Positions 1-64,000 of a stretch of 64,000 nucleotides of DNA are shown piece by piece (positions within the stretch are counted from its first letter, which is position 1; the number at the start of each line of letters is the position of its first letter). The notes under the pieces were generated by a model. It was not told the DNA's origin. It saw only the letters and a list, made by a program, of their open reading frames with translations, and searched no databases. This DNA is from Micavibrio sp. Its GTDB lineage: Bacteria; Pseudomonadota; Alphaproteobacteria; Micavibrionales; UBA9664. The stretch spans positions 1 through 64,000 of the forward strand of contig PAAR01000007.1 of the NCBI GenBank assembly GCA_002699085.1. The letters are read 5' to 3'. The translations under genes and the position numbers were made by a program.

Positions 1-1
1 A

Positions 2-808
<807 letters not shown>

Positions 809-1642
809 TCAGGCTGTTTTTTTTGCTTTAGCGTAAGCTTGTGTACCTCGGGTAATAATGACATCGGTCTTTGCCAACGCATCAACCTGATAAGTTTTAT
901 TTTCAGCCTTTAATTGCTTATACAGTGGCTCAAAATCAATATCGGTTTCTTTGTATAATTGCTCAAAGCTATCCAGCGCAAAATAGATTTGTTGGTAATC
1001 ATCAATAATATAGTCGGTTTGCATGATCCGCATCACATCAAATTGCAGACGATTAGGTGATGGATCATCCAGCGCAAAAATTGTTTCCCCTGGTGAAGAC
1101 ACAATCCCTGCCCCATAAATACGCAAACCATTCTTGGTATTCATCAAGCCAAATTCGATGGTATACCAGTAAAGACGTGCAAGATTCTTCACTGTACCGT
1201 GATCCTTAGCCCGTAACCCGCCAAACCCATAAGCCTGCATATGATCGGCATAAACCTGATTATTAAGAAGCGGCACATGCCCGAAAACATCGTGAAAGAC
1301 ATCTGGCTCTTCAATATAATCCAATTGATGTGGCTTACGAATAAAATTCCCCGCTGGAAATTTCTTACGAGATAGCAGTTCAAAAAATGGCTCATCAGGT
1401 ATAAGGCCGGGCACAGCCACGACTTCCCAGCCAGTAGTTTTAGAAAGCTTTTCATTCAAATCATCAAAATTGGGAATGCCTTCAGCTCCGATGTCCAGAT
1501 CATCCATACCTTGAATCAATTCATCACAGGCACGCCCCGGCAATAAGGCACGTTGGCGTTCATACAACCTTTTCCATGTTTGATGTTCTTCAGCCGTATA
1601 GGATGACCAGCCTTGGTCTATAATAAATGCGTCACCTGACAT
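809..1642 (-). CDS. phhA: Phenylalanine-4-hydroxylase
   Basis: A 277-residue protein of the bacterial monomeric pterin-dependent aromatic amino acid hydroxylase type, which converts phenylalanine to tyrosine using tetrahydrobiopterin, Fe(II) and oxygen. The iron ligands are visible as His117 and His122 in FHDVFGHVP and Glu163 in YTIEFGL. There is no N-terminal regulatory ACT domain, as usual for bacterial forms. The ATG at 1642 lies 5 bases after the stop of the TerA-like gene on the same strand, so the two may be co-transcribed. No pterin dehydratase (phhB) is nearby. Confidence 0.93.
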   Translation of the reverse strand: MSGDAFIIDQGWSSYTAEEHQTWKRLYERQRALLPGRACDELIQGMDDLDIGAEGIPNFDDLNEKLSKTTGWEVVAVPGLIPDEPFFELLSRKKFPAGNFIRKPHQLDYIEEPDVFHDVFGHVPLLNNQVYADHMQAYGFGGLRAKDHGTVKNLARLYWYTIEFGLMNTKNGLRIYGAGIVSSPGETIFALDDPSPNRLQFDVMRIMQTDYIIDDYQQIYFALDSFEQLYKETDIDFEPLYKQLKAENKTYQVDALAKTDVIITRGTQAYAKAKKTA

Positions 1643-1647
1643 AGAGA

Positions 1648-2385
1648 CTAGTTTTTCTTTCCATCTTCCCAGCGCAAACCATAGCCAAAAGCACGATCCA
1701 TTGACGCATGGTCATGGAAATATTCAGCATGGGGACTAAGACGGATATTCCCATCAACATTTTCTAATGTTGCCAAAGCACAAACGGGCAGATCATCACG
1801 ATAGGCCGATAAATGAAATTTCGTGTCTTGAACACCTGGCACAGACAAGGTCACTTCTGGGTATATATCTTCCCACATATGTGGGCCTTTATAAATATAA
1901 CAATATACTAAAATACGATTGATCTCTGACCAACGAGCACCATTAACCCGCATCACTTCATCAAAACCTTCTGTATCACCTGTGCGTTCATCACCACCAT
2001 GATGAATATAAGGCGGTTCACCAAAAGCGCCGAATAACTCGCCAAAAGCTTGTAAACAGCCACGACGATCACCATTTAGCTCATACAAACAGCCTAAATC
2101 AAGGTCGACCCCTTCTTGGCGCATTTTTTTAAATATCTTATTCAACAAACCTTCTTCACGGATTGTGACTGTATTATTCCAAGACAAACCAATTTCTATT
2201 GTACTGCCGTGAACTACATCAATAGGAATGATTTGTTGGGTAGACTTTCCCATAATGGCGTTCAGCTCTGTATCCATGCCATCTTGCACATGACCGGCTG
2301 CACCAGCACCGCCATGCGAAGACTTTTTAGCCTTACTTTTACTTGCGGCCTTAATTGAGCTAGCCGATAACATTTCTTGAGACAT
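1648..2385 (-). CDS. TerD-domain protein, TerA-like (tellurite/stress family)
   Basis: The 245-residue protein has a low-complexity basic N-terminus (SKSKAKKSSHGGAGAAGH) followed by one TerD-type domain with its typical landmarks: DLDLGCLYEL, GDERTGD, RILVYCYIYKG, and a C-terminal EYFHDHASMDRAFGYGLRW block closest to TerA members. TerD domains bind calcium and take part in poorly understood stress or phage-defence complexes. None of the usual ter partners (terB, terC, terD, terE, terZ) lie nearby, so this is an orphan. It reads divergently from tag and is followed closely by phhA. Confidence 0.72.
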   Translation of the reverse strand: MSQEMLSASSIKAASKSKAKKSSHGGAGAAGHVQDGMDTELNAIMGKSTQQIIPIDVVHGSTIEIGLSWNNTVTIREEGLLNKIFKKMRQEGVDLDLGCLYELNGDRRGCLQAFGELFGAFGEPPYIHHGGDERTGDTEGFDEVMRVNGARWSEINRILVYCYIYKGPHMWEDIYPEVTLSVPGVQDTKFHLSAYRDDLPVCALATLENVDGNIRLSPHAEYFHDHASMDRAFGYGLRWEDGKKN

Positions 2386-2431
2386 GATAAATTCCTTTTC
2401 TTCTTTTTATCATTAACTTATAAACCATACA

Positions 2432-3019
2432 ATGATGACAACACATGACAAGCCCAGATGTTCATGGGCAAAAATAGGAAAAGATGGCTGGACAGGCTAT
2501 GTTGAATACCATGATACAGAATGGGGTGTGCCCGTCCATGATGATCGCCATTTATTTGAGATGCTTATATTAGAAGGCGCACAGGCTGGTTTGAGTTGGG
2601 AAACAGTATTAAAAAAGCGAGAAGCCTACCGACAGGCATTTGATAATTTTGATGTAAAAAAAGTCGCCCAGTATGACGAGAAAAAGATCGAAGCGCTCCT
2701 CAATAATGCAGGCATCATTCGTAACAAACTTAAAATCCGCTCTGCTATTCGTAATGCCAAAGTTTATATAGAGATTCAAAAAGAATTCGGCTCCTTTGAC
2801 ACGTATCTTTGGTCTTATGTTGATGGAAAGCCGCTTAACAATAAACTTAAATCAATGGCTGATATCCCTGTCTCAACAAAAATTAGCGACGCCATTTCAA
2901 AAGACCTCAAGAAACGTGGTATGAATTTTGTGGGTTCAACGATCATCTACGCCTATATGCAAGCGGTGGGGCTGGTTAACGACCACATTCAGACGTGCTT
3001 TAGAAGAGAGGATATATAA
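2432..3019 (+). CDS. tag: DNA-3-methyladenine glycosylase I
   Basis: Removes 3-methyladenine from alkylated DNA. The 195-residue protein carries the zinc-binding ligands of the Tag family: Cys10 and His27 (RCSW and EYHDTEWG) and His185 and Cys189 (NDHIQTCF) near the C-terminus. The core includes LILEGAQAGLSWETVLKKR. It is the first gene of a short plus-strand run with a K+ channel gene (3-base gap) and a methyltransferase gene. A TATAAA hexamer lies 7 bases before the start and no Shine-Dalgarno sequence is visible, so the mRNA may be leaderless. The second in-frame ATG at 2435 is an equally possible start. Confidence 0.93.
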   Translation: MMTTHDKPRCSWAKIGKDGWTGYVEYHDTEWGVPVHDDRHLFEMLILEGAQAGLSWETVLKKREAYRQAFDNFDVKKVAQYDEKKIEALLNNAGIIRNKLKIRSAIRNAKVYIEIQKEFGSFDTYLWSYVDGKPLNNKLKSMADIPVSTKISDAISKDLKKRGMNFVGSTIIYAYMQAVGLVNDHIQTCFRREDI

Positions 3020-3021
3020 CA

Positions 3022-3465
3022 ATGCTTCTATTACAATTTGCCCTAGGAACATTAATAATTCTAAGTACAGTGATTATTCATGCTTTATTTTTAACGAATA
3101 TATTTGAGTTAATTGAACGTATATCCCCTCTCATTTTCAAACTCACCAAACGCTTTTGGCTGGCTATTCTCATGGTTATTGCTGTCTGGCTCGTTTTTGT
3201 AGCTCATATAGTCGAAATATGGATATGGGCTGGATTTTATCTCTCATTAGATGAGTTTAATTCATTTAGTGATGCCTTGTATTTTTCTACCTCTACATTC
3301 ACCACAGTTGGCTATGGCGACATCGTTCTTAGCGAAAAATGGCGGCTAATAAGTTCTTTCCAAGCTGCGAATGGTTTTATCCTCTTTGGCTGGTCGACAG
3401 CCTTCATTTTTGAAATCATGTCAAAACTTTACAAAGACGAAAAAATTCGTAAAACAGGCATATGA
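3022..3465 (+). CDS. Two-transmembrane-type potassium channel family protein
   Basis: A small 147-residue membrane protein with hydrophobic stretches at about residues 3-27, 46-70 and 112-134. A pore region carries the K+ selectivity filter TTVGYGD (about 94-100) before the last helix. There is no RCK/TrkA-N regulatory domain. It would form a tetrameric inner-membrane ion channel. It starts 3 bases after tag and overlaps the next gene by 4 bases (ATGA), so the three genes are probably translated from one transcript. Confidence 0.82.
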   Translation: MLLLQFALGTLIILSTVIIHALFLTNIFELIERISPLIFKLTKRFWLAILMVIAVWLVFVAHIVEIWIWAGFYLSLDEFNSFSDALYFSTSTFTTVGYGDIVLSEKWRLISSFQAANGFILFGWSTAFIFEIMSKLYKDEKIRKTGI

Positions 3466-4169
3466 AAACCTACAGAGTCCTGAAAGATATTGTCTTTAAA
3501 ACGGATGCCGAAACAGGCACGCCTATTCTCACCTCCCAGCCGCTCGATGATATTGATACATTATGTTTGGAATATCTAATTGAACAAAAACAACATGGAA
3601 AAACGCTCCATTGTCTTGATATCGGCGGTGGAGCAGGTAAACATGCTATTCGTATCGCCCAAGCAGGGCACAAGGCGACATTAATTGATCGTGATGACCC
3701 TTCTCATTACATTCAGGAAGTAGTTGATGCTGGAGTCATAAAAAGCGATCAAATCACCCTTATTCAAAATCAATTCAACGCCATAGACGTCAAGAAAGAC
3801 TTAGCGCCTTATGATCTGATCTATTCACAACGAGCCCTTAATTATATGCCCTATACTGAATTGATGGCCTTTATGAAAGAATTAACCACATATTTACCAC
3901 AAGGCGGGCGTTTTTATATCTCTGTCTCTGGCTATGATAATGAATTTGGAAAAAGCTTTCCACTACGTGATAAAACCCTGCCCGAGCGTTATGGCTATGT
4001 CACGGATGACATGAAAATAAAACATAATATTCAGGATAAAACGCTCGTAATAAAACTCGAAGAAATGATCGATATTATGAAAGAATTAGGCTATAGCATT
4101 CTTTATACAAATGTCACAACTTTCGGAAATGTGAAACTGGTTGGTGAGAAATCACTGCACATAAGTTAA
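3462..4169 (+). CDS. Class I SAM-dependent methyltransferase
   Basis: The 235-residue protein shows the SAM-binding glycine loop LDIGGGAGKHAIRIAQAG (about 49-66), an acidic ribose-binding segment (TLIDRDD) and a YDLIYSQRALNYMP motif matching post-motif III of small-molecule methyltransferases. The substrate cannot be read from the sequence. The start overlaps the K+ channel stop by 4 bases. The 3' end overlaps the convergent gene at 4152 by 18 bases. Confidence 0.75.
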   Translation: MKTYRVLKDIVFKTDAETGTPILTSQPLDDIDTLCLEYLIEQKQHGKTLHCLDIGGGAGKHAIRIAQAGHKATLIDRDDPSHYIQEVVDAGVIKSDQITLIQNQFNAIDVKKDLAPYDLIYSQRALNYMPYTELMAFMKELTTYLPQGGRFYISVSGYDNEFGKSFPLRDKTLPERYGYVTDDMKIKHNIQDKTLVIKLEEMIDIMKELGYSILYTNVTTFGNVKLVGEKSLHIS

Positions 4170-4679
4170 TCTTAGACCCCAAAAATCGCTCTTATGCTTA
4201 CTTGTCATGCGATCAATTTCACGATCTCCCGTGCTGGTATTAATATCCATTTGATCTACCTCAAGAAATATACCATTCTCAAATTTATATCCGACGGTAC
4301 CTTCATCTATAAGAGTTTCTCCGATTTGTGCCCAGCCTGTCTTTCTGGTTTCTCTTCGCGTTCTTTGCTCTTCTAAATCTCTTTGTTCATCTGTTTTTGG
4401 TTGAATACGATAATACAATCCTTCTTGCAGATTGATTGGTAAATTAATGCTCGGATCGTAACTAACAACAGGTCTATTGGCGTCTATAGGTGCGACCTTA
4501 TCAAAAACCATTTGAGGGCTTTTCTCAGAATTATACGACTTTACTGGATTTGGAGACCCTTGAAGCATGAAATATGACGGATCTGGAGATATATCGGACA
4601 AAGTTTCTGATTGCTGTGCTTGAGATGAGAGTGCAGTGACAAATGCAAAAGCACCCATAGCTAAACTTTTATATACCAT
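4152..4679 (-). CDS. Secreted hypothetical protein
   Basis: Not recognised. The chosen start (ATG at 4679) gives a clean signal peptide (MVYKSLAMGAFAFVTALSSQAQ), and GGGAG lies about 9 bases upstream. The longer ORF-track start at 4709 would put extra residues before the signal. The mature part (~150 residues) is proline- and charge-rich, contains an EEQRTRRETRK stretch and ends in KSDFWGLRLTYVQ, an alternating pattern that could be beta-structured. It is probably periplasmic or outer-membrane associated. No role can be inferred from its neighbours. Confidence 0.6.
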   Translation of the reverse strand: MVYKSLAMGAFAFVTALSSQAQQSETLSDISPDPSYFMLQGSPNPVKSYNSEKSPQMVFDKVAPIDANRPVVSYDPSINLPINLQEGLYYRIQPKTDEQRDLEEQRTRRETRKTGWAQIGETLIDEGTVGYKFENGIFLEVDQMDINTSTGDREIDRMTSKHKSDFWGLRLTYVQ

Positions 4680-4797
4680 ATTAATATCTCCCATTATGGA
4701 ATTTAGCATAAAATAATTTTTTCGACAAATTTAAGCTTTGCCTCACTGCACAAAGATGCTTATATTGCCCTCTAAAATGATAAAAAAGGGGTGTAAA

Positions 4798-5622
4798 ATG
4801 ACACAAACAACAGATATCTATGTAATCGGTGACTATGGTGACCATTTAGCGTTTAACGAAGTACACATGCGCCTTTCAGCCGCTATGGAAGGGACGAATT
4901 TCCGCTTCATCGACCAGAATGTACCTGCCTTTGACACAGTATCCACAGGTTTTTGTTTGGCACAGCTTGCAATGAACGTCCCGAGCACGCCAGAAGGCTT
5001 TGCAAAAAGGACAAAATTCTTCGTCAATACAGCGCCAAGAAAAGACGATCCAAAAGCCCGTGTTAAATGTGAAGGCGAAGCACTGGTTTACTTCAAACTT
5101 TATAACGGCGTTGAAGGTGTTGTCGTTAATTCTGGTTATTCGCTTTCTTTCATAAAAGAAGCATGCGTTGAGATCCGTGCTATCAATATTGGCAAAGAGG
5201 GCTCGCAATTCCGTTCACGTGATATTTTCCCAATCGCCTTTGGAAAATTATTTAATGATAATGAAGATATTTTAGGCGCAGATATTAAAAGCGATATCCC
5301 TGATTACCCAAAAGACACCGTTGTATGGACAGATGGCTACGGCAATTTAAAATGCTCGCTTGATCCAGATACATTCAACAGTCATATGGATGAGCACGTA
5401 AAACTCTACATCAACCAATATCCTATCTTTGGTAAAATTGCCGCTGGTATTTTTGGTGTAGAAGATGGTGAATTCTGTGTATCAACAGGGTCTTCTGGAT
5501 GGCCATTGCCAAATGGCAAAGAAGTCCGTTTTGTTGAGATTATCCGCCGTGGTGGTAATGCCGCCGAGACAGTTAATTTCCCACATTCAGGTAAAAAAAT
5601 AGATTGGTCTATCGTTAAATGA
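4798..5622 (+). CDS. SAM hydroxide adenosyltransferase (DUF62)-like protein
   Basis: Start chosen at ATG 4798, with AAGGGG about 6 bases upstream, rather than the track start at 4738. The 274-residue product follows the DUF62 plan: an N-terminal GDYGD.LAFNE segment, DQNVPAFDTVSTGFCLAQ, a central GVVVNSGYSL, FRSRDIFPIAF, and a second domain with VVWTDGYGNLKC. Family enzymes hydrolyse S-adenosylmethionine to adenosine and methionine. The usual VDPGVG segment is replaced by VNTAPR, so it is a diverged member and activity should not be assumed. Its stop codon is embedded in a palindromic repeat shared with the 3' side of dnaQ. Confidence 0.65.
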   Translation: MTQTTDIYVIGDYGDHLAFNEVHMRLSAAMEGTNFRFIDQNVPAFDTVSTGFCLAQLAMNVPSTPEGFAKRTKFFVNTAPRKDDPKARVKCEGEALVYFKLYNGVEGVVVNSGYSLSFIKEACVEIRAINIGKEGSQFRSRDIFPIAFGKLFNDNEDILGADIKSDIPDYPKDTVVWTDGYGNLKCSLDPDTFNSHMDEHVKLYINQYPIFGKIAAGIFGVEDGEFCVSTGSSGWPLPNGKEVRFVEIIRRGGNAAETVNFPHSGKKIDWSIVK

Positions 5623-5656
5623 CATCGTGAAATGTCATCCTGAATTTATTTCAGGA
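5619..5656. repeat. Tandem palindromes, REP-like, between convergent genes
   Basis: Two perfect stem-loops overlap end to end: ATGACAT/ATGTCAT with a 6-base loop (5619-5638), then TCCTGAA/TTCAGGA with a 5-base loop (5638-5656). The TGTCATCCTGAA...TTCAGGATCT form resembles the short dispersed palindromes common in alphaproteobacterial intergenic DNA. It sits over the stop of the DUF62-like gene and just before the dnaQ stop, so it may also act as a two-way transcription stop, though it has no T tract. Confidence 0.6.
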
Positions 5657-5657
5657 T

Positions 5658-6353
5658 CTAATCCGCTTGCTTTTTCCAAATAGGATCCGTTAACTCTTCC
5701 AAAAGAGCGGCATGCGCCTGCTTTTCCTGTTCTGATATTTCAAAAATACGTGGCTCTCTAAAGTCACGTTTTTTAAGCAATGTAACAGTTGGGTCACCTC
5801 TGGAATCAACCCCTTCAGCAGCTAAAGTTAGACCATGCTGACGGCCACCAATTAACTCTAAATACACTTCTGCGAGTAACTCAGAGTCAAGCAAAGCACC
5901 ATGAAGCGTTCTATTGCTATTATCAATTTCAAAGCGGCGGCATAGCGCATCCAACGAGGCGGGAGAGCCTGGGAATTTCTTACGCGCTATGGTCAATGTG
6001 TCAATCACACGTCTTTTATCTAAAGATGGAAAGCCACAGGCTGCAAGTTCCGCATTCATAAAACCCATATCAAAATCAGCATTATGGGCGATCAACTTGG
6101 CATCAGGGCCGATAAAGTCTAAGAAATCTGTGACAATCTCAGCAAAAGTTGGCTTATCTTTCAAAAAATCTTCGTTTAAACCATGTACCGCAACCGCCTC
6201 AGCAGGCACATCACGTTCTGGGTTGATATATTGGTGATAGGTACGGCCAGACGGCATATGGTCAATCAACTCGACACAGCCAATTTCAACCAACTTATCC
6301 CCCTCTAAAGGCTTAATCCCCGTTGTCTCTGTATCAAAAACAATCTCACGCAT
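5658..6353 (-). CDS. dnaQ: DNA polymerase III subunit epsilon (3'-5' proofreading exonuclease)
   Basis: Start set at ATG 6353 (MREIVFDTETTG); the track start at 6425 would translate through an intergenic palindrome. The 231-residue protein has the DEDDh exonuclease motifs: Asp7 and Glu9 in FDTETTG, HNADFDMGFM, and the C-terminal His and Asp in HGALLDSELLAEVY. As part of the polymerase III core it removes misincorporated bases. In many alphaproteobacteria dnaQ is near secB and coaE; here secB is 50 kb away. Palindromic repeats lie on both sides. Confidence 0.93.
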   Translation of the reverse strand: MREIVFDTETTGIKPLEGDKLVEIGCVELIDHMPSGRTYHQYINPERDVPAEAVAVHGLNEDFLKDKPTFAEIVTDFLDFIGPDAKLIAHNADFDMGFMNAELAACGFPSLDKRRVIDTLTIARKKFPGSPASLDALCRRFEIDNSNRTLHGALLDSELLAEVYLELIGGRQHGLTLAAEGVDSRGDPTVTLLKKRDFREPRIFEISEQEKQAHAALLEELTDPIWKKQAD

Positions 6354-6374
6354 TACTTTTTTCCTATCCTGCTT

Positions 6375-6419
6375 CCCCCGTGTAAACGGGGGTCTAAAAG
6401 ATCCCCGCTTTTGCGGGGA
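6375..6419. repeat. Paired GC-rich palindromes, REP-like, upstream of dnaQ
   Basis: Two perfect 7-bp stems stand out from the AT-rich surroundings: CCCCCGT-gtaa-ACGGGGG (6375-6392) and TCCCCGC-tttt-GCGGGGA (6402-6419). They lie in the gap between the UDG stop and the dnaQ start. The second has the form of widespread alphaproteobacterial GATCCCCGC..GCGGGGA elements. No T tract follows on either strand, so a mobile or structural palindrome is more likely than a simple terminator. Confidence 0.65.
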
Positions 6420-6437
6420 ATACATTCTTGTATTATC

Positions 6438-7067
6438 CTATAAAAAGCTCTTCGCTTTGGCCATCACAGAGTCAAACATATCCTCGGTTAAACGCCCTGT
6501 ATTCACATTATAGCGAGAGCAGTGATAAGAACTAACCAAAATAAGGCCATTGGGTAGTTTGTTTACTTGCTCATGCCCGAATGGATAATCTTTGATCTTT
6601 AATCCTAAAACTTTCAACACAGCCACATGAGCAATACAGCCTAAAACGAACAAAACTTTTAAATTTGGCATAGAAGTCATTTCTTCAATCAAGAACGGAC
6701 GACAATTATTTTCCTCTTCACCAATTGGTTTGTTTTGAGGTGGCACACAACGCACGGCATTTGTGATACGGGCATTGGTTAATTCAACCCCGTCATCAGG
6801 ACGAGATTTAAAAATACCTGTGCCAAAACCATGTCTTAAAAGGGCTGGGTACAATACATCACCCGCATAATCCCCTGTGAAAGGGCGGCCTGTAAAATTG
6901 GCTCCTTTAAGCCCTGGCGCCAAGCCAACCACAAGCATTTTTGCTGTTATCGGTCCAAAAGAAGGAACAGCGCCATTATATTTATCAGGAAATTTTGCTT
7001 GAGATTCTCGGCGATACGCCACTAATCGTGGGCAAAGCTGACAATCTTTCGGCGGGTTCTTGAACAT
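6438..7067 (-). CDS. Uracil-DNA glycosylase, family 5 (UDGb type)
   Basis: A 209-residue UDG-superfamily enzyme that removes uracil and related damaged bases. It has the iron-sulphur cysteines expected of families 4 and 5 (Cys9 and Cys12 in DCQLCPRL, then RCVPP and NNCRPF). Motif 1 is GLAPGLKGANFTGRPFTGDYAG-like, which fits family 5 better than family 4. A late SSYHCSRYN segment matches motif 2. The start codon overlaps the fabD stop by one base (TAATG), suggesting coupled translation. Confidence 0.85.
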   Translation of the reverse strand: MFKNPPKDCQLCPRLVAYRRESQAKFPDKYNGAVPSFGPITAKMLVVGLAPGLKGANFTGRPFTGDYAGDVLYPALLRHGFGTGIFKSRPDDGVELTNARITNAVRCVPPQNKPIGEEENNCRPFLIEEMTSMPNLKVLFVLGCIAHVAVLKVLGLKIKDYPFGHEQVNKLPNGLILVSSYHCSRYNVNTGRLTEDMFDSVMAKAKSFL

Positions 7068-8008
7068 TATAGCGTTGATAAAAACGTATCTATCTGTTCT
7101 GCTGTACCAATGGCTTGTGCGTCAATATCAGGCTCAATACGCTTAACCAAGCCACATAATACTTTACCAGCACCAATCTCAAGAACCTTATCAACGCCTT
7201 TCGTTTTCATATATATCACAGATTCACGCCATCTAACTGTCCCTGTGATTTGCTCAACTAATAATTGGCGAATTTGGCTGGGGTCTGTCACAGTCGAGGC
7301 CGTCACATTAGCAATGACTGGTACGGTTGGTGGACGGAAATCAACATCAGCCAAAGCTGTTGCCATTTCTTGTGCCGCCGGAGCCATTAAACGGCAATGA
7401 AACGGTGCGCTGACAGGTAGTTCAATCGCCCGCTTGGCACCAGCTTCTGTCGCCAGTGTAATCGCTTTTGCCACTGCACCCGCATGGCCAGATATAACAA
7501 CCTGACCATTCGAATTATCATTGGCCGCTTCACAAATATCCTCATTCGATGCCGCTTCCGTGATCTTTTTCACATCATCAAAATCAAGCCCTAAAATAGC
7601 GGCCATTGCCCCTTGGCCAACGGGTACAGCACGCTGCATCGCTTGACCACGCAATTTCAATAGCTTTGCGGTAATATCTAACTCTAAAGATTGAGCTGCC
7701 GTCAATGCGGCATATTCACCCAAAGAATGTCCCGCCACAAAATTGGCTTGTTGTGATAATTCAAACTTACCTTGACCCCGTAATACATTCATCACCGCCA
7801 TCGACATAGCCATCAATGCAGGTTGTGTATTTTCAGTTAAATTAAGGTCTGTTGCTTCGCCTTCAAACATCATTTTTGATAGCTTTTGTTTTAAGGCATC
7901 ATCAACCATTTCAAAGGTTTCACGGGCTTCTTGGAAATTCTCATATAAATCTTTACCCATACCAATAAATTGGCTGCCTTGGCCGGGGAATATAAATGCG
8001 GTTGTCAT
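7067..8008 (-). CDS. fabD: Malonyl-CoA--acyl carrier protein transacylase
   Basis: Loads malonyl groups on acyl carrier protein for fatty acid synthesis. The 313-residue protein starts with FIFPGQGSQ and has the nucleophile Ser95 in GHSLGEYAAL and the catalytic-His segment APFHCRLM. The ATG at 8008 has GGAGAGA about 5 bases upstream. The usual fabG/acpP/fabF neighbours are absent; instead a UDG gene follows with a 1-base overlap. Confidence 0.95.
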   Translation of the reverse strand: MTTAFIFPGQGSQFIGMGKDLYENFQEARETFEMVDDALKQKLSKMMFEGEATDLNLTENTQPALMAMSMAVMNVLRGQGKFELSQQANFVAGHSLGEYAALTAAQSLELDITAKLLKLRGQAMQRAVPVGQGAMAAILGLDFDDVKKITEAASNEDICEAANDNSNGQVVISGHAGAVAKAITLATEAGAKRAIELPVSAPFHCRLMAPAAQEMATALADVDFRPPTVPVIANVTASTVTDPSQIRQLLVEQITGTVRWRESVIYMKTKGVDKVLEIGAGKVLCGLVKRIEPDIDAQAIGTAEQIDTFLSTL

Positions 8009-8063
8009 TGTTATCTCTCCTTATTATGTGTTATAGGTAATGGCTTAAAAGCCCAAGGTCAAG

Positions 8064-8609
8064 ATGCAGATTAAACCAATAGAACAAGCCAGTCCTGAAG
8101 AAATAGCAGGTATTTTTGTTGAGAGCTGGAAACAAGGCTATCGTGGCCTTGCCAGTGATGCCTATCTTGATGCGCTGACTATTGAGGAGCTTGTAGAAAA
8201 ATGGGAAAGCTGGCTAGAGATTGTCCAACCTGGCTATGTCGCCGTGGTTGATGGTAAGGCCGCAGGTTTTATCTCTTGTGGCCCTGTACGTACCAGACCC
8301 CCTGGCGATAAAGGAATTATACCACTTTATGCATGGGAAATTTACGCACTTTACGTGCATCCGGATTACTGGCGCCAAGGCATTGCCAAAGCGCTAATGA
8401 ACCGCATTGCGGAAGACCTAAGCGAAAAACGCAGCCGATCTCTTATTTTATGGGTTATAAAAAACAATAAACGTGCTATGCCTTTCTACGAGAAACTTGG
8501 TGGCCAACGTATTGGCAAAAAAAGACTAGAAATCGGTGGTATGACGGTAGATGAATCTGCCCTTGGCTGGCGAGATACAAATACTATCTTAGAGAAAGTA
8601 AAATTATGA
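8064..8609 (+). CDS. GNAT family N-acetyltransferase
   Basis: The 181-residue protein has the acetyl-CoA-binding motif of GNAT enzymes (VHPDYWRQGIAKALMNRI) and the following LILWVIKNNKRAMPFYEKLGG, a standard beta5-alpha4 region. The substrate is unknown. Its last 4 bases overlap the start of the rRNA methyltransferase gene (ATGA), so the two are likely an operon, which hints at a ribosome-linked role without proving it. Confidence 0.82.
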   Translation: MQIKPIEQASPEEIAGIFVESWKQGYRGLASDAYLDALTIEELVEKWESWLEIVQPGYVAVVDGKAAGFISCGPVRTRPPGDKGIIPLYAWEIYALYVHPDYWRQGIAKALMNRIAEDLSEKRSRSLILWVIKNNKRAMPFYEKLGGQRIGKKRLEIGGMTVDESALGWRDTNTILEKVKL

Positions 8610-9907
8610 CCCCTGCAGCCCGTATCGCTGGACTTATAGATTTATTAGAACAAGTATTCACATGGCGTTTACCCGTAGATGTCACTGCAGGCGATTGGTT
8701 TCGTAATAAAAAATATATAGGCAGCAAAGACCGCTCCGAAATTGCTGAACGTCTATACCGTATTATGCGCCATAAAGCACGTTATAGCTGGCATTTAGCG
8801 CAAAGTAAGATGGCAGAAACACCACGTAATTTTGCGATTATTGATTGTGCCTTTCACGATGAGAAACCTGAAGAGCGTCTATTTTCTGGTGGTGGCAAAT
8901 ATGCCGTGGATGGATTATCCCCTGAAGAAACAAAACTTCTACACAAGCATCTTGGCCAAGACATTGAGACTAAAGACATGCCCTTGGACGTTCAATTAGA
9001 AGCCCCAGAATGGGCGGCAGAAATGCTAAAAAGACGCTTTGGCAAAAACTACGAGCCTGAAATGCGTGCCATGCAAACAATGGCACCACTTGATATTCGT
9101 GTAAATACTATCGGTACAACTATAGAAGCAGCCATGGGGTCACTACATAAAGACGGTGTACGTGTGCAGCGTACGCATTATGCCCCGCATGGTTTAAGGG
9201 TTGAGGGCAAAGCATATCTTGCAAAAACAAAGGCTTTTTCTAAGGGTCATGTTGAAATTCAAGATGAAGGCTCGCAGATGATCGCTGCGCTTTGTGGCGT
9301 CAAATCTGGAATGCGGGTACTTGATTATTGTGCTGGTGGGGGCGGCAAAACATTGGCGCTGGCTGCGCAAATGGGAAATAAGGGTTCAATCGTTGCCACG
9401 GACATGGATGAACGTCGCTTAGAGCGAGGTCGTAAACGGTATCGCAAAGCGCATATCCATAATGTTGAACTAAAATGCTTAAAAGATGAAAAGACCCAGA
9501 AATGGTTTAAACGTCAAAAAGAAACATTTGATGTTGTATTGGTGGACGCACCTTGCTCATCTTCTGGGACATGGCGGCGCAACCCAGAACTTCGCTGGCA
9601 TTTTTATGGCCCTTCATTAGATGAGATCAAGGCATTACAAACAGATATTCTAAACCGTGTCGGCAAAGCCGTCAAAAAAGGTGGTCGTTTAGTCTATGCA
9701 ACCTGCTCACTCTTTGAAGAAGAAAATGAAGCTCAGATTAAGGCATTCCTTGACGTTAACCCTGACTTTAAAGTATTGCCAGTGCAACAAGCGTGGGCTG
9801 ATATGGGTTTTGATACCCAATGCCCTGATACAGGTGATTTTATGAAGTTAAGCCCTGCCGCCCATGGCACTGACGGTTTTTTCACTGCAATTTTAGAGAA
9901 AAAATAG
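8606..9907 (+). CDS. RsmB/NOP2-Sun family rRNA (cytosine-5) methyltransferase
   Basis: The 433-residue protein has an N-terminal NusB-like region (AERLYRIMRHKARYSWHL) and a C-terminal SAM-binding domain (LDYCAGGGGKTLALAAQM). The two catalytic cysteines of RNA m5C methyltransferases are in VDAPCSSSGTWRRNPELRW and YATCSLFEEENE. The family modifies 16S rRNA or tRNA. It is translationally coupled to the upstream GNAT gene. Confidence 0.88.
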   Translation: MTPAARIAGLIDLLEQVFTWRLPVDVTAGDWFRNKKYIGSKDRSEIAERLYRIMRHKARYSWHLAQSKMAETPRNFAIIDCAFHDEKPEERLFSGGGKYAVDGLSPEETKLLHKHLGQDIETKDMPLDVQLEAPEWAAEMLKRRFGKNYEPEMRAMQTMAPLDIRVNTIGTTIEAAMGSLHKDGVRVQRTHYAPHGLRVEGKAYLAKTKAFSKGHVEIQDEGSQMIAALCGVKSGMRVLDYCAGGGGKTLALAAQMGNKGSIVATDMDERRLERGRKRYRKAHIHNVELKCLKDEKTQKWFKRQKETFDVVLVDAPCSSSGTWRRNPELRWHFYGPSLDEIKALQTDILNRVGKAVKKGGRLVYATCSLFEEENEAQIKAFLDVNPDFKVLPVQQAWADMGFDTQCPDTGDFMKLSPAAHGTDGFFTAILEKK

Positions 9908-9911
9908 ATGC

Positions 9912-10964
9912 CTAAAACCTGCGCCCTATTGATATAGCCCCAAAAATTGAAGGATCATCTTGCCCTTCAAACTCTCGGGACCGCCAATTCAATGTATAAG
10001 AAATTTGGGTACGGCCATACGTTAAACTAACCCCCGCACTGGCATCCGCTACACCATATTTTTTATCGACCGAAGGGCTGTCTTCAAAACTATTACCATC
10101 AAGAAAAATATTTCGGCCAATCGCCCGCCCTTCAACACCTGCAAATAATGACCACGCAAATTTATTATCCTGAACGGCAAAAAATCCATTGCCGGGCATT
10201 GCTGGGCGTACACGAGAGGGTTGTCCCTGCCATTGAAACTGCTTTGGCGTAAGTTGCAGTGTAAGGCCAGAGGAACCATAGGTATAAACATTTCCTAGCG
10301 TTGCCCCTATATGCGGCATAACACGAAATCTAAAGGCATCAATATCTGTTGCATAGGCTTCTGGCCATTGGCGTTGCCATGACACAATTAAACCAGGTTC
10401 ATTTTCCAATTGATAATCCCAGCCTTGTGGCTCATTAACACCTAAAAAATGATGGACAGTCCTTTGCGTTTGCTCTCCCAAAGCAGCTGGACCAACAATA
10501 CCTAGGGTTAACTCAACATCATCAATATGGTTATCACTCAGTGTTGAAAAACTAGCGGAACCATATAAGAAAGCGGCATATGGTCTATCACTCGGATTAG
10601 GTATAGCCGCCTGTGTATCTTGGGGTGTATAGAGATTTTGACCAACTGAATAACTAACAGATGTCGTTTCATTAACCTCAAATGTCGGAATATATTTATC
10701 AGCCAGATTTACGAGAAAAGGGGAGCGCATACCACGTTTAAAATAAGTCATACGTATGCCATTAGTATAATCCTGATCTGCTCCACTGCCGTAATTATCA
10801 TTCTCGGATGTTAAAGTCAGAAATGCATCATCGCTTTTTTTAATCTCGGCAGGCAAACGATCTTCAAAGCTTTGACCTTGCGCATAAGCATTTTGAGGAA
10901 AAATCAGCGTCAAAGATATTAAAAAGAATATAAAGAAGCTACGCTGCAACAGCATCATTTTCAT
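9912..10964 (-). CDS. Outer-membrane lipid A deacylase, LpxR family
   Basis: The 350-residue protein has a signal peptide (FFIFFLISLTLIFPQNAYAQ) and the DUF2219/LpxR hallmarks: SENDNYGSG, DQDYTNGIRMTYF, and VGPAALGEQTQRTVHHFLG followed by GWDYQL, which supply the Asn, Asp and His residues of the active site. It ends in ISIGRRF with a terminal Phe, as outer-membrane barrels do. LpxR removes the 3'-linked acyl chain from lipid A. Its start lies within the last 26 bases of the DivL-like kinase gene, so both are probably translated from one mRNA. Confidence 0.82.
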   Translation of the reverse strand: MKMMLLQRSFFIFFLISLTLIFPQNAYAQGQSFEDRLPAEIKKSDDAFLTLTSENDNYGSGADQDYTNGIRMTYFKRGMRSPFLVNLADKYIPTFEVNETTSVSYSVGQNLYTPQDTQAAIPNPSDRPYAAFLYGSASFSTLSDNHIDDVELTLGIVGPAALGEQTQRTVHHFLGVNEPQGWDYQLENEPGLIVSWQRQWPEAYATDIDAFRFRVMPHIGATLGNVYTYGSSGLTLQLTPKQFQWQGQPSRVRPAMPGNGFFAVQDNKFAWSLFAGVEGRAIGRNIFLDGNSFEDSPSVDKKYGVADASAGVSLTYGRTQISYTLNWRSREFEGQDDPSIFGAISIGRRF

Positions 10965-13260
10965 TTTTTACTTTCGACGGTATATATAGATATACTGTGG
11001 TACCCTTGCCCAGATCGCTTTCAAGCTCAACTTTACCACCATGCAATTCAACGATATTTTTCACCAATGACAGTCCCAAACCAACGCCTGTATTATTATG
11101 CTTTGTCGAAGAACCACGTTGGAATGGTTCAAAAATACGGCGCTGATCCTCTGGTTTAATACCGGGCCCTGTATCCGTGACACTAATCACAACACCACCA
11201 AATTCTTTATCTTTTTTAGCCTTGATCGTAATCTTGCCGTCTTCTGGTGTGAAACCAATCGCATTACGGATAAGGTTTAAAAGAATTTGTTTTAAACGCC
11301 GTTCATCGGCTTCTATTTTACCGATGGTTTTTGGACAATCAAGCTCCACACGGATCGACTCCTTACGCGCCCATTCTTGTGTCAGATTATAAATATTATC
11401 TAACATCGCTGGCACATTTACGGTATCAGGATGTAATTCTAAATAGCCCGCCTCAATCGTTGAAAGATCGAGAATATCATCAATCAAGCTGAGCAAGCGT
11501 TTACCAGCATCAGAAATGCCAGACGTATATTCTTCTTGGCGTTCATTAAGTGGGCCAAAATACTGATTGGCCAATATATCAGAAAAACCCATAATCGCAT
11601 TCAACGGCGTCCGCAGCTGATACGACACATTGGCCAAGAAATCTAATTTCAACCGCTCGGCTGTTTCAAGTGCGGCATTTTTCTCAAGCAAGGCTGTTTC
11701 AACATGGATCGTGGCCGTAATATCACCATAGGTAATCATCACCCCACCATCTGGCAGCGGTACAGTATAAACCAATATTACTGTACCATCCGCTAATTCT
11801 AAATTATCTTCTCGACTGGTTCGATCCAGCGCATGCCGCATCAATAAATTTCGAGCCTCCTGCCAACGATCTTCTGCAAAGCTCGTTTTTTTCTTGTCAA
11901 CAAGCTTAGTAATATGCGGCTCACCACTTAAATCTTCTGGTGGAATATTCCAAATCTTTGCGTAAGTAGGGTTATACAGCTTTAAACGACCATCCCCACC
12001 AAAAACAGCAACGCCTTCGGCTAAATTATCTAAGCTTTCCTTCTGCACCGCCATCAATGTGTTATAAGAGGATTCAAGCTCTAAAGAGCTGGTTACATCT
12101 TCAAAAGTCATAATAATGCCACCCGTTGGACGTGGAATACAAAGCTTTCTCACTGTACGGCTATCAGGCAAATGTAGCAGATCTTCTTTCGTCTCAAATA
12201 CTTCAGTGAAAAGAGACAGCCAGCTTTGCTTAAAGCTTCTAAAGTCAGCTTGCTCAGGCAAACGACGCATATCACGCAACCGCTCCATAATCTCGGATAA
12301 TTTTGGGTGTTGATTAAGCCAACTTTCTTCTAAATCCCAAAGCCTTGCAAATTCAGGATTGAAATATTCAAGACTTTCATCGGGATCAAAAAAGGCAATC
12401 GCTGATTGAATATGTTCAAAAAGAGCGGTCGCATTTTGAATAGATTGCTGTGTTGCAAGCTCTGCATCTTCTTGAGCAGTAATATCTTTAGTCATACAAA
12501 TAACTGCATCACGCCCTGGCATGGCAGTTGCCACAAAACGTAACAAGCGCCGCTGCCCATGCAACACAATATGACTTTCTTGAATTTGTCGATCCCCTGT
12601 TTGAAGGGCCAAAGCACAAAGTGCCTGCACTGTCGAAACAGGCTGTTTCTTATTTTTATTACTGCCGAATTTAAAAAATTGCTGTTCGTCTAAAATACGT
12701 TCTCTTGTCGATTCTAAACACTCAGCATAGAAACGATTAACCCATTCTAGTCTACCTTGTTGACCTGTAACCATCCAAATCGGTAGCGGCACTGTATCCA
12801 AAATCGTTTTAAAATAACTTTCACTTTCCTCAGCACGATCGCGCGCATCTGATAGCTCGTTCTTTTCAGCATAAACAGCCGTCATATCATTCACGCATAA
12901 AATGTCATAACTGACATTCAGGGCGAGATTGCGGCCTCGCTGACCTGTAAAATAGAGCACTTTTGACTTATCTTCTGTCCGTGCCTCATAGCTGAAATCA
13001 GTGCCCTTATTACGTAGAGCCATAAAATAACCCTCTAATGCGGCAGCATCTGTCGTGCTAAGAGCATTGTAAATATCGTTGATATCGCTAATTTGCTGTA
13101 ATCCAAGTAATTTGGGGAAATCAGGGGAATAAGCAAGTTCGCCTTTAGCAGACCAGCCACAATAAGCCCCTGGCATGGCTGACAAAAAAGCTTCAAGACG
13201 GGCAATTTCAGCTTTTAACTCGCTTTTACGCCCACCAATTAGCTTGCTCCAAAATCCCAT
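10939..13260 (-). CDS. divL: DivL-like PAS sensor pseudo-histidine kinase (phospho-acceptor His replaced by Tyr)
   Basis: The 773-residue protein contains several PAS-like segments (about 30-520), then a dimerisation domain, then a HATPase domain with an N box (LIRNAIGFTPEDG), DTGPGI and GVGLGLSLVKNIVELHGG. The H-box reads FLANVSYQLRTPLNAI: the residue expected to be His is Tyr547, encoded by TAT. This substitution, the length, and the PAS-HisKA-HATPase plan match Caulobacter DivL (769 residues, Tyr550), which controls CckA and hence CtrA. Unlike DivL, I see no clear N-terminal membrane helix, only a basic MGFWSKLIGGRK start. The symbol is by inference. Confidence 0.75.
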   Translation of the reverse strand: MGFWSKLIGGRKSELKAEIARLEAFLSAMPGAYCGWSAKGELAYSPDFPKLLGLQQISDINDIYNALSTTDAAALEGYFMALRNKGTDFSYEARTEDKSKVLYFTGQRGRNLALNVSYDILCVNDMTAVYAEKNELSDARDRAEESESYFKTILDTVPLPIWMVTGQQGRLEWVNRFYAECLESTRERILDEQQFFKFGSNKNKKQPVSTVQALCALALQTGDRQIQESHIVLHGQRRLLRFVATAMPGRDAVICMTKDITAQEDAELATQQSIQNATALFEHIQSAIAFFDPDESLEYFNPEFARLWDLEESWLNQHPKLSEIMERLRDMRRLPEQADFRSFKQSWLSLFTEVFETKEDLLHLPDSRTVRKLCIPRPTGGIIMTFEDVTSSLELESSYNTLMAVQKESLDNLAEGVAVFGGDGRLKLYNPTYAKIWNIPPEDLSGEPHITKLVDKKKTSFAEDRWQEARNLLMRHALDRTSREDNLELADGTVILVYTVPLPDGGVMITYGDITATIHVETALLEKNAALETAERLKLDFLANVSYQLRTPLNAIMGFSDILANQYFGPLNERQEEYTSGISDAGKRLLSLIDDILDLSTIEAGYLELHPDTVNVPAMLDNIYNLTQEWARKESIRVELDCPKTIGKIEADERRLKQILLNLIRNAIGFTPEDGKITIKAKKDKEFGGVVISVTDTGPGIKPEDQRRIFEPFQRGSSTKHNNTGVGLGLSLVKNIVELHGGKVELESDLGKGTTVYLYIPSKVKNENDAVAA

Positions 13261-13309
13261 TTAATGAGTGTAACTTGATATAGATTGATTTTAAAGAATG
13301 ATTTTATCT

Positions 13310-14938
13310 TTAGCCTAAATCACGCTGTTGTAAACGTGTTGGCTTTAAAGATGGTGGACTTGGCTGTTTTGAAAGAACGTCCGTTTCACAGAAATTTTTG
13401 AGCTCAGATGACATCTTAATATCTACAGCATAAGAAGGTGGATTCATTAAATCCTCACAAAACACTGCACGAATAAAATTACTTTTTGTATCAACCAATG
13501 TCGCCTCAGCTAAGATCTCTTGATATTCTACAGCATCAATAGCTGCCTTGGTTTTTTCTATATTTGTATATACTTCGGCACTTTCATCACAAATTGCCTG
13601 CATTCTCTCACTCGTATTGCAAATATCTGGCGTAAGGCCTGCCTCTATATAACGCTTGTTCTTAACCATTTCTTGCTCTTGTTTATATTTAACAAGACCA
13701 ACAGAAGCCGCCAATCCGAAGAGAGGTAGGCCAATAAACACAGCCAAAAACTTGCCGACTGTTTTAGAGGAAATTTGTTCTACCTTTTTCGCATCAGCCA
13801 ATATCTTATCCATATCAATTTGCGCTTGATCTTTTTCATCGACGACAGATGGATCGTTTATAACTGGCTCTGCTTCAGCCTCTGCGACCGGTGTCCCTTT
13901 CGGTAATTTGGCCACAACTGATTTGAACGCAGCTCTAACATTAATTTTCGGCATGCTCATCTTAGGCCATGACATTTTTGACAGTATGCTAGTTTTTTGC
14001 GCTACCCTAGGTAAAATAAATTCAGCCGCTTCAATACCTAAAATGCTCTGGCGCATTGACAAGAACGCTTCCGCCTTCTTCTTGATTCGTTGTTTATGCG
14101 CTTCTTGAAGTCGATTTCTTGCTTTTAAATATTCATACTTTTCAAAAAACGCTTTTGTATTTCCTTTGAAATTGGCTTCCGCTAAGGCAGCTATAAATTC
14201 AGATTCCTTTAACAAATCATGTAAATGTTTTGCAACATTAGACACACGTAATGCGTCCAGTTCATTTACAAACTTTTGAGTTTTCTCAGCATAAGAAATC
14301 ATTGCCTCAATCCCTAATCCTTGCTGGGATGCTTTCGGCAAATACAATATTTTATCAATAAAAGGGGCTAGCTTACTTTGTGTTCTTGAATCTGTAACAT
14401 CGTAAGGAAAGTCTTCTGGAAAGAGCCCAATAACCTTATTAATTAATAACAAACATTGATCAAAATTTTGTGCCTGCTGCGCTTGACTTAATGCGTTAAA
14501 AGAAGCTTTTCCTTCGCTCAAAACATTTTCATCTACACTGTCGAATAAAAGATGTTGGCGGATAATTTCTAAATCAAGTTGAGGGTCAAAAACGACAGGG
14601 TTTTGAAGAGCGTTTAGCACAGAGTCACTGTCTACATCAGTAAAATAAGCCGAATTTTCGAGAATAAATTGGTATAAATTTTCTTTATTAATCTCGCTGA
14701 AGTTAACCGCTATCTTAGCTTGATGACCGACTGTATATGACACAGCACGATAATAGAAATCCACATCTACATTGTTTGGCGCAAAACGATCAACACAATC
14801 TACCCATATAGCCACAAGAGCTTTTTGCCAGTCACTTTCATAATGCGGCATTGTCGCTTGCTCTTTATCTTGAGAATGTATTTGTACTGGTTCAATCATA
14901 TTCATATATCTTTTATTATTTCTGCGCCACTCTATCAT
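13310..14938 (-). CDS. Large hypothetical protein with one membrane helix
   Basis: Not recognised. The 542-residue product has a long, mostly helical N-terminal part, a lysine/arginine-rich middle (RQRIKKKAEAFL), a proline- and alanine-rich linker (TPVAEAEAEPVINDP), then one hydrophobic helix near residues 395-416 (FLAVFIGLPLFGLAASVGL). About 120 residues with several cysteines follow. This suggests a cytoplasmic domain tied to the inner membrane with a small periplasmic tail. In-frame ATGs at 14905 and 14899 are plausible alternative starts. It sits 49 bases upstream of the divL-like gene on the same strand. Confidence 0.6.
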   Translation of the reverse strand: MIEWRRNNKRYMNMIEPVQIHSQDKEQATMPHYESDWQKALVAIWVDCVDRFAPNNVDVDFYYRAVSYTVGHQAKIAVNFSEINKENLYQFILENSAYFTDVDSDSVLNALQNPVVFDPQLDLEIIRQHLLFDSVDENVLSEGKASFNALSQAQQAQNFDQCLLLINKVIGLFPEDFPYDVTDSRTQSKLAPFIDKILYLPKASQQGLGIEAMISYAEKTQKFVNELDALRVSNVAKHLHDLLKESEFIAALAEANFKGNTKAFFEKYEYLKARNRLQEAHKQRIKKKAEAFLSMRQSILGIEAAEFILPRVAQKTSILSKMSWPKMSMPKINVRAAFKSVVAKLPKGTPVAEAEAEPVINDPSVVDEKDQAQIDMDKILADAKKVEQISSKTVGKFLAVFIGLPLFGLAASVGLVKYKQEQEMVKNKRYIEAGLTPDICNTSERMQAICDESAEVYTNIEKTKAAIDAVEYQEILAEATLVDTKSNFIRAVFCEDLMNPPSYAVDIKMSSELKNFCETDVLSKQPSPPSLKPTRLQQRDLG

Positions 14939-15023
14939 AGATATGTAAAATAATCAAACTTTTATGCTTTGATTTTTCTCAATGCTGGACGGTTATTCAT
15001 ACATAGCTTATAAATATCTTTAT

Positions 15024-15854
15024 ATGCGATTTAGTGCCGAATTTTTTTGCCCCCACACTGCCGATGAAAAACGGGAATTATTAAAACTTACTGAAAGCTT
15101 AAGTACCTATAATCCAAGCTTTTTTAGTATTACGTTTAGTACCAAAACACAAGAGTTTGACAGCAGTCTTAAGCTTGCTCAAACCATACAAAATCATACC
15201 GATACGCCTGTTGCTCTCCATATGAGCTGTATCGGTACCCCTAAAGATATTTTAAAACAACGTTTAGACAAGGCTTTAAACGCAGAAATTCAGCACATTG
15301 TTGCGCTACGGGGTGATTGGCCCCGAAGCCGAGAGGATAAGCCGCCTCAAGGAAATGAATATTGCCACTATGCCAGTGATTTTGTTGCATTGATAAAATC
15401 TCATGCACCTGCGATTAAAATATCAGTCGGTGCTTATCCAGAAAAACACAAGCAAGCCGAAACGCTAGGTCAAGATATACAACACTTAAAACAAAAACTC
15501 GATCAAGGGGCAGACCAAGCCATCACACAATTCTATTTTGACCAGCTATATTTTGATGATTTTGTGAAGAAAACAGCGCAAGCTGGCATTACCAAACCTA
15601 TTATTGCTGGATTGATGGCAATTAGTGATTTTGAGCTTATTTCACGCTTTGCTCATGGTGCTGAGGCTAAAATACCTGAGACGATTACCCGACGCTTTGC
15701 AGATTTATCATCAGAGAAAATGATTGAGGAAGGTACCATCTTCCTACAAGAACAAATTATTACTGCCCAAAAATCAGGCGTTGAAGAAATTCATCTTTAT
15801 CCAATGAATAAGCCAAACCCTATCTTGAAAGCTTTGGACCACTTTTTCGCTTAA
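15024..15854 (+). CDS. metF: Methylenetetrahydrofolate reductase
   Basis: Reduces 5,10-methylene- to 5-methyl-tetrahydrofolate with an FAD cofactor, supplying methyl groups for methionine synthesis. Start set at ATG 15024 because the family begins with the SAEFFCP-type strand; the track start at 14982 adds 14 unrelated residues. Landmarks are ALHMSCIG, HIVALRGDWP (the family's ALRGD motif), KISVGAYPEKH and DQAITQFYFD, which together build the FAD/folate barrel. At 276 residues the length is normal. The 3' end overlaps the convergent gene by 35 bases. Confidence 0.9.
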   Translation: MRFSAEFFCPHTADEKRELLKLTESLSTYNPSFFSITFSTKTQEFDSSLKLAQTIQNHTDTPVALHMSCIGTPKDILKQRLDKALNAEIQHIVALRGDWPRSREDKPPQGNEYCHYASDFVALIKSHAPAIKISVGAYPEKHKQAETLGQDIQHLKQKLDQGADQAITQFYFDQLYFDDFVKKTAQAGITKPIIAGLMAISDFELISRFAHGAEAKIPETITRRFADLSSEKMIEEGTIFLQEQIITAQKSGVEEIHLYPMNKPNPILKALDHFFA

Positions 15855-16374
15855 TGTCTTCAATAATATCTATGACATTTCTATTAACAACACGGCATAT
15901 ATTTTGTTCATTAGCCATAGAAAGAACACCATCTCTATCAGTACGCCGTGCAAAATTTCTGAGCACAGGATTTGCAAATACATAGGAAATCATACTTAGT
16001 CCATCGTGGATATCTATTTTTTCTACCGCTTGACCATGGTCACTATGTTTATCAATAAATGTCGTTAGCGATTTGGCAATTTCAGAAGCTGTATGTTTAG
16101 ATGTTTTACCATCTACAATAATAGTGAAAGCACCTTCTGCAGAAACATTAAAATGTAGGTGAATTTCTGAATTACCTTGCGCTTTTTTATTACCCGAGAC
16201 ATTAATATATCTCTGTTTAAAACCTCTCTCTTTGAGTTTTGACAAAGCTATCAAATAATTACATTGAAATAGGGCAGATAATTCTTCAAATTCTCTATTC
16301 TCTGTTTGAGCTAAATCGCCCAAAGTTCTTTGGAACATTTCAGCAGCAGTCTTTGCAGCGACACCTTTAGGCAT
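15820..16374 (-). CDS. Hypothetical protein
   Basis: Not recognised. Start set at ATG 16374, with GGAGG 9 bases upstream; the GTG of the track at 16383 abuts that GGAGG and would be too close. The 184-residue protein is soluble in appearance, with a central beta-rich part (INVSGNKKAQGNSEIHLHFNVS) and a basic C-terminus (IKRKSGPKLSR). No membrane helix or catalytic motif is evident. It overlaps metF by 35 bases at the 3' end and diverges from the cNMP-EAL gene. Confidence 0.55.
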   Translation of the reverse strand: MPKGVAAKTAAEMFQRTLGDLAQTENREFEELSALFQCNYLIALSKLKERGFKQRYINVSGNKKAQGNSEIHLHFNVSAEGAFTIIVDGKTSKHTASEIAKSLTTFIDKHSDHGQAVEKIDIHDGLSMISYVFANPVLRNFARRTDRDGVLSMANEQNICRVVNRNVIDIIEDIKRKSGPKLSR

Positions 16375-16506
16375 TTCAATCACCCTCCATCGTTATTTTT
16401 AATTTTTTGTCATAATATATACTATATGTGGTATTTTTACAAGGAAAGTATATTTAACGAAGAAATTGTAACAAAGAGATTTTACAATTTCCATGGCTTA
16501 GCTACT

Positions 16507-17787
16507 ATGAGAACTATGAACATTCAAAAAGACACAATCAGCCAACACCTCTCATTCAAAAAAGGGGACTATATCTTCAAAAAGGGAGATATGCGCGATC
16601 ATGCCTTTATTATCATTGATGGCTCTGTCGCCATTATCACCCAATCCCATACAGGCGCTGAGTCCATTGGCTCAATGTTAAGTGCTGGTGATATTTTCGG
16701 TGAAATGGCACTGATGGAACCCGGTGTGCGTACAGCTGCTGCACGTGCCACAGCTGATACAGATGTCTATGCGATCTCTCGGGCGGGGGTTAAAGAACGG
16801 ATCAGCGGTATGGATCCGATCATCTCAACGCTTTTCTCACTGTTGATTGACCGGTACCGTAAAACCCGTATTTATTTGCCTGAATCGGCCGATCTTCCTG
16901 ATCCAGAACATGTTATTCAACATCTTAGAAACTTAGCACAATTAGAAAAAGATATTGAAGCGCCAACACCTGAAACTATCAGCCATGAAATATTTGGTAA
17001 TATTGCCCATCAACGTAAATCTGCTCTTGAAGAGCTGGATATGGAGCAAAAAATCATTAACGCCCTGCGCTATGATGAGATGAAAGCTTGGTTGCAACCT
17101 GTCGTTGATATACAGACAAAAAAGCCAAAAGTTATTGGTTTTGAAGCACTTGTTCGCTGGCATGATCGTGATGGCAATATCATTATGCCCTTCGAGTTTT
17201 TGCCTTTTGCAGAACGCTTACAAATGATCGGCAGCATTGATTACGCTATTTTAGACCAAGCATGTGCTTTTATTCATCAATGGAAAAAGAAGAAACTATT
17301 CGTTAGTACCAATCTTTCAGGGCTACATTTCAAAGATGAGAGCATTGTTGGTATGATTGAGAAAATATTAGAAGACCAGCAAGCTGACCCTGCGAATCTA
17401 AAAGTAGAGGTTACTGAAACCTCATTGATTGATGACCCAGACCAAGCGCAGGCAATTTTATTCAAATTAAAAGACCTCGGCGTTCAGATTGCTTTGGATG
17501 ATTTCGGTACAGGCTATTCATCACTGAGCTACCTACATAAATTCCCGATTGATGTCTTAAAAATTGACCGCTCATTTGTCTCTCGTCTAACCCATGACAA
17601 GCGCAGCGTTGATATTATCCGTGCTATTGTCACTATGGCACAAGGCTTCCAAATGCAGGTCATTGCTGAAGGGATTGAAACAGAGGCAGAGCTCACCATG
17701 ATCCGTGATATTGGTTGTCCTATGGCACAAGGATATTACTTCGGCAAAGCGATGCCCTTTGACCAAGCTGAAGTTCTAGTTAAATAA
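16507..17787 (+). CDS. Cyclic-nucleotide-binding domain plus EAL phosphodiesterase
   Basis: The 426-residue protein joins a cNMP/Crp-type sensor domain (about 10-115; SAGDIFGEMALMEPGVRTAAARA is the phosphate-binding cassette) to an EAL domain (about 180-426). EAL catalytic motifs are intact: FEALVRW, NLSG, TETSLI, LDDFGTGYSS, AEGIETEAE and QGYYFGKAMP, so c-di-GMP hydrolysis is expected. It may couple a nucleotide signal to c-di-GMP breakdown. The start at 16507 is preferred over the track's 16330, which would overlap the divergent gene and add unrelated residues; ATG 16516 is also possible. Confidence 0.85.
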   Translation: MRTMNIQKDTISQHLSFKKGDYIFKKGDMRDHAFIIIDGSVAIITQSHTGAESIGSMLSAGDIFGEMALMEPGVRTAAARATADTDVYAISRAGVKERISGMDPIISTLFSLLIDRYRKTRIYLPESADLPDPEHVIQHLRNLAQLEKDIEAPTPETISHEIFGNIAHQRKSALEELDMEQKIINALRYDEMKAWLQPVVDIQTKKPKVIGFEALVRWHDRDGNIIMPFEFLPFAERLQMIGSIDYAILDQACAFIHQWKKKKLFVSTNLSGLHFKDESIVGMIEKILEDQQADPANLKVEVTETSLIDDPDQAQAILFKLKDLGVQIALDDFGTGYSSLSYLHKFPIDVLKIDRSFVSRLTHDKRSVDIIRAIVTMAQGFQMQVIAEGIETEAELTMIRDIGCPMAQGYYFGKAMPFDQAEVLVK

Positions 17788-17788
17788 A

Positions 17789-18235
17789 TTATCTTCTTTG
17801 GATAAAAAATTCTTTTAACAGATCACCACAATTTTTTTCATCCATACCGCCATAGACCTCTGGCGCATGGTGACATGTTGGCTGATTAAAAAATTGCCCG
17901 CCATGATCGACACCACCACCTTTTGGATCATAAGCGCCAAAATAAAGCCGTTTTATACGAGCAAATGAAATCGCCGCTGCACACATCGCACAAGGCTCTA
18001 AGGTAACATAGAGATCACACTCATTAAGCCGCACTGAACCAAGCTTCTTCGCCGCTTCACGGATCACCAGCACTTCGGCATGAGCCGTTGGATCATGGGT
18101 TGCTTCACATTGATTGCCGCTTTTCGCAATAATTTCACCTGTTGCAGATACTAAAACAGCGCCGACAGGTATCTCTCCCGCTTGCGCTGATTTTTTTGCC
18201 TCTAAAAGGGCGATATTTAAATAATCTTGTTTCAC
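17789..18235 (-). CDS. tadA: tRNA-specific adenosine deaminase
   Basis: Deaminates the wobble adenosine of tRNA-Arg(ACG) to inosine. The 148-residue protein has the zinc and proton-shuttle motifs HAEVLVIREAA and LEPCAMCAAAI, followed by FGAYDPKGGGVDHG. The start is a GTG (18235). It converges with the EAL gene with one base between the stops, and trxA lies just upstream on the same strand. Confidence 0.93.
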   Translation of the reverse strand: MKQDYLNIALLEAKKSAQAGEIPVGAVLVSATGEIIAKSGNQCEATHDPTAHAEVLVIREAAKKLGSVRLNECDLYVTLEPCAMCAAAISFARIKRLYFGAYDPKGGGVDHGGQFFNQPTCHHAPEVYGGMDEKNCGDLLKEFFIQRR

Positions 18236-18262
18236 CTAGCCAGTCTAAAACCAGTTAAGCTT

Positions 18263-18580
18263 TTAGGCAACAGATTCAGCCCACTCCTTCAAAGCGTCTT
18301 TAGGCATACCACCAACTTTAGTGCTTTTTACTTCACCGTCTTTAAAAGCCATAAACGTTGGGATACCACGTACGCCATATTTTGTCGGTGCGTTCGGGTT
18401 TTCATCAATATTAACCTTAACGATTTTAACTTTGTCACCCATCTCTGCGGCTAATTCATCAACCAGCGGGCTCATTGCTTTACAAGGGCCACACCATTCT
18501 GCCCAAAAATCAACGATGACAGGGGTTTTTGAATTGACTACTTCGGCGTCAAAATTATCGTCATTTACTTGAATGCTCAT
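18263..18580 (-). CDS. trxA: Thioredoxin
   Basis: The 105-residue protein is full length for thioredoxin 1, with the active site AEWCGPCKAMSP, the cis-proline loop RGIPTFMAFKDG and the buried Asp of VDFWAEW. It is a general cytoplasmic disulphide reductant. It follows addA on the minus strand after about 105 bases, an arrangement seen in other alphaproteobacteria. Confidence 0.97.
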   Translation of the reverse strand: MSIQVNDDNFDAEVVNSKTPVIVDFWAEWCGPCKAMSPLVDELAAEMGDKVKIVKVNIDENPNAPTKYGVRGIPTFMAFKDGEVKSTKVGGMPKDALKEWAESVA

Positions 18581-18685
18581 TTTTTTCTCTTTCTACTTAT
18601 TCTTAATAGCTCTTAGTCTATACAAATTGATTCGCACCAACTAGGCAAAACGTTACAGCCTAAAATCAATGCCTATGCACAGCCT

Positions 18686-21600
18686 TTAAACAATTTCCAT
18701 CAAACGAGGACCATCTGTCCATAACAGATATGTTTTAATATGGTGATGAGGATATATCTTTTCAAGCGCTTGGCGGTAACTACGCATTTGTTTCATATAA
18801 ATAGCAGGTACATCTTCAATGCGCTGCGGTGAAGGACGGTTTGATTTATAATCAATAATCCAGACTTCTGTATCGGTGATGAGTAGCCTATCTATTTGCC
18901 CTGAGAGAATTTGCTTACCTAAAAGACCCGATAGTGGCACTTCAGCCATAGAGCCTTTACCGAATAATGGCGCAAAGTTTGGATCTTCCAGAATGGCCAA
19001 TGTCTCATCTGCAATGCTTTGTTGAACCTCGGCACTCAAATCATGGGCAGGTTTAGAAAGCCAATTTTTGGCTGCTTGCCGACGTTTTTCAACAGGTAAA
19101 TCAGGCAAGAATTGTAAAAGCGCATGGGTAATATTCCCACGCTTAAAGCGAGAGCTTTGTTCAGATGAGAGCGGCGATAGAACCGCTGGCTCAACGTCTG
19201 ATGGACGAGAGGGGGTGAGTGGCGAAGGTGGATTTGGCTCCTCTGGCATCATTTTATCAACCCAATCGGGCAATGCTTGAGCCTCTATATGCTCTAACGC
19301 ATCTTGTTTTTCCACACGGTCAGGATCACTTAGACGATCACGGTGCAGTACCAATTTTGTTTCATCTTCTAAATAATTGGGATCGTCTACCGTGAAGGGC
19401 ACGGCGCTTACATCCTCGGCTTTTTCCAAAGCCCGCTTAGTCACCAGATACCAGCTCTCTGGCAATGGATCAAACTTGCCACGTTTGCCGCAGATATATA
19501 ACTCGTCTTCTGCCCGTGTCATCGCCACATAAAGCAATCGTTGGTACTCTTCCATTTGTTGCGTCTTAATGTTGTCACGCAATTCTTTATAAAGTGGGAT
19601 ATCATTCTCTTTACTTGCCGACCATAGAGGTACATCTATACCTGTCTTATGTGGCCATAATAGACGTTCTAATTTTGAATAACTATGTGAGGTAACAATA
19701 CTATCAGGCAAAAATACAATCGGTGCTTGTAACCCTTTTGCACCGTGCACTGTCATAATCCGTACGACATTTTCACCTGTATCTGTTTCTCGTTTTATCT
19801 CTATATTTTGTGCACGCATATGTTGCACAAAATATTGTAAACCAGCGATATTATTTTGTTCAAAGGATAAAGCTTGAGCCATTAACTCATCGACTGCCTC
19901 AAAGACATCTTCACCTAATCGTTTTGCAATAGCATGACGACCAGATTTTGAACTTGCTGGACAGGAGGAAATCAATAAATGATTTAAAAACTCGAACGGC
20001 AAAGCCTCACCCGATAAAGTCAACAAGACTTCAAGCCATTGTGTAATCTTCTTATATTGTTCATGTTTTTTAAGTGCTTGCCAAAGGCTTGTTTTCTCTC
20101 GTCCATAAGACAACTCCAGCAATGCTTCTTCTGATAGAGCAATAAACGGCGATTTCAGAATTGTGGCAAGCGTCAGATCATCTTCGGGCTGCAACGCAAA
20201 TGACATCACGGCCAGTAAATCCATTACGACAATCTCATCCATCAGCACCATACGATCGGCACCAGAAAGTGGAATATTCTGTGCTTTCAATGCACGGATA
20301 ATTTGGCGCACCAACGCATTGCGTGAACGCACAAGGATCATAATATCGCGCGGCTCGATAGGGCGATTACGCGCATCAAGCATCCGTTTTGTATCAAGCC
20401 ACTCTCTGATCGTGGTTGCTATTTTTTTGGCTAAAACAGGTGCAGCATTTTCGGCTGGTTTTAAGACATTAGGAATCGGCCAATTATCTTCTTTTGCTTT
20501 GACGCCGTCTTTCAATAATGGCCAAATCTCAATATGACCTGCTTGGCCTTCACGGAACGAAATATGCGGCTCATAATTATCTTCTAAAACATCATCAACA
20601 TGATCCAACACCGTTTGCGCTGTACGGAAAGATATGTTCATTGGTACGTCTTGCAGTGGTAGCGAGACCGCTTCGAACTTATCCGTAAAATGTTTTTTCA
20701 TCTTCCGAAACTCGGCGGGGTTTGCCCGTTGGAATGAATAAATTGATTGCTTTTCATCACCGACCACAAACAGCGTGCGAGGCCGATCTTTTTCTTCATC
20801 AATACCAGTAAAAAATTCCGTACATAAATGCTTAATGATTTCCCACTGATCTGGATTTGTGTCTTGCGCTTCATCAAGCAATATATGATCTATACCACCA
20901 TCTAATTTATACATCACCCATTGCACACGACTCATATGTACTGCGCTATCAAGCAAATTTGCGGTATAGATAATCAAATCATCATAATCAAGTTTTGCCT
21001 GTTGCTCTTTTAATTGACGATAGGCCTGCTTAACCGCATTCCCCACAAACAAAAGATCGGTTGTTTGTTGTGCTAAGCGATTGGCTTTAATTTGTTTCAA
21101 ACAGTGTAATGTCTTATCCATTAATGGATCAAAAACACCTGTAATGTGATCGGCTTTTTTGACAATACTTGCAACATTTTTTGTGACTGTGCCTTCTTTA
21201 GTCAAAAAAATGCTGCACCAATCTTTAAATGATCTATTTCCACTCTCTATAAAATTTTTGAGATTCCAGCCTGCCTCATTATGTGTTTTACCATCCTGAT
21301 CCGTAAAAGCTTTTATCAAATCATAAAGCTCTAATTGGCGTGCATAGATGTCCTCAAAAAACCTGTCCGATAATACCTGCTCATCTATTAATATGTCAGC
21401 ATCAAGTGCCGTATAAACATCTTCAATGAGTTGCAACAAGCCATGTTTATGTTTAACGATATTTTCAAACTGCCGACGTTCACGCAGCATGTCTTTAATC
21501 AAATCCAAAATTTGATCGTCGTTTTTCTCCCGCAGTAAGCGGTTTAACATCTCCCGCTGGAGAGTGCTTTTAGGGTCGCTGTTATATAACTCAATTACTT

Positions 21601-22135
21601 GTGTAAAGGCTTGTTTGAGAAGCTGATGCGCTTCTGGCTCTTCCATCGCTTCCATCCCTGGATAAAGCCCTGCTTCCAATGGAAAGCGTGCGAGGATAGA
21701 GCTACAGAAAGCATGAATCGTCATAATCTTTAGGCCACCTGGTACATCAACAACGGCGGCAAATAAAGAACGTGCTCGTTCAAACTGTAAAGCCGTGGCA
21801 GGCTCACCAAAAAGTTTTTTGTCTAATGTTGTGCGCAGTTCATCATCTTTCATCACTGCCCATTGGCGCAAAGTTTCAGTGATCCGTTCTTTCATCTCTG
21901 CTGCCGCCGCTTTGGTATATGTCAGACATAAAATGCGGTGTGCCGCTGTACCTTGACGCCCTTGATGATCTGGTAGTAATAAGCGCAGCACACGATCGGT
22001 CAGGACTTTTGTTTTGCCTGTCCCCGCCGACGCCCCAACCCAAACAGGGGTTAAAGGATTGGCTGCACGACGTTGTATAATGTTCGGGTCTTTTTCTTGT
22101 TCAACGATATTTGATTGTGCCTGAATATCTATCAT
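18686..22135 (-). CDS. addA: Double-strand break repair helicase-nuclease AddA
   Basis: The 1149-residue protein is full length for the alphaproteobacterial AddA. It has a UvrD-like helicase: Walker A in GASAGTGKTKVL, Walker B in LLDEAQDTNPDQWEII, motif III/IV region VVGDEKQSIYSFQRA, and late motifs VRIMTVHGAKGLQAP and LLYVAMTRAEDELYI. A C-terminal PD-(D/E)XK nuclease ends in VWIIDYKSNR. With AddB it resects broken DNA for RecA loading. The start overlaps the addB stop by 4 bases (ATGA). Confidence 0.95.
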   Translation of the reverse strand: MIDIQAQSNIVEQEKDPNIIQRRAANPLTPVWVGASAGTGKTKVLTDRVLRLLLPDHQGRQGTAAHRILCLTYTKAAAAEMKERITETLRQWAVMKDDELRTTLDKKLFGEPATALQFERARSLFAAVVDVPGGLKIMTIHAFCSSILARFPLEAGLYPGMEAMEEPEAHQLLKQAFTQVIELYNSDPKSTLQREMLNRLLREKNDDQILDLIKDMLRERRQFENIVKHKHGLLQLIEDVYTALDADILIDEQVLSDRFFEDIYARQLELYDLIKAFTDQDGKTHNEAGWNLKNFIESGNRSFKDWCSIFLTKEGTVTKNVASIVKKADHITGVFDPLMDKTLHCLKQIKANRLAQQTTDLLFVGNAVKQAYRQLKEQQAKLDYDDLIIYTANLLDSAVHMSRVQWVMYKLDGGIDHILLDEAQDTNPDQWEIIKHLCTEFFTGIDEEKDRPRTLFVVGDEKQSIYSFQRANPAEFRKMKKHFTDKFEAVSLPLQDVPMNISFRTAQTVLDHVDDVLEDNYEPHISFREGQAGHIEIWPLLKDGVKAKEDNWPIPNVLKPAENAAPVLAKKIATTIREWLDTKRMLDARNRPIEPRDIMILVRSRNALVRQIIRALKAQNIPLSGADRMVLMDEIVVMDLLAVMSFALQPEDDLTLATILKSPFIALSEEALLELSYGREKTSLWQALKKHEQYKKITQWLEVLLTLSGEALPFEFLNHLLISSCPASSKSGRHAIAKRLGEDVFEAVDELMAQALSFEQNNIAGLQYFVQHMRAQNIEIKRETDTGENVVRIMTVHGAKGLQAPIVFLPDSIVTSHSYSKLERLLWPHKTGIDVPLWSASKENDIPLYKELRDNIKTQQMEEYQRLLYVAMTRAEDELYICGKRGKFDPLPESWYLVTKRALEKAEDVSAVPFTVDDPNYLEDETKLVLHRDRLSDPDRVEKQDALEHIEAQALPDWVDKMMPEEPNPPSPLTPSRPSDVEPAVLSPLSSEQSSRFKRGNITHALLQFLPDLPVEKRRQAAKNWLSKPAHDLSAEVQQSIADETLAILEDPNFAPLFGKGSMAEVPLSGLLGKQILSGQIDRLLITDTEVWIIDYKSNRPSPQRIEDVPAIYMKQMRSYRQALEKIYPHHHIKTYLLWTDGPRLMEIV

Positions 22136-25089
22136 GCATCACCGCCATCGCTGTCACTATCATTCTCATTGGCCCATTCTTTAACGCGGGCAAGATGCGC
22201 ATAATCTTGATAGAGCGGCATATTATTCTCATCAGGTAATGAATAATACGGTGTATTATCTTGTTCAAATACTTCCACCAATGTCCGTAATCCCGCTTCA
22301 GCTTCTTCAATCAGCGCATCAATAGCTTTACCCTTATTGATATCGATGACATCGCCAGATTCAGATTCAGCCCCTATGATCTTCCAAAACTGTAAGGCTG
22401 CAACAGATGCCGAAAGATTATCAAATGTACCTTTTTGTGCAATCAGTCCTTCCAAAGGAAGTTGTGGCAAAAAGCCTTTCTTAACTTTAGACTCAGAGAG
22501 TGTTTTGCTGGTTTTATAATCTATAATAGCCAAACTGCCATCACTCATTTTATCAATACGATCTGCCTTGGCTTCAATCGTAAAATCACCTTGTGCTGTT
22601 TGGAAAACATATGCCCCTTTTACTTCTAACGCCGCAGGATATGCCCCTGTCTTCCGCCAATCATTTTCATGCTGCACAAACCAATCAAGCATGACCAAGA
22701 ACCGTGGATACCAAGGCAATAGCTCAGGGCGTTGAATGCCTTCGTCCTTACAAAGGCGATGAAAAATATCAAGCATCTCTTGCTTGGCAGTTATTGGCCA
22801 GTCTGATTTATGAGCCTGCACATATTCAAACAATGTATCATGCACCAAACTGCCTTTTTGGGCATGATCTTGCTCTTGCTCCAGATCATCCATTTTACGC
22901 AAACCCAAAATATATTTGGCGTAAACTGCATAAGGATCAACCATCCAATTTTGTACACCAGTCACTGAAATATGACGAAAACGCATTGAAGCTTTTGGAC
23001 GTGGCTCTGGTCTTTGCGCAGGCGCACTCAGTTCTTCTGGCTTATCTAACGCTGCTGCCCATTGTTTATAATGATCTCTTTTCTCTAAGAAAAAATCATA
23101 AGCTTTCAAAACAGCTTCCATGCGTTGCAACCAACGAGACGGTAAAGTAGGAACGGACTCAATCATTTTTGCACGGGTTATAATGACATTTTGACTGGCC
23201 GCTAATTGCACAAAATCATGTGCAGCAAATCCTATTTTTTGCTCGGTACTTGGCAAGCCAAAATCTTGGCGCATCAAGCGTGACATCCAAGGGTCAGCCT
23301 GTGCGGCTGGTGGCCAAATGTTCTCATTCAAGCTACCCATAATAATCAAATCAGCATGGGATAAGCGTGATTCCATTTGACCCAAAATCGTTAAACGAGG
23401 GTGTTGGCCATATTTAGGGCGTAGTGTAACACCACGCATTAATTGTTCGATCAAAACACCATAGCTTTGAATATCCATGGCATCAAAACGATGCGCTTGC
23501 TCTTTTAACGCACTAAATAATGTACCCAGTGCCTCACCCGATTCCGTTGACCATAAACGCTCCTGTCCTGATTTATCTTTAGCCGTTGCCAAGTTTTCTG
23601 CCAAAGAAATATGCGTTGTAATCCATGCCTCTAAACTTTGTATCTTGTGCGCATCAATCATCCCGAATAAATCAAAAATCGGTGTAAAAACGGCTGCAAT
23701 ATTACTTTGTGTTTTTGCATCTTTTTTCTGCAAAAATTTGATTAATTGCGGTAATCCGCCCAAAGGTTTTGGCCCACGCAACATATCATCAAGGCGACGC
23801 ACATGAGAGCGCATATTATCCACTAAGCCATTACCACATAAATCTTGTTTGAGTAGATTTAGCAGTGCAACGGGCGAAAAATCTTGTTCAATTACACCAA
23901 TAATTGAGCGTAAATAAAGTCCACGTGGTGTGTTGCTCAGCAATGTCCCCGCACTATCATCAATATCAATCTCCCAACGACGTAATTTTTCTTTAACACG
24001 TAAGGCTAAATTACGGTCAGGGGTAATAAGCGCAGCTGTCTTTGATTTATCTTTATCTTCCAAAACTTCACGCATAATCAATGCAATGGTGGCGGCTTCT
24101 TCATCATGGTTTTTGCACTCAATCAATGAAAGGTTTTTCACAGCTTCTTTATGCAGCATTTTTTTGCCCCATGCAGCAGAATGCGTTGCGGGTCTCATAA
24201 TTTCTGAGAGCAACATTTCACGGCTTTCATTCTGATCTGTGCTGTAATCTGCCCATATGGAAACAGCCGAACGTGCAACGCCTAAAACGCTGAGAAGGTT
24301 TTTAAGACTATATTGCGGATGATTTTCTTCTAAATCTTCCCATGCTGCATCTTCCAAATATTGATCCAAACCAGGCAAAATAATCTCACCTTTTGTTAGT
24401 TGCATGATTGCCTTAAATAATTGTGCTGTGGCAGGTACAGAGCCTGTAATACCAGCCGCTATAATCGGTGTAGGGGGTGGTGTTTCATGCCAAATTTTAG
24501 CTTGAGCAGCGAGTAATTTATTGCGCCGATCAACAGGTTCAATATAGCCCATTCTCATCAGCTGTTGCGGCCATTGCGTTTTCAAAACATCTAAGAAATT
24601 AAGCGTTACTTGCCAGTGATCTGCCAAGCCTTCTTGTCGCACGAGGTCTTTCAAATCATCTAATTTTTTATCTTCTATATAAAGCTCATCCAAGAATTTC
24701 ATCAGTGCCTTGGCTAAGATCAATGACTGCTCATAACTGCCTTGAAACCCTTCTTGACCACGTAATAATTTAGCCAAAGACCCAAGGCGTGCAATCGGAT
24801 GAATAGCGGGGGGTATGTCTAAGGCCGCAATAGCACTCTCACCACTGGACAAGATACTTAATTCATCTTCATCAGGATCACCTATCGCCTCTAATTTAGG
24901 CAGTAACATCAACGCCCCTTGACCTTGACGTAAAAACGCTTCACGCATGATGCGACATGCCCGACGTGTTGGTAAAAGGATCTTATATTGGCTCAAAGCC
25001 TGAGGATCACCACTCACACGTTCAATCAACCCTTTTGCTATAGTATCAGCAAAAGGCAGTGACGCTGGAATGGTGGATATCTGTCCCAT
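22132..25089 (-). CDS. addB: Double-strand break repair protein AddB
   Basis: The 985-residue partner of AddA. The N-terminal helicase-like region lacks a standard Walker A (YKILLPTRRACRIM is the equivalent stretch). A C-terminal RecB-type nuclease is visible as VTGVQNWMVDPYAVYAKYILG, EAKADRIDKM and LAIIDYKTSKTL. I see no obvious four-cysteine Fe-S cluster of the Bacillus AddB type. It is the first gene of the addB-addA pair and ends in a 4-base overlap with addA. Confidence 0.93.
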   Translation of the reverse strand: MGQISTIPASLPFADTIAKGLIERVSGDPQALSQYKILLPTRRACRIMREAFLRQGQGALMLLPKLEAIGDPDEDELSILSSGESAIAALDIPPAIHPIARLGSLAKLLRGQEGFQGSYEQSLILAKALMKFLDELYIEDKKLDDLKDLVRQEGLADHWQVTLNFLDVLKTQWPQQLMRMGYIEPVDRRNKLLAAQAKIWHETPPPTPIIAAGITGSVPATAQLFKAIMQLTKGEIILPGLDQYLEDAAWEDLEENHPQYSLKNLLSVLGVARSAVSIWADYSTDQNESREMLLSEIMRPATHSAAWGKKMLHKEAVKNLSLIECKNHDEEAATIALIMREVLEDKDKSKTAALITPDRNLALRVKEKLRRWEIDIDDSAGTLLSNTPRGLYLRSIIGVIEQDFSPVALLNLLKQDLCGNGLVDNMRSHVRRLDDMLRGPKPLGGLPQLIKFLQKKDAKTQSNIAAVFTPIFDLFGMIDAHKIQSLEAWITTHISLAENLATAKDKSGQERLWSTESGEALGTLFSALKEQAHRFDAMDIQSYGVLIEQLMRGVTLRPKYGQHPRLTILGQMESRLSHADLIIMGSLNENIWPPAAQADPWMSRLMRQDFGLPSTEQKIGFAAHDFVQLAASQNVIITRAKMIESVPTLPSRWLQRMEAVLKAYDFFLEKRDHYKQWAAALDKPEELSAPAQRPEPRPKASMRFRHISVTGVQNWMVDPYAVYAKYILGLRKMDDLEQEQDHAQKGSLVHDTLFEYVQAHKSDWPITAKQEMLDIFHRLCKDEGIQRPELLPWYPRFLVMLDWFVQHENDWRKTGAYPAALEVKGAYVFQTAQGDFTIEAKADRIDKMSDGSLAIIDYKTSKTLSESKVKKGFLPQLPLEGLIAQKGTFDNLSASVAALQFWKIIGAESESGDVIDINKGKAIDALIEEAEAGLRTLVEVFEQDNTPYYSLPDENNMPLYQDYAHLARVKEWANENDSDSDGGDA

Positions 25090-25131
25090 AGGCCTATAGT
25101 GGCACTGTGTCGCAAGGCTCGCAATACAAAA

Positions 25132-26388
25132 CTAGAACTTACGACTGAGACCAAGCATGAAAATTAATTGATCGTAATCAGAGCCAACAACATTACTGTC
25201 TCTGACTTCATAATCTGCCCCTAGATTGAGACTATATTTATCATTAAATAAATATTGCCCGCCAAAGCTATAACGATAAGTTGTATCCTCACGGACATTA
25301 TTCTCAAAATCTCTTGTTTCATACTCAAAACGATTGGTTAGTAAAATATTACGCTTTAATTCATGGTCATAGCCAATAGAGAAACGTTGACGTGTTAAAC
25401 CACCTTCAATCGCGTTATCTGTCTCTAAGCGGCGATCATAGCCGAGATTAAGTGTCGAGATAGAAGTAGGATTCCATGATAAATCGACATCAACTGTGCC
25501 AGCAGACACATCATCAAGCCCAGTGTCCTTATAACTTTGTTGCTCTGCCCCGAGCAATATACGTCCCTGTACATTACGGAATAAATTGCCTGATAATCCA
25601 ACCGCTGCTGCTGCCACATTAGAATCTTGGTCAAAACCTGTAAAACTTGCAGGCCCCGTTTGATAGGATAATCTTTGATAATTCAATAAGCGGTAGCTCA
25701 ATCTAATCTCGGTTTTTAGTTGGTCATGGATCTGATAGTTATGGATCAGCTGCAACTTTGTTTCATTACGGTCTGCATCACTTCGGATCGCTGGGACAGC
25801 AGGATTGGCAAAACTAACATCATCATCGAAACGTAAGCTACGTCGATCGATCTCAACAGCGACTTCATTACGTCCAGGCTTATAGCGCATACCTAGACCA
25901 AGATTTAAATCCTTATAACGAAACGGACTAGCAGGGCTTTGTGTATCTAAAATATCGTCCCGCTCTTCATGGTCATAGGCGAAACTCGTTTTGCCGTAAA
26001 AATCCAACACACGCTTTACGTTAATATTGCGCTTATATGATAATTTAAAATTATTTTGATCTTCTGAGTCATTATCAACGAAACGCTTTATCTCACCCTC
26101 ACCACGAAATTCCATCGAATGATTATTCCAGTCCGATTGCACATTGACCGAAGGTTTAATCGTATTGACCATATCACTTTGTTGATTGCTTTCCGTGATA
26201 TAAACATTGGAGTTATAACCCGTCTCAAACGTGATATCTGGCAATATTTTAAAGGCCCCTAATTTTAAGCCTTTAGGTTTAAAAGCGTCATATGCCCTTT
26301 CGGTCACAGGGGTTAAAGCCATATCTTGATCCGCCCAAGCGTTACTTGAACCTAGTAGCAGCGTAATAATGAAAACCCATCTAATCAT
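25132..26388 (-). CDS. Outer-membrane beta-barrel protein (BBP2_2-like)
   Basis: The 418-residue protein has a signal peptide (VFIITLLLGSSNAWAD) and a mature part made of alternating polar/hydrophobic strands: ITFETGYNSNVYITESNQ near the N-terminus, repeated YxLGxxYE-type strands, and a terminal LIFMLGLSRKF with the last-residue Phe of outer-membrane barrels. The opening resembles the putative beta-barrel porin 2 family, often linked to polysaccharide secretion, but no such genes are near. It stands alone between addB and a divergent ABC1 kinase gene. Confidence 0.72.
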   Translation of the reverse strand: MIRWVFIITLLLGSSNAWADQDMALTPVTERAYDAFKPKGLKLGAFKILPDITFETGYNSNVYITESNQQSDMVNTIKPSVNVQSDWNNHSMEFRGEGEIKRFVDNDSEDQNNFKLSYKRNINVKRVLDFYGKTSFAYDHEERDDILDTQSPASPFRYKDLNLGLGMRYKPGRNEVAVEIDRRSLRFDDDVSFANPAVPAIRSDADRNETKLQLIHNYQIHDQLKTEIRLSYRLLNYQRLSYQTGPASFTGFDQDSNVAAAAVGLSGNLFRNVQGRILLGAEQQSYKDTGLDDVSAGTVDVDLSWNPTSISTLNLGYDRRLETDNAIEGGLTRQRFSIGYDHELKRNILLTNRFEYETRDFENNVREDTTYRYSFGGQYLFNDKYSLNLGADYEVRDSNVVGSDYDQLIFMLGLSRKF

Positions 26389-26487
26389 GTTTGCTTTTTA
26401 AAGCTGAGAAAACAGCCCCGTTGAGATGCTTTAAGTCTATGATGATTTGTCGTTTCTTTAAAGTAAAAACCCTCTATATTGATATCT

Positions 26488-27828
26488 ATGAGCGAGACAG
26501 AAAAAAGTAACTTTGGTGGCCGTGCCCTTCGTTACGGCAAAACAACGACAACAATGGCTTCACTTGCTGCTAAATTAGCAGGTGAGAAATGGCTGGGTCT
26601 TAATATTGATAAAGACAGCCATGCCAGAGAATTGATGATGTCTTTGGGCAATCTTAAAGGCCCCTTAATGAAGGTGGCACAAATACTTGCCACCATCCCA
26701 GAAGCTTTGCCACCTGAATATGCTCAAGAGCTACAGCAGCTTCAATCTTCTGCACCACCCATGGGTTGGCCATTTGTAAAACGGCGCATGAAGGCCGAGT
26801 TAGGCGAGAACTGGCAAACACGTTTTGCGCAGTTTGATAAGGAATCCTCTGCTGCGGCCTCATTAGGCCAAGTGCATAAAGCCAGACACCATGATGGCAC
26901 TTTGCTTGCCTGTAAATTGCAATATCCAGATATGAGCTCAGCCATAGATGCTGATCTAAAGCAATTAAAGCTTATATTCAGCCTGTATCAGAACTACGAT
27001 AAATCAATCAATACAAATAATATCCACGCTGAAATCGCTGAACGATTATTTGAAGAACTAGATTACAAAAGAGAAGCACGACACTCTCAAGCTTATTCCT
27101 ACATGCTCAAAGATGAGCCGAATGTCCATGTACCAGATATCTATGAAGATTTATCGACAGGCCGTTTGCTTACCAGTAATTGGTTAGAGGGCGATAAAAT
27201 CTTAAATTTTAAAACTGCTCCTATAGAAAAACGTAACCAACTGGCTATGAATATGTTCAAGGCGTGGTATGTACCTCTTTATCAATACGGCATTATCCAT
27301 GGTGATCCGCATTTGGGTAATTACACAGTCCGTCCTGATGATCTATCAATCAACCTTCTTGATTTTGGCTGCGTGCGCATATTCCCCCCTTCTTTTGTCA
27401 AAGGTGTTATCGATCTTTATCATGCGCTGCAAACCAATAATAATGATTTAGCTGTTGAAGCATATGAAACATGGGGTTTTAAAGGGTTAACCAATGAGGT
27501 TATTGAAATTCTCAATGTCTGGGCACGCTTTCTATATGGCCCAATTTTAGATGATAAAATACGTCCTATTGGTAAGGCCGAAGGGGCGATGTATGGGCGT
27601 GACACAGCGAAACAAGTGCACGAACAATTACGTGAAGCCAGAGCCGGTATTCCAGTGCCTAGAGAATTTGTCTTTATGGATCGTGCAGCCTTAGGTTTAG
27701 GGTCTGTCTTTATTCATTTGGATGCGCAAATAAACTGGTATCAATTGTTTAATGAGATGATTGACGGTTTTGATGTTGGTGCTCTGACAATCCGTCAAAA
27801 TAAAGTAAAAAAACAACACTCTATATGA
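26488..27828 (+). CDS. ABC1/UbiB/ADCK atypical kinase family protein
   Basis: The real start is ATG 26488; the track used an upstream TTG. The 446-residue protein has the family's KxGQ-like region (LKGPLMKVAQILATIPEALP), the alanine-rich loop AAASLGQVHKA, the catalytic loop HGDPHLGNYTV and the metal-binding LLDFGCVR. Such proteins support ubiquinone synthesis or act as ATPases; here the Gln of KxGQ is replaced by Ala-Gln spacing, so activity is uncertain. TATATT lies 7 bases before the start and there is no Shine-Dalgarno sequence, consistent with a leaderless mRNA. Confidence 0.87.
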   Translation: MSETEKSNFGGRALRYGKTTTTMASLAAKLAGEKWLGLNIDKDSHARELMMSLGNLKGPLMKVAQILATIPEALPPEYAQELQQLQSSAPPMGWPFVKRRMKAELGENWQTRFAQFDKESSAAASLGQVHKARHHDGTLLACKLQYPDMSSAIDADLKQLKLIFSLYQNYDKSINTNNIHAEIAERLFEELDYKREARHSQAYSYMLKDEPNVHVPDIYEDLSTGRLLTSNWLEGDKILNFKTAPIEKRNQLAMNMFKAWYVPLYQYGIIHGDPHLGNYTVRPDDLSINLLDFGCVRIFPPSFVKGVIDLYHALQTNNNDLAVEAYETWGFKGLTNEVIEILNVWARFLYGPILDDKIRPIGKAEGAMYGRDTAKQVHEQLREARAGIPVPREFVFMDRAALGLGSVFIHLDAQINWYQLFNEMIDGFDVGALTIRQNKVKKQHSI

Positions 27829-27840
27829 TTTACATATTAA

Positions 27841-27870
27841 TTGACAGCGGTCCTATATTTTTGATATAAG
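27841..27870 (+). promoter_or_regulatory. Sigma-70-type promoter for the 104-aa ORF
   Basis: A perfect -35 box TTGACA (27841-27846) is followed by 18 bases and TATAAG (27865-27870). The ATG of the next gene is only 5 bases downstream, which would put transcription start at or beside the start codon. Confidence 0.55.
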
Positions 27871-27875
27871 CATGC

Positions 27876-28190
27876 ATGAGTGTAGAATCATTAAAGGCAG
27901 TTCTAAATAAATCAGCGCTTATCCAGCTTTGTCGAGAAAGCAAGGATGGGACGCTGAATCTTGCTGTTACGTTTAATGGCCTTGGTAAATATCAAGCCGA
28001 CGAAGCAAAGAGAATGGTTATTCCGTACCTATTAGAAGCCGGTATCAGTATCACAAACACCATGATTGGAAGCGAACAAATGCTTCTTTACGGCAGAGTA
28101 AGGGATTTTGTAGAAGTGGCAAACAACTCAGTCTTTGGCTTTTTCCTAGCTCATTTTACGCCAGATCATAACGGGCCTAAGCCGTCTTAA
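27876..28190 (+). CDS. Small hypothetical protein
   Basis: Not recognised. The 104-residue product (MSVESLKAVLNK...) has no membrane helix or catalytic motif; it looks like a small soluble alpha/beta protein with a Cys in QLCRES. It has its own promoter directly upstream, no Shine-Dalgarno sequence, and overlaps the convergent receiver gene by 14 bases at the 3' end. Confidence 0.55.
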   Translation: MSVESLKAVLNKSALIQLCRESKDGTLNLAVTFNGLGKYQADEAKRMVIPYLLEAGISITNTMIGSEQMLLYGRVRDFVEVANNSVFGFFLAHFTPDHNGPKPS

Positions 28191-28560
28191 TCTTTTCTAT
28201 CACCCGATCAACCAACGCTTTAAGACGTTCTGGTTCTACGGGTTTCTTCAACACCTGCACAAAACCATATTTACGTGTCTGCACTAATAAGTCAGAACCT
28301 TCATCACCTGTAATCAAGATCATCGGACATTTATAGCCTTCCGCAATGATATTATTAGCGAGATCGAAACCGCCCTCTGGCGCCATATGCAGATCAATGA
28401 GCGCCACATCAATCTTGATTTCTTTCAATTTCTGCATAGCCTGTGAACCATCAATGGCCTCAACAATATCATACCCTGCACTTTTAAGCACAGCCGCCAT
28501 CATCTGCCGTGTGACATCATTATCTTCAGCAATCAATATTGTATGTGAGTTACTGCCCAT
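28177..28560 (-). CDS. Single-domain response regulator (CheY-like receiver)
   Basis: The 127-residue protein is a lone receiver: acidic pair in IAEDNDVTRQ, phospho-acceptor Asp in VALIDLHM, Thr in LITGDEG and Lys in LKKPVEPER. There is no output domain, so it probably relays phosphate or acts by protein contact. No kinase gene is adjacent, and it does not closely resemble DivK or CpdR by eye. Confidence 0.88.
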   Translation of the reverse strand: MGSNSHTILIAEDNDVTRQMMAAVLKSAGYDIVEAIDGSQAMQKLKEIKIDVALIDLHMAPEGGFDLANNIIAEGYKCPMILITGDEGSDLLVQTRKYGFVQVLKKPVEPERLKALVDRVIEKIKTA

Positions 28561-28658
28561 GAATAATAGTTTAGCCGATTTCGGCTATAAAGAAAGAGAG
28601 CATGTGATACACACAACCAAAAACTTGACCGAGTTCTCCTATCTGGCTATAAAAAATT

Positions 28659-29270
28659 ATGGCAAATTTATTAAAGAGGTCACGTTTTATAACGCTAACA
28701 GGGGCGGCTTTTACTGCGGAAAAACAGAATCAAACCATTCAACTACCGCTTAGAGAAACAGTGGTCTCAACATTAGCCACTTTGATTGCAACAGGCTTAA
28801 CAGATAATATTGACTTTGCACCAATCATCCTTGGCATAAATATAGGATTATTATCTATCGCCCAGTTTAGTGAAAGACAGTTTCTAAAAGAATTCACGCC
28901 ACGCAAACCTTATTTAGATCAAGAAACCATACAGCGCTTAGTGATTGATAGAGAACCTTCCGAAGTTGAAGCTGCTCAAAGCGTCCACAAATATTATATG
29001 GCTGCTGCCACAACCAAAAAATACTATGCCGCTGCGTTTGTAAGCTTAACAGTTTTACCTTTAGTGATCGCATCACAAGACTTTGATGCAGCACTTATAG
29101 GCCTATCAGTAGTTGCCCCTCTGATTGCTATCGCCGATAAAGGGTTGCGTTTTATGAAAAAATTAGAGACAGGTGAGTGGGCTATTGTAACGCCCCCAAC
29201 GCAAAGACAAATTGAAACGTCTCAAGAAAAGATAAGACAGCGCAAAAACATAGCCCTGACACCCATCTAA
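28659..29270 (+). CDS. Hypothetical membrane protein
   Basis: Not recognised. The 203-residue product has hydrophobic stretches around residues 35-70 (STLATLIATGL, IILGINIGLLSIA) and 125-160 (AAFVSLTVLPLVIAS, LIGLSVVAPLIAIA), separated by a charged middle and followed by a polar tail. It is probably an inner-membrane protein. No Shine-Dalgarno sequence is clear. It converges with gyrB, 7 bases separating the stops. Confidence 0.5.
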   Translation: MANLLKRSRFITLTGAAFTAEKQNQTIQLPLRETVVSTLATLIATGLTDNIDFAPIILGINIGLLSIAQFSERQFLKEFTPRKPYLDQETIQRLVIDREPSEVEAAQSVHKYYMAAATTKKYYAAAFVSLTVLPLVIASQDFDAALIGLSVVAPLIAIADKGLRFMKKLETGEWAIVTPPTQRQIETSQEKIRQRKNIALTPI

Positions 29271-29277
29271 TTCTATA

Positions 29278-31734
<2,457 letters not shown>

Positions 31735-31836
31735 TCATCTCTTAATTTTCTAATCTTTCGTGAACGTCTCAAGACTAGCAAATTCCAAGACAAAACAATA
31801 GTAAAAAGCGCATTTTATCTGGATTTATTCGCTTTT

Positions 31837-32973
31837 TTATTGCTGCTTGATTTTACCCTTTTCTATGGTAAAAAACTGTGTTTCAGGCGCCGCATTGATA
31901 AAAATCTCTTGATCTGTACCCGTAATCCAAACTTGACCACCCATGGCGTATAAAAGAGCAAATAATTCAGCCCGTCTATCCTTATCATAATGCGCAGCAA
32001 TTTCATCGAGCAATAATACAGGCATAATATTTTTTTCTTCACGAACCATTTGCGCATAAGCAAGCACAATCCCTGTTAATAAAGCCTTTTGTTCGCCTGT
32101 TGAACATTGGCTTGCTGCCATATTTTTCTTTAAATGCTGCACTTTAAAATCTGTTTTATGGGGACCATCGCTGGTACCACCACGTTTAGCATCAATACGC
32201 CTACTATCCCGCAGCAATGTTAGAAATTGCTCCTCACAACTGACCGCAGAATGACGCTCGGCCAGCTTATTCTCTAAATAACCAAAGGCGGTAAACTCAC
32301 CCATTGGAAAGGATTTCAAAAGACCCGTTTCGGCAAATTTACGGCTAGCCCCGTTAAGACGATAAATGAAATCTAAACGAGAGGCGGCAATCGCCACCCC
32401 CGTCTCGGCCATATCCAGCTCTAAACTATCAATCCATGTGTCATTAAACTCATCATCTTGTAATAATTTATTCCGCTGGCGCATCGCATTCTCATAGCGT
32501 GTTAAACGCCCTGCATGCGCCCCGTCAAAACTCGTAAAAATCATACGGTCAAAAAAACGGCGACGTTCTGAACCTGAATCAAGAAACAAACCATCCATTT
32601 GCGGTGTCAGCCATAACAATGAGATATATTCAGATAATTCAGATTGCGCCCGAACATCCTTACCCTTTATACGTGTAATGCGCCGCCCAGAGTTCTGATC
32701 ATAACCGACACCCATCGGAATTTCACCATAATCAGAAGCAATGCGCGTTGAAACAGCCCAGCTTGGTTGGGCAATCTCATTATTTTGCATGACATCAAGC
32801 GGGCTTTTGCGTAAACCCCGTCCTGGCGCAAAAAGCGACAAAGCCTCTAAAATATTGGTTTTACCTGAGCCATTCGCCCCTGTTAACACGATAAAATTAT
32901 TACCGAGCTTATCCAGTGAAGCTAATTCATAGTTACGAAAAGCAGTGAGCGTTAAAGACTTAAAATGCGGCAT
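31837..32973 (-). CDS. recF: DNA replication and repair protein RecF
   Basis: The 378-residue ABC-type ATPase has Walker A in LTGANGSGKTNILEAL, the signature region CSTGEQKALLTGIVLA and Walker B in PVLLLDEIAAHYD. It binds single-/double-strand DNA junctions and assists RecA loading at gaps. It is separated from dnaN by an inserted GNAT gene with short spacers (22 bases to recF). Confidence 0.96.
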   Translation of the reverse strand: MPHFKSLTLTAFRNYELASLDKLGNNFIVLTGANGSGKTNILEALSLFAPGRGLRKSPLDVMQNNEIAQPSWAVSTRIASDYGEIPMGVGYDQNSGRRITRIKGKDVRAQSELSEYISLLWLTPQMDGLFLDSGSERRRFFDRMIFTSFDGAHAGRLTRYENAMRQRNKLLQDDEFNDTWIDSLELDMAETGVAIAASRLDFIYRLNGASRKFAETGLLKSFPMGEFTAFGYLENKLAERHSAVSCEEQFLTLLRDSRRIDAKRGGTSDGPHKTDFKVQHLKKNMAASQCSTGEQKALLTGIVLAYAQMVREEKNIMPVLLLDEIAAHYDKDRRAELFALLYAMGGQVWITGTDQEIFINAAPETQFFTIEKGKIKQQ

Positions 32974-32995
32974 GGTACGATTAGTATATATTTTT

Positions 32996-33454
32996 CTAGA
33001 AAGTTTTCATCATATAGATCAGTGTGTAGTCTTTACGATCTTCCATATGTGGACCTAAAAATGCTCTATATCCATTCTTTTGATAGAAACGATACGTTTT
33101 TTCATATGCAGAGTCACCTGAACCGATATCCAAAGTATGGACAAGCATATATTTAAAGCCTTTTTGAACAGCTGCACTTTCTGCTTCTTGCAAAAGGGCT
33201 GACCCCACCCCTGAACCATGAAAAGCGGGCTGGCTACCAAGCCACCATATTTCTGCGCATTGATCAAAATGATATCTTATTGCAATCAACGCCACCGCTT
33301 TATTGTTAATAAAACCAGCAAAACATTCTGTGCTTGCAACGCCGTTAATATATTTCTGGTTACAATCGTCTACCCCAAACCATTCAGGCAAGGCGACAAT
33401 AATTTCTTTACAAAGGTTAGAAGCGTCTTGACCGTTAATCGGTTTAATAAGCAT
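32996..33454 (-). CDS. GNAT family N-acetyltransferase inserted between dnaN and recF
   Basis: The 152-residue protein shows the acetyl-CoA loop PAFHGSGVGSALLQEAE and the late strand TYRFYQKNGYRAFLGP typical of GNAT enzymes. The substrate is unknown. Its ATG overlaps the dnaN stop by one base, so it is likely translationally coupled to dnaN. In most bacteria recF follows dnaN directly. Confidence 0.8.
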   Translation of the reverse strand: MLIKPINGQDASNLCKEIIVALPEWFGVDDCNQKYINGVASTECFAGFINNKAVALIAIRYHFDQCAEIWWLGSQPAFHGSGVGSALLQEAESAAVQKGFKYMLVHTLDIGSGDSAYEKTYRFYQKNGYRAFLGPHMEDRKDYTLIYMMKTF

Positions 33455-34575
33455 TAAACACGCAGGGGCATAATCACATAAATTGATGAGCTATCTGCCA
33501 AATCTTCAATAATGGTTGGAGAGGCGCTGTCCGCTAAAGACATACGGCATCCATCGCCCTCGATCTGGCTTGTGATATCAAGTAAATAACGAGAATTAAA
33601 GCCAATCTCTAGTGCTACATTATCATTAGTGATTTCAATATCCTCTGTCGCTGAACCTGCATCTGGTGCATTCGCAGACAACATCAAGTTTTTGCCATTA
33701 ATCGCTAATTTCACTGCACGTGATTTATCCGATGTCATAATCGTTGCCACACGGTCAATCGCTGATGAGAAGGCTTTTGGATTAAGCTCAATCAATTTAT
33801 CATTACCTTGAGGGATCACTTTTTGATAATCAGGGAATGTGCCGTCAATCAGTTTTGATGTCATCACAACATGGTCAAAGCTAAAGCAAATCTTGCTCTC
33901 TGATAGCGACACTGTAATAAGATCAGCAGCATCTTCAATCAATTTACGGATCTCACCCACTGTCTTACGTGGAATAATAATACCAGGCATACCCGCAGCA
34001 CCTTCTGGCAATGGCATTTCATATTTAGCTAAACGGTGGCCATCTGTTGCCACAGCACATAGCAAGGCCACGCCATTTTTCTCAATCGCATGAACGTAAA
34101 TGCCGTTCAAGTAATAGCGCGTTTCTTCTGTCGACATTGCAAAACGTGTTTTATCAATAATCGCACGAAGTTCACCTGCTGGAATATCAAAGCTTGTTTC
34201 GAGCTCTGTATTAGAAATATCAGGGAAATCAGAAACTGGTAGACAGCTTAGTTTAAAGTTTGAACGACCTGCTTTAACTGCCATTGTTGAACCATTTGGC
34301 TCGATGCTCATTTCAATATCAGCACCATCTGGTAATTTACGCACGATATCATGTAATGTTTGTGCTGGAGCTGTCGTTGCGCCTTCTTGAGAAACCTTAG
34401 CGGCAACAGATTCATTGATCTCAAGATCCATATCCGTTGTCGTTAATGACAATACATCGCCCTTAGCTTGTAATTTTACATTCGATAAAATCGGTATTGT
34501 GTTGCGTCTTTCAACAACAGATTGTACATGGCCTAAGGCACGCATTAAATCAGAACGGTTAATAGTCAGTTTCAT
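33454..34575 (-). CDS. dnaN: DNA polymerase III subunit beta (sliding clamp)
   Basis: The 373-residue protein has the three clamp domains, with ALGHVQSVVERRNTIPILSNV at the N-terminus and the C-terminal IYVIMPLRV that lines the client-binding pocket. It tethers polymerases to DNA. It has its own promoter-like sequence at 34609-34636, so it need not depend on dnaA transcription. Confidence 0.97.
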   Translation of the reverse strand: MKLTINRSDLMRALGHVQSVVERRNTIPILSNVKLQAKGDVLSLTTTDMDLEINESVAAKVSQEGATTAPAQTLHDIVRKLPDGADIEMSIEPNGSTMAVKAGRSNFKLSCLPVSDFPDISNTELETSFDIPAGELRAIIDKTRFAMSTEETRYYLNGIYVHAIEKNGVALLCAVATDGHRLAKYEMPLPEGAAGMPGIIIPRKTVGEIRKLIEDAADLITVSLSESKICFSFDHVVMTSKLIDGTFPDYQKVIPQGNDKLIELNPKAFSSAIDRVATIMTSDKSRAVKLAINGKNLMLSANAPDAGSATEDIEITNDNVALEIGFNSRYLLDITSQIEGDGCRMSLADSASPTIIEDLADSSSIYVIMPLRV

Positions 34576-34608
34576 CTAATTACCCTTATTTTTTATCTTA
34601 TTAGGGTC

Positions 34609-34636
34609 AATATAGCACAGCAAGCGCATGCGCCAA
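34609..34636 (-). promoter_or_regulatory. Promoter of dnaN
   Basis: On the minus strand TTGGCG (34631-34636), a 16-base spacer and TATATT (34609-34614) form a sigma-70-type promoter; written as CTTGGC-N16-CTATAT it matches the alphaproteobacterial consensus well. The spacer contains the perfect palindrome GCGCATGCGC (34624-34633), a possible protein-binding site. The start codon is about 34 bases downstream of the -10 box. Confidence 0.65.
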
Positions 34637-34683
34637 GCTTTTTCATCGCTTCAAAACCAAGTTTTCCTTAGTTTTTACTGTAA

Positions 34684-35055
34684 TTAACCGATTGTATAGG
34701 CATCCGCAAAACGGAAACGACCATCAACCGCCTTTATCACATAAAGAGTAAGAGTTTTTTGTATTGAAACAGCCGATGATCCATGGCCCGCACTCGCAAT
34801 ACGCATATGTAGCCCCAATGCGCTAACCTGTGCGTATATATCTTGAATAAGAGAATCTTGCCAGTTAACATCCACACATTGCACAAACGCCCCCTTACAA
34901 TCAGTACGAGAGACTTCCTGAGCGACCACACAGCTCAGCGCCGCTTTAGTCAATGTTGCACGTAAAGCCTCATCAAAATGCTCGGCACAAGGTGCGCTCA
35001 ATTTATAAGCGTCTTCTGGGATAAGTACGTCTTGTTGTGAGTAAGGGCAGGACAT
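34684..35055 (-). CDS. Hypothetical protein between dnaA and dnaN
   Basis: Not recognised. The 123-residue product starts 9 bases after the dnaA stop. It has five cysteines in the first ~60 residues (SCPYS, APCAEH, LSCVVA, DCKG, QCVD) and a beta-rich C-terminal half (TLTLYVIKAVDGRFRFADAY). No membrane helix or signal peptide is visible. No Shine-Dalgarno sequence is seen, so translation may be coupled to dnaA. The cysteines could bind a metal, but the spacing matches no zinc finger I know. Confidence 0.55.
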   Translation of the reverse strand: MSCPYSQQDVLIPEDAYKLSAPCAEHFDEALRATLTKAALSCVVAQEVSRTDCKGAFVQCVDVNWQDSLIQDIYAQVSALGLHMRIASAGHGSSAVSIQKTLTLYVIKAVDGRFRFADAYTIG

Positions 35056-35064
35056 TTATAAGAA

Positions 35065-36504
35065 TTAGCCGGTCAGCGCACGGCGAACCACATCAACATC
35101 ATCTTGGAAGCTGTTATCTTGATCCATCAGCTCCTCAATTTTGCGCACAGCATGCATCACTGTTGTGTGATCACGGCCACCAAATTTGCGGCCAATTTCT
35201 GGCAATGAACGTTGTGTTAGGCGTTTGCACAGATACATCGCAATCTGACGTGGGCGCGCCACTGCACGAGCACGGCGTGCTGAATGCATATCTGACATAC
35301 GTACACCAAAATGTTCCGCCACTTTACGTTGAATTTCATCAATAGTAATACGGCGTTCAGAAGCACGCAGCAAATCTGACAGAAGATTTTGTGTGTTCTC
35401 TAATGTCACAGGCTGTTTCATCAAGCCAGCATGCGCAACAATTCTATTTAAAGCACCTTCAAGCTCACGAATATTAGAGCTAATTTTATGCGCCAAGAAT
35501 TCCAGTACATTTGACGGGATATCGGCTTCCAACGCTTTTGCTTTTGACTCTAGAATACCGCGACGCAATTCATAGGTAGATGGCTGTAGATCCGCTACTA
35601 AGCCCCAACCCAAACGTGAACGGAGACGCTCATCAATTGAGGTCATATCCGATGGTGAACGATCCGCCGAAATAACGATCTGTTTATTTTGATCAACTAA
35701 TGCATTGAACGTATGGAAAAATTCTTCTTGTGTTGAATCTTTACCAGAAATGAACTGAATATCATCGATCATCAACACATCAACTGAGCGGAAAAATTCT
35801 TTAAAGGTAATAGTATCTTGATAACGCAATGCACGGACAAATTGGTACATGAACTTCTCTGCAGATAAATACACAACGCGTGCATCTGGATTAGTTTCTT
35901 TAATAGACCAAGCAATAGCGTGCATAAGGTGCGTTTTACCAAGACCCACGCCACCATGAATAAATAACGGGTTGAACGGCACATTACCGCTTTGTGATAC
36001 ACGTAGTGCTGCTGCATTTGCCAAAGCATTAGGCTCACCAACAACAAAACTTTCAAATGTAAAGCGAGGATCTAATGGCGATGACAGGTTTTCTTCTAAT
36101 TCCTCAATCGCGCGGCCATTAATTTTTGTTAATTTTTCGTTTGCGTTTGCAGGCTTAGCATTATCTGATGATAGTTCACTGTCAAAAACAGATGACTGAA
36201 CAACAACGATCTCCAAACGCTTGATTTCTGGGTTTTTAGCGGCGCAAAGGCTTAATATTTTTTCTTGATAGTGATTTTGAATCCAATCACGCATGAAACG
36301 GGTTGGTACTGATACTTCTAATGTACCGTGATAATAGGCTTGTAGTGTTAAAGGTTTTAACCAACTTCTAAAAACAGCCTCCCCAAATTCATTACGCAAC
36401 ATATCATAAATACTGCTCCATAACGCCTTAATTTCCGAAGATGGTGCGAGAGCATTCGTCGTCTCTGCTTTACCTGTTTTTTTGGCTGGTTCGGTTTTAT
36501 CCAT
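35065..36504 (-). CDS. dnaA: Chromosomal replication initiator protein DnaA
   Basis: Start set at ATG 36504 with GGGAGAG upstream; the track start at 36558 adds 18 unlikely residues. The 479-residue protein has domain I (IKALWSSIYDMLRNEFGE), a variable linker, the AAA+ domain with Walker A (FIHGGVGLGKTHLMHAI) and Walker B (VLMIDDIQFISGK), and the domain IV DNA-binding signature GGRDHTTVMHAVRKIEEL. It unwinds oriC. Upstream are rpsT and a 440-base leader with a promoter and a folded element. Confidence 0.98.
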   Translation of the reverse strand: MDKTEPAKKTGKAETTNALAPSSEIKALWSSIYDMLRNEFGEAVFRSWLKPLTLQAYYHGTLEVSVPTRFMRDWIQNHYQEKILSLCAAKNPEIKRLEIVVVQSSVFDSELSSDNAKPANANEKLTKINGRAIEELEENLSSPLDPRFTFESFVVGEPNALANAAALRVSQSGNVPFNPLFIHGGVGLGKTHLMHAIAWSIKETNPDARVVYLSAEKFMYQFVRALRYQDTITFKEFFRSVDVLMIDDIQFISGKDSTQEEFFHTFNALVDQNKQIVISADRSPSDMTSIDERLRSRLGWGLVADLQPSTYELRRGILESKAKALEADIPSNVLEFLAHKISSNIRELEGALNRIVAHAGLMKQPVTLENTQNLLSDLLRASERRITIDEIQRKVAEHFGVRMSDMHSARRARAVARPRQIAMYLCKRLTQRSLPEIGRKFGGRDHTTVMHAVRKIEELMDQDNSFQDDVDVVRRALTG

Positions 36505-36640
36505 AGTAATAGTCTCTCCCTTTTTTAACAATAACACCAAGCAATGCTTACTATTCAAACATTACGCCCTCTAACCGCAGACAAAAGAGTAGTATTAACG
36601 AAATAATCGTTTTACCAATTCTTATTAAATGTCTAGTTTT

Positions 36641-36649
36641 ATTATAACA
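36641..36649 (-). promoter_or_regulatory. Extended -10 promoter of dnaA
   Basis: On the minus strand TGTTATAAT gives a perfect TATAAT (36641-36646) with the TGn extension, 137 bases before the dnaA start. No good -35 box is seen at the right distance, as is common for extended -10 promoters. The implied leader is about 130 bases. Confidence 0.55.
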
Positions 36650-36711
36650 GGCAAATATCCGAGAAAATCTCTAAAATATTTACCCCATGTTTTGAGACTT
36701 CAAATATTCTT

Positions 36712-36727
36712 TTAACATCGCTGTTAA
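36712..36727 (-). other. GNRA-type hairpin in the rpsT-dnaA gap
   Basis: On the minus strand TTAACA-GCGA-TGTTAA is a perfect 6-bp stem capped by GCGA, a stable GNRA tetraloop. On the plus strand the loop would be the non-GNRA TCGC, so the minus-strand RNA is the likelier form. It lies between the folded element at 36754-36850 and the dnaA promoter. No T tract follows. Confidence 0.45.
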
Positions 36728-36753
36728 GCCAATATTTAGCAAAGTAACAAACC

Positions 36754-36850
36754 ATAACAGAGGAGGTAAAAAAATTTACCGTAGCTTTAACGTGCCTTGG
36801 GAAAACCCAGCATTTGCAGGCCTCACACGTCAGCTGATCGCCTCTGTTAT
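36754..36850 (-). ncRNA. Candidate structured RNA between rpsT and dnaA
   Basis: A 97-base segment is closed by a perfect 10-bp stem (ATAACAGAGG with CCTCTGTTAT). Read on the minus strand, it contains an inner arm built from AGCT/AGCT, ACGTG/CACGT, GCC/GGC and a TGGG-TTTT-CCCA tip, and a second hairpin GGTAAA-TTTT-TTTACC: a Y-shaped fold. A TTGCAA-N17-TAAGGT promoter places the transcript start at about the first stem base. The 3' arm holds ACCTCCTCTG, similar to anti-Shine-Dalgarno sequence. It does not match 6S, 4.5S or tmRNA as I know them. It could instead be a far-upstream dnaA leader element. Confidence 0.5.
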
Positions 36851-36854
36851 TTGT

Positions 36855-36883
36855 ACCTTAGACCAGATAATTTTAGATTGCAA
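36855..36883 (-). promoter_or_regulatory. Promoter for the candidate RNA upstream of dnaA
   Basis: On the minus strand TTGCAA (36878-36883), exactly 17 bases, and TAAGGT (36855-36860). Start of transcription 5-8 bases later falls at the 5' end of the closing stem of the 97-base element, which is why I link the two. Confidence 0.45.
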
Positions 36884-36943
36884 AACAAAAATTGATAAAA
36901 AATGAAAAAAGAAATAATCGTTCGCTGATCGATTAAATGAATC

Positions 36944-36972
36944 AAAAATTGCAGGATAATTACTTATCCTGC
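36944..36972 (-). terminator. Intrinsic terminator of rpsT
   Basis: On the minus strand a perfect 9-bp stem GCAGGATAA-gtaa-TTATCCTGC (36951-36972) is followed by AATTTTTGA. It lies about 28 bases after the rpsT stop and would separate rpsT from dnaA transcription. Confidence 0.7.
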
Positions 36973-37000
36973 TTGAATTATTACTTAAAGAAAATATTAT

Positions 37001-37270
37001 TTACTTCGCTGACAGCGCTTTAATATTTGCTGATAAACGCGACATTTTGCGGGCTGCTGTATTCTTCTTCATAATACCTTTTGCAACACCACGATCAATT
37101 TCAGGCTGAGCTTGCTGGAGCGCTGTTTTAGCTTCCGCTGCATTACCTGATTCAATTGCTGTAACAACGCGTTTTATGAACGTACGAATACGTGAACGAC
37201 GTGCCGTATTAGCAGCTGTCTTTTTCGCTGTTGTTAAAATTCTTTTCTTTGCTGACTTAATATTTGCCAT
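37001..37270 (-). CDS. rpsT: 30S ribosomal protein S20
   Basis: The 89-residue, very basic protein (ANIKSAKKRILTTAKKTAANTARRSRIRTF) is a typical S20, a primary 16S rRNA-binding protein. Location just upstream of dnaA is conserved in alphaproteobacteria. It has a strong promoter at 37333-37362 with a DnaA box immediately upstream, and an intrinsic terminator downstream. Confidence 0.97.
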   Translation of the reverse strand: MANIKSAKKRILTTAKKTAANTARRSRIRTFIKRVVTAIESGNAAEAKTALQQAQPEIDRGVAKGIMKKNTAARKMSRLSANIKALSAK

Positions 37271-37332
37271 GTCATATACCTTAATAATTAAATTCCACTG
37301 CCTACCTTTTTTATAATAAGCAGAAGTTATGA

Positions 37333-37362
37333 TTGATACGGGATCAAGGGGGTCACTGTCAA
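37333..37362 (-). promoter_or_regulatory. Promoter of rpsT
   Basis: On the minus strand a perfect TTGACA (37357-37362), 18 bases with a run of C residues, and TATCAA (37333-37338), about 60 bases before the rpsT start codon. Confidence 0.6.
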
Positions 37363-37369
37363 GAAAAAA

Positions 37370-37378
37370 TGTGGATAA
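37370..37378 (-). promoter_or_regulatory. Perfect DnaA box upstream of the rpsT promoter
   Basis: TTATCCACA on the minus strand matches the DnaA-binding consensus exactly and lies 7 bases upstream of the -35 box of rpsT. Its position suggests DnaA-dependent control of rpsT, and possibly of dnaA by readthrough. It is the only perfect box I found, so it is not an oriC cluster. Confidence 0.55.
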
Positions 37379-37395
37379 AAAATGATTATTTTTTA

Positions 37396-37758
37396 CTAGA
37401 TTTTATCTGGCGTTAAAGTGAAAATCACACGGTTAGTTTTATCCTTTTGTTCTATATGAATTTTTAACCGTTCAGTATCACGATAGTAATTCTCAGCATC
37501 TATTTTTTGCCAACCTAAGGCTGGCAGAGATCTCTCATAAAATCTATAAATTTCAGCCATGCTCATAGCTTGGGTGTAAGCTTGAAGCTCTATAAAGCGC
37601 CCAGAAGGCTTATCAAACAAAATACTATTATCCGCATCTTCTATTAATAAAGCAGGTAGGGGTAAATCTTCAATCATACTTGAGAAACGCTCTTGCGCCT
37701 TAGCAATGCCGCTTACAGACAATATAAGGACAACGAATATGGATAAAAAGAAACGCAT
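37396..37758 (-). CDS. Secreted hypothetical protein downstream of mutM
   Basis: Not assigned to a known family. Start set at ATG 37758, which yields a signal peptide (MRFFLSIFVVLILSVSGIAKAQ) on a 120-residue protein; the track start at 37788 would overlap mutM. The mature part has a FIELQAYTQAMSMAEIYRFYERSLPALGWQ segment, a pattern seen in small periplasmic proteins that accompany mutM-rpsT loci. It lies 8 bases after the mutM stop, so it is probably co-transcribed. Confidence 0.62.
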   Translation of the reverse strand: MRFFLSIFVVLILSVSGIAKAQERFSSMIEDLPLPALLIEDADNSILFDKPSGRFIELQAYTQAMSMAEIYRFYERSLPALGWQKIDAENYYRDTERLKIHIEQKDKTNRVIFTLTPDKI

Positions 37759-37766
37759 AGTTAATC

Positions 37767-38591
37767 CTATCTCTGACAATGCGGACAATAAAATGTAGAG
37801 CGTCCTGCCTGTACTATTCGTTTTATGTGATTTGTCTCCCTCTTACAAGTCAAGCATAACGCATTTTCACGACCATAAACTGTGAATTGATGCTGAAAAT
37901 ACCCTAGAGAACCATCTGCTTGTCGATGATCTTTTAAAGAAGAACCGCCGACTTCTATCGCCTTAAATAACACATCTCGTATGCTTTGTGTTAAAAGCTC
38001 AAGCTTTGATAAGGATATCTTTTGAACAGGCTTTAATGGGCTAATACCCGCCATATGTAAGGCTTCACACGCATATATATTACCAATGCCTGCAATCAAC
38101 GATTGGTTAAGCAATGCTGTTTTAATAGGGGTTTCAAGCGTCTTAAATTTTCTTTTTAGATAAGGTGCATTAAAATCATTACCTAACGGATCTGGTCCCA
38201 TTATCTTAAAGGGCGGGTATACCTCAATATCCTCAACCAGCACCATAAAACCAAAACGACGAGGGTCATTATATATAAGTGTCTTATCGTTAGAGAGGTA
38301 AAAGAGCACGTGGTCGTGTTTTACTGGCACATATAATGATCCTTCAATTTTAAAAGAGCCTGACATACCCAAATGAATGATAAGATGTTGGCCTTTATTT
38401 AAAGAGACAATCATATATTTACCACGGCGGCTCATTTGCGTAACCCGCGCACCCTCTAATGTTTCTTTAAAATCAGGCTTAAAGGGATAGCGAAGATTTT
38501 CTCGTCTTAGCTCAACCCGCCTAATCGTCTGATTGAGCCAAACCGGTGCCAAACCATTTTTAACTGTTTCTACTTCTGGTAGTTCTGGCAT
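37767..38591 (-). CDS. mutM: Formamidopyrimidine-DNA glycosylase
   Basis: Start set at ATG 38591 because the enzyme needs Pro as residue 2: MPELPEVETV gives the catalytic Pro2 and Glu3. The 274-residue protein ends in the zinc finger CLTCKRETN...FYCPHCQR. It removes oxidised purines such as 8-oxoguanine and nicks the strand. The start overlaps the stop of the YggS-like gene by one base. Confidence 0.96.
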   Translation of the reverse strand: MPELPEVETVKNGLAPVWLNQTIRRVELRRENLRYPFKPDFKETLEGARVTQMSRRGKYMIVSLNKGQHLIIHLGMSGSFKIEGSLYVPVKHDHVLFYLSNDKTLIYNDPRRFGFMVLVEDIEVYPPFKIMGPDPLGNDFNAPYLKRKFKTLETPIKTALLNQSLIAGIGNIYACEALHMAGISPLKPVQKISLSKLELLTQSIRDVLFKAIEVGGSSLKDHRQADGSLGYFQHQFTVYGRENALCLTCKRETNHIKRIVQAGRSTFYCPHCQR

Positions 38592-39223
38592 TAAATTCGG
38601 CTTCCAAATATTTTTGAACCGACACGCACATGAGTCGCACCACAAGCCACAGCTTTTTCGTAATCATCAGACATACCCATAGACAGCTCTTTCAACCCTA
38701 ATTGCGTTGCTAGTTTTTTCAATAAACAGAAATAGAGCGCTGCGGGCCTGTTTAAAGGCGGTATACACATCAATCCAATGATATTGAGACCACATTCTTG
38801 TGTAGCGTATATATATAATGACTCTAGATCTTTTATAGCGACACCAGATTTTTGGTCTTCGTCACCAATATTGACTTGAATAAAACACGGTAGATCTTTC
38901 TTCTGCTTTTTCATTTCGTCAGATAAAGCTTTGGTTATTTTTTCTCGATCAATTGTATGAATAACATCAAAAAGCGTTACGGCCTCAGCCGCCTTATTAC
39001 TTTGGAGTGGGCCTATAAGATGTAGCACAAGATCAGGATGCTCGTTTCGATATTCATGCCAACGCTGCTGCGCTTCTTGGACTCTATTTTCACCAAAAAC
39101 ACGTTGACCAGCGCTCAAGGCTTCTTCAATGCGCTCAATAGGCTGTTGCTTACTAACAGCAATAAGCGTGGCTTTAGACTTCATTTCTTTTTGAACAGCC
39201 GTAATTTTTTCTTTAATAGACAT
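38591..39223 (-). CDS. YggS/PLPBP family pyridoxal-phosphate homeostasis protein
   Basis: The 210-residue single-barrel PLP-binding protein has the Lys of LIAVSKQQPIERI, HLIGPLQSNK, CFIQVNIGDEDQKSG, LMCIPPL and the phosphate-binding end LSMGMSDDYEKAVACGATHVRVGSKIFG. It buffers free PLP in the cytoplasm. It is the first gene of a mutM operon. Confidence 0.92.
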   Translation of the reverse strand: MSIKEKITAVQKEMKSKATLIAVSKQQPIERIEEALSAGQRVFGENRVQEAQQRWHEYRNEHPDLVLHLIGPLQSNKAAEAVTLFDVIHTIDREKITKALSDEMKKQKKDLPCFIQVNIGDEDQKSGVAIKDLESLYIYATQECGLNIIGLMCIPPLNRPAALYFCLLKKLATQLGLKELSMGMSDDYEKAVACGATHVRVGSKIFGSRI

Positions 39224-39235
39224 GACCCCCAGCTT

Positions 39236-39267
39236 AAAACAAAAAAAGGGCGCCCGAAAGCGCCCTT
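39236..39267 (-). terminator. Intrinsic terminator after the porin gene
   Basis: On the minus strand a perfect 8-bp GC-rich stem AAGGGCGC-tttcgg-GCGCCCTT is followed by TTTTTGTTTT. It lies about 27 bases past the porin stop and just before the start of the YggS-like gene, so it isolates the two. Confidence 0.88.
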
Positions 39268-39293
39268 CTTAAATCTTTATATTCTTCTAAGAA

Positions 39294-40457
39294 TTAGAAG
39301 TTGATTTGTGTACCAACTAGTACAGCTGTACCGTCTACATCTGTCGCACCCGCAGCAAAGTTATCAATTTCTGTGTAAGAAACTGAGCCACGGAATGTTA
39401 GACCAGGACCGTATGTGTAAACAACACCACCTGTATAACGTGTGGTATCAATATTATCTAAACTAAATGAGTTACTTTGATCAAAGTAAGACGCACCTAG
39501 TTTGAAAGCACCTGTTGTATAGTCAACACCAACAACTAGTGTTTCTTCATCTGCTGTTGTACCAGCAAGCTCAGACACACCATTATTGTCTTCAGTGTAA
39601 ACGGCTCCAAGACCGAAGCCAGCGAAGTCCAGATCAAGGCCAACATTCCATTGGTCACGATCATCAGATGTTGTACCAACACCGTAAGCCGCAGCAGCAG
39701 CCGCTGAATTACCAACAGAATCATCATCAGAGATTGTTGTGTAACCTGCACCAAATGCAACACCAACACCTTCGAATTGTCCTTCATAGCGGAAAGCAGC
39801 TTCCATTGCATCACCAAAGCCAGTTTCTAGACGGTTACCGCCGAAGTCGCCAGCATTAGAATTATCAGGTGCATAAGATAGACCAACTTGGAAACCACCA
39901 AATACTGGTGACAAGTAAGTTACTTTATCAGCATAACCAGTTGCATTGTTTTCATAATCAAAACCCAAAGAACTGTCAACTTCGCCTGTATAGGCTGCAA
40001 TTGCATTAAGTTGACCAATAGCTCCTCTCAATGATTGTAGATTAAGAGGCTGAACAAACGAACGAACACCATCTACGTTTGAATCAGCAGAAGGGGCAGC
40101 CACTTGTAGCAAATAGTTAGAACCATCTTCAGCACCAACATTCACACGGCCCCAGCCGCCTGAAAAGTATGCATATGATTCTTCGATACCAGCTGCATCG
40201 TTACCATCTGCTTCAGCTTCTAAACGAACACCAACTGTTAGACCATTGTCTAATGTTGTTTCGCCACCAGCATGAACTTCTGTGTGACGGATAATGTCTA
40301 ATGGACGAACATCTAAGCCAGCCGCTTCGTCTTGATCAACATATGAGAAGTAACCTTTTGCAAAACCGCCAAGTTCTAATTCGATCTCAGCAGCAGCAGG
40401 CGTAGCAACAGCAGCCATAGCAACAGCAGCAACACCAGCGAGAAGTAGTTTTTTCAT
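39294..40457 (-). CDS. Outer-membrane porin
   Basis: The 387-residue protein has a signal peptide (KKLLLAGVAAVAMAAVATPAAAE) and the build of a Gram-negative 16-strand trimeric porin: a first strand ELGGFAKGYFSYVDQ, VGAEDGSNYLL, acidic loops and a C-terminal strand ending in Phe (VLVGTQINF). Codon use in favoured codons and a strong terminator suggest high expression. Upstream lie a promoter and a row of TGTTACA-type repeats. It diverges from the DUF3576-leuS operon. Confidence 0.9.
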   Translation of the reverse strand: MKKLLLAGVAAVAMAAVATPAAAEIELELGGFAKGYFSYVDQDEAAGLDVRPLDIIRHTEVHAGGETTLDNGLTVGVRLEAEADGNDAAGIEESYAYFSGGWGRVNVGAEDGSNYLLQVAAPSADSNVDGVRSFVQPLNLQSLRGAIGQLNAIAAYTGEVDSSLGFDYENNATGYADKVTYLSPVFGGFQVGLSYAPDNSNAGDFGGNRLETGFGDAMEAAFRYEGQFEGVGVAFGAGYTTISDDDSVGNSAAAAAAYGVGTTSDDRDQWNVGLDLDFAGFGLGAVYTEDNNGVSELAGTTADEETLVVGVDYTTGAFKLGASYFDQSNSFSLDNIDTTRYTGGVVYTYGPGLTFRGSVSYTEIDNFAAGATDVDGTAVLVGTQINF

Positions 40458-40533
40458 TTTATATCTCCATAAATAAATTAAAGTTAATCTTTAATCTAAG
40501 TTTTACCCTCTTTGACCACCAAAGAAGATAGCC

Positions 40534-40563
40534 CTATTATTCTTGTTCACGGGACAACGTCAA
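40534..40563 (-). promoter_or_regulatory. Promoter of the porin gene
   Basis: On the minus strand TTGACG (40558-40563), 18 bases and TAATAG (40534-40539). The leader to the porin start is about 70 bases. The repeat array begins 19 bases upstream of the -35 box. Confidence 0.55.
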
Positions 40564-40581
40564 TTCACACTTCACAACAAA

Positions 40582-40630
40582 CTGTTACATTTTTGCCTTA
40601 CTGTTACAAAAATGTGACATTATTGTAACA
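40582..40630. promoter_or_regulatory. Phased TGTTACA-type repeats, likely response-regulator operator
   Basis: The plus strand has CTGTTACA (40582), CTGTTACA (40601), TGTGACA (40613) and TGTAACA (40624). The last three repeats start at 40602, 40613 and 40624, exactly 11 bases apart, so they face the same side of the helix. Direct repeats with 11-base phasing are typical of OmpR/PhoB-type winged-helix regulators. The array sits upstream of the porin -35 box, a position suited to activation, in the divergent gap to the DUF3576 gene. Confidence 0.6.
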
Positions 40631-40709
40631 ACAGCAATCGCAAAAATCGCCTTGAGCATGCCATAATCACATGCTAAACATAAGCTCTAACGAATAGAAT
40701 GGAATAACA

Positions 40710-41258
40710 ATGTTAAAAATTACTCATTATATTATTGCCTTATTTATATTATCATTGACTGCTTGTTCAGTCCTTCCTAAAGGTGAAGCAAAGTATCCAA
40801 ACCAAAACCGTGAACAGCAAGCCGATCAAGGCTCGGCTTATAAAGATAATGAAACAATCTTCGGTGAAGGTGGATTCGGCAGTGTTTTAATGGGTAAAAC
40901 AGATGGCGACACCGCAGATGCAGATAATGTCCTTAATATTAATGCATTCTTGTGGCGTGCCTCATTAGAAACTATCAACTTTATGCCTATTTCTCAGGCT
41001 GACCCTTTTGGTGGTGTCATTCTAACGGATTGGTACTCTGCGGCACAGACACCGAATCAACGCTATAAACTCAACATCCTTATCACAGATAAACAACTGC
41101 GTGCCTCGGGCGTAAAGGTCTCCATGTTTAAAGAGCAACGTGCCTCTGAAAATGCTAAATGGGAATCGGTGACGGTAGCCAAAGAAGACACACGTAAGAT
41201 TGAAGATGCGATTCTTGCCCGCGCCCGTGAAATGCGTATTGCCAGCCTAGAAAAGTAA
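40710..41258 (+). CDS. DUF3576 lipoprotein
   Basis: The 182-residue protein has a lipoprotein signal peptide with a LTAC lipobox, then the DUF3576 core (LNINAFLWRASLETINFMPISQADPFGGVILTDWY region). The family is nearly confined to alphaproteobacteria and sits upstream of leuS and lptE, as here. It is probably an outer-membrane or periplasmic lipoprotein linked to envelope assembly; its biochemical role is not known to me. Six bases separate it from leuS. Confidence 0.88.
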   Translation: MLKITHYIIALFILSLTACSVLPKGEAKYPNQNREQQADQGSAYKDNETIFGEGGFGSVLMGKTDGDTADADNVLNINAFLWRASLETINFMPISQADPFGGVILTDWYSAAQTPNQRYKLNILITDKQLRASGVKVSMFKEQRASENAKWESVTVAKEDTRKIEDAILARAREMRIASLEK

Positions 41259-41264
41259 TAAAAC

Positions 41265-43805
41265 ATGACAACACGCTATAATATTAAAGAATCTGAAGCC
41301 AAATGGCGTAAGGCTTGGGTTGACCAGAAATGCTTTGAAGTCAAAGAAAATGCTGACAAAGAAGCCTATTATGTTTTGGCGATGTTGCCTTATCCATCTG
41401 GTCGAATTCATGTTGGCCATGTCCGCAATTATTCTTTATCGGATGTCATCGCCCGTTACCGGAAAGCCCAAGGCTATAATGTATTGAACCCTATGGGTTG
41501 GGATGCTTTTGGCCTACCAGCTGAAAACGCTGCCCTTGAACGTGGCGCTCATCCAGCCGACTGGACCTATAAAAATGCGGCTGAAATGAAAGAGCAGCTT
41601 ATGTCGATGGGTTTTGCTTTTGACTGGTCCCGTGAAATAGCCACATGTCACCCTGGGTATTATAAACATGAGCAAAAAATGTTCTTAGATTTTCTAAAAA
41701 ACGATCTGGCCTATAAAAAAGAATCGACTGTTAATTGGGATCCTGTAGATAATTGTGTTTTAGCCAATGAACAGGTCGTTGATGGCAAGGGTTGGCGCTC
41801 CGGTGCACCCGTTGAAAAGCGTAAGCTGAATCAATGGTTTTTAAAAATCACCGATTTTGCTGAAGATTTACTCAGCGGTATTAAAAGCCTTGAGGGTTGG
41901 CCAGAAAAAGTCCGCATCATGCAGGAAAATTGGATTGGTAAGTCTCAAGGCCTACAATTCAAATGGCAAGTAAAAGGCAGTGATACAGAAATAGACGTCT
42001 ATACAACACGTCCAGATACATTCTTTGGTGCAAGCTTTATAGCTCTTGCCCCCGATCACCCCATTGCCCAAAAATTAGCGTCTAATAAAGACGGTTTTGA
42101 CGCTTTCGTTAAAAAAGCCAATCAAATGGGCACTTCGGAAGTTGATATTGAAAAAGCTGAGAAGCTTGGTTTTGACACAGGTTATAAAGCAACGCATCCA
42201 TTATTACCAAATAAAGAGCTCCCTATATATGTCGCCAACTTCATTTTAATGGATTATGGGACAGGCGCTATTTACGGTGTTCCAGCGCATGACCAACGTG
42301 ACTATGATTTTGCAGTCAAATATAACTTACCAATCCAACAAGTTGTGGAAACAGGCGAAGAGATACCCTCAAGCAGTGACGGCACCATCATTAACTCAGA
42401 CTTTTTAAACGGCCTATCTGTTAAAGACGCTAAAGCGGAAATGATAAAACGTGTTGAAGCACTGGGCACTGGCTTCGGTGTTACAAAATACCGCCTCAGA
42501 GATTGGGGTGTTTCGCGTCAACGCTATTGGGGCTGTCCTGTGCCTATTATATATTGTGATGATTGCGGCACTGTACCTGTTCCTGAAAATCAATTGCCCG
42601 TGGAGTTACCGCTTGATGTTACTTTTGATAAACCAGGTAACCCGCTCGATCATCATCCGACATGGAAACAAACAACATGCCCATCTTGTGGTAAGGCAGC
42701 AACACGTGAAACAGATACCTTTGACACCTTCTTTGAAAGCTCTTGGTACCAGTTCCGCTATTGTGATCCACGTAATGAGAAAATTGGCTTTGAAAAAGCG
42801 AAATCTGATTACTGGGCACCAATAGACCAATATATTGGTGGCGTTGAACATGCCGTATTGCACTTACTCTATGCACGGTTTTTCACCCGTGCCCTCAACA
42901 AATGTGGCTATACGGATATAAAAGAGCCTTTCACCGCCCTTTACACCCAAGGCATGGTCAATCATGCCACCTATAAGGATGAGGCGGGTAACTGGTTGTA
43001 CCCAAAAGATGTTATGCAATCACATAATGGTGCATGGGTAAAAGTGAGCGATCAGAGCCCAGTGACACAAGGCCGTGTAATTAAAATGTCTAAATCAAAA
43101 CGCAACACCATTGATCCGCAAGATATCTTAGATACTTACGGCTCGGACGCCGCACGTTTGTTTATTTTATCTGACTCACCGCCTGATCGTGATTTAGAAT
43201 GGACAGAAGCAGGACTTGAAGGGGCGTGGCGTTACATCAATCGTCTTTACCGTATGGTCGTTGAAGCGAATATCAATATTAGCGATCATGTTTCTGCTGA
43301 CCCTGAAGACATTAAATCAATCGATAAAGAAATGCGTAGCCTAACGCATCAAACAATTAAAGCCGTTGGTGATGATATTGAAAAATTCCACATGAACAAG
43401 GCCGTTGCCCGTATCCGTGAATTTTCTAATAAGATCGAAGAAGAGCTTGATGATCTAACACCGTGGGTTTTATCCGAAGCCGTAGAACGCTTGATACAGC
43501 TTTTGGCGCCATTTACACCGCATTTAGCCGAAGAATTATGGCACAGCATAGGGCATTTAACATTACTGGCTGATCAACCATGGCCTAAATATGAAGAAAC
43601 ACTATTTGAAACAGGGGAGGTAACAATTGCCGTACAGGTTAATGGTAAAATGCGCGCGACAATTACCTATCCGAAAGATGCTGACAAAGCGACGATTGAG
43701 AAAATCGCTCTATCAGCTGAAAACGTTATCCGCTTCACTGAAGGTCAACAAATCCGCAAAGTGATTGTTATTCCTGATCGTATTGTTAACGTGGTTGTAG
43801 GGTAG
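41265..43805 (+). CDS. leuS: Leucyl-tRNA synthetase
   Basis: The 846-residue class I synthetase has the HIGH-type motif [14 protein letters not shown], the editing domain with [14 protein letters not shown], and KMSKSKRN. It charges tRNA-Leu. It is the second gene of the DUF3576 operon. Its 3' end overlaps a convergent small gene by 20 bases, which separates it from lptE. Confidence 0.98.
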
Positions 43806-44247
43806 TAACACTGGCAGAACATGTCTTTGAGTCCATTAGTACATGACTACTTAAAACCTTCTCCCAAAGAGCCATTGTTTCTTCTGTCCACGTTTTAAAA
43901 TATTGGCCTTTTACCATCAAACGGCCGATAAATGTCATTGCATCATTATCTTTGTTAATCAGCGGCAAATAACGTGTCAAACATAGTTTCATACCAGCAT
44001 TAGCCATCTCTTTTAATGAAAACAGAAATGCATCAAACGGCACATCTTCAAAATAACCGCCATTAAAGGCATTGTTTATTTTACCTTTATCCGCAGCAAA
44101 AGCAGCGGCAAGCAAAAAAGACGCTGCATGCTCGGCAGAACGCACCTGTGTCTCGACGCAATGTTGACTAGACCATTTATCTTTCCATTCATCTATAAAA
44201 CTTGGTGTTGGATGAGATATTTCTTTTAATAAATGCACACGTGACAT
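43786..44247 (-). CDS. Hypothetical protein inserted between leuS and lptE
   Basis: Not recognised. The 153-residue protein looks soluble and helical ([46 protein letters not shown]). It has no signal peptide or membrane helix. It lies on the opposite strand to its neighbours, overlapping leuS by 20 bases and placing its start about 30 bases from the divergent lptE. Confidence 0.55.
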
Positions 44248-44274
44248 TTGACAAACTCCTGCTTAAAATAATCT
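44248..44274 (+). promoter_or_regulatory. Possible promoter of lptE
   Basis: A perfect TTGACA (44248-44253) is followed after 15 bases by TAATCT (44269-44274), only 3 bases before the lptE ATG. The short spacer weakens the call, but lptE needs a promoter here because the inserted opposite-strand gene cuts it off from leuS. Confidence 0.35.
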
Positions 44275-44277
44275 AAC

Positions 44278-44793
44278 ATGTATAAGATATTTATTAACAT
44301 AACTCAAGTATTTTTTATCCTATGTATCGCTGGCTGCGGATTTAGACCAGTTTACACCGCTACAACAGATACTGGACACAACATTTATGTACGTGATTCT
44401 TTGGCACAAATAGAAATTAGTACGATACCAGATAAAATCGGCGTTGATCTACGCAACAATCTCATGGACAAAATTTATCAAGCAGGTAGCCCCGCCAATC
44501 CCATGTATCGACTTGATGTAAAAGTTAAGGATTTAAAGATCGTTGAAACAGGGATTGCTAGAGATGCCACCACCATTCGTGAGCAATTAAAACTTCTTGT
44601 TTCAGCCAAATTAATCAATATCAAAACTGGGGAAGCTATATTCGATCGTGATTTCAGCTCAATCACCAATTACAATATTTTGGCCTCTGAATATGCAACT
44701 ATTATAGCCAGAGAAGATGCGCAAACCCGTGCTGTAAATCAGATCGGCGATGATATCGTAACACGTCTAACGCTTTATTTATCAGGCTCTTAG
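44278..44793 (+). CDS. lptE: LPS-assembly lipoprotein LptE
   Basis: The 171-residue protein has a short signal with a lipobox (FILCIAGCGFRPVY), and the CGFRPVY opening is characteristic of alphaproteobacterial LptE. It plugs the LptD barrel that places lipopolysaccharide in the outer leaflet. The usual leuS-lptE-holA order is kept apart from one inserted gene on each side. Confidence 0.88.
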   Translation: MYKIFINITQVFFILCIAGCGFRPVYTATTDTGHNIYVRDSLAQIEISTIPDKIGVDLRNNLMDKIYQAGSPANPMYRLDVKVKDLKIVETGIARDATTIREQLKLLVSAKLINIKTGEAIFDRDFSSITNYNILASEYATIIAREDAQTRAVNQIGDDIVTRLTLYLSGS

Positions 44794-44815
44794 TTTATTC
44801 CCTTCATAGCCACCC

Positions 44816-44844
44816 TTGACCATACTTATACAAAGGCATACCTT
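44816..44844 (+). promoter_or_regulatory. Possible promoter before the 124-aa ORF
   Basis: TTGACC (44816-44821), 17 bases, TACCTT (44839-44844). The -10 box is a weak match. An AAAGG-cata-CCTTT hairpin overlaps it (44832-44845). Confidence 0.35.
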
Positions 44845-44849
44845 TAAAT

Positions 44850-44866
44850 GAATATTTTAAATATTC
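44850..44866. repeat. 17-base AT-rich palindrome in the leader of the 124-aa ORF
   Basis: GAATATTT-t-AAATATTC is a perfect inverted repeat with 8-base arms, lying 5 bases before the AAGGAG ribosome-binding site at 44883. It could be a protein operator or an RNA hairpin next to the ribosome-binding site. Confidence 0.5.
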
Positions 44867-44882
44867 AATCAAGGAGCGACTA

Positions 44883-45257
44883 ATGCGTTTTGAACTTCAA
44901 TGGATCCCAGCAACAGATAGTGAACAAGCTAAAATTGATATATATGGTGTACACCGTAACGGCAAATACCTCATTGAGACACTGCCACAAGGACAAATGA
45001 ATGCGGATCTTTTCTGGGATCACTACAAAGATGCTTTAACCGGATTTTCTCAAATGCAAATTAATACCTATGAACCATCTGGACTTAATCAGCCTCTTAT
45101 TTCTATTGTTGATAAAACAGGTATCCTGACCCCTGGTATTGCCGATACGCCTGAAAATCTTGAACAATTGAAAGCGGAAGCACTTTCTCTTATAAAACAC
45201 TCAATTTACCGGAAAACCTATGGACCTAATACTGGCCCAAGACTAACCGCAGCATAA
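44883..45257 (+). CDS. Small hypothetical protein between lptE and holA
   Basis: Not recognised. The 124-residue product is soluble in appearance, with a beta-rich start (RFELQWIPATDSEQAKIDIYGVHRNGKY) and a helical C-terminus. A strong AAGGAG lies 6 bases before the ATG. Ten bases separate it from holA, so the two are probably co-transcribed. Confidence 0.65.
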   Translation: MRFELQWIPATDSEQAKIDIYGVHRNGKYLIETLPQGQMNADLFWDHYKDALTGFSQMQINTYEPSGLNQPLISIVDKTGILTPGIADTPENLEQLKAEALSLIKHSIYRKTYGPNTGPRLTAA

Positions 45258-45267
45258 TCGGTTTTTA

Positions 45268-46287
45268 ATGAAACTAACCTTCAAGCAAATTGAGCCATTC
45301 GTGCAAAACCCTGATGCCACTGCACGGGTTATCCTGATCTATGGCCCTGATGAAGGTCTCATGCGTGAAAGATCGAAGATCATTGCACAAAAACTTGTAC
45401 CCGACCTCACTGATCCATTTAATATTGCCTATATAAAAGGTGAGAGTCTTGGCGACGAAGCAGGAAAGCTATCTGATGAAGCGCACGCTATGTCGATGAT
45501 GGGTGGTGCTCGCGTTGTTTTTATAGAAAACGCCGCAGAAAAATCTGTTCCCGCTATTAAGGCCTACCTTGAAAATCCATCCGATATCAACCTCATCATT
45601 ATTCAAGCAGGCGAGCTAGGCCCTAAATCCAATTTACGGCTTTTATGCGAAAAAGATAAGCAGGCCGTAGCCCTACCTTGTTATGTTGAAGAAGGGCAAG
45701 ATTTAAGTCGCACTATTGCTAATCACCTCGCCCAAAATGGCTACCAACTAGATAGAGATGCACTTGCCTATCTGACCCAAAATCTAACAGGCAATCGTGG
45801 ACAGCTATTTTCTGAACTGGAAAAACTTATCACCTATATGGGTGATATTAAAAATATAAGTTTTGAAGATGCAATGGCCAATACAGGCTCACTATCGGAG
45901 CAAAATATGGACGCCTTTGTTAATGCCTGCATAGGGGGACAAGCAATAGAAGCAGAGAAGTTATTATTAGGTTTAACGTCTGAAGGCGCAAACGCTGTCG
46001 CTCTATTGCGAAGCTTGCAACGTCATCTAAGACGTTTATTGCAAGTCAACTTGGCAATAGAAAACGGTGATAATGCAGAAATAGCGCTTAAAAAATTACA
46101 TCCGCCAGTTTTTTGGAAAGTAAAAAATTCATTTATGGCTCAACTGAGAAAATGGCCAGCCGACAAAATACTACTCGCTCTTCATAAAATTAATGAACTA
46201 GAAATGGCTGTAAAGAAAACAGAAACAGCTGAAGACCTCATGCTTAATCGTACGATTTTTGGTTTAGCGCAAATGGGTACTCGTTGA
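45268..46287 (+). CDS. holA: DNA polymerase III subunit delta
   Basis: The 339-residue clamp-loader subunit opens the beta clamp. It starts with the family's RVILIYGPDEGLMRERS, followed by DPFNIAYIKGESLGDE and MSMMGGARVVFIENA, and a helical C-terminal collar (ALLRSLQRHLRRLLQ). It lies in the conserved alphaproteobacterial leuS-lptE-holA group. Confidence 0.9.
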   Translation: MKLTFKQIEPFVQNPDATARVILIYGPDEGLMRERSKIIAQKLVPDLTDPFNIAYIKGESLGDEAGKLSDEAHAMSMMGGARVVFIENAAEKSVPAIKAYLENPSDINLIIIQAGELGPKSNLRLLCEKDKQAVALPCYVEEGQDLSRTIANHLAQNGYQLDRDALAYLTQNLTGNRGQLFSELEKLITYMGDIKNISFEDAMANTGSLSEQNMDAFVNACIGGQAIEAEKLLLGLTSEGANAVALLRSLQRHLRRLLQVNLAIENGDNAEIALKKLHPPVFWKVKNSFMAQLRKWPADKILLALHKINELEMAVKKTETAEDLMLNRTIFGLAQMGTR

Positions 46288-46289
46288 TC

Positions 46290-46757
46290 TTAGGCAGCGC
46301 GGCGTGCTTCTTGTTCTTCCCACAATACAGCCCTTACTGCATCTTGTGTATCTGCGCCTCTTAATTTTTCAGCAATATTATTCATGCGTAAAAGCCGCGA
46401 AAGGCTAGACAGTAAACTGAGGCTTTCACCAATTTGGCCAGATGGTGAGCTAAGAATAAAAATCATATCCGCTTTCAAATGCTTTTCTTCATTGAAGACA
46501 ATCGCTTGTGGAATTTTAAAAAGTGTTAAACGATGTTTATCTACTGAGGCTGATTTATAGGTAAAGATCGCCACATCGACATCGGGTAGAAAACTTTCCA
46601 ATTGTGTGAATTGAGGAATGAGTTGTGCCCTGATTTCTAAGTCACTCACGAAAGTGAGTTTCTCACGTAACTTCCTCGTAAAGATCGGTGCAATATTACT
46701 GCGACTACAGCCACCCTTACCAAAAAAAACATTTGTTTTCTTAAAAATATTAAGCAT
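46290..46757 (-). CDS. Degenerate PTS EIIA(Ntr)-like domain protein
   Basis: Start set at ATG 46757 (MLNIFKKTN); the track start at 46826 adds unlikely residues. The 155-residue protein aligns by eye with PtsN: VAIFTYKSA over GIAIPHGK, AIVFNEEKHLKADMIFILSSPSG over the PIAFD...VDLLFALLVP strand pair, and SLSLLSSLSRLLRMNNIAEKLRGADT over HLHTLSLVAKRL. The phosphorylated His of IPHG is replaced by Tyr, and the second His of HLH is Ser. It is therefore probably non-phosphorylatable and regulatory. It ends 2 bases from the convergent holA stop. Confidence 0.6.
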   Translation of the reverse strand: MLNIFKKTNVFFGKGGCSRSNIAPIFTRKLREKLTFVSDLEIRAQLIPQFTQLESFLPDVDVAIFTYKSASVDKHRLTLFKIPQAIVFNEEKHLKADMIFILSSPSGQIGESLSLLSSLSRLLRMNNIAEKLRGADTQDAVRAVLWEEQEARRAA

Positions 46758-46872
46758 TTTATCCTTGTTCTTTTTAAGCCATAAACAATTTGACTGAATA
46801 AATAAAGCTTTAACCACAAAAAGCAAGGCAATAAAGAGTGGAAAAAAATGTGCGGCGCACTATAGTTTGTCT

Positions 46873-47619
46873 ATGCAAAATAATGATGACCCAAATTCCG
46901 TTATAGATTTTACTGAACAAGCAGAACGCATTCGGAACCTGAAGAAAAAACAGGAGAAAGAGCAAGCAACACGCACGCCTAAAGAACCGCTGTTTAATTT
47001 ACCTGCTATAACCAAATATTTAGCCGTCGCCATACTCCTTCCATTCTTTGTCCTAGAGATCTGGAATATTTTTGATCCCACCATTAAAGCACATGCCTAT
47101 AGTTATTTTGGCTTTGTACCTGCACGTTGGAATGGGGCGATGGATTTCATGTTTTATACACCCCTTTCTCTCATTACTTATAATTTTCTACACGGTAGTA
47201 TTTTACACCTTCTAATGAACGGTGTGATGTTGTTAGCCTTTGGTGCTGGTTTAGAAAAATTTATTGGCGGTAAGCGCATGCTGATTATTTTCTTTATCGC
47301 TTCACTGGCAGGTGTCATGACGCATCTTGCCTTTAATTGGGGCTCTGACTCACCTGTTATCGGTGCCTCCGCAGGCTTAAGTGGTTTCTTTGGTGCGCTG
47401 ATTATTCTGATGCAACGCCGAAATATCATGGGTATTACAGGTAAAATGGGCCTAAAACCCTTTATCTTTATATGGGTCATTGTCTCCATTATCTTTGGCA
47501 TGATGGGCTCGCCTGATGGCAGCTCGGTCGCATGGATTGCCCATTTAGGCGGATTTTTCGCTGGTATGGGCCTAATGAAAATAAGCTATTTTGATCCACA
47601 AACAGATCAAAATATATAA
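46873..47619 (+). CDS. Rhomboid family intramembrane serine protease
   Basis: Start is ATG 46873; the track used an upstream TTG. The 248-residue protein has a charged N-terminal tail (about 40 residues), then six or so membrane helices. The catalytic dyad is visible: Ser in GASAGLSGFFG and His in VAWIAHLGGFFAG, with the upstream HGSILHLLMNGVML segment. It cleaves membrane-spanning substrates. TATAGT lies 6 bases before the start with no Shine-Dalgarno sequence, consistent with a leaderless mRNA. Confidence 0.88.
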   Translation: MQNNDDPNSVIDFTEQAERIRNLKKKQEKEQATRTPKEPLFNLPAITKYLAVAILLPFFVLEIWNIFDPTIKAHAYSYFGFVPARWNGAMDFMFYTPLSLITYNFLHGSILHLLMNGVMLLAFGAGLEKFIGGKRMLIIFFIASLAGVMTHLAFNWGSDSPVIGASAGLSGFFGALIILMQRRNIMGITGKMGLKPFIFIWVIVSIIFGMMGSPDGSSVAWIAHLGGFFAGMGLMKISYFDPQTDQNI

Positions 47620-47625
47620 AATGAT

Positions 47626-48618
47626 CTAAGCTTCCGTCCCAAAAGGTCGTGACAACATGCCGTCCACCGCTTCATCCAATGACACACCTTCATGCAAAAT
47701 ACTGTAAACCATTTCGCAAATAGGCATTTCTACAGCTTGTTTCTTGGCCAAAACCATCAACGCTTTTGACGTATGATAGCCTTCAGTCACTGCGTTACGT
47801 TGGCTTAAAAATTCATCGATTGTTTCACCCTGACCCAGCGCATAACCGAATGAATAATTACGTGATTGCATAGAGGTAGCTGTGAGCATCAAATCACCCA
47901 TACCGCACATACCCATTAAAGTTTCTTTACGACCACCCATGGCTGAAGTGAGGCGTGCCATTTCTGAAAGCCCTCTCGTAATAAGCGCAGCACGGGCGCT
48001 TTCACCCAAACCTTTACCAATGACTATACCTGAAGCAATCGCCAATACATTTTTAATAGCACTACCGATTTGTGTGCCAATCAAATCGTCTGTCACATAA
48101 GGCCGTAATTTCTTTGTACCAATCAGGTCACGGATTTCTTTAGCAATATCTTTTGTTTCCGCCGCCAATGTGACCGCACAAGGTAATCCTTTGGCTACTT
48201 CTGAGGCAAAAGTCGGCCCCGTCATAATCGCAATAGGATTATCGGGTAATTCTTCTTTAGCAATAGCAGAAAGCATCATGCCTGTTCCTATTTCAAAGCC
48301 TTTTGAACATAAGACAACTGGCTTGCCGATGATAGCTTTTGAACGAATACCGACGCAAACTGATCGAAGAGCCTGAGCAGGGGTCACAATCATAATCACA
48401 TCAGCCGCTTCAACAGCCTCAAATAAACTACCTGTGGCAATAATTTTTTCATCTAAGGCAATATCTTTTAAAAACACCGTATTTTCGTGGTTTTCATTTA
48501 TAGCTGTTACAACCTCTGACTCTCTTGCCCAGATAGCAACGTCATTGCCATGAACAGCCAAGTTCTGGGCAATCGCTGTGCCCCATGCGCCTGCGCCTAT
48601 TACTGCTATTTTACTCAT
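47626..48618 (-). CDS. gpsA: Glycerol-3-phosphate dehydrogenase [NAD(P)+]
   Basis: Start set at ATG 48618 (MSKIAVIGAGAWGTAIA), which gives a 4-base ATGA overlap with the tsaD stop; the track start is 33 bases upstream. The 330-residue enzyme has the Rossmann motif GAGAWGTA, the substrate segment MTGPTFASEVAKGLPCAVTLA and GSAIKNVLAIASGI with the catalytic Lys. It makes glycerol-3-phosphate for phospholipids. Confidence 0.96.
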   Translation of the reverse strand: MSKIAVIGAGAWGTAIAQNLAVHGNDVAIWARESEVVTAINENHENTVFLKDIALDEKIIATGSLFEAVEAADVIMIVTPAQALRSVCVGIRSKAIIGKPVVLCSKGFEIGTGMMLSAIAKEELPDNPIAIMTGPTFASEVAKGLPCAVTLAAETKDIAKEIRDLIGTKKLRPYVTDDLIGTQIGSAIKNVLAIASGIVIGKGLGESARAALITRGLSEMARLTSAMGGRKETLMGMCGMGDLMLTATSMQSRNYSFGYALGQGETIDEFLSQRNAVTEGYHTSKALMVLAKKQAVEMPICEMVYSILHEGVSLDEAVDGMLSRPFGTEA

Positions 48619-49679
48619 AATGTCCCTCTTTTTAATTCGTCTAGTGGCCATCTTGGCCGTGCTTTGAATGACAGCGTATTGTTAAAGTCTGTGTCCTTTT
48701 TTGCAAGGCGAAAATGCTCTAAGCCCGCCCAAGCGATCATCGCTGCATTATCTGTACACAGCGACATAGGCGGTGCCACAAAAGATAAACCACCTTCATT
48801 GGCAGTCTGCTCCAGCGCTGCCCGAATAGTCTTATTAGCTGCCACCCCACCTGACACGACAAGATGGCTAACGGAAACATCAATAGCTTCAATCGCTCGT
48901 TTACAGCGATCTGCTAAAATCTCGGCAATACGGTATTGAAGTGCATAAGCAAGATTTGAAAGTGTTTCACGCGTAAAATCCTGATCGTCGATTTTTTCAA
49001 TATGTCGCAACACAGATGTTTTCAGGCCTGAAAATGAAAAGTCATAGGTCTTTTTATCTGTTAAAGGGCTGGGTAAATCATAAGTTTTTAACGCTTGTTC
49101 GGGGTTTTTACATTCACTGGCTAATGCTTCTAATGCAGGCCCACCTGGATAACCGAGCCCCATTGATTTGGCTGATTTATCAAAGCACTCACCCACCGCA
49201 TCATCGATGGTTGTTCCTAATTTTTGGTAATCACCCACACCTTTAACAAGCAATATTTGCGTATGTCCACCCGATACGAGTAACAATAAATAAGGAAAAG
49301 GCACATCATTGGTCAAACGAGGGGTTAAAGCGTGGCCTTCTAAATGATTCACAGGAACAAATGGTTTATCAGCCGACCATGCCAAAGCTTTTCCAGCCAC
49401 CATACCGATCATTACCCCGCCAATCAGCCCGGGGCCACAAGTTGCGGCAATAGCATCAAGGTCAGACACTGTTAAATTAGCCTCTTGTAATGCTTGTTTA
49501 ATCAGACCGTCTAAATGTTCGCCATGCGCGCGAGCGGCTATTTCAGGGACAACACCACCATGTGGGATATGATGTTCAATCTGACTATAAACAAGATTAG
49601 ATAATAATTGCTTATTATCATCAACAATCGCTACGGCTGTCTCATCACAGCTTGTTTCTATGCCTAAAATTTTCATCAT
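48615..49679 (-). CDS. tsaD: tRNA N6-adenosine threonylcarbamoyltransferase
   Basis: The 354-residue protein has the ASKHA fold motifs GIETSCDETAVAIVDD and the metal-binding HLEGHALTP, plus LLVSGGHTQILLVKG. It transfers the threonylcarbamoyl group to tRNA A37 with TsaB and TsaE. It is coupled to gpsA by a 4-base overlap and diverges from hemD; in many alphaproteobacteria hemC would stand at this divergent position. Confidence 0.96.
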   Translation of the reverse strand: MMKILGIETSCDETAVAIVDDNKQLLSNLVYSQIEHHIPHGGVVPEIAARAHGEHLDGLIKQALQEANLTVSDLDAIAATCGPGLIGGVMIGMVAGKALAWSADKPFVPVNHLEGHALTPRLTNDVPFPYLLLLVSGGHTQILLVKGVGDYQKLGTTIDDAVGECFDKSAKSMGLGYPGGPALEALASECKNPEQALKTYDLPSPLTDKKTYDFSFSGLKTSVLRHIEKIDDQDFTRETLSNLAYALQYRIAEILADRCKRAIEAIDVSVSHLVVSGGVAANKTIRAALEQTANEGGLSFVAPPMSLCTDNAAMIAWAGLEHFRLAKKDTDFNNTLSFKARPRWPLDELKRGTL

Positions 49680-49745
49680 AGGGACACTAGCAGTTTGGGT
49701 AGTTTTTACAAGAAAATGCTTATTTTTTGTGCTAGGCTCCCTCCC

Positions 49746-50444
49746 ATGACAAAACCCACAATACTCATCACACGTACGCTTGAAGATGCAGATTCTTTAG
49801 CAGAAGATGTAAAAGCGCTGGGATTTGAACCACTAATTTCACCGCTAATTTCCATTCAATATCAACACGATTTACTGCTGCAACCACAAGCTTGTGATGG
49901 CTATATTTTCACGAGCCGCTTTGGTGTGATGGGCTTGTCTAATCCAGATATTACAAAGCCGTGTTTTGTTGTTGGTGAGTCCACAGCACTTGCTGCAAAA
50001 GCACAAGGATTTAAAGATATTCATTTGAGCCTCGATCATGTTAGTGGGATTGAGCCGCTTATTAAACAAAAGGGCATAAAGGGCAAAATGCTCTATGCCT
50101 CAGCCGACCATATTACACGCCCAATTACGTCTTTTGATAATGTAGTGGTTGAGCGTTTTATTGTTTATCACACAGAATTAGCAAGTGATTTAATTGATGA
50201 AGTGTACGCCTTGAACTGGTCGGCGGCACTGTTTTTCTCCAAACGTACGGCGGCACATTTTTGTGATCTGTTTGGTGGACAGAATGCCGCGAATACCATA
50301 CGCTCTAAGAAGATATTATGTTTGAGTGCGACAGTGGCTTCTGTGTTTAATGAGAACACGTACACAGATGTTCACATAGCGGATAACCCGACAAAACAAT
50401 CAATGCTTAACCTATTGGAAAAATGCCATGACACAAATTCTTAA
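49746..50444 (+). CDS. hemD: Uroporphyrinogen-III synthase
   Basis: Start set at ATG 49746 (MTKPTILITRTLEDAD); the track start at 49695 runs through upstream DNA. The 232-residue protein has the bilobed HemD pattern: DSLAEDVKALGFEPLISPLI, DGYIFTSRFGV, and the late WSAALFFSKRTAAHF. It closes and inverts hydroxymethylbilane to uroporphyrinogen III. Its last 17 bases overlap the mitofilin-like gene. hemC, its usual partner, is not adjacent. Confidence 0.8.
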   Translation: MTKPTILITRTLEDADSLAEDVKALGFEPLISPLISIQYQHDLLLQPQACDGYIFTSRFGVMGLSNPDITKPCFVVGESTALAAKAQGFKDIHLSLDHVSGIEPLIKQKGIKGKMLYASADHITRPITSFDNVVVERFIVYHTELASDLIDEVYALNWSAALFFSKRTAAHFCDLFGGQNAANTIRSKKILCLSATVASVFNENTYTDVHIADNPTKQSMLNLLEKCHDTNS

Positions 50445-51834
50445 ACCAGCCTCTCAGATCATTAAAAAATTTGGCGGTATCCGCCCGATGGCGACTAAAA
50501 CAGGTATTGCAGTCACAACAGTACAAGGGTGGAAAAATCGTAATTCTATCCCAGAAAATCGTGTTGAGGAAATTTTAGCAGCCGCTGAAAAGCACGGTAT
50601 CCATACAGAGAGCCTTTTGGTCACGCCTGAAACAGCCCATAAGCCTTATGTCGAAAAACATACGCCAATCGTTGATATTGATGATCCTGTTGAGGGCGAA
50701 CGGGCATGGCAAGTGACAGAAAATATCCACCAGAACAATATTCGCACTACTGTCATAGGCGGCCTATCCATCGCCCTTGCTTTAATTGCGCTTGTTGTCG
50801 CTTTTTTCGCTTTTGACCGTAATAAAGTCGATGCCCCAGACTACGACTATACTTTGGCTGAATTTGAACAGCGCCTCATGGCACAACAATCTGAAACTGA
50901 ACGCCGTATAGAGGCCCTAAACACACAACTTAAACAGCAACATGCAACAACTGCAGAAACACAAGCCACTCGTGAAGAAATTGCACAATTTCAAAGCCAA
51001 TTAGAAAATTTGAAATTAGCATTGAGTAAAGATGACACAGGCAAAGCAGGTTTCGCACAATTAGAAAATACCGTGCAGGGTTTAAAAGACAATGTTGATT
51101 CACTGCGGACAAAATTAACACAGATACAAGATTATGCGGCGCAAACTGGCATCTCTGGTACTGATGTCAAGGCCACCTCTATGCTCGTGGTTCTTTCACA
51201 ACTTCGTAACGCTTTTAATAGAGAGCAACCTTTTAGTGAGGACTTGGCCCTTTTGCAAAAAATATTTAATACAGAAAATGACCCAGAATTAGCCGCTGCC
51301 CTTCAACGTTTGGCGCCACACGCCGATACAGGGGTAATCTCTGCTCAAGGCTTAAAATCTGAATTAGGTGGCCTCACCAATGAGGTTATTACCGCAAGCC
51401 TAATGGATGAAGACGTTTCAATCCAAGACAAAGCAATGGCACGTATTAATAAGATTGTTCAAATCACCAAAGACGGTGTCCCTGTCACAGGTACACAAAC
51501 CGATCAAACGATGGCCCAAGCCCAACAATATTTAGATCAAAATGATATTGGTGGTGCCGTAGGGGTTTTACAACAACTCAACCCACAGGCTTTAAGTGTT
51601 TTAGGGCCATGGATGCAAAAGGCGCAAGGCACGATGGCAGCTGGGAATGTTGAGGATATTATCTCGCGACGTATTGTCGGTATGGTGCGTCAATACACCC
51701 CTGGGGCAAAAGGCTCAATCGTTCAATATGGTGCAGCCCCTATTAATCCAGTGATGCCGATACAACCCAAACAAGAGTCACAAATACCACCCGTGCCATT
51801 GATGGATTTACAACAAAACCAACAACCTCAATAA
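50428..51834 (+). CDS. Membrane mitofilin-like protein with N-terminal helix-turn-helix domain
   Basis: The 468-residue protein occupies the place (hemD - X - hemY) where alphaproteobacteria encode the mitofilin/Mic60-like protein. Residues 1-60 read as a small Cro-like helix-turn-helix (IIKKFGGIRPMATKTGIAVTTVQGWKNR), then a linker, a membrane helix at about 107-125 (IGGLSIALALIALVVAFFAF), a long coiled coil (about 133-235) and a C-terminal helical region with the Mic60-like end. Mic60-type proteins shape membranes. The DNA-binding-like N-terminus is unusual. The gene overlaps hemD by 17 bases and lies 9 bases before hemY. Confidence 0.7.
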   Translation: MTQILKPASQIIKKFGGIRPMATKTGIAVTTVQGWKNRNSIPENRVEEILAAAEKHGIHTESLLVTPETAHKPYVEKHTPIVDIDDPVEGERAWQVTENIHQNNIRTTVIGGLSIALALIALVVAFFAFDRNKVDAPDYDYTLAEFEQRLMAQQSETERRIEALNTQLKQQHATTAETQATREEIAQFQSQLENLKLALSKDDTGKAGFAQLENTVQGLKDNVDSLRTKLTQIQDYAAQTGISGTDVKATSMLVVLSQLRNAFNREQPFSEDLALLQKIFNTENDPELAAALQRLAPHADTGVISAQGLKSELGGLTNEVITASLMDEDVSIQDKAMARINKIVQITKDGVPVTGTQTDQTMAQAQQYLDQNDIGGAVGVLQQLNPQALSVLGPWMQKAQGTMAAGNVEDIISRRIVGMVRQYTPGAKGSIVQYGAAPINPVMPIQPKQESQIPPVPLMDLQQNQQPQ

Positions 51835-51843
51835 AGGAGCGTC

Positions 51844-53184
51844 ATGTTTAAAACGGCTTGGTTTTTGATAAAATTTGCAGCAATTATCGCCCTTGGTTTT
51901 TGGTTGATCCAATTACCTGGGCAAACCAGCTTGACCGTTCAAGGCTATACACTCACAACAGCCACAGGCATTATGGCTGTCGGCGGTCTGGTTGTCTTAC
52001 TGATTATTTTGACCATTGCTAAAATGTTTTTTCACCTTTTCTCTATTCCTAAGCATCTGCGCCATCGTGCAAAACTTGCCAATCACAGCAAAGGCGAACA
52101 AGCTTTATCTCGGGCCTTTTCAGCTCTTTCAGCAGGTGATGAGAAAACAGCTGATAAAGAAACACGGCGTGCAGGCAATTTATTAGGGCACAATAACGGA
52201 CTGGTAATTTTATCCGAAGCAATGACCGCTAGATTATCTGGCAATACAAGTCGAGCTGAACAAAAATATAAGGCTTTACTTGAGAATAAAGACACGGCCT
52301 TCCTTGGCTTACGGGGCATGCTTTATCTCTATGAAGGAAGCAATGAGCCAGATAAAATGCTGACCTATGCCCGCAAAGCTGAACAGCTTTATCCAAAGCA
52401 AGGCTGGATCGTTAAGACACTCTTTGATGCAGAGACACAAACACGCCATTGGCACCACGCTATTCCTTTATTATTGCGTTTAGAAAAGCTTAAAATTTTT
52501 GACAAAGACCAAGTCAAACATCACCATGCTGCCCTATTAACAGCCATGGCCGATCGTGAAGAAAATGAAAAAATTAGCCTTCTAAAACAAGCCATTCGTG
52601 TTGATGATAGTTTCGTGCCGGCCATAGATCGTCTTTTAAATATTTATATAAAACAAAAAAGCAAAGATAAGGCAGCTTTATCGTTATTTGAGAAAACTTG
52701 GGCAAAAGCCTCTCATCCTGATCTGCTAAAATATTGGGAAATGTTAATGCCTGAAAAATACCTTACGCATGCAACCAAGCAAATGACATGGTATGAAAAA
52801 CTTGTGGCGCTTAATCCAGACAGTGCTGAAGCCAATTACGCTGCGGCTGAAAAGGCCCTTTCATTAGAACTTTATAATCAGGCTCGTGTCTATGCACGTC
52901 GTGCCGAGAAAAAAGATATGGGCGTCAATGTCTATCGTTTACTCGCTAAATTAGAAGAGCTTGAATTTAATAATACAGAAACGGCCAAAGCATGGCTAGA
53001 AAAGGCCGCTCTTGCTCCAGCACCAAAGGCATGGCGCTGTGTCGAAACAGGGCGTGTCTATGATTATTGGTCGCCACTTGCTGCCCCTCATAACAGCTTT
53101 AACACGATTCAATGGACTGATAGCATCACACCAATTTCATCTGAAAAACATAAAAACACCAGCTTACTTATCGAGGCCGCTTAA
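51844..53184 (+). CDS. HemY-type TPR membrane protein
   Basis: The 446-residue protein has two N-terminal membrane helices (about 4-21 and 40-62, the HemY_N region with VQGYTLTTATGIMAVGG between them), followed by a long tetratricopeptide array (LSRAFSALSAGDEKTADKETRRA, ALLENKDTAFLGLRGMLYL, YARKAEQLYPKQGWIVKTLFD). The C-terminal WRCVETGRVYDYWSPLA is typical of alphaproteobacterial HemY proteins. The name reflects location in hem operons; no haem-synthesis activity is established. AAGGAG lies before its ATG. Confidence 0.86.
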   Translation: MFKTAWFLIKFAAIIALGFWLIQLPGQTSLTVQGYTLTTATGIMAVGGLVVLLIILTIAKMFFHLFSIPKHLRHRAKLANHSKGEQALSRAFSALSAGDEKTADKETRRAGNLLGHNNGLVILSEAMTARLSGNTSRAEQKYKALLENKDTAFLGLRGMLYLYEGSNEPDKMLTYARKAEQLYPKQGWIVKTLFDAETQTRHWHHAIPLLLRLEKLKIFDKDQVKHHHAALLTAMADREENEKISLLKQAIRVDDSFVPAIDRLLNIYIKQKSKDKAALSLFEKTWAKASHPDLLKYWEMLMPEKYLTHATKQMTWYEKLVALNPDSAEANYAAAEKALSLELYNQARVYARRAEKKDMGVNVYRLLAKLEELEFNNTETAKAWLEKAALAPAPKAWRCVETGRVYDYWSPLAAPHNSFNTIQWTDSITPISSEKHKNTSLLIEAA

Positions 53185-53185
53185 T

Positions 53186-53593
53186 ATGAATTATTGGTTA
53201 TTTAAATCTGAACCATTTAAATTTTCTTGGGATGATCTGACCAAGAAAACATCAGAGCATTGGGATGGTGTCCGTAACTACGAAGCGGCCAATAATATGA
53301 AAGCCATGAAAATTGGCGATCAAGGATTTTTCTATCATTCCAATGAGGGCTTAGAAATTGTTGGCATCGTTGAAGTGGTTAAAGAATATTATCCCGATCA
53401 CACAGACCCCAAAGGCCGTTTTGGCATGGTTGATGTAAAAGCCATTAAACCCGTACCCAAACCCGTGAGTTTAAAAGACATAAAAGCGACAAAAAGCCTT
53501 TCTGAGATGGCTTTGGTAAAACGCATGCGCTTATCTGTCTCACCTGTTCGTAAGAAGGAATGGGAAATTATTTGCAAAATGGCGGGGCTTTAA
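53186..53593 (+). CDS. EVE domain-containing protein
   Basis: Start set at ATG 53186, one base after the HemY stop; the track start lies deep inside HemY. The 135-residue protein has the family's NYWLFKSEPFKFSWDDL start, HWDGVRNYEAANNMKAMKIGDQGFFYHS and EIVGIVEVV. EVE domains resemble PUA domains and are thought to recognise modified nucleotides. In alphaproteobacteria EVE genes often lie near hemY, as here. Confidence 0.9.
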   Translation: MNYWLFKSEPFKFSWDDLTKKTSEHWDGVRNYEAANNMKAMKIGDQGFFYHSNEGLEIVGIVEVVKEYYPDHTDPKGRFGMVDVKAIKPVPKPVSLKDIKATKSLSEMALVKRMRLSVSPVRKKEWEIICKMAGL

Positions 53594-53625
53594 TATATAC
53601 ATAAGATTATATTAAGGAGAGAAAA

Positions 53626-53799
53626 ATGGGTGCATCCGTAGATCAAAGAAACGATGAAAAATTAGCAAGTGAATTTATAGGCCCTTATGCCAACGGTGAC
53701 GCATGGAAAAGCCTTGAAGAACAAGCTGAAAACCTTGCACAGCAAGATGGCATGCCTTTCAAGAAAGCACTTGAACTTGTTTCGCGCCAGCCACGCTAA
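53626..53799 (+). CDS. Small hypothetical protein (57 aa), missed by the ORF track
   Basis: A 57-residue ORF starts MGASVDQRNDEKLAS and ends LELVSRQPR, with a strong AAGGAGAG 7 bases before the ATG. The product is helical and acidic in the middle (AWKSLEEQAENLAQQDG). It was below the track's length cut-off. It lies 32 bases after the EVE gene and before the acs promoter. I do not recognise it, but the ribosome-binding site and codon use make it likely to be translated. Confidence 0.7.
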   Translation: MGASVDQRNDEKLASEFIGPYANGDAWKSLEEQAENLAQQDGMPFKKALELVSRQPR

Positions 53800-53812
53800 A
53801 TATCTTCAAATA

Positions 53813-53841
53813 TTGTACCTGCCCGCTTTTTGTTTTATAAT
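53813..53841 (+). promoter_or_regulatory. Promoter of acs, implying a leaderless mRNA
   Basis: TTGTAC (53813-53818), exactly 17 bases, then a perfect TATAAT (53836-53841). The ATG of acs is only 5 bases further, so transcription would begin at the start codon; the AGGA next to the ATG is too close to serve as a ribosome-binding site. Confidence 0.65.
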
Positions 53842-53846
53842 TAGGA

Positions 53847-55772
53847 ATGGTAAAAAATATCTTTCCAGTACCTGAAGATAGAGAAAAAAAGGCACATATC
53901 AACAAAGCTGACTATCAACAGCTTTACAAGCAATCCATAGAAAAGCCCGATGAATTTTGGCGTGAGCAAGCCAAACGTCTTGATTGGCAAAAATTCCCTG
54001 AAATCATTCAAAACACCTCTTTTGAGGGTGATGTTTCCATTAAATGGTTCGAGGACGGGGTTTTAAACGCTTGTTATAATTGCGTTGATCGTCATTTGCC
54101 ACACCGTGCCACACAAACAGCGATTATCTGGGAAGGCGATGACCCAGAAAACGCCAAACATATTTCTTATTTTGAGCTTTACCAAGAAGTCTGCAAATTC
54201 GCCAATGCTCTTCAAGAGCAAGGTGTTAAAAAAGGTGATGTTGTCACGCTTTACATGCCGATGATCCCAGAGGCCGCTTATGCCATGTTGGCCTGCGCCC
54301 GTATTGGGGCTATCCATTCTGTTGTCTTTGGCGGCTTTTCACCCAATGCACTAAAAGATCGTATTATTAATTGTGATTCCGCTTATATCATTACCGCCGA
54401 TGAAAGCGTACGCGCTGGGAAATCAGTACCGCTAAAAACCAATGTAGACAAAGCGATTGAAGGCCTAGACAAAGTCAAGAAAGTATTTGTCGTGAGACGT
54501 ACAGGTGGAAAAATTCATTGGGATAATAAACGTGACCTATGGTGGCACGAGATTACCGCCAAGCAACCAGCAACCCATTCACCAGAATGGATGAATGCCG
54601 AAGACCCACTATTCATACTTTATACTTCTGGTTCGACAGGGCAGCCAAAGGGTGTGTTGCATACAACAGGTGGTTATTTGCTCTATGCAGCAATGACACA
54701 TGAAATCAGTTTTGATTATAAGGATAAAGAAATTTATTGGTGTACCGCGGATGTCGGCTGGGTCACAGGCCATAGCTATATTGTGTATGGCCCGCTTACC
54801 AATGGTGCAACCACGCTGATGTTTGAAGGTGTGCCCTCTTACCCAGATGCTGGTCGCTTTTGGGATATCGTTGAAAAGCACAAAGTTAATATTTTCTACA
54901 CCGCCCCAACGGCTATCCGTGCAATGCTAAAAGAAGGAGACGACTATGTCACAAGATCAGACCGTTCCTCTTTGCGTATCTTAGGCACAGTTGGCGAGCC
55001 GATTAATACTGAAGCATGGCACTGGTATTATGATGTTGTCGGTGAAAAACGCTGTCCAATCATTGATACATGGTGGCAAACCGAAACGGGCGGGCATTTA
55101 CTCACACCACTTCCAGGGGTAACAGATTTAAAACCAGGATCTGCAGCTTCACCCTTTTTTGGTGTTCAACCCGTGATTGTTGACGGTGAAGGCAAAGAGC
55201 TAAAAGGCGCTTGCGAAGGCAATCTATGCATCTCAACTAGCTGGCCGGGGCAAATGCGTACGGTTTACGGCGACCATGAACGTTTTATTCAGACCTATTT
55301 CTCGACTTTTAAAGGCCAATATTTCACAGGCGACGGCACAAAACGTGATGAAGACGGCTATTACTGGATTACAGGACGTGTTGATGATGTGATTAATGTG
55401 TCTGGTCACCGTTTTGGTACAGCTGAAATTGAATCAGCGATTAATGAGCATGAGGCTGTTGCAGAATCCGCTGTTGTCGGTTTCCCGCACGACCTAAAAG
55501 GTCAAGGCATTTATGCCTATATCATTTTAAAAGAAGGCCAAGAGTCTTCAGAAAAAACAGAAAAAGAAATCATCAATCATGTCCGTGAGACGATTGGCCC
55601 AATCGCCAAAATTGATAAAATCCACTGGACAAAAGGCTTACCGAAAACCCGCTCAGGCAAAATTATGCGTCGAATTTTACGCAAAATAGCCGCAGGCGAC
55701 ACCGATAATCTCGGTGATACCTCAACTTTGGCTGATCCTAGCGTGGTCGATAAACTAATTAAAACGGCTTAG
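53847..55772 (+). CDS. acs: Acetyl-CoA synthetase
   Basis: The 641-residue AMP-forming enzyme activates acetate. Motifs: [17 protein letters not shown] (P-loop), the WWQTETGG adenine-binding segment, [22 protein letters not shown] and the C-terminal acetylatable Lys in [15 protein letters not shown]. Length is standard. It has a strong promoter directly before the start. Its stop overlaps the convergent secB stop by 4 bases. Confidence 0.97.
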
Positions 55773-56281
55773 GCTGTTCCTTTAGTGTCTTTCATCGCTT
55801 TTGCCTGCTCGATATATTGCTGGCGGTAAAGTTCTTCAAAATTGACTGGGTTGAGCAAGAGCGGTGGGTAACCACCCGCTTGAATAGCACTCGCCAGTAA
55901 TTGACGGACAAATGGGAATGCCATTTTTGGTCCTTCAATCAACAATAATGGGTGATGATGTTGCTCTGGTACGTCTTTATTAACACTCGCCACCAAGCCA
56001 TATTGAATTTCAGTCATGAACAATGTTTTATCTTGTCTTTTGGCTGTTGAGCTTACTTCTAAAACAACCTCATAGAGCGCTTTTTCTTTATCTAATTGAC
56101 GTACAGACATATTAATATTTGCGTCCATTTTAGGGGCTGAGCCATCTGCTGTAGAAAAGCTTTCTGGCGCATTAGGATTTTCAAAAGAAAAGTCCTTCAC
56201 ATACTGTGTGTGAACCATCAAGCCAAATTGCGGTGCGTTATCACCTGTCTGTTTTGTGTTTTTGTTTTCTTTGTCAGCCAT
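55769..56281 (-). CDS. secB: Protein-export chaperone SecB
   Basis: Start set at ATG 56281 ([11 protein letters not shown]). The 170-residue protein has the SecB core: [15 protein letters not shown], the [14 protein letters not shown] strand and the C-terminal [31 protein letters not shown]. It keeps preproteins unfolded and delivers them to SecA. It diverges from the Tim44-like gene, the usual alphaproteobacterial arrangement. Confidence 0.95.
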
Positions 56282-56357
56282 TATCGCTTTCCTTTCTTGC
56301 ACGAAACCCTAAATTCTCTACAATAACCAGATAAATTCGAGCCTGAAGAGAGAAAAT

Positions 56358-57113
56358 ATGTCCGCCGATGTTATTTTATATGCCGTTATTGCCGCCATTA
56401 TATTGTTCTGGTTGAAAAACACCATAGGCAAAGAAGAAGATGATGGCAAGGAGCGTCGTCAACGACCAAACCCTTATGCAGAAGATTATACACCACCTGA
56501 AAAGAAGGTCATTAAAAATCCAAAACCAGCAAATGACAAAGTTAAAGAAGCTAAAGAGTTTGATCGTGGCACAAAAATTCTTACTGGCCAGTTAAAAGTA
56601 CATCCCGCTATTGATAATAAAACAGCAGAGACTGGTCTAACTAAGATTGCTTTGGCCGATAAAAGCTTTGAAATAGATGCTTTTTTAAATGGTGCCAAAG
56701 GCGCCTTTCAAATTATTGTTGAAGCCTTTGCTGCTGGTAAACGTGATACATTAAAGAACTTACTGGCAAAACCTGTTTACGAGGCTTTTGACAATGTTAT
56801 TAAAGCCCGTGAGAAAAAGGGTGAAACAGCTGAAACAAAGATCCAAGAAATTCGTAAAGCGCAAATTATTGACGCACGCCTAAGTGAAGGTGAAGCATTT
56901 ATTACTGTGAAGTTTACCGCCATGGAAACACATGTCTTGAGAGATAAGGATAGCAATATAATAGGTGGTGACCCCGATCAAAAACATAAATTTTCAGATG
57001 TCTGGGTTTTCTCTCGTAAAGTGAAAAACAAAGACCCAAAATGGTTGCTCGTTGAAACCCGTGATGATGAGGTTGAGACCCATTTTAAAACACCCCTACC
57101 GGATGCGAAATAA
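56358..57113 (+). CDS. Tim44/TimA domain protein
   Basis: The 251-residue protein has an N-terminal membrane helix (VILYAVIAAIILFWLKNTIG), a charged linker and a C-terminal Tim44-like domain (FLNGAKGAFQIIVEAFAAGKRDTLKNLLAKPVYEAF region, with FSDVWVFSRK). It is the bacterial relative of the mitochondrial import protein Tim44 and probably works at the inner membrane. The secB / tim44 / mltA order is conserved in alphaproteobacteria. Its stop overlaps the mltA start by one base. Confidence 0.9.
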   Translation: MSADVILYAVIAAIILFWLKNTIGKEEDDGKERRQRPNPYAEDYTPPEKKVIKNPKPANDKVKEAKEFDRGTKILTGQLKVHPAIDNKTAETGLTKIALADKSFEIDAFLNGAKGAFQIIVEAFAAGKRDTLKNLLAKPVYEAFDNVIKAREKKGETAETKIQEIRKAQIIDARLSEGEAFITVKFTAMETHVLRDKDSNIIGGDPDQKHKFSDVWVFSRKVKNKDPKWLLVETRDDEVETHFKTPLPDAK

Positions 57114-58261
57114 TGCGTACAGCATTCCTTGTTCTCACCATATTACTTGCTGGCTGTACGTCTTTTAAAAAATCAGACATACAGTCCAAGCCCGTATTCA
57201 TTTCAAGTAATTTCTCTACCCTGGAAAATTGGTCAAATGATAACCACCAAGAAGCCTTAAAGACCTTCCAAAAATCATGTATGCGGATTGTAAAAAATGA
57301 TCCAAGCAAAGCTTTTGGTACCAACCCTCAAATGGGTCTTTACAGTGACTGGATTCCGCTATGCCAACAGGCTTTAAACAATCCCAATAATGCCAAAGCT
57401 TTCTTTGAGAATAATTTCACGCCCTATTTAATAAAGGATACAGCAACCAAAAAAGATGGTCTGTTTACGGGGTACTATGAGCCAACATTAAAAGGCTCAA
57501 AAACAAAGGGAGGTGTTTACCAAACACCTATTTATGAAAGGCCAAGTGATCTCATCATGGTTAACCTCGGTGACTTCCGAGAGGAACTTAAAGGACAACG
57601 TATCGCAGGCCGTGTGATTGAGGGCAATCTTAAACCTTATGAAAGTCATGCTGAAATTAATGCTAATGGCTTAAAAGATACTAAGATTATGGCGTGGGTT
57701 GATAACCCTGTTGATGCTTTTTTCTTACAAATACAAGGCTCTGGCCGTATTGTTTTTGAAGATGGCAGCTTTATCCGTGCAGGCTATGCCGCTCAAAATG
57801 GCCACCCTTATTATGCCGTGGGCAAAGCGCTCATTGAAAATGGCGCTCTTGAAAAAGACAATGTCTCACTTCAAACCATTAAAGCATGGCTACGTGCTCA
57901 TCCAACACAAGCTCAAAGCCTTATGGAGAAAAACCCATCCTTTGTCTTCTTCAGACAACTAGAAACAGACGGCGTTGTTGGTGGTGAAAACGTAGTATTA
58001 ACACCCACACGCTCTTTGGCGATTGATCGCAGCCTATATCCTTACGGCGTGCCCGTTTGGCTTGATATAGAAGGCCCTACAGGCTCTCCCAAGATACAAC
58101 GCCTTATGGTTGCTCAAGATACAGGTGGTGCAATTAATGGTGTTGTTCGTGGTGATTTCTTTTGGGGGCCTGGTGACAAAGCCGAGCAATATGCTGGTAT
58201 TATGAAATCTAAAGGCCAGTACTGGTTTTTAATCCCTCAATCTATCTCCAAAAACAAATAA
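57113..58261 (+). CDS. mltA: Membrane-bound lytic murein transglycosylase A
   Basis: The 382-residue lipoprotein (lipobox LLAGC) has the MltA insertion-barrel region (LFTGYYEPTLKGSKTKGGVYQTPIY) and the 3D domain with its three aspartates (LAIDRSLYPYGVPVWLDIEG, QDTGGAINGVVRGDFFWG). It cleaves peptidoglycan strands to anhydro ends. The smr gene that often follows mltA is missing. Confidence 0.94.
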   Translation: MRTAFLVLTILLAGCTSFKKSDIQSKPVFISSNFSTLENWSNDNHQEALKTFQKSCMRIVKNDPSKAFGTNPQMGLYSDWIPLCQQALNNPNNAKAFFENNFTPYLIKDTATKKDGLFTGYYEPTLKGSKTKGGVYQTPIYERPSDLIMVNLGDFREELKGQRIAGRVIEGNLKPYESHAEINANGLKDTKIMAWVDNPVDAFFLQIQGSGRIVFEDGSFIRAGYAAQNGHPYYAVGKALIENGALEKDNVSLQTIKAWLRAHPTQAQSLMEKNPSFVFFRQLETDGVVGGENVVLTPTRSLAIDRSLYPYGVPVWLDIEGPTGSPKIQRLMVAQDTGGAINGVVRGDFFWGPGDKAEQYAGIMKSKGQYWFLIPQSISKNK

Positions 58262-58418
58262 CGACTTCTCTCATAAAATCAGACCCTTACTTGCATACAT
58301 TGAGATGAGGGGGAGAGATTTATAGCGTTCGGGGGATAATTTTGCTATAGTAAGGGAACTTACAAAATATGTGGTGTGTTTTTGTTAGAGACAACAGTGC
58401 TTTAAAAGGAGGCCCACC

Positions 58419-58715
58419 ATGCTTGTTAATCACCCAGCCATTAAATGCGTACACGTCCGCGAGGATATCTCTGCCTTAGGTAAACGCCACAACACACTCG
58501 TTGTGGAGACTGATCTAAAAATCCCTAAACAAGGCCATTACGGCGAAGCCAGTTCAGAATTTGAACGTCTGATAGACTATCTCGCACATTTATCCGAAAG
58601 TGGTTTTGCGGGTTTTGATCGTGTTGAAATTCGTCCTTATCACGAAGAAAAGGTAGCGAGATCGCCAAACTTTTTAACACGTAAAGCAACCGATAATATT
58701 GCTGTACCCGCTTAA
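58419..58715 (+). CDS. Small hypothetical protein
   Basis: Not recognised. The 98-residue product is soluble in appearance, His-rich in places (NHPAIKCVHVRED, HYGEASSEFERLIDYLAHL), with no membrane helix. A very strong AAAGGAGG lies about 8 bases before the ATG, implying high translation. The 157-base gap before it shows no clear terminator for mltA. It converges with gapR with 2 bases between stops. Confidence 0.68.
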   Translation: MLVNHPAIKCVHVREDISALGKRHNTLVVETDLKIPKQGHYGEASSEFERLIDYLAHLSESGFAGFDRVEIRPYHEEKVARSPNFLTRKATDNIAVPA

Positions 58716-58717
58716 AA

Positions 58718-59026
58718 TTAGACCATACCAATGGCAGCCATATAAGTCTCGAGAAGTGCTTCTTCTTCTTGGCGTTTATCAGCATCTAATTTACGCAATC
58801 TAATCACTTTGCGCATGGTTTTTACATCAAAACCATGTGCTTTTGCTTCACCAAATACTTCCTTGATATCTTCAGCTAGGGCAGATTTTTCTTCTTCTAA
58901 ACGTTCAATACGCTCTAAAAAGGCGCGTAAACGTTGGCCGGTCACACCGCCCACCTCTTGCGGCTTGCCTTCATCGGCTTGTTTTGTGTCATCGCTTGTA
59001 TATGAATTTAATGCTGCTTCTGTCAT
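58718..59026 (-). CDS. gapR: GapR/DUF2312 (UPF0335) nucleoid-associated protein
   Basis: Start set at ATG 59026 ([11 protein letters not shown]); the track used an upstream GTG. The 102-residue protein has the DUF2312 core: [47 protein letters not shown] and [13 protein letters not shown]. In Caulobacter GapR binds overtwisted AT-rich DNA ahead of replication forks. The symbol is assigned from family. The gene's start lies near a near-consensus DnaA box (TTATCCACG at 59097). Confidence 0.85.
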
Positions 59027-59115
59027 TTTAAACTTCCTTCTTTTTATCGATCTACCATAACTTTTCAGGGCAAGACTGCAAAGAAAATCATCGTGCTTAT
59101 CCACGATTAAACGGG

Positions 59116-59745
59116 TTATTTTTTAAGACGCTGAACTTTCCACGTTTCAATTTTCACATCGTGCTCATCATCGGTTTCCCGTGATACACGCGTTAATTGG
59201 ACAACAATATTAAGCGTTTCGACACGACCATTTAGGGTTACAGATACAGGCACATCATAAACCCATTTATAAGCACCCTCTAAAACGCCTTGTGCCAAAA
59301 CTTCGGGTAATTGCAATGTATAGCAAGAAACAACGCCGTTTGCCGAGACAAGTCTGGCAATCCCCTCATCTGCCAAAAATTGCTGATAAGCAGCCCAACC
59401 ACTTGCTGTGAAACTAGAACGAATTTCTTCAAACAAAGTATCTTTAGTATTATTTGAAAAAGACAAAGCCTGCACCACAATATCAGCAGACCATTTCGCT
59501 AATTGAGCTACAGCACGATGGGGCGTATCAATATCCGAGCTATTCTCCAAAGAACCACCAAAGGGATCATAAAGATCATCTAGTGGGTCACCTGATTTCT
59601 TAAAGGCATCAGGATTGCCAAAGGGCGCAATCACCTTACCATCCTCTGTCTTTTTATACGGAAAATAGATCGTTTGCGCTTGAGCCTCATATGACACACA
59701 CACAAAGATAAGGCCTATACACAAAAATGTTTTAATAAAATCCAT
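59116..59745 (-). CDS. DotI/IcmL-like secreted protein
   Basis: Start set at ATG 59745, which gives a signal peptide ([22 protein letters not shown]). The 209-residue product resembles the periplasmic domain of DotI/Icm[60 protein letters not shown] and [17 protein letters not shown]. DotI is part of type IVB secretion systems, but no other dot/icm gene is visible and the usual membrane anchor is replaced by a signal peptide. Function here is unknown. Confidence 0.6.
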
Positions 59746-59785
59746 ATCTTCATTATATAGAAGACAGACCAATTAAAAAATCTTT

Positions 59786-60094
59786 TTACGCAAAAGGAAT
59801 ATTATTTTGTATAGCAGGGACAGTCGCCGTTGCAACACCAGCAGCCACACCGCCTAACATCGTAAGATATTTTGTCGCCCAGCCTGTTGTTTTCCACATA
59901 CGTTGAACAAGTTCAGTTCCTTCGTCAATTGCAATAACGGCCACAGGTAAAGCTACTAATGCGGCGACTACATCTGTCCATTCTGGCAAAGATGTTGTCA
60001 TACTTTGATATAAATTAATGGCTGAACTGCCTAGAACATATGCGCCGACACCTGCTACAGCGCCTGTAAAAATCGTTGCTAATTTTTTAATCAT
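59786..60094 (-). CDS. Small hypothetical membrane protein
   Basis: Not recognised. Start set at ATG 60094 with AAGGAG about 5 bases upstream; the track's 60214 start runs back into parB. The 102-residue protein has three hydrophobic stretches (IFTGAVAGVGAYVLGSSA, VVAALVALPVAVIAI, TMLGGVAAGVATATV), so it is probably an inner-membrane protein. It lies 46 bases after the parB stop. Confidence 0.6.
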   Translation of the reverse strand: MIKKLATIFTGAVAGVGAYVLGSSAINLYQSMTTSLPEWTDVVAALVALPVAVIAIDEGTELVQRMWKTTGWATKYLTMLGGVAAGVATATVPAIQNNIPFA

Positions 60095-60140
60095 AATTAC
60101 TCCTTTTTTATGAAAACGCAGTATTAGAACAATAAGTTCC

Positions 60141-61031
60141 TTAATGCGTTTTACGGTTATAACTAAGGCGATGTAGAAACTCATCCAGCTGATCGAAATC
60201 ATTGTAATGAACAACTAATTTACCGCCCTTTTTCCCCAGAGTAATTTCTACTTTCGTACCAAGACGTTCTGACATTTCATGCTCAAGTGCCAATGTATCG
60301 ACATCCTTATGCGTTTTTGACGCTGATGATGTCTTCTTTGCTTTGCCACTTTGCGCACGTTTTTCAGCTTCTCGCACAGATAGTTTATTCTTAACGATTT
60401 CCTCAGCCAAAAGTTCTGGTTTTGATGAAGAAAGAACCGCTCTTGCATGACCTGCGGTTAATTTCCCCGTTAAAACATAGGCCTTTACACCATCTGGCAG
60501 GTTAAGCAGGCGCAATGTATTGGCAATATGGGTACGGCTTTTACCTAAGGATTCTGCCAATGTTTCCTGCGTATGGTCAAAACTTTCCATCAACTGCTTG
60601 TATGCATCTGCCTCTTCCATCGGGTTTAGGTCTTCGCGTTGAAGGTTTTCAATCAAGGCAATCTCAAGTGTTACAGCGTCATCAAGACTTTTAATAACCA
60701 CCGGCACTTCATGAAGCCCTGCTTGTTGAGCCGCACGCCAACGACGTTCGCCAGCCACAATTTCATAATTATAATCTGAAATTTCGCGCACCAGAATTGG
60801 CTGTAGAACACCATATTTCTTAACTGAGTCTGCTAGCGTATCAATCGCTTGTGGCGCAAAATCTTTTCTTGGCTGAAACACCCCTGGTTTTAACTGTTCA
60901 ATCGGCAAAAACAATCTCTTTGAGCCTACAAGTGTTTTTGACTCTGCATCGACCACATCGTCATCTTCAAACAACGCAGACAGGCCACGCCCAAGACCAC
61001 GATTTTTAGGATTTAAATCATCGGCAGCCAT
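60141..61031 (-). CDS. parB: Chromosome-partitioning protein ParB
   Basis: The 296-residue protein has the CTPase box II (GERRWRAAQQAG), the helix-turn-helix (ETLAESLGKSRTHIANTLRLLNLP) and a C-terminal dimerisation domain. It loads on parS sites and spreads; two perfect parS sites lie 1.2-1.5 kb upstream in rsmG. The ATG overlaps the parA stop by one base. The N-terminal LGRGLSALFED matches the ParA-activating peptide. Confidence 0.97.
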   Translation of the reverse strand: MAADDLNPKNRGLGRGLSALFEDDDVVDAESKTLVGSKRLFLPIEQLKPGVFQPRKDFAPQAIDTLADSVKKYGVLQPILVREISDYNYEIVAGERRWRAAQQAGLHEVPVVIKSLDDAVTLEIALIENLQREDLNPMEEADAYKQLMESFDHTQETLAESLGKSRTHIANTLRLLNLPDGVKAYVLTGKLTAGHARAVLSSSKPELLAEEIVKNKLSVREAEKRAQSGKAKKTSSASKTHKDVDTLALEHEMSERLGTKVEITLGKKGGKLVVHYNDFDQLDEFLHRLSYNRKTH

Positions 61032-61855
61032 TACGCCACAGCCCTTTCAAGCAAACCTTGACCCGTCTCGTTTAAACGGCTTTTTTCCTGTTTGATAATT
61101 TCTTTTGCTAATTGAATATAGGCCTGAGACCCAGAACAGCGCATATCATAGACGATCGCTGGCAAGCCAAATGAAGGCGCTTCTGACATACGAACATTAC
61201 GAGGGATCACTGTTTTATAAACCTTATCGCCAAAATGCTTGCGGACATCTTCTGCAACCATTTTTGATAAATTATTGCGTTGGTCAAACATCGTCAGCAC
61301 AATCCCTTGAACGTCAAGGGTTTCGTTAAAATGCTTCTTAACACGCTCAATGGTACGAACGAGTTGGCTCAACCCTTCCAGGGCATAGAACTCGCACTGC
61401 AATGGCACAAGCACTGAATCCACAGCCACCATCGCATTTAAGGTTACTAAACTCAGTGATGGCGGGCAATCAACAATCACATAATCATAGTCCAAAAACT
61501 CACTACGTAATGCTTCCCGTAATTTATATTCACGGCGACGTAAATCGACTAACTCAATTTCAGCACCCGCTAAATGCTGTGTCGCAGGCACGATATCCAG
61601 CTTTGGCACTTTCGTACGGCGAATGGTTTCAGAAAGGTGAATATCGCCGAAAAGAAGCTCATAGGAACCATTTGTACGATCATTACGGCCAATTCCTAAC
61701 CCCGTAGAGGCATTCCCTTGTGCATCCAAATCTATGATGAGTGTTTTTTTACCTGTTGCGGCAAGTGAGGTTGCTAAATTAACGGTGGTTGTCGTTTTGC
61801 CGACTCCACCTTTTTGATTAGCAACAGCGATAAATCTTGTTTGTTTTTGTACCAT
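61031..61855 (-). CDS. parA: Chromosome-partitioning ATPase ParA
   Basis: The 274-residue MinD/ParA-type ATPase has the deviant Walker A NQKGGVGKTTTTVNLA, DLDAQGNAS and VIVDCPPSLSL. It forms a DNA-bound gradient that drives ParB-parS segregation. The start codon lies between the arms of a perfect inverted repeat (61845-61872). No Shine-Dalgarno sequence is clear. Confidence 0.97.
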   Translation of the reverse strand: MVQKQTRFIAVANQKGGVGKTTTTVNLATSLAATGKKTLIIDLDAQGNASTGLGIGRNDRTNGSYELLFGDIHLSETIRRTKVPKLDIVPATQHLAGAEIELVDLRRREYKLREALRSEFLDYDYVIVDCPPSLSLVTLNAMVAVDSVLVPLQCEFYALEGLSQLVRTIERVKKHFNETLDVQGIVLTMFDQRNNLSKMVAEDVRKHFGDKVYKTVIPRNVRMSEAPSFGLPAIVYDMRCSGSQAYIQLAKEIIKQEKSRLNETGQGLLERAVA

Positions 61856-61872
61856 ATTTTATTAGTACAAAA
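61845..61872. promoter_or_regulatory. Inverted repeat around the parA start codon
   Basis: TTTTGTAC (61845-61852) and GTACAAAA (61865-61872) are perfect 8-base arms 12 bases apart, with the parA ATG in the spacer. It could be an operator for autorepression or a hairpin that controls translation start. Confidence 0.55.
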
Positions 61873-61936
61873 TTATTACCAAAACTGCACGAAAAAAGAG
61901 TAGAAAAAGAAACTCTATCCACAAGTGGGGCTAGCC

Positions 61937-62551
61937 TTAGGCACGTACACCATCTGTTGTCACATAAAGCAGAACACTGTTCTCGGCAATAGCACTTGGA
62001 TAGGCCTCATGCTCAAAATTATATGAACGTTTTGCCATAGTGATCTCTTCTTCATAAGCTTGGCCTTTATGAAACAGCCCCTTTGGTGCTTTATATCCTT
62101 CCATATGCCCCATCAATTTCGGCAAATTAGCTAAGGCACGGCCTATCACTAAATCAACGCGCAACTTTTTATAAGTCTTTTCGATACGTTCCTGAAGGAT
62201 CGTCACTTTCGTGTCTGTTTCACGTGAAACAGTCTTCAAAAATTCACATTTCTTACCATCTGATTCAATCAAGAAAACCTTTAGATCTGGGCGCAGCATC
62301 GCCAAAACAAGACCAGGGAACCCTGCACCAGTCCCTAGATCAGCGACCGTTTCAACACCCTCAGGAATATATTTCATTAACTGCACAGAATCCAAGAAAT
62401 GGCGAGACCAAGCATCCTCGATAGTCGTTTTAGAAATCAAATTGATCGATTCTTGCCACTTTAATAAAAGTCTGTGATATCTCTGTAACTTCTCTAATGT
62501 TTCACGTGAAACATTCAGTCCGCTTTTCGTTGTAATCGCTTCAGGCTGCAT
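61937..62551 (-). CDS. rsmG: 16S rRNA (guanine527-N7)-methyltransferase
   Basis: The 204-residue protein has the SAM-binding [17 protein letters not shown] and [13 protein letters not shown] segments of RsmG (GidB). It methylates G527 of 16S rRNA. The gene contains two perfect parS sites, each translated as VSRET (residues in [10 protein letters not shown] and [10 protein letters not shown]), and its start overlaps the mnmG stop region by 11 bases. Confidence 0.96.
62216..62231. promoter_or_regulatory. parS site 1 (within rsmG)
   Basis: TGTTTCACGTGAAACA, a perfect 16-base match to the ParB-binding consensus palindrome. Confidence 0.95.
62498..62513. promoter_or_regulatory. parS site 2 (within rsmG)
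   Basis: TGTTTCACGTGAAACA, identical to site 1 and 282 bases away, near the 5' end of rsmG. Confidence 0.95.
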
Positions 62552-64000
62552 ATTGGCTGTTTAATCTCTTCGTATATTTTAACAAAGCGACAATTGCCGC
62601 CGGTGTAACCCCTGGAATACGGCTCGCCGCCCCCAAAGTTTCAGGCCTTACTTTCTCTAATTTTTGACAAATTTCAGTCGAAAGAGAGCCTATAGAACGA
62701 TAGTCAATATCATGTGGCAGTGCAAGAGATTCATCCTTCCGATAAGCCGAAATATCAGCCTGCTGACGATCAAGATATCCAGCATATAGCGCATCTATTT
62801 CCAATTGCTCCCTAACATCTGATGCAATGACATTTAGTTCGGGCCAAACAGCACATAAATCATCAAAACCGATAGTAGGGTAGCGCAACAAATCAAAAGC
62901 TGAGCGCTTCACACCGTCCAAATTAACATTTAACCCTTGTTTCTGCAGCTCATTCGGGCTGGCGACAAGGCCGTCCATTAAATCTCGACCAGTCGTTAAT
63001 TTTTCTTTCTTTACTGTCCATGCCGCCTGACGTTCATCACCAACACAGCCCAGCGCTATACCTTTATCTGTTAAACGTTGATCTGCATTATCTGCTCTTA
63101 ATAATAAACGATATTCAGCACGACTGGTAAACATACGATACGGTTCAGGCGCACCATGCGTGATAAGATCATCCACCAACACCCCAATATAAGCATCCGC
63201 CCGATCCAAAACAAAAGTTTCATCTGTGCCTTTTGAACGAAGGGCTGCATTAAACCCTGCCATTAAACCTTGGGCTGCTGCCTCCTCATACCCTGTTGTG
63301 CCATTAATCTGCCCAGCGAGATAAAGGTTATTCAATGGTGCCAGCTCTAATGTTGATTTCAGTGAACGGGGGTCAATATAATCATACTCAATCGCATAAG
63401 CATATTCCAAAATAGTTGCATTTTCTAAACCAACAATCGAGGCGATCATTTTGTCCTGAACATCTGTTGGCAGCGATGTCGAAATCCCATTCGGATAGAC
63501 TGTGTCATCATCTAACCCTTCTGGTTCTAAGAAAATCTGATGACGGTCTTTATCAGCAAAGCGCACAATCTTATCTTCAATAGACGGGCAGTAACGAGGC
63601 CCAGTACCTTCAATTTGTCCTGAATACATAGCTGATAAATGAATATTATCTTGAATGATTTTATGTGTTTCTGGTGTTGTATGTGTGATGTGGCAAGAAA
63701 TCTGCGGCACAGTGATTGTTTCATTCATAAATGAAAACGGGATTGGTTGCGCATCGCCTTGTTGCTCTTGGCATTTTGACCAATCAATAGTTTTGCCATC
63801 TAAACGAGCAGGTGTACCGGTTTTTAGCCGCCCCATTGGTAGTTTTAATGCCTCTAATCGCTCTGCCAGTTTCACAGCAGGTTTTTCACCAACACGGCCA
63901 GCAGGTGTTTTTTCCTGTCCACGATGAATAAGGCCACGTAAAAAAGTGCCTGTCGTTAAAACAACCGCTTTTGATCTTAGGGCTGTACCATCAGCCAAAA
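62541..64000 (-). CDS. mnmG: tRNA uridine-5-carboxymethylaminomethyl modification enzyme MnmG (5' partial)
   Basis: The C-terminal ~485 residues of MnmG (GidA); the family is about 620 residues, so the FAD-binding N-terminus lies beyond the right edge and the track's start at 63998 is internal. Visible landmarks are [85 protein letters not shown] and the C-terminal [17 protein letters not shown]. With MnmE it modifies wobble U34. It is next to rsmG as usual in alphaproteobacteria. Confidence 0.96.

Follow-up and report, generated by a model that had tools for sequence, protein, structure and literature searches.

A 97-nt fold between rpsT and dnaA in a Micavibrio genome as the probable structured 5′ end of the dnaA mRNA leader

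A 97-nt element on the minus strand of the gap between rpsT and dnaA, within the analysed window (a 64,000-nt stretch of a Micavibrio genome), is best explained as the first ~97 nt of the dnaA leader, transcribed from the gene's own promoter, with its 5′ end held in a stable domain and with transcription reading on into dnaA; the probability given to this explanation is about 0.62. The supply of DnaA governs the timing of the start of bacterial replication, and in Caulobacter the structure of the leader RNA is among the layers at which dnaA is known to be controlled. In the proposed mechanism, RNA polymerase would start from the promoter in the gap at the first bases of a 10-bp stem, so that the 5′ end of the transcript would sit inside a stable autonomous domain, and transcription would run on for ~250 nt into dnaA. 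The structured 5′ end would guard the mRNA against 5′-end-dependent decay, within a leader setting DnaA output, and the 97-nt domain would exert no direct block of the ribosome site. A generic role of this kind, in 5′-end protection or as part of the leader, is the putative function favoured for the element, which is an ordinary kind of feature. The argument draws on computation of the fold, of promoter conservation and the tie of this promoter to dnaA, of terminator-like sites, none of which follows the promoter, and of contacts with the ribosome site, none of which is predicted. The features looked for in a leader are present, namely a same-strand promoter in the rpsT-dnaA gap, no terminator before dnaA and structure above chance.

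Among named DnaA proteins in the public genome set, the one nearest to that of the window comes from a 'Micavibrio sp.' MAG (70% identity), in keeping with a Micavibrionales-type alphaproteobacterium. The rpsT-dnaA gene order is kept in nearly all relatives, and the element lies where the first-pass annotation had placed it, between the rpsT terminator (36972-36951) and dnaA (Table 1). This terminator is the sole one found, and a consensus scan detected no terminator-like site between the promoter and dnaA; the element is therefore taken as the 5′ end of a dnaA leader of ~346 nt. The earlier view that neither gene accounts for it does not hold, given that a conserved dnaA promoter starts the element and no terminator-like site comes after it. 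Of the first-pass alternatives of a small RNA or a dnaA-linked RNA element, the link with dnaA is supported, while a separate small RNA gene finds no support. Upstream reading frames give no signal in the leaders of the order (14 of 29, as against 15.1 in shuffles). In one relative, L017, the dnaA leader contains open frames 55-67 codons long that have Shine-Dalgarno-like sites. Over the window (1-64000), GC skew is mostly negative through dnaA. The candidate replication origin at dnaA is not supported, since the skew does not switch sign there, and the origin is probably not at this gene.

Table 1. Features of the rpsT-dnaA region, in window coordinates
Feature	Position	Strand	Basis
rpsT (ribosomal protein S20)	37001..37270	(-)	ORF; conserved neighbour in relatives
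rpsT terminator hairpin	36951..36972	(-)	terminator scan
Conserved ATTATTTCTTTTTTC box (ATTTCTTTTTT), ~30 bp upstream of the -35	36904..36918	(-)	alignment and shuffles
dnaA promoter, -35 TTGCAA, 17-bp spacer, -10 TAAGGT	36855..36883	(-)	position and spacing conserved before dnaA across the order
97-nt Y-shaped fold, predicted 5′ end of the dnaA mRNA leader	36754..36850	(-)	sequence and folding
Predicted dnaA 5′ leader, ~346 nt	36505..36850	(-)	no terminator-like site up to dnaA; synteny
TGTTATAAT extended -10-like site, possible second dnaA promoter	36633..36649	(-)	sequence; not conserved in congener
Weak, degenerate counterpart of the order-wide hairpin, then a U-rich tract	36578..36616	(-)	sequence and pattern rule
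dnaA coding sequence, ATG 36504-36502, SD-like GGGAGA upstream	35065..36504	(-)	ORF; tblastn against relatives

The attribution of the promoter to dnaA carries most of the argument. The TTGCAA-N17-TAAGGT promoter first proposed from the bare sequence is present at 36883-36855, and the start site expected from it, at ~36848-36850, would lie at the very beginning of the 10-bp stem. Alignment of the rpsT-dnaA gaps of the order reveals that the promoter is conserved and the fold is not: a TTTCTTTTT box is followed ~30 bp on by TTG-N17-TAnnnT. This combined pattern occurs in 31 of 45 gaps, compared with 0.8 in shuffles, and in 17 of the 30 gaps of further genomes, left out when the pattern was set, compared with 0.9 in shuffles. 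The sequence TTGCGANTC is found in 14 of the 45 genomes and often constitutes the -35 itself, and family f2, along with some others, has TTGCGACTC as its -35, overlapping a GANTC site, which is the site of CcrM type. The gaps contain more exact DnaA boxes than shuffles do (17 versus 1.6), several of them at -53 or within the promoter, as is expected for dnaA autoregulation. At -52/-53 of the dnaA promoter, the family f2 genomes L047, L049, L051, L052 and L053 carry TTATCCACA, a perfect DnaA box. In several relatives the distance from the promoter to the DnaA match is only ~130-210 nt, corresponding to short leaders. Taken together, the order-wide conservation, the DnaA boxes and GANTC site, and these short leaders argue, on sequence grounds, that the promoter that starts the element is dnaA's own. 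A second dnaA promoter may lie further downstream. The extended -10 promoter at 36649-36633, which the first-pass annotation had ascribed to dnaA, fits an extended -10 well, yet the sole congener compared lacks it.

The Y-shaped fold of 97 bases, with its perfect 10-bp stem and two internal hairpins, had been drawn before from the letters, and both the minus-strand sequence and folding bear it out. The closing stem, ATAACAGAGG/CCTCTGTTAT, joins 36841-36850 with 36754-36763 through 10 perfect pairs and encloses one branched arm and one AU-rich hairpin; by the predicted promoter spacing, it would coincide with the first bases of the transcript. The exact 97-nt element has an MFE of -35.1 kcal/mol and beats all 200 shuffles, with a z of -4.1 that is optimistic because the boundaries were picked to fit, and the longer 130-nt piece originally delimited (36754-36883) gives z = -2.9. 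The opposite (plus) strand is also foldable (z -2.3), as expected because inverted repeats fold on either strand. The 10-bp closing stem by itself is not rare, since the 64-kb window has 3 perfect stems that are 10 bp or longer and enclose 40-120 nt, as against 0-11 per random 64-kb sequence of the same composition; a local shuffle test of the stem gives p = 0.02. When the full leader is folded, the pair probabilities of the closing stem are 0.85-1.0 and the 97-nt domain stays intact, and the domain is thus predicted to be an autonomous fold within the leader.

The same full-leader folding bears on a possible contact with the ribosome. The sequence ACCTCCTCTG, described earlier as close to anti-Shine-Dalgarno, is indeed present in the 3′ arm, but nearly all of it falls within predicted helices, where the CCUCC of the element is buried. 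Accessibility of the ribosome site is the same with or without the 97-nt domain. An anti-Shine-Dalgarno switch acting on dnaA was rejected, as predicted pairing with the ribosome site is zero and deletion of the element changes nothing.

Across the order, it is structure near the start site that recurs rather than any particular fold. Just past the start site, at +5..+105 counted from the end of the -10, the leaders have a mean z of -1.9, whereas the promoter scores -0.2 and the rpsT terminator, which served as a positive control, -2.4; in 26 further leaders the mean z just after the start site is -1.7. Stems that start close to the start site show a mild enrichment (Fisher p 0.002 in the first set of leaders and 0.011 in the further set), and in genus g3 they partly coincide with pairs of DnaA boxes, which makes them ambiguous as evidence for an RNA. 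Across the order, the opening nucleotides of the leaders are paired only slightly more than in shuffles (+0.09, sem 0.05), so that sequestration of the 5′ end is at most a putative conserved feature. No fold is common to the dnaA leaders of the order, and the folds vary by genome. A lack of covariation had been set beforehand as the finding that would count against the element, and the 10-bp stem does fail this check, being absent from the sole congener compared; covariation therefore gives the exact fold no support. The scope of this comparison was that one congener, and automatic alignment could not match up the variable stems.

Against the main reading stand the absence of the stem from the congener, the near-shuffle pairing at the 5′ end and the possible second promoter at 36649-36633, which could also drive dnaA. 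In one rival, the element does belong to the dnaA leader, but its Y shape arose by chance in a rapidly changing sequence and has no role of its own. The stem not kept in the congener, perfect 10-bp stems of such spacing arising by chance several times per 64 kb and the lack of a common fold among the leaders of the order all speak for neutrality. It must nevertheless accommodate z values of -2.9 to -4.1 with a local p of 0.02 for the stem, the exact placement of the element at the predicted start site and the above-chance structure found at the same place across the order, and is considered a real but rather unlikely explanation.

Two further rivals were weighed. In one, a ~100-nt domain would accumulate through processing of the leader or termination after the domain, and would act in trans as a small RNA, which its compact and autonomous character would suit. 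A precedent from the same gap, the ~383-nt sra10 of Sinorhizobium meliloti, was seen by Northern blot (PMC2245857), but was excluded by its own authors as a possible ORF of 101 aa (PMC2245857). The consensus scan found neither a terminator of its own nor a defined 3′ end of an independent small RNA gene; the element is without a match by sequence among 93 other genomes of the order and is not kept in the congener, and its CCUCC is not exposed, so that a trans-acting RNA appears improbable. In the other, the inverted repeat would function as DNA and not as RNA, either as an operator or within a replication origin. In some relatives the start-site repeat is indeed a pair of DnaA boxes, as in L146, where TTATTCACA stands at +1 and the inverted copy at +38, and this apparent stem may be a DNA operator. 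The repeat of the window, however, contains no DnaA box within one mismatch and has arms 77 nt apart, and GC skew keeps its sign at dnaA, all of which makes a DNA-level site very improbable here. Beyond these rivals, a broader scheme has been considered in which the dnaA leader is a modular control, its 5′ domain possibly released as a stable small RNA and a second, hairpin-CCC/GGG-UUUUU element closer to the start codon acting with it to set DnaA supply; it is regarded as speculative and improbable.

Known RNA families do not account for the element, which has no match in Rfam at gathering or permissive thresholds, and its unlikeness to 6S, SRP RNA and tmRNA, pointed out in the first-pass annotation, stands. 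The covariance models of 6S RNA (RF00013) and of the bacterial small SRP RNA (RF00169) have no match in the window, and the genome's 6S and SRP RNAs lie at G000:C8:126266-126424 and G000:C17:128354-128447, respectively. A repeat or mobile element was ruled out, the sequence occurring only once in the genome, which comprises 1.89 Mb in 31 contigs.

The nearest known system is the dnaA leader of Caulobacter crescentus, 155 nt long and originating in the rpsT-dnaA gap (PMC4489657). This leader has a complex, experimentally probed secondary structure, lowers translation and is dispensable for the starvation response (PMC8443254). Gene order, a promoter in the gap and a long structured leader on the sense strand are common to both, whereas the leader of the window is ~346 nt long and no shared fold was found in a comparison that was not detailed. 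In Caulobacter, the P5 stem surrounds the start codon and limits translation; the element of the window sits at the extreme 5′ end, and folding predicts no contact between it and this region. In mRNAs, 5′ secondary structure stabilises by blocking RppH and RNase E (PMC3997798), and the stem of the window resembles such stabilising stems in its location at the 5′ end of the predicted transcript. It differs from them in that the fold is branched and large, and its stabilising effect is putative. Among small RNAs, sra10 comes from the same gap in the same direction, but at 383 nt is much larger than the element and is likened to it by position alone (PMC2245857). EcpR1 is, like the element, an alphaproteobacterial RNA of ~101 nt tied to dnaA control, but its gene lies elsewhere, between divK-pleD and rpmG, and it targets dnaA mRNA in trans (PMC4414408). 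Structured dnaA leaders being already known in related bacteria, no new RNA class is involved; what is added, for a little-studied alphaproteobacterial order, is a dnaA leader that is both long and structured, together with an arrangement of the promoter that is conserved.

A concrete and testable lead comes from a hairpin and U-tract recurring in dnaA leaders across the order, a sequence pattern that is better supported than the 97-nt fold. Many leaders have, ~90-200 nt ahead of the DnaA match, a hairpin whose stem varies and which leads straight into CCC or GGG and then a U-run, as in L018: TGTAAAAGC-TTAT-GCTTTTGCA-AACCCTTTTTT. The hairpin-CCC/GGG-UUUUU element has no Rfam entry. A rule fixed on the first set of genomes finds it in 17 of 45 gaps, compared with 1.4 in shuffles, and the same rule finds it in 7 of 30 new gaps, compared with 0.8 in shuffles. 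A wider rule, set only after the new gaps had been seen, raises this count to 16 of 30 versus 3.7 in shuffles. The carriers include L004, L005, L009, L011, L013, L017, L018, L020, L139, L148 and L151, among others.
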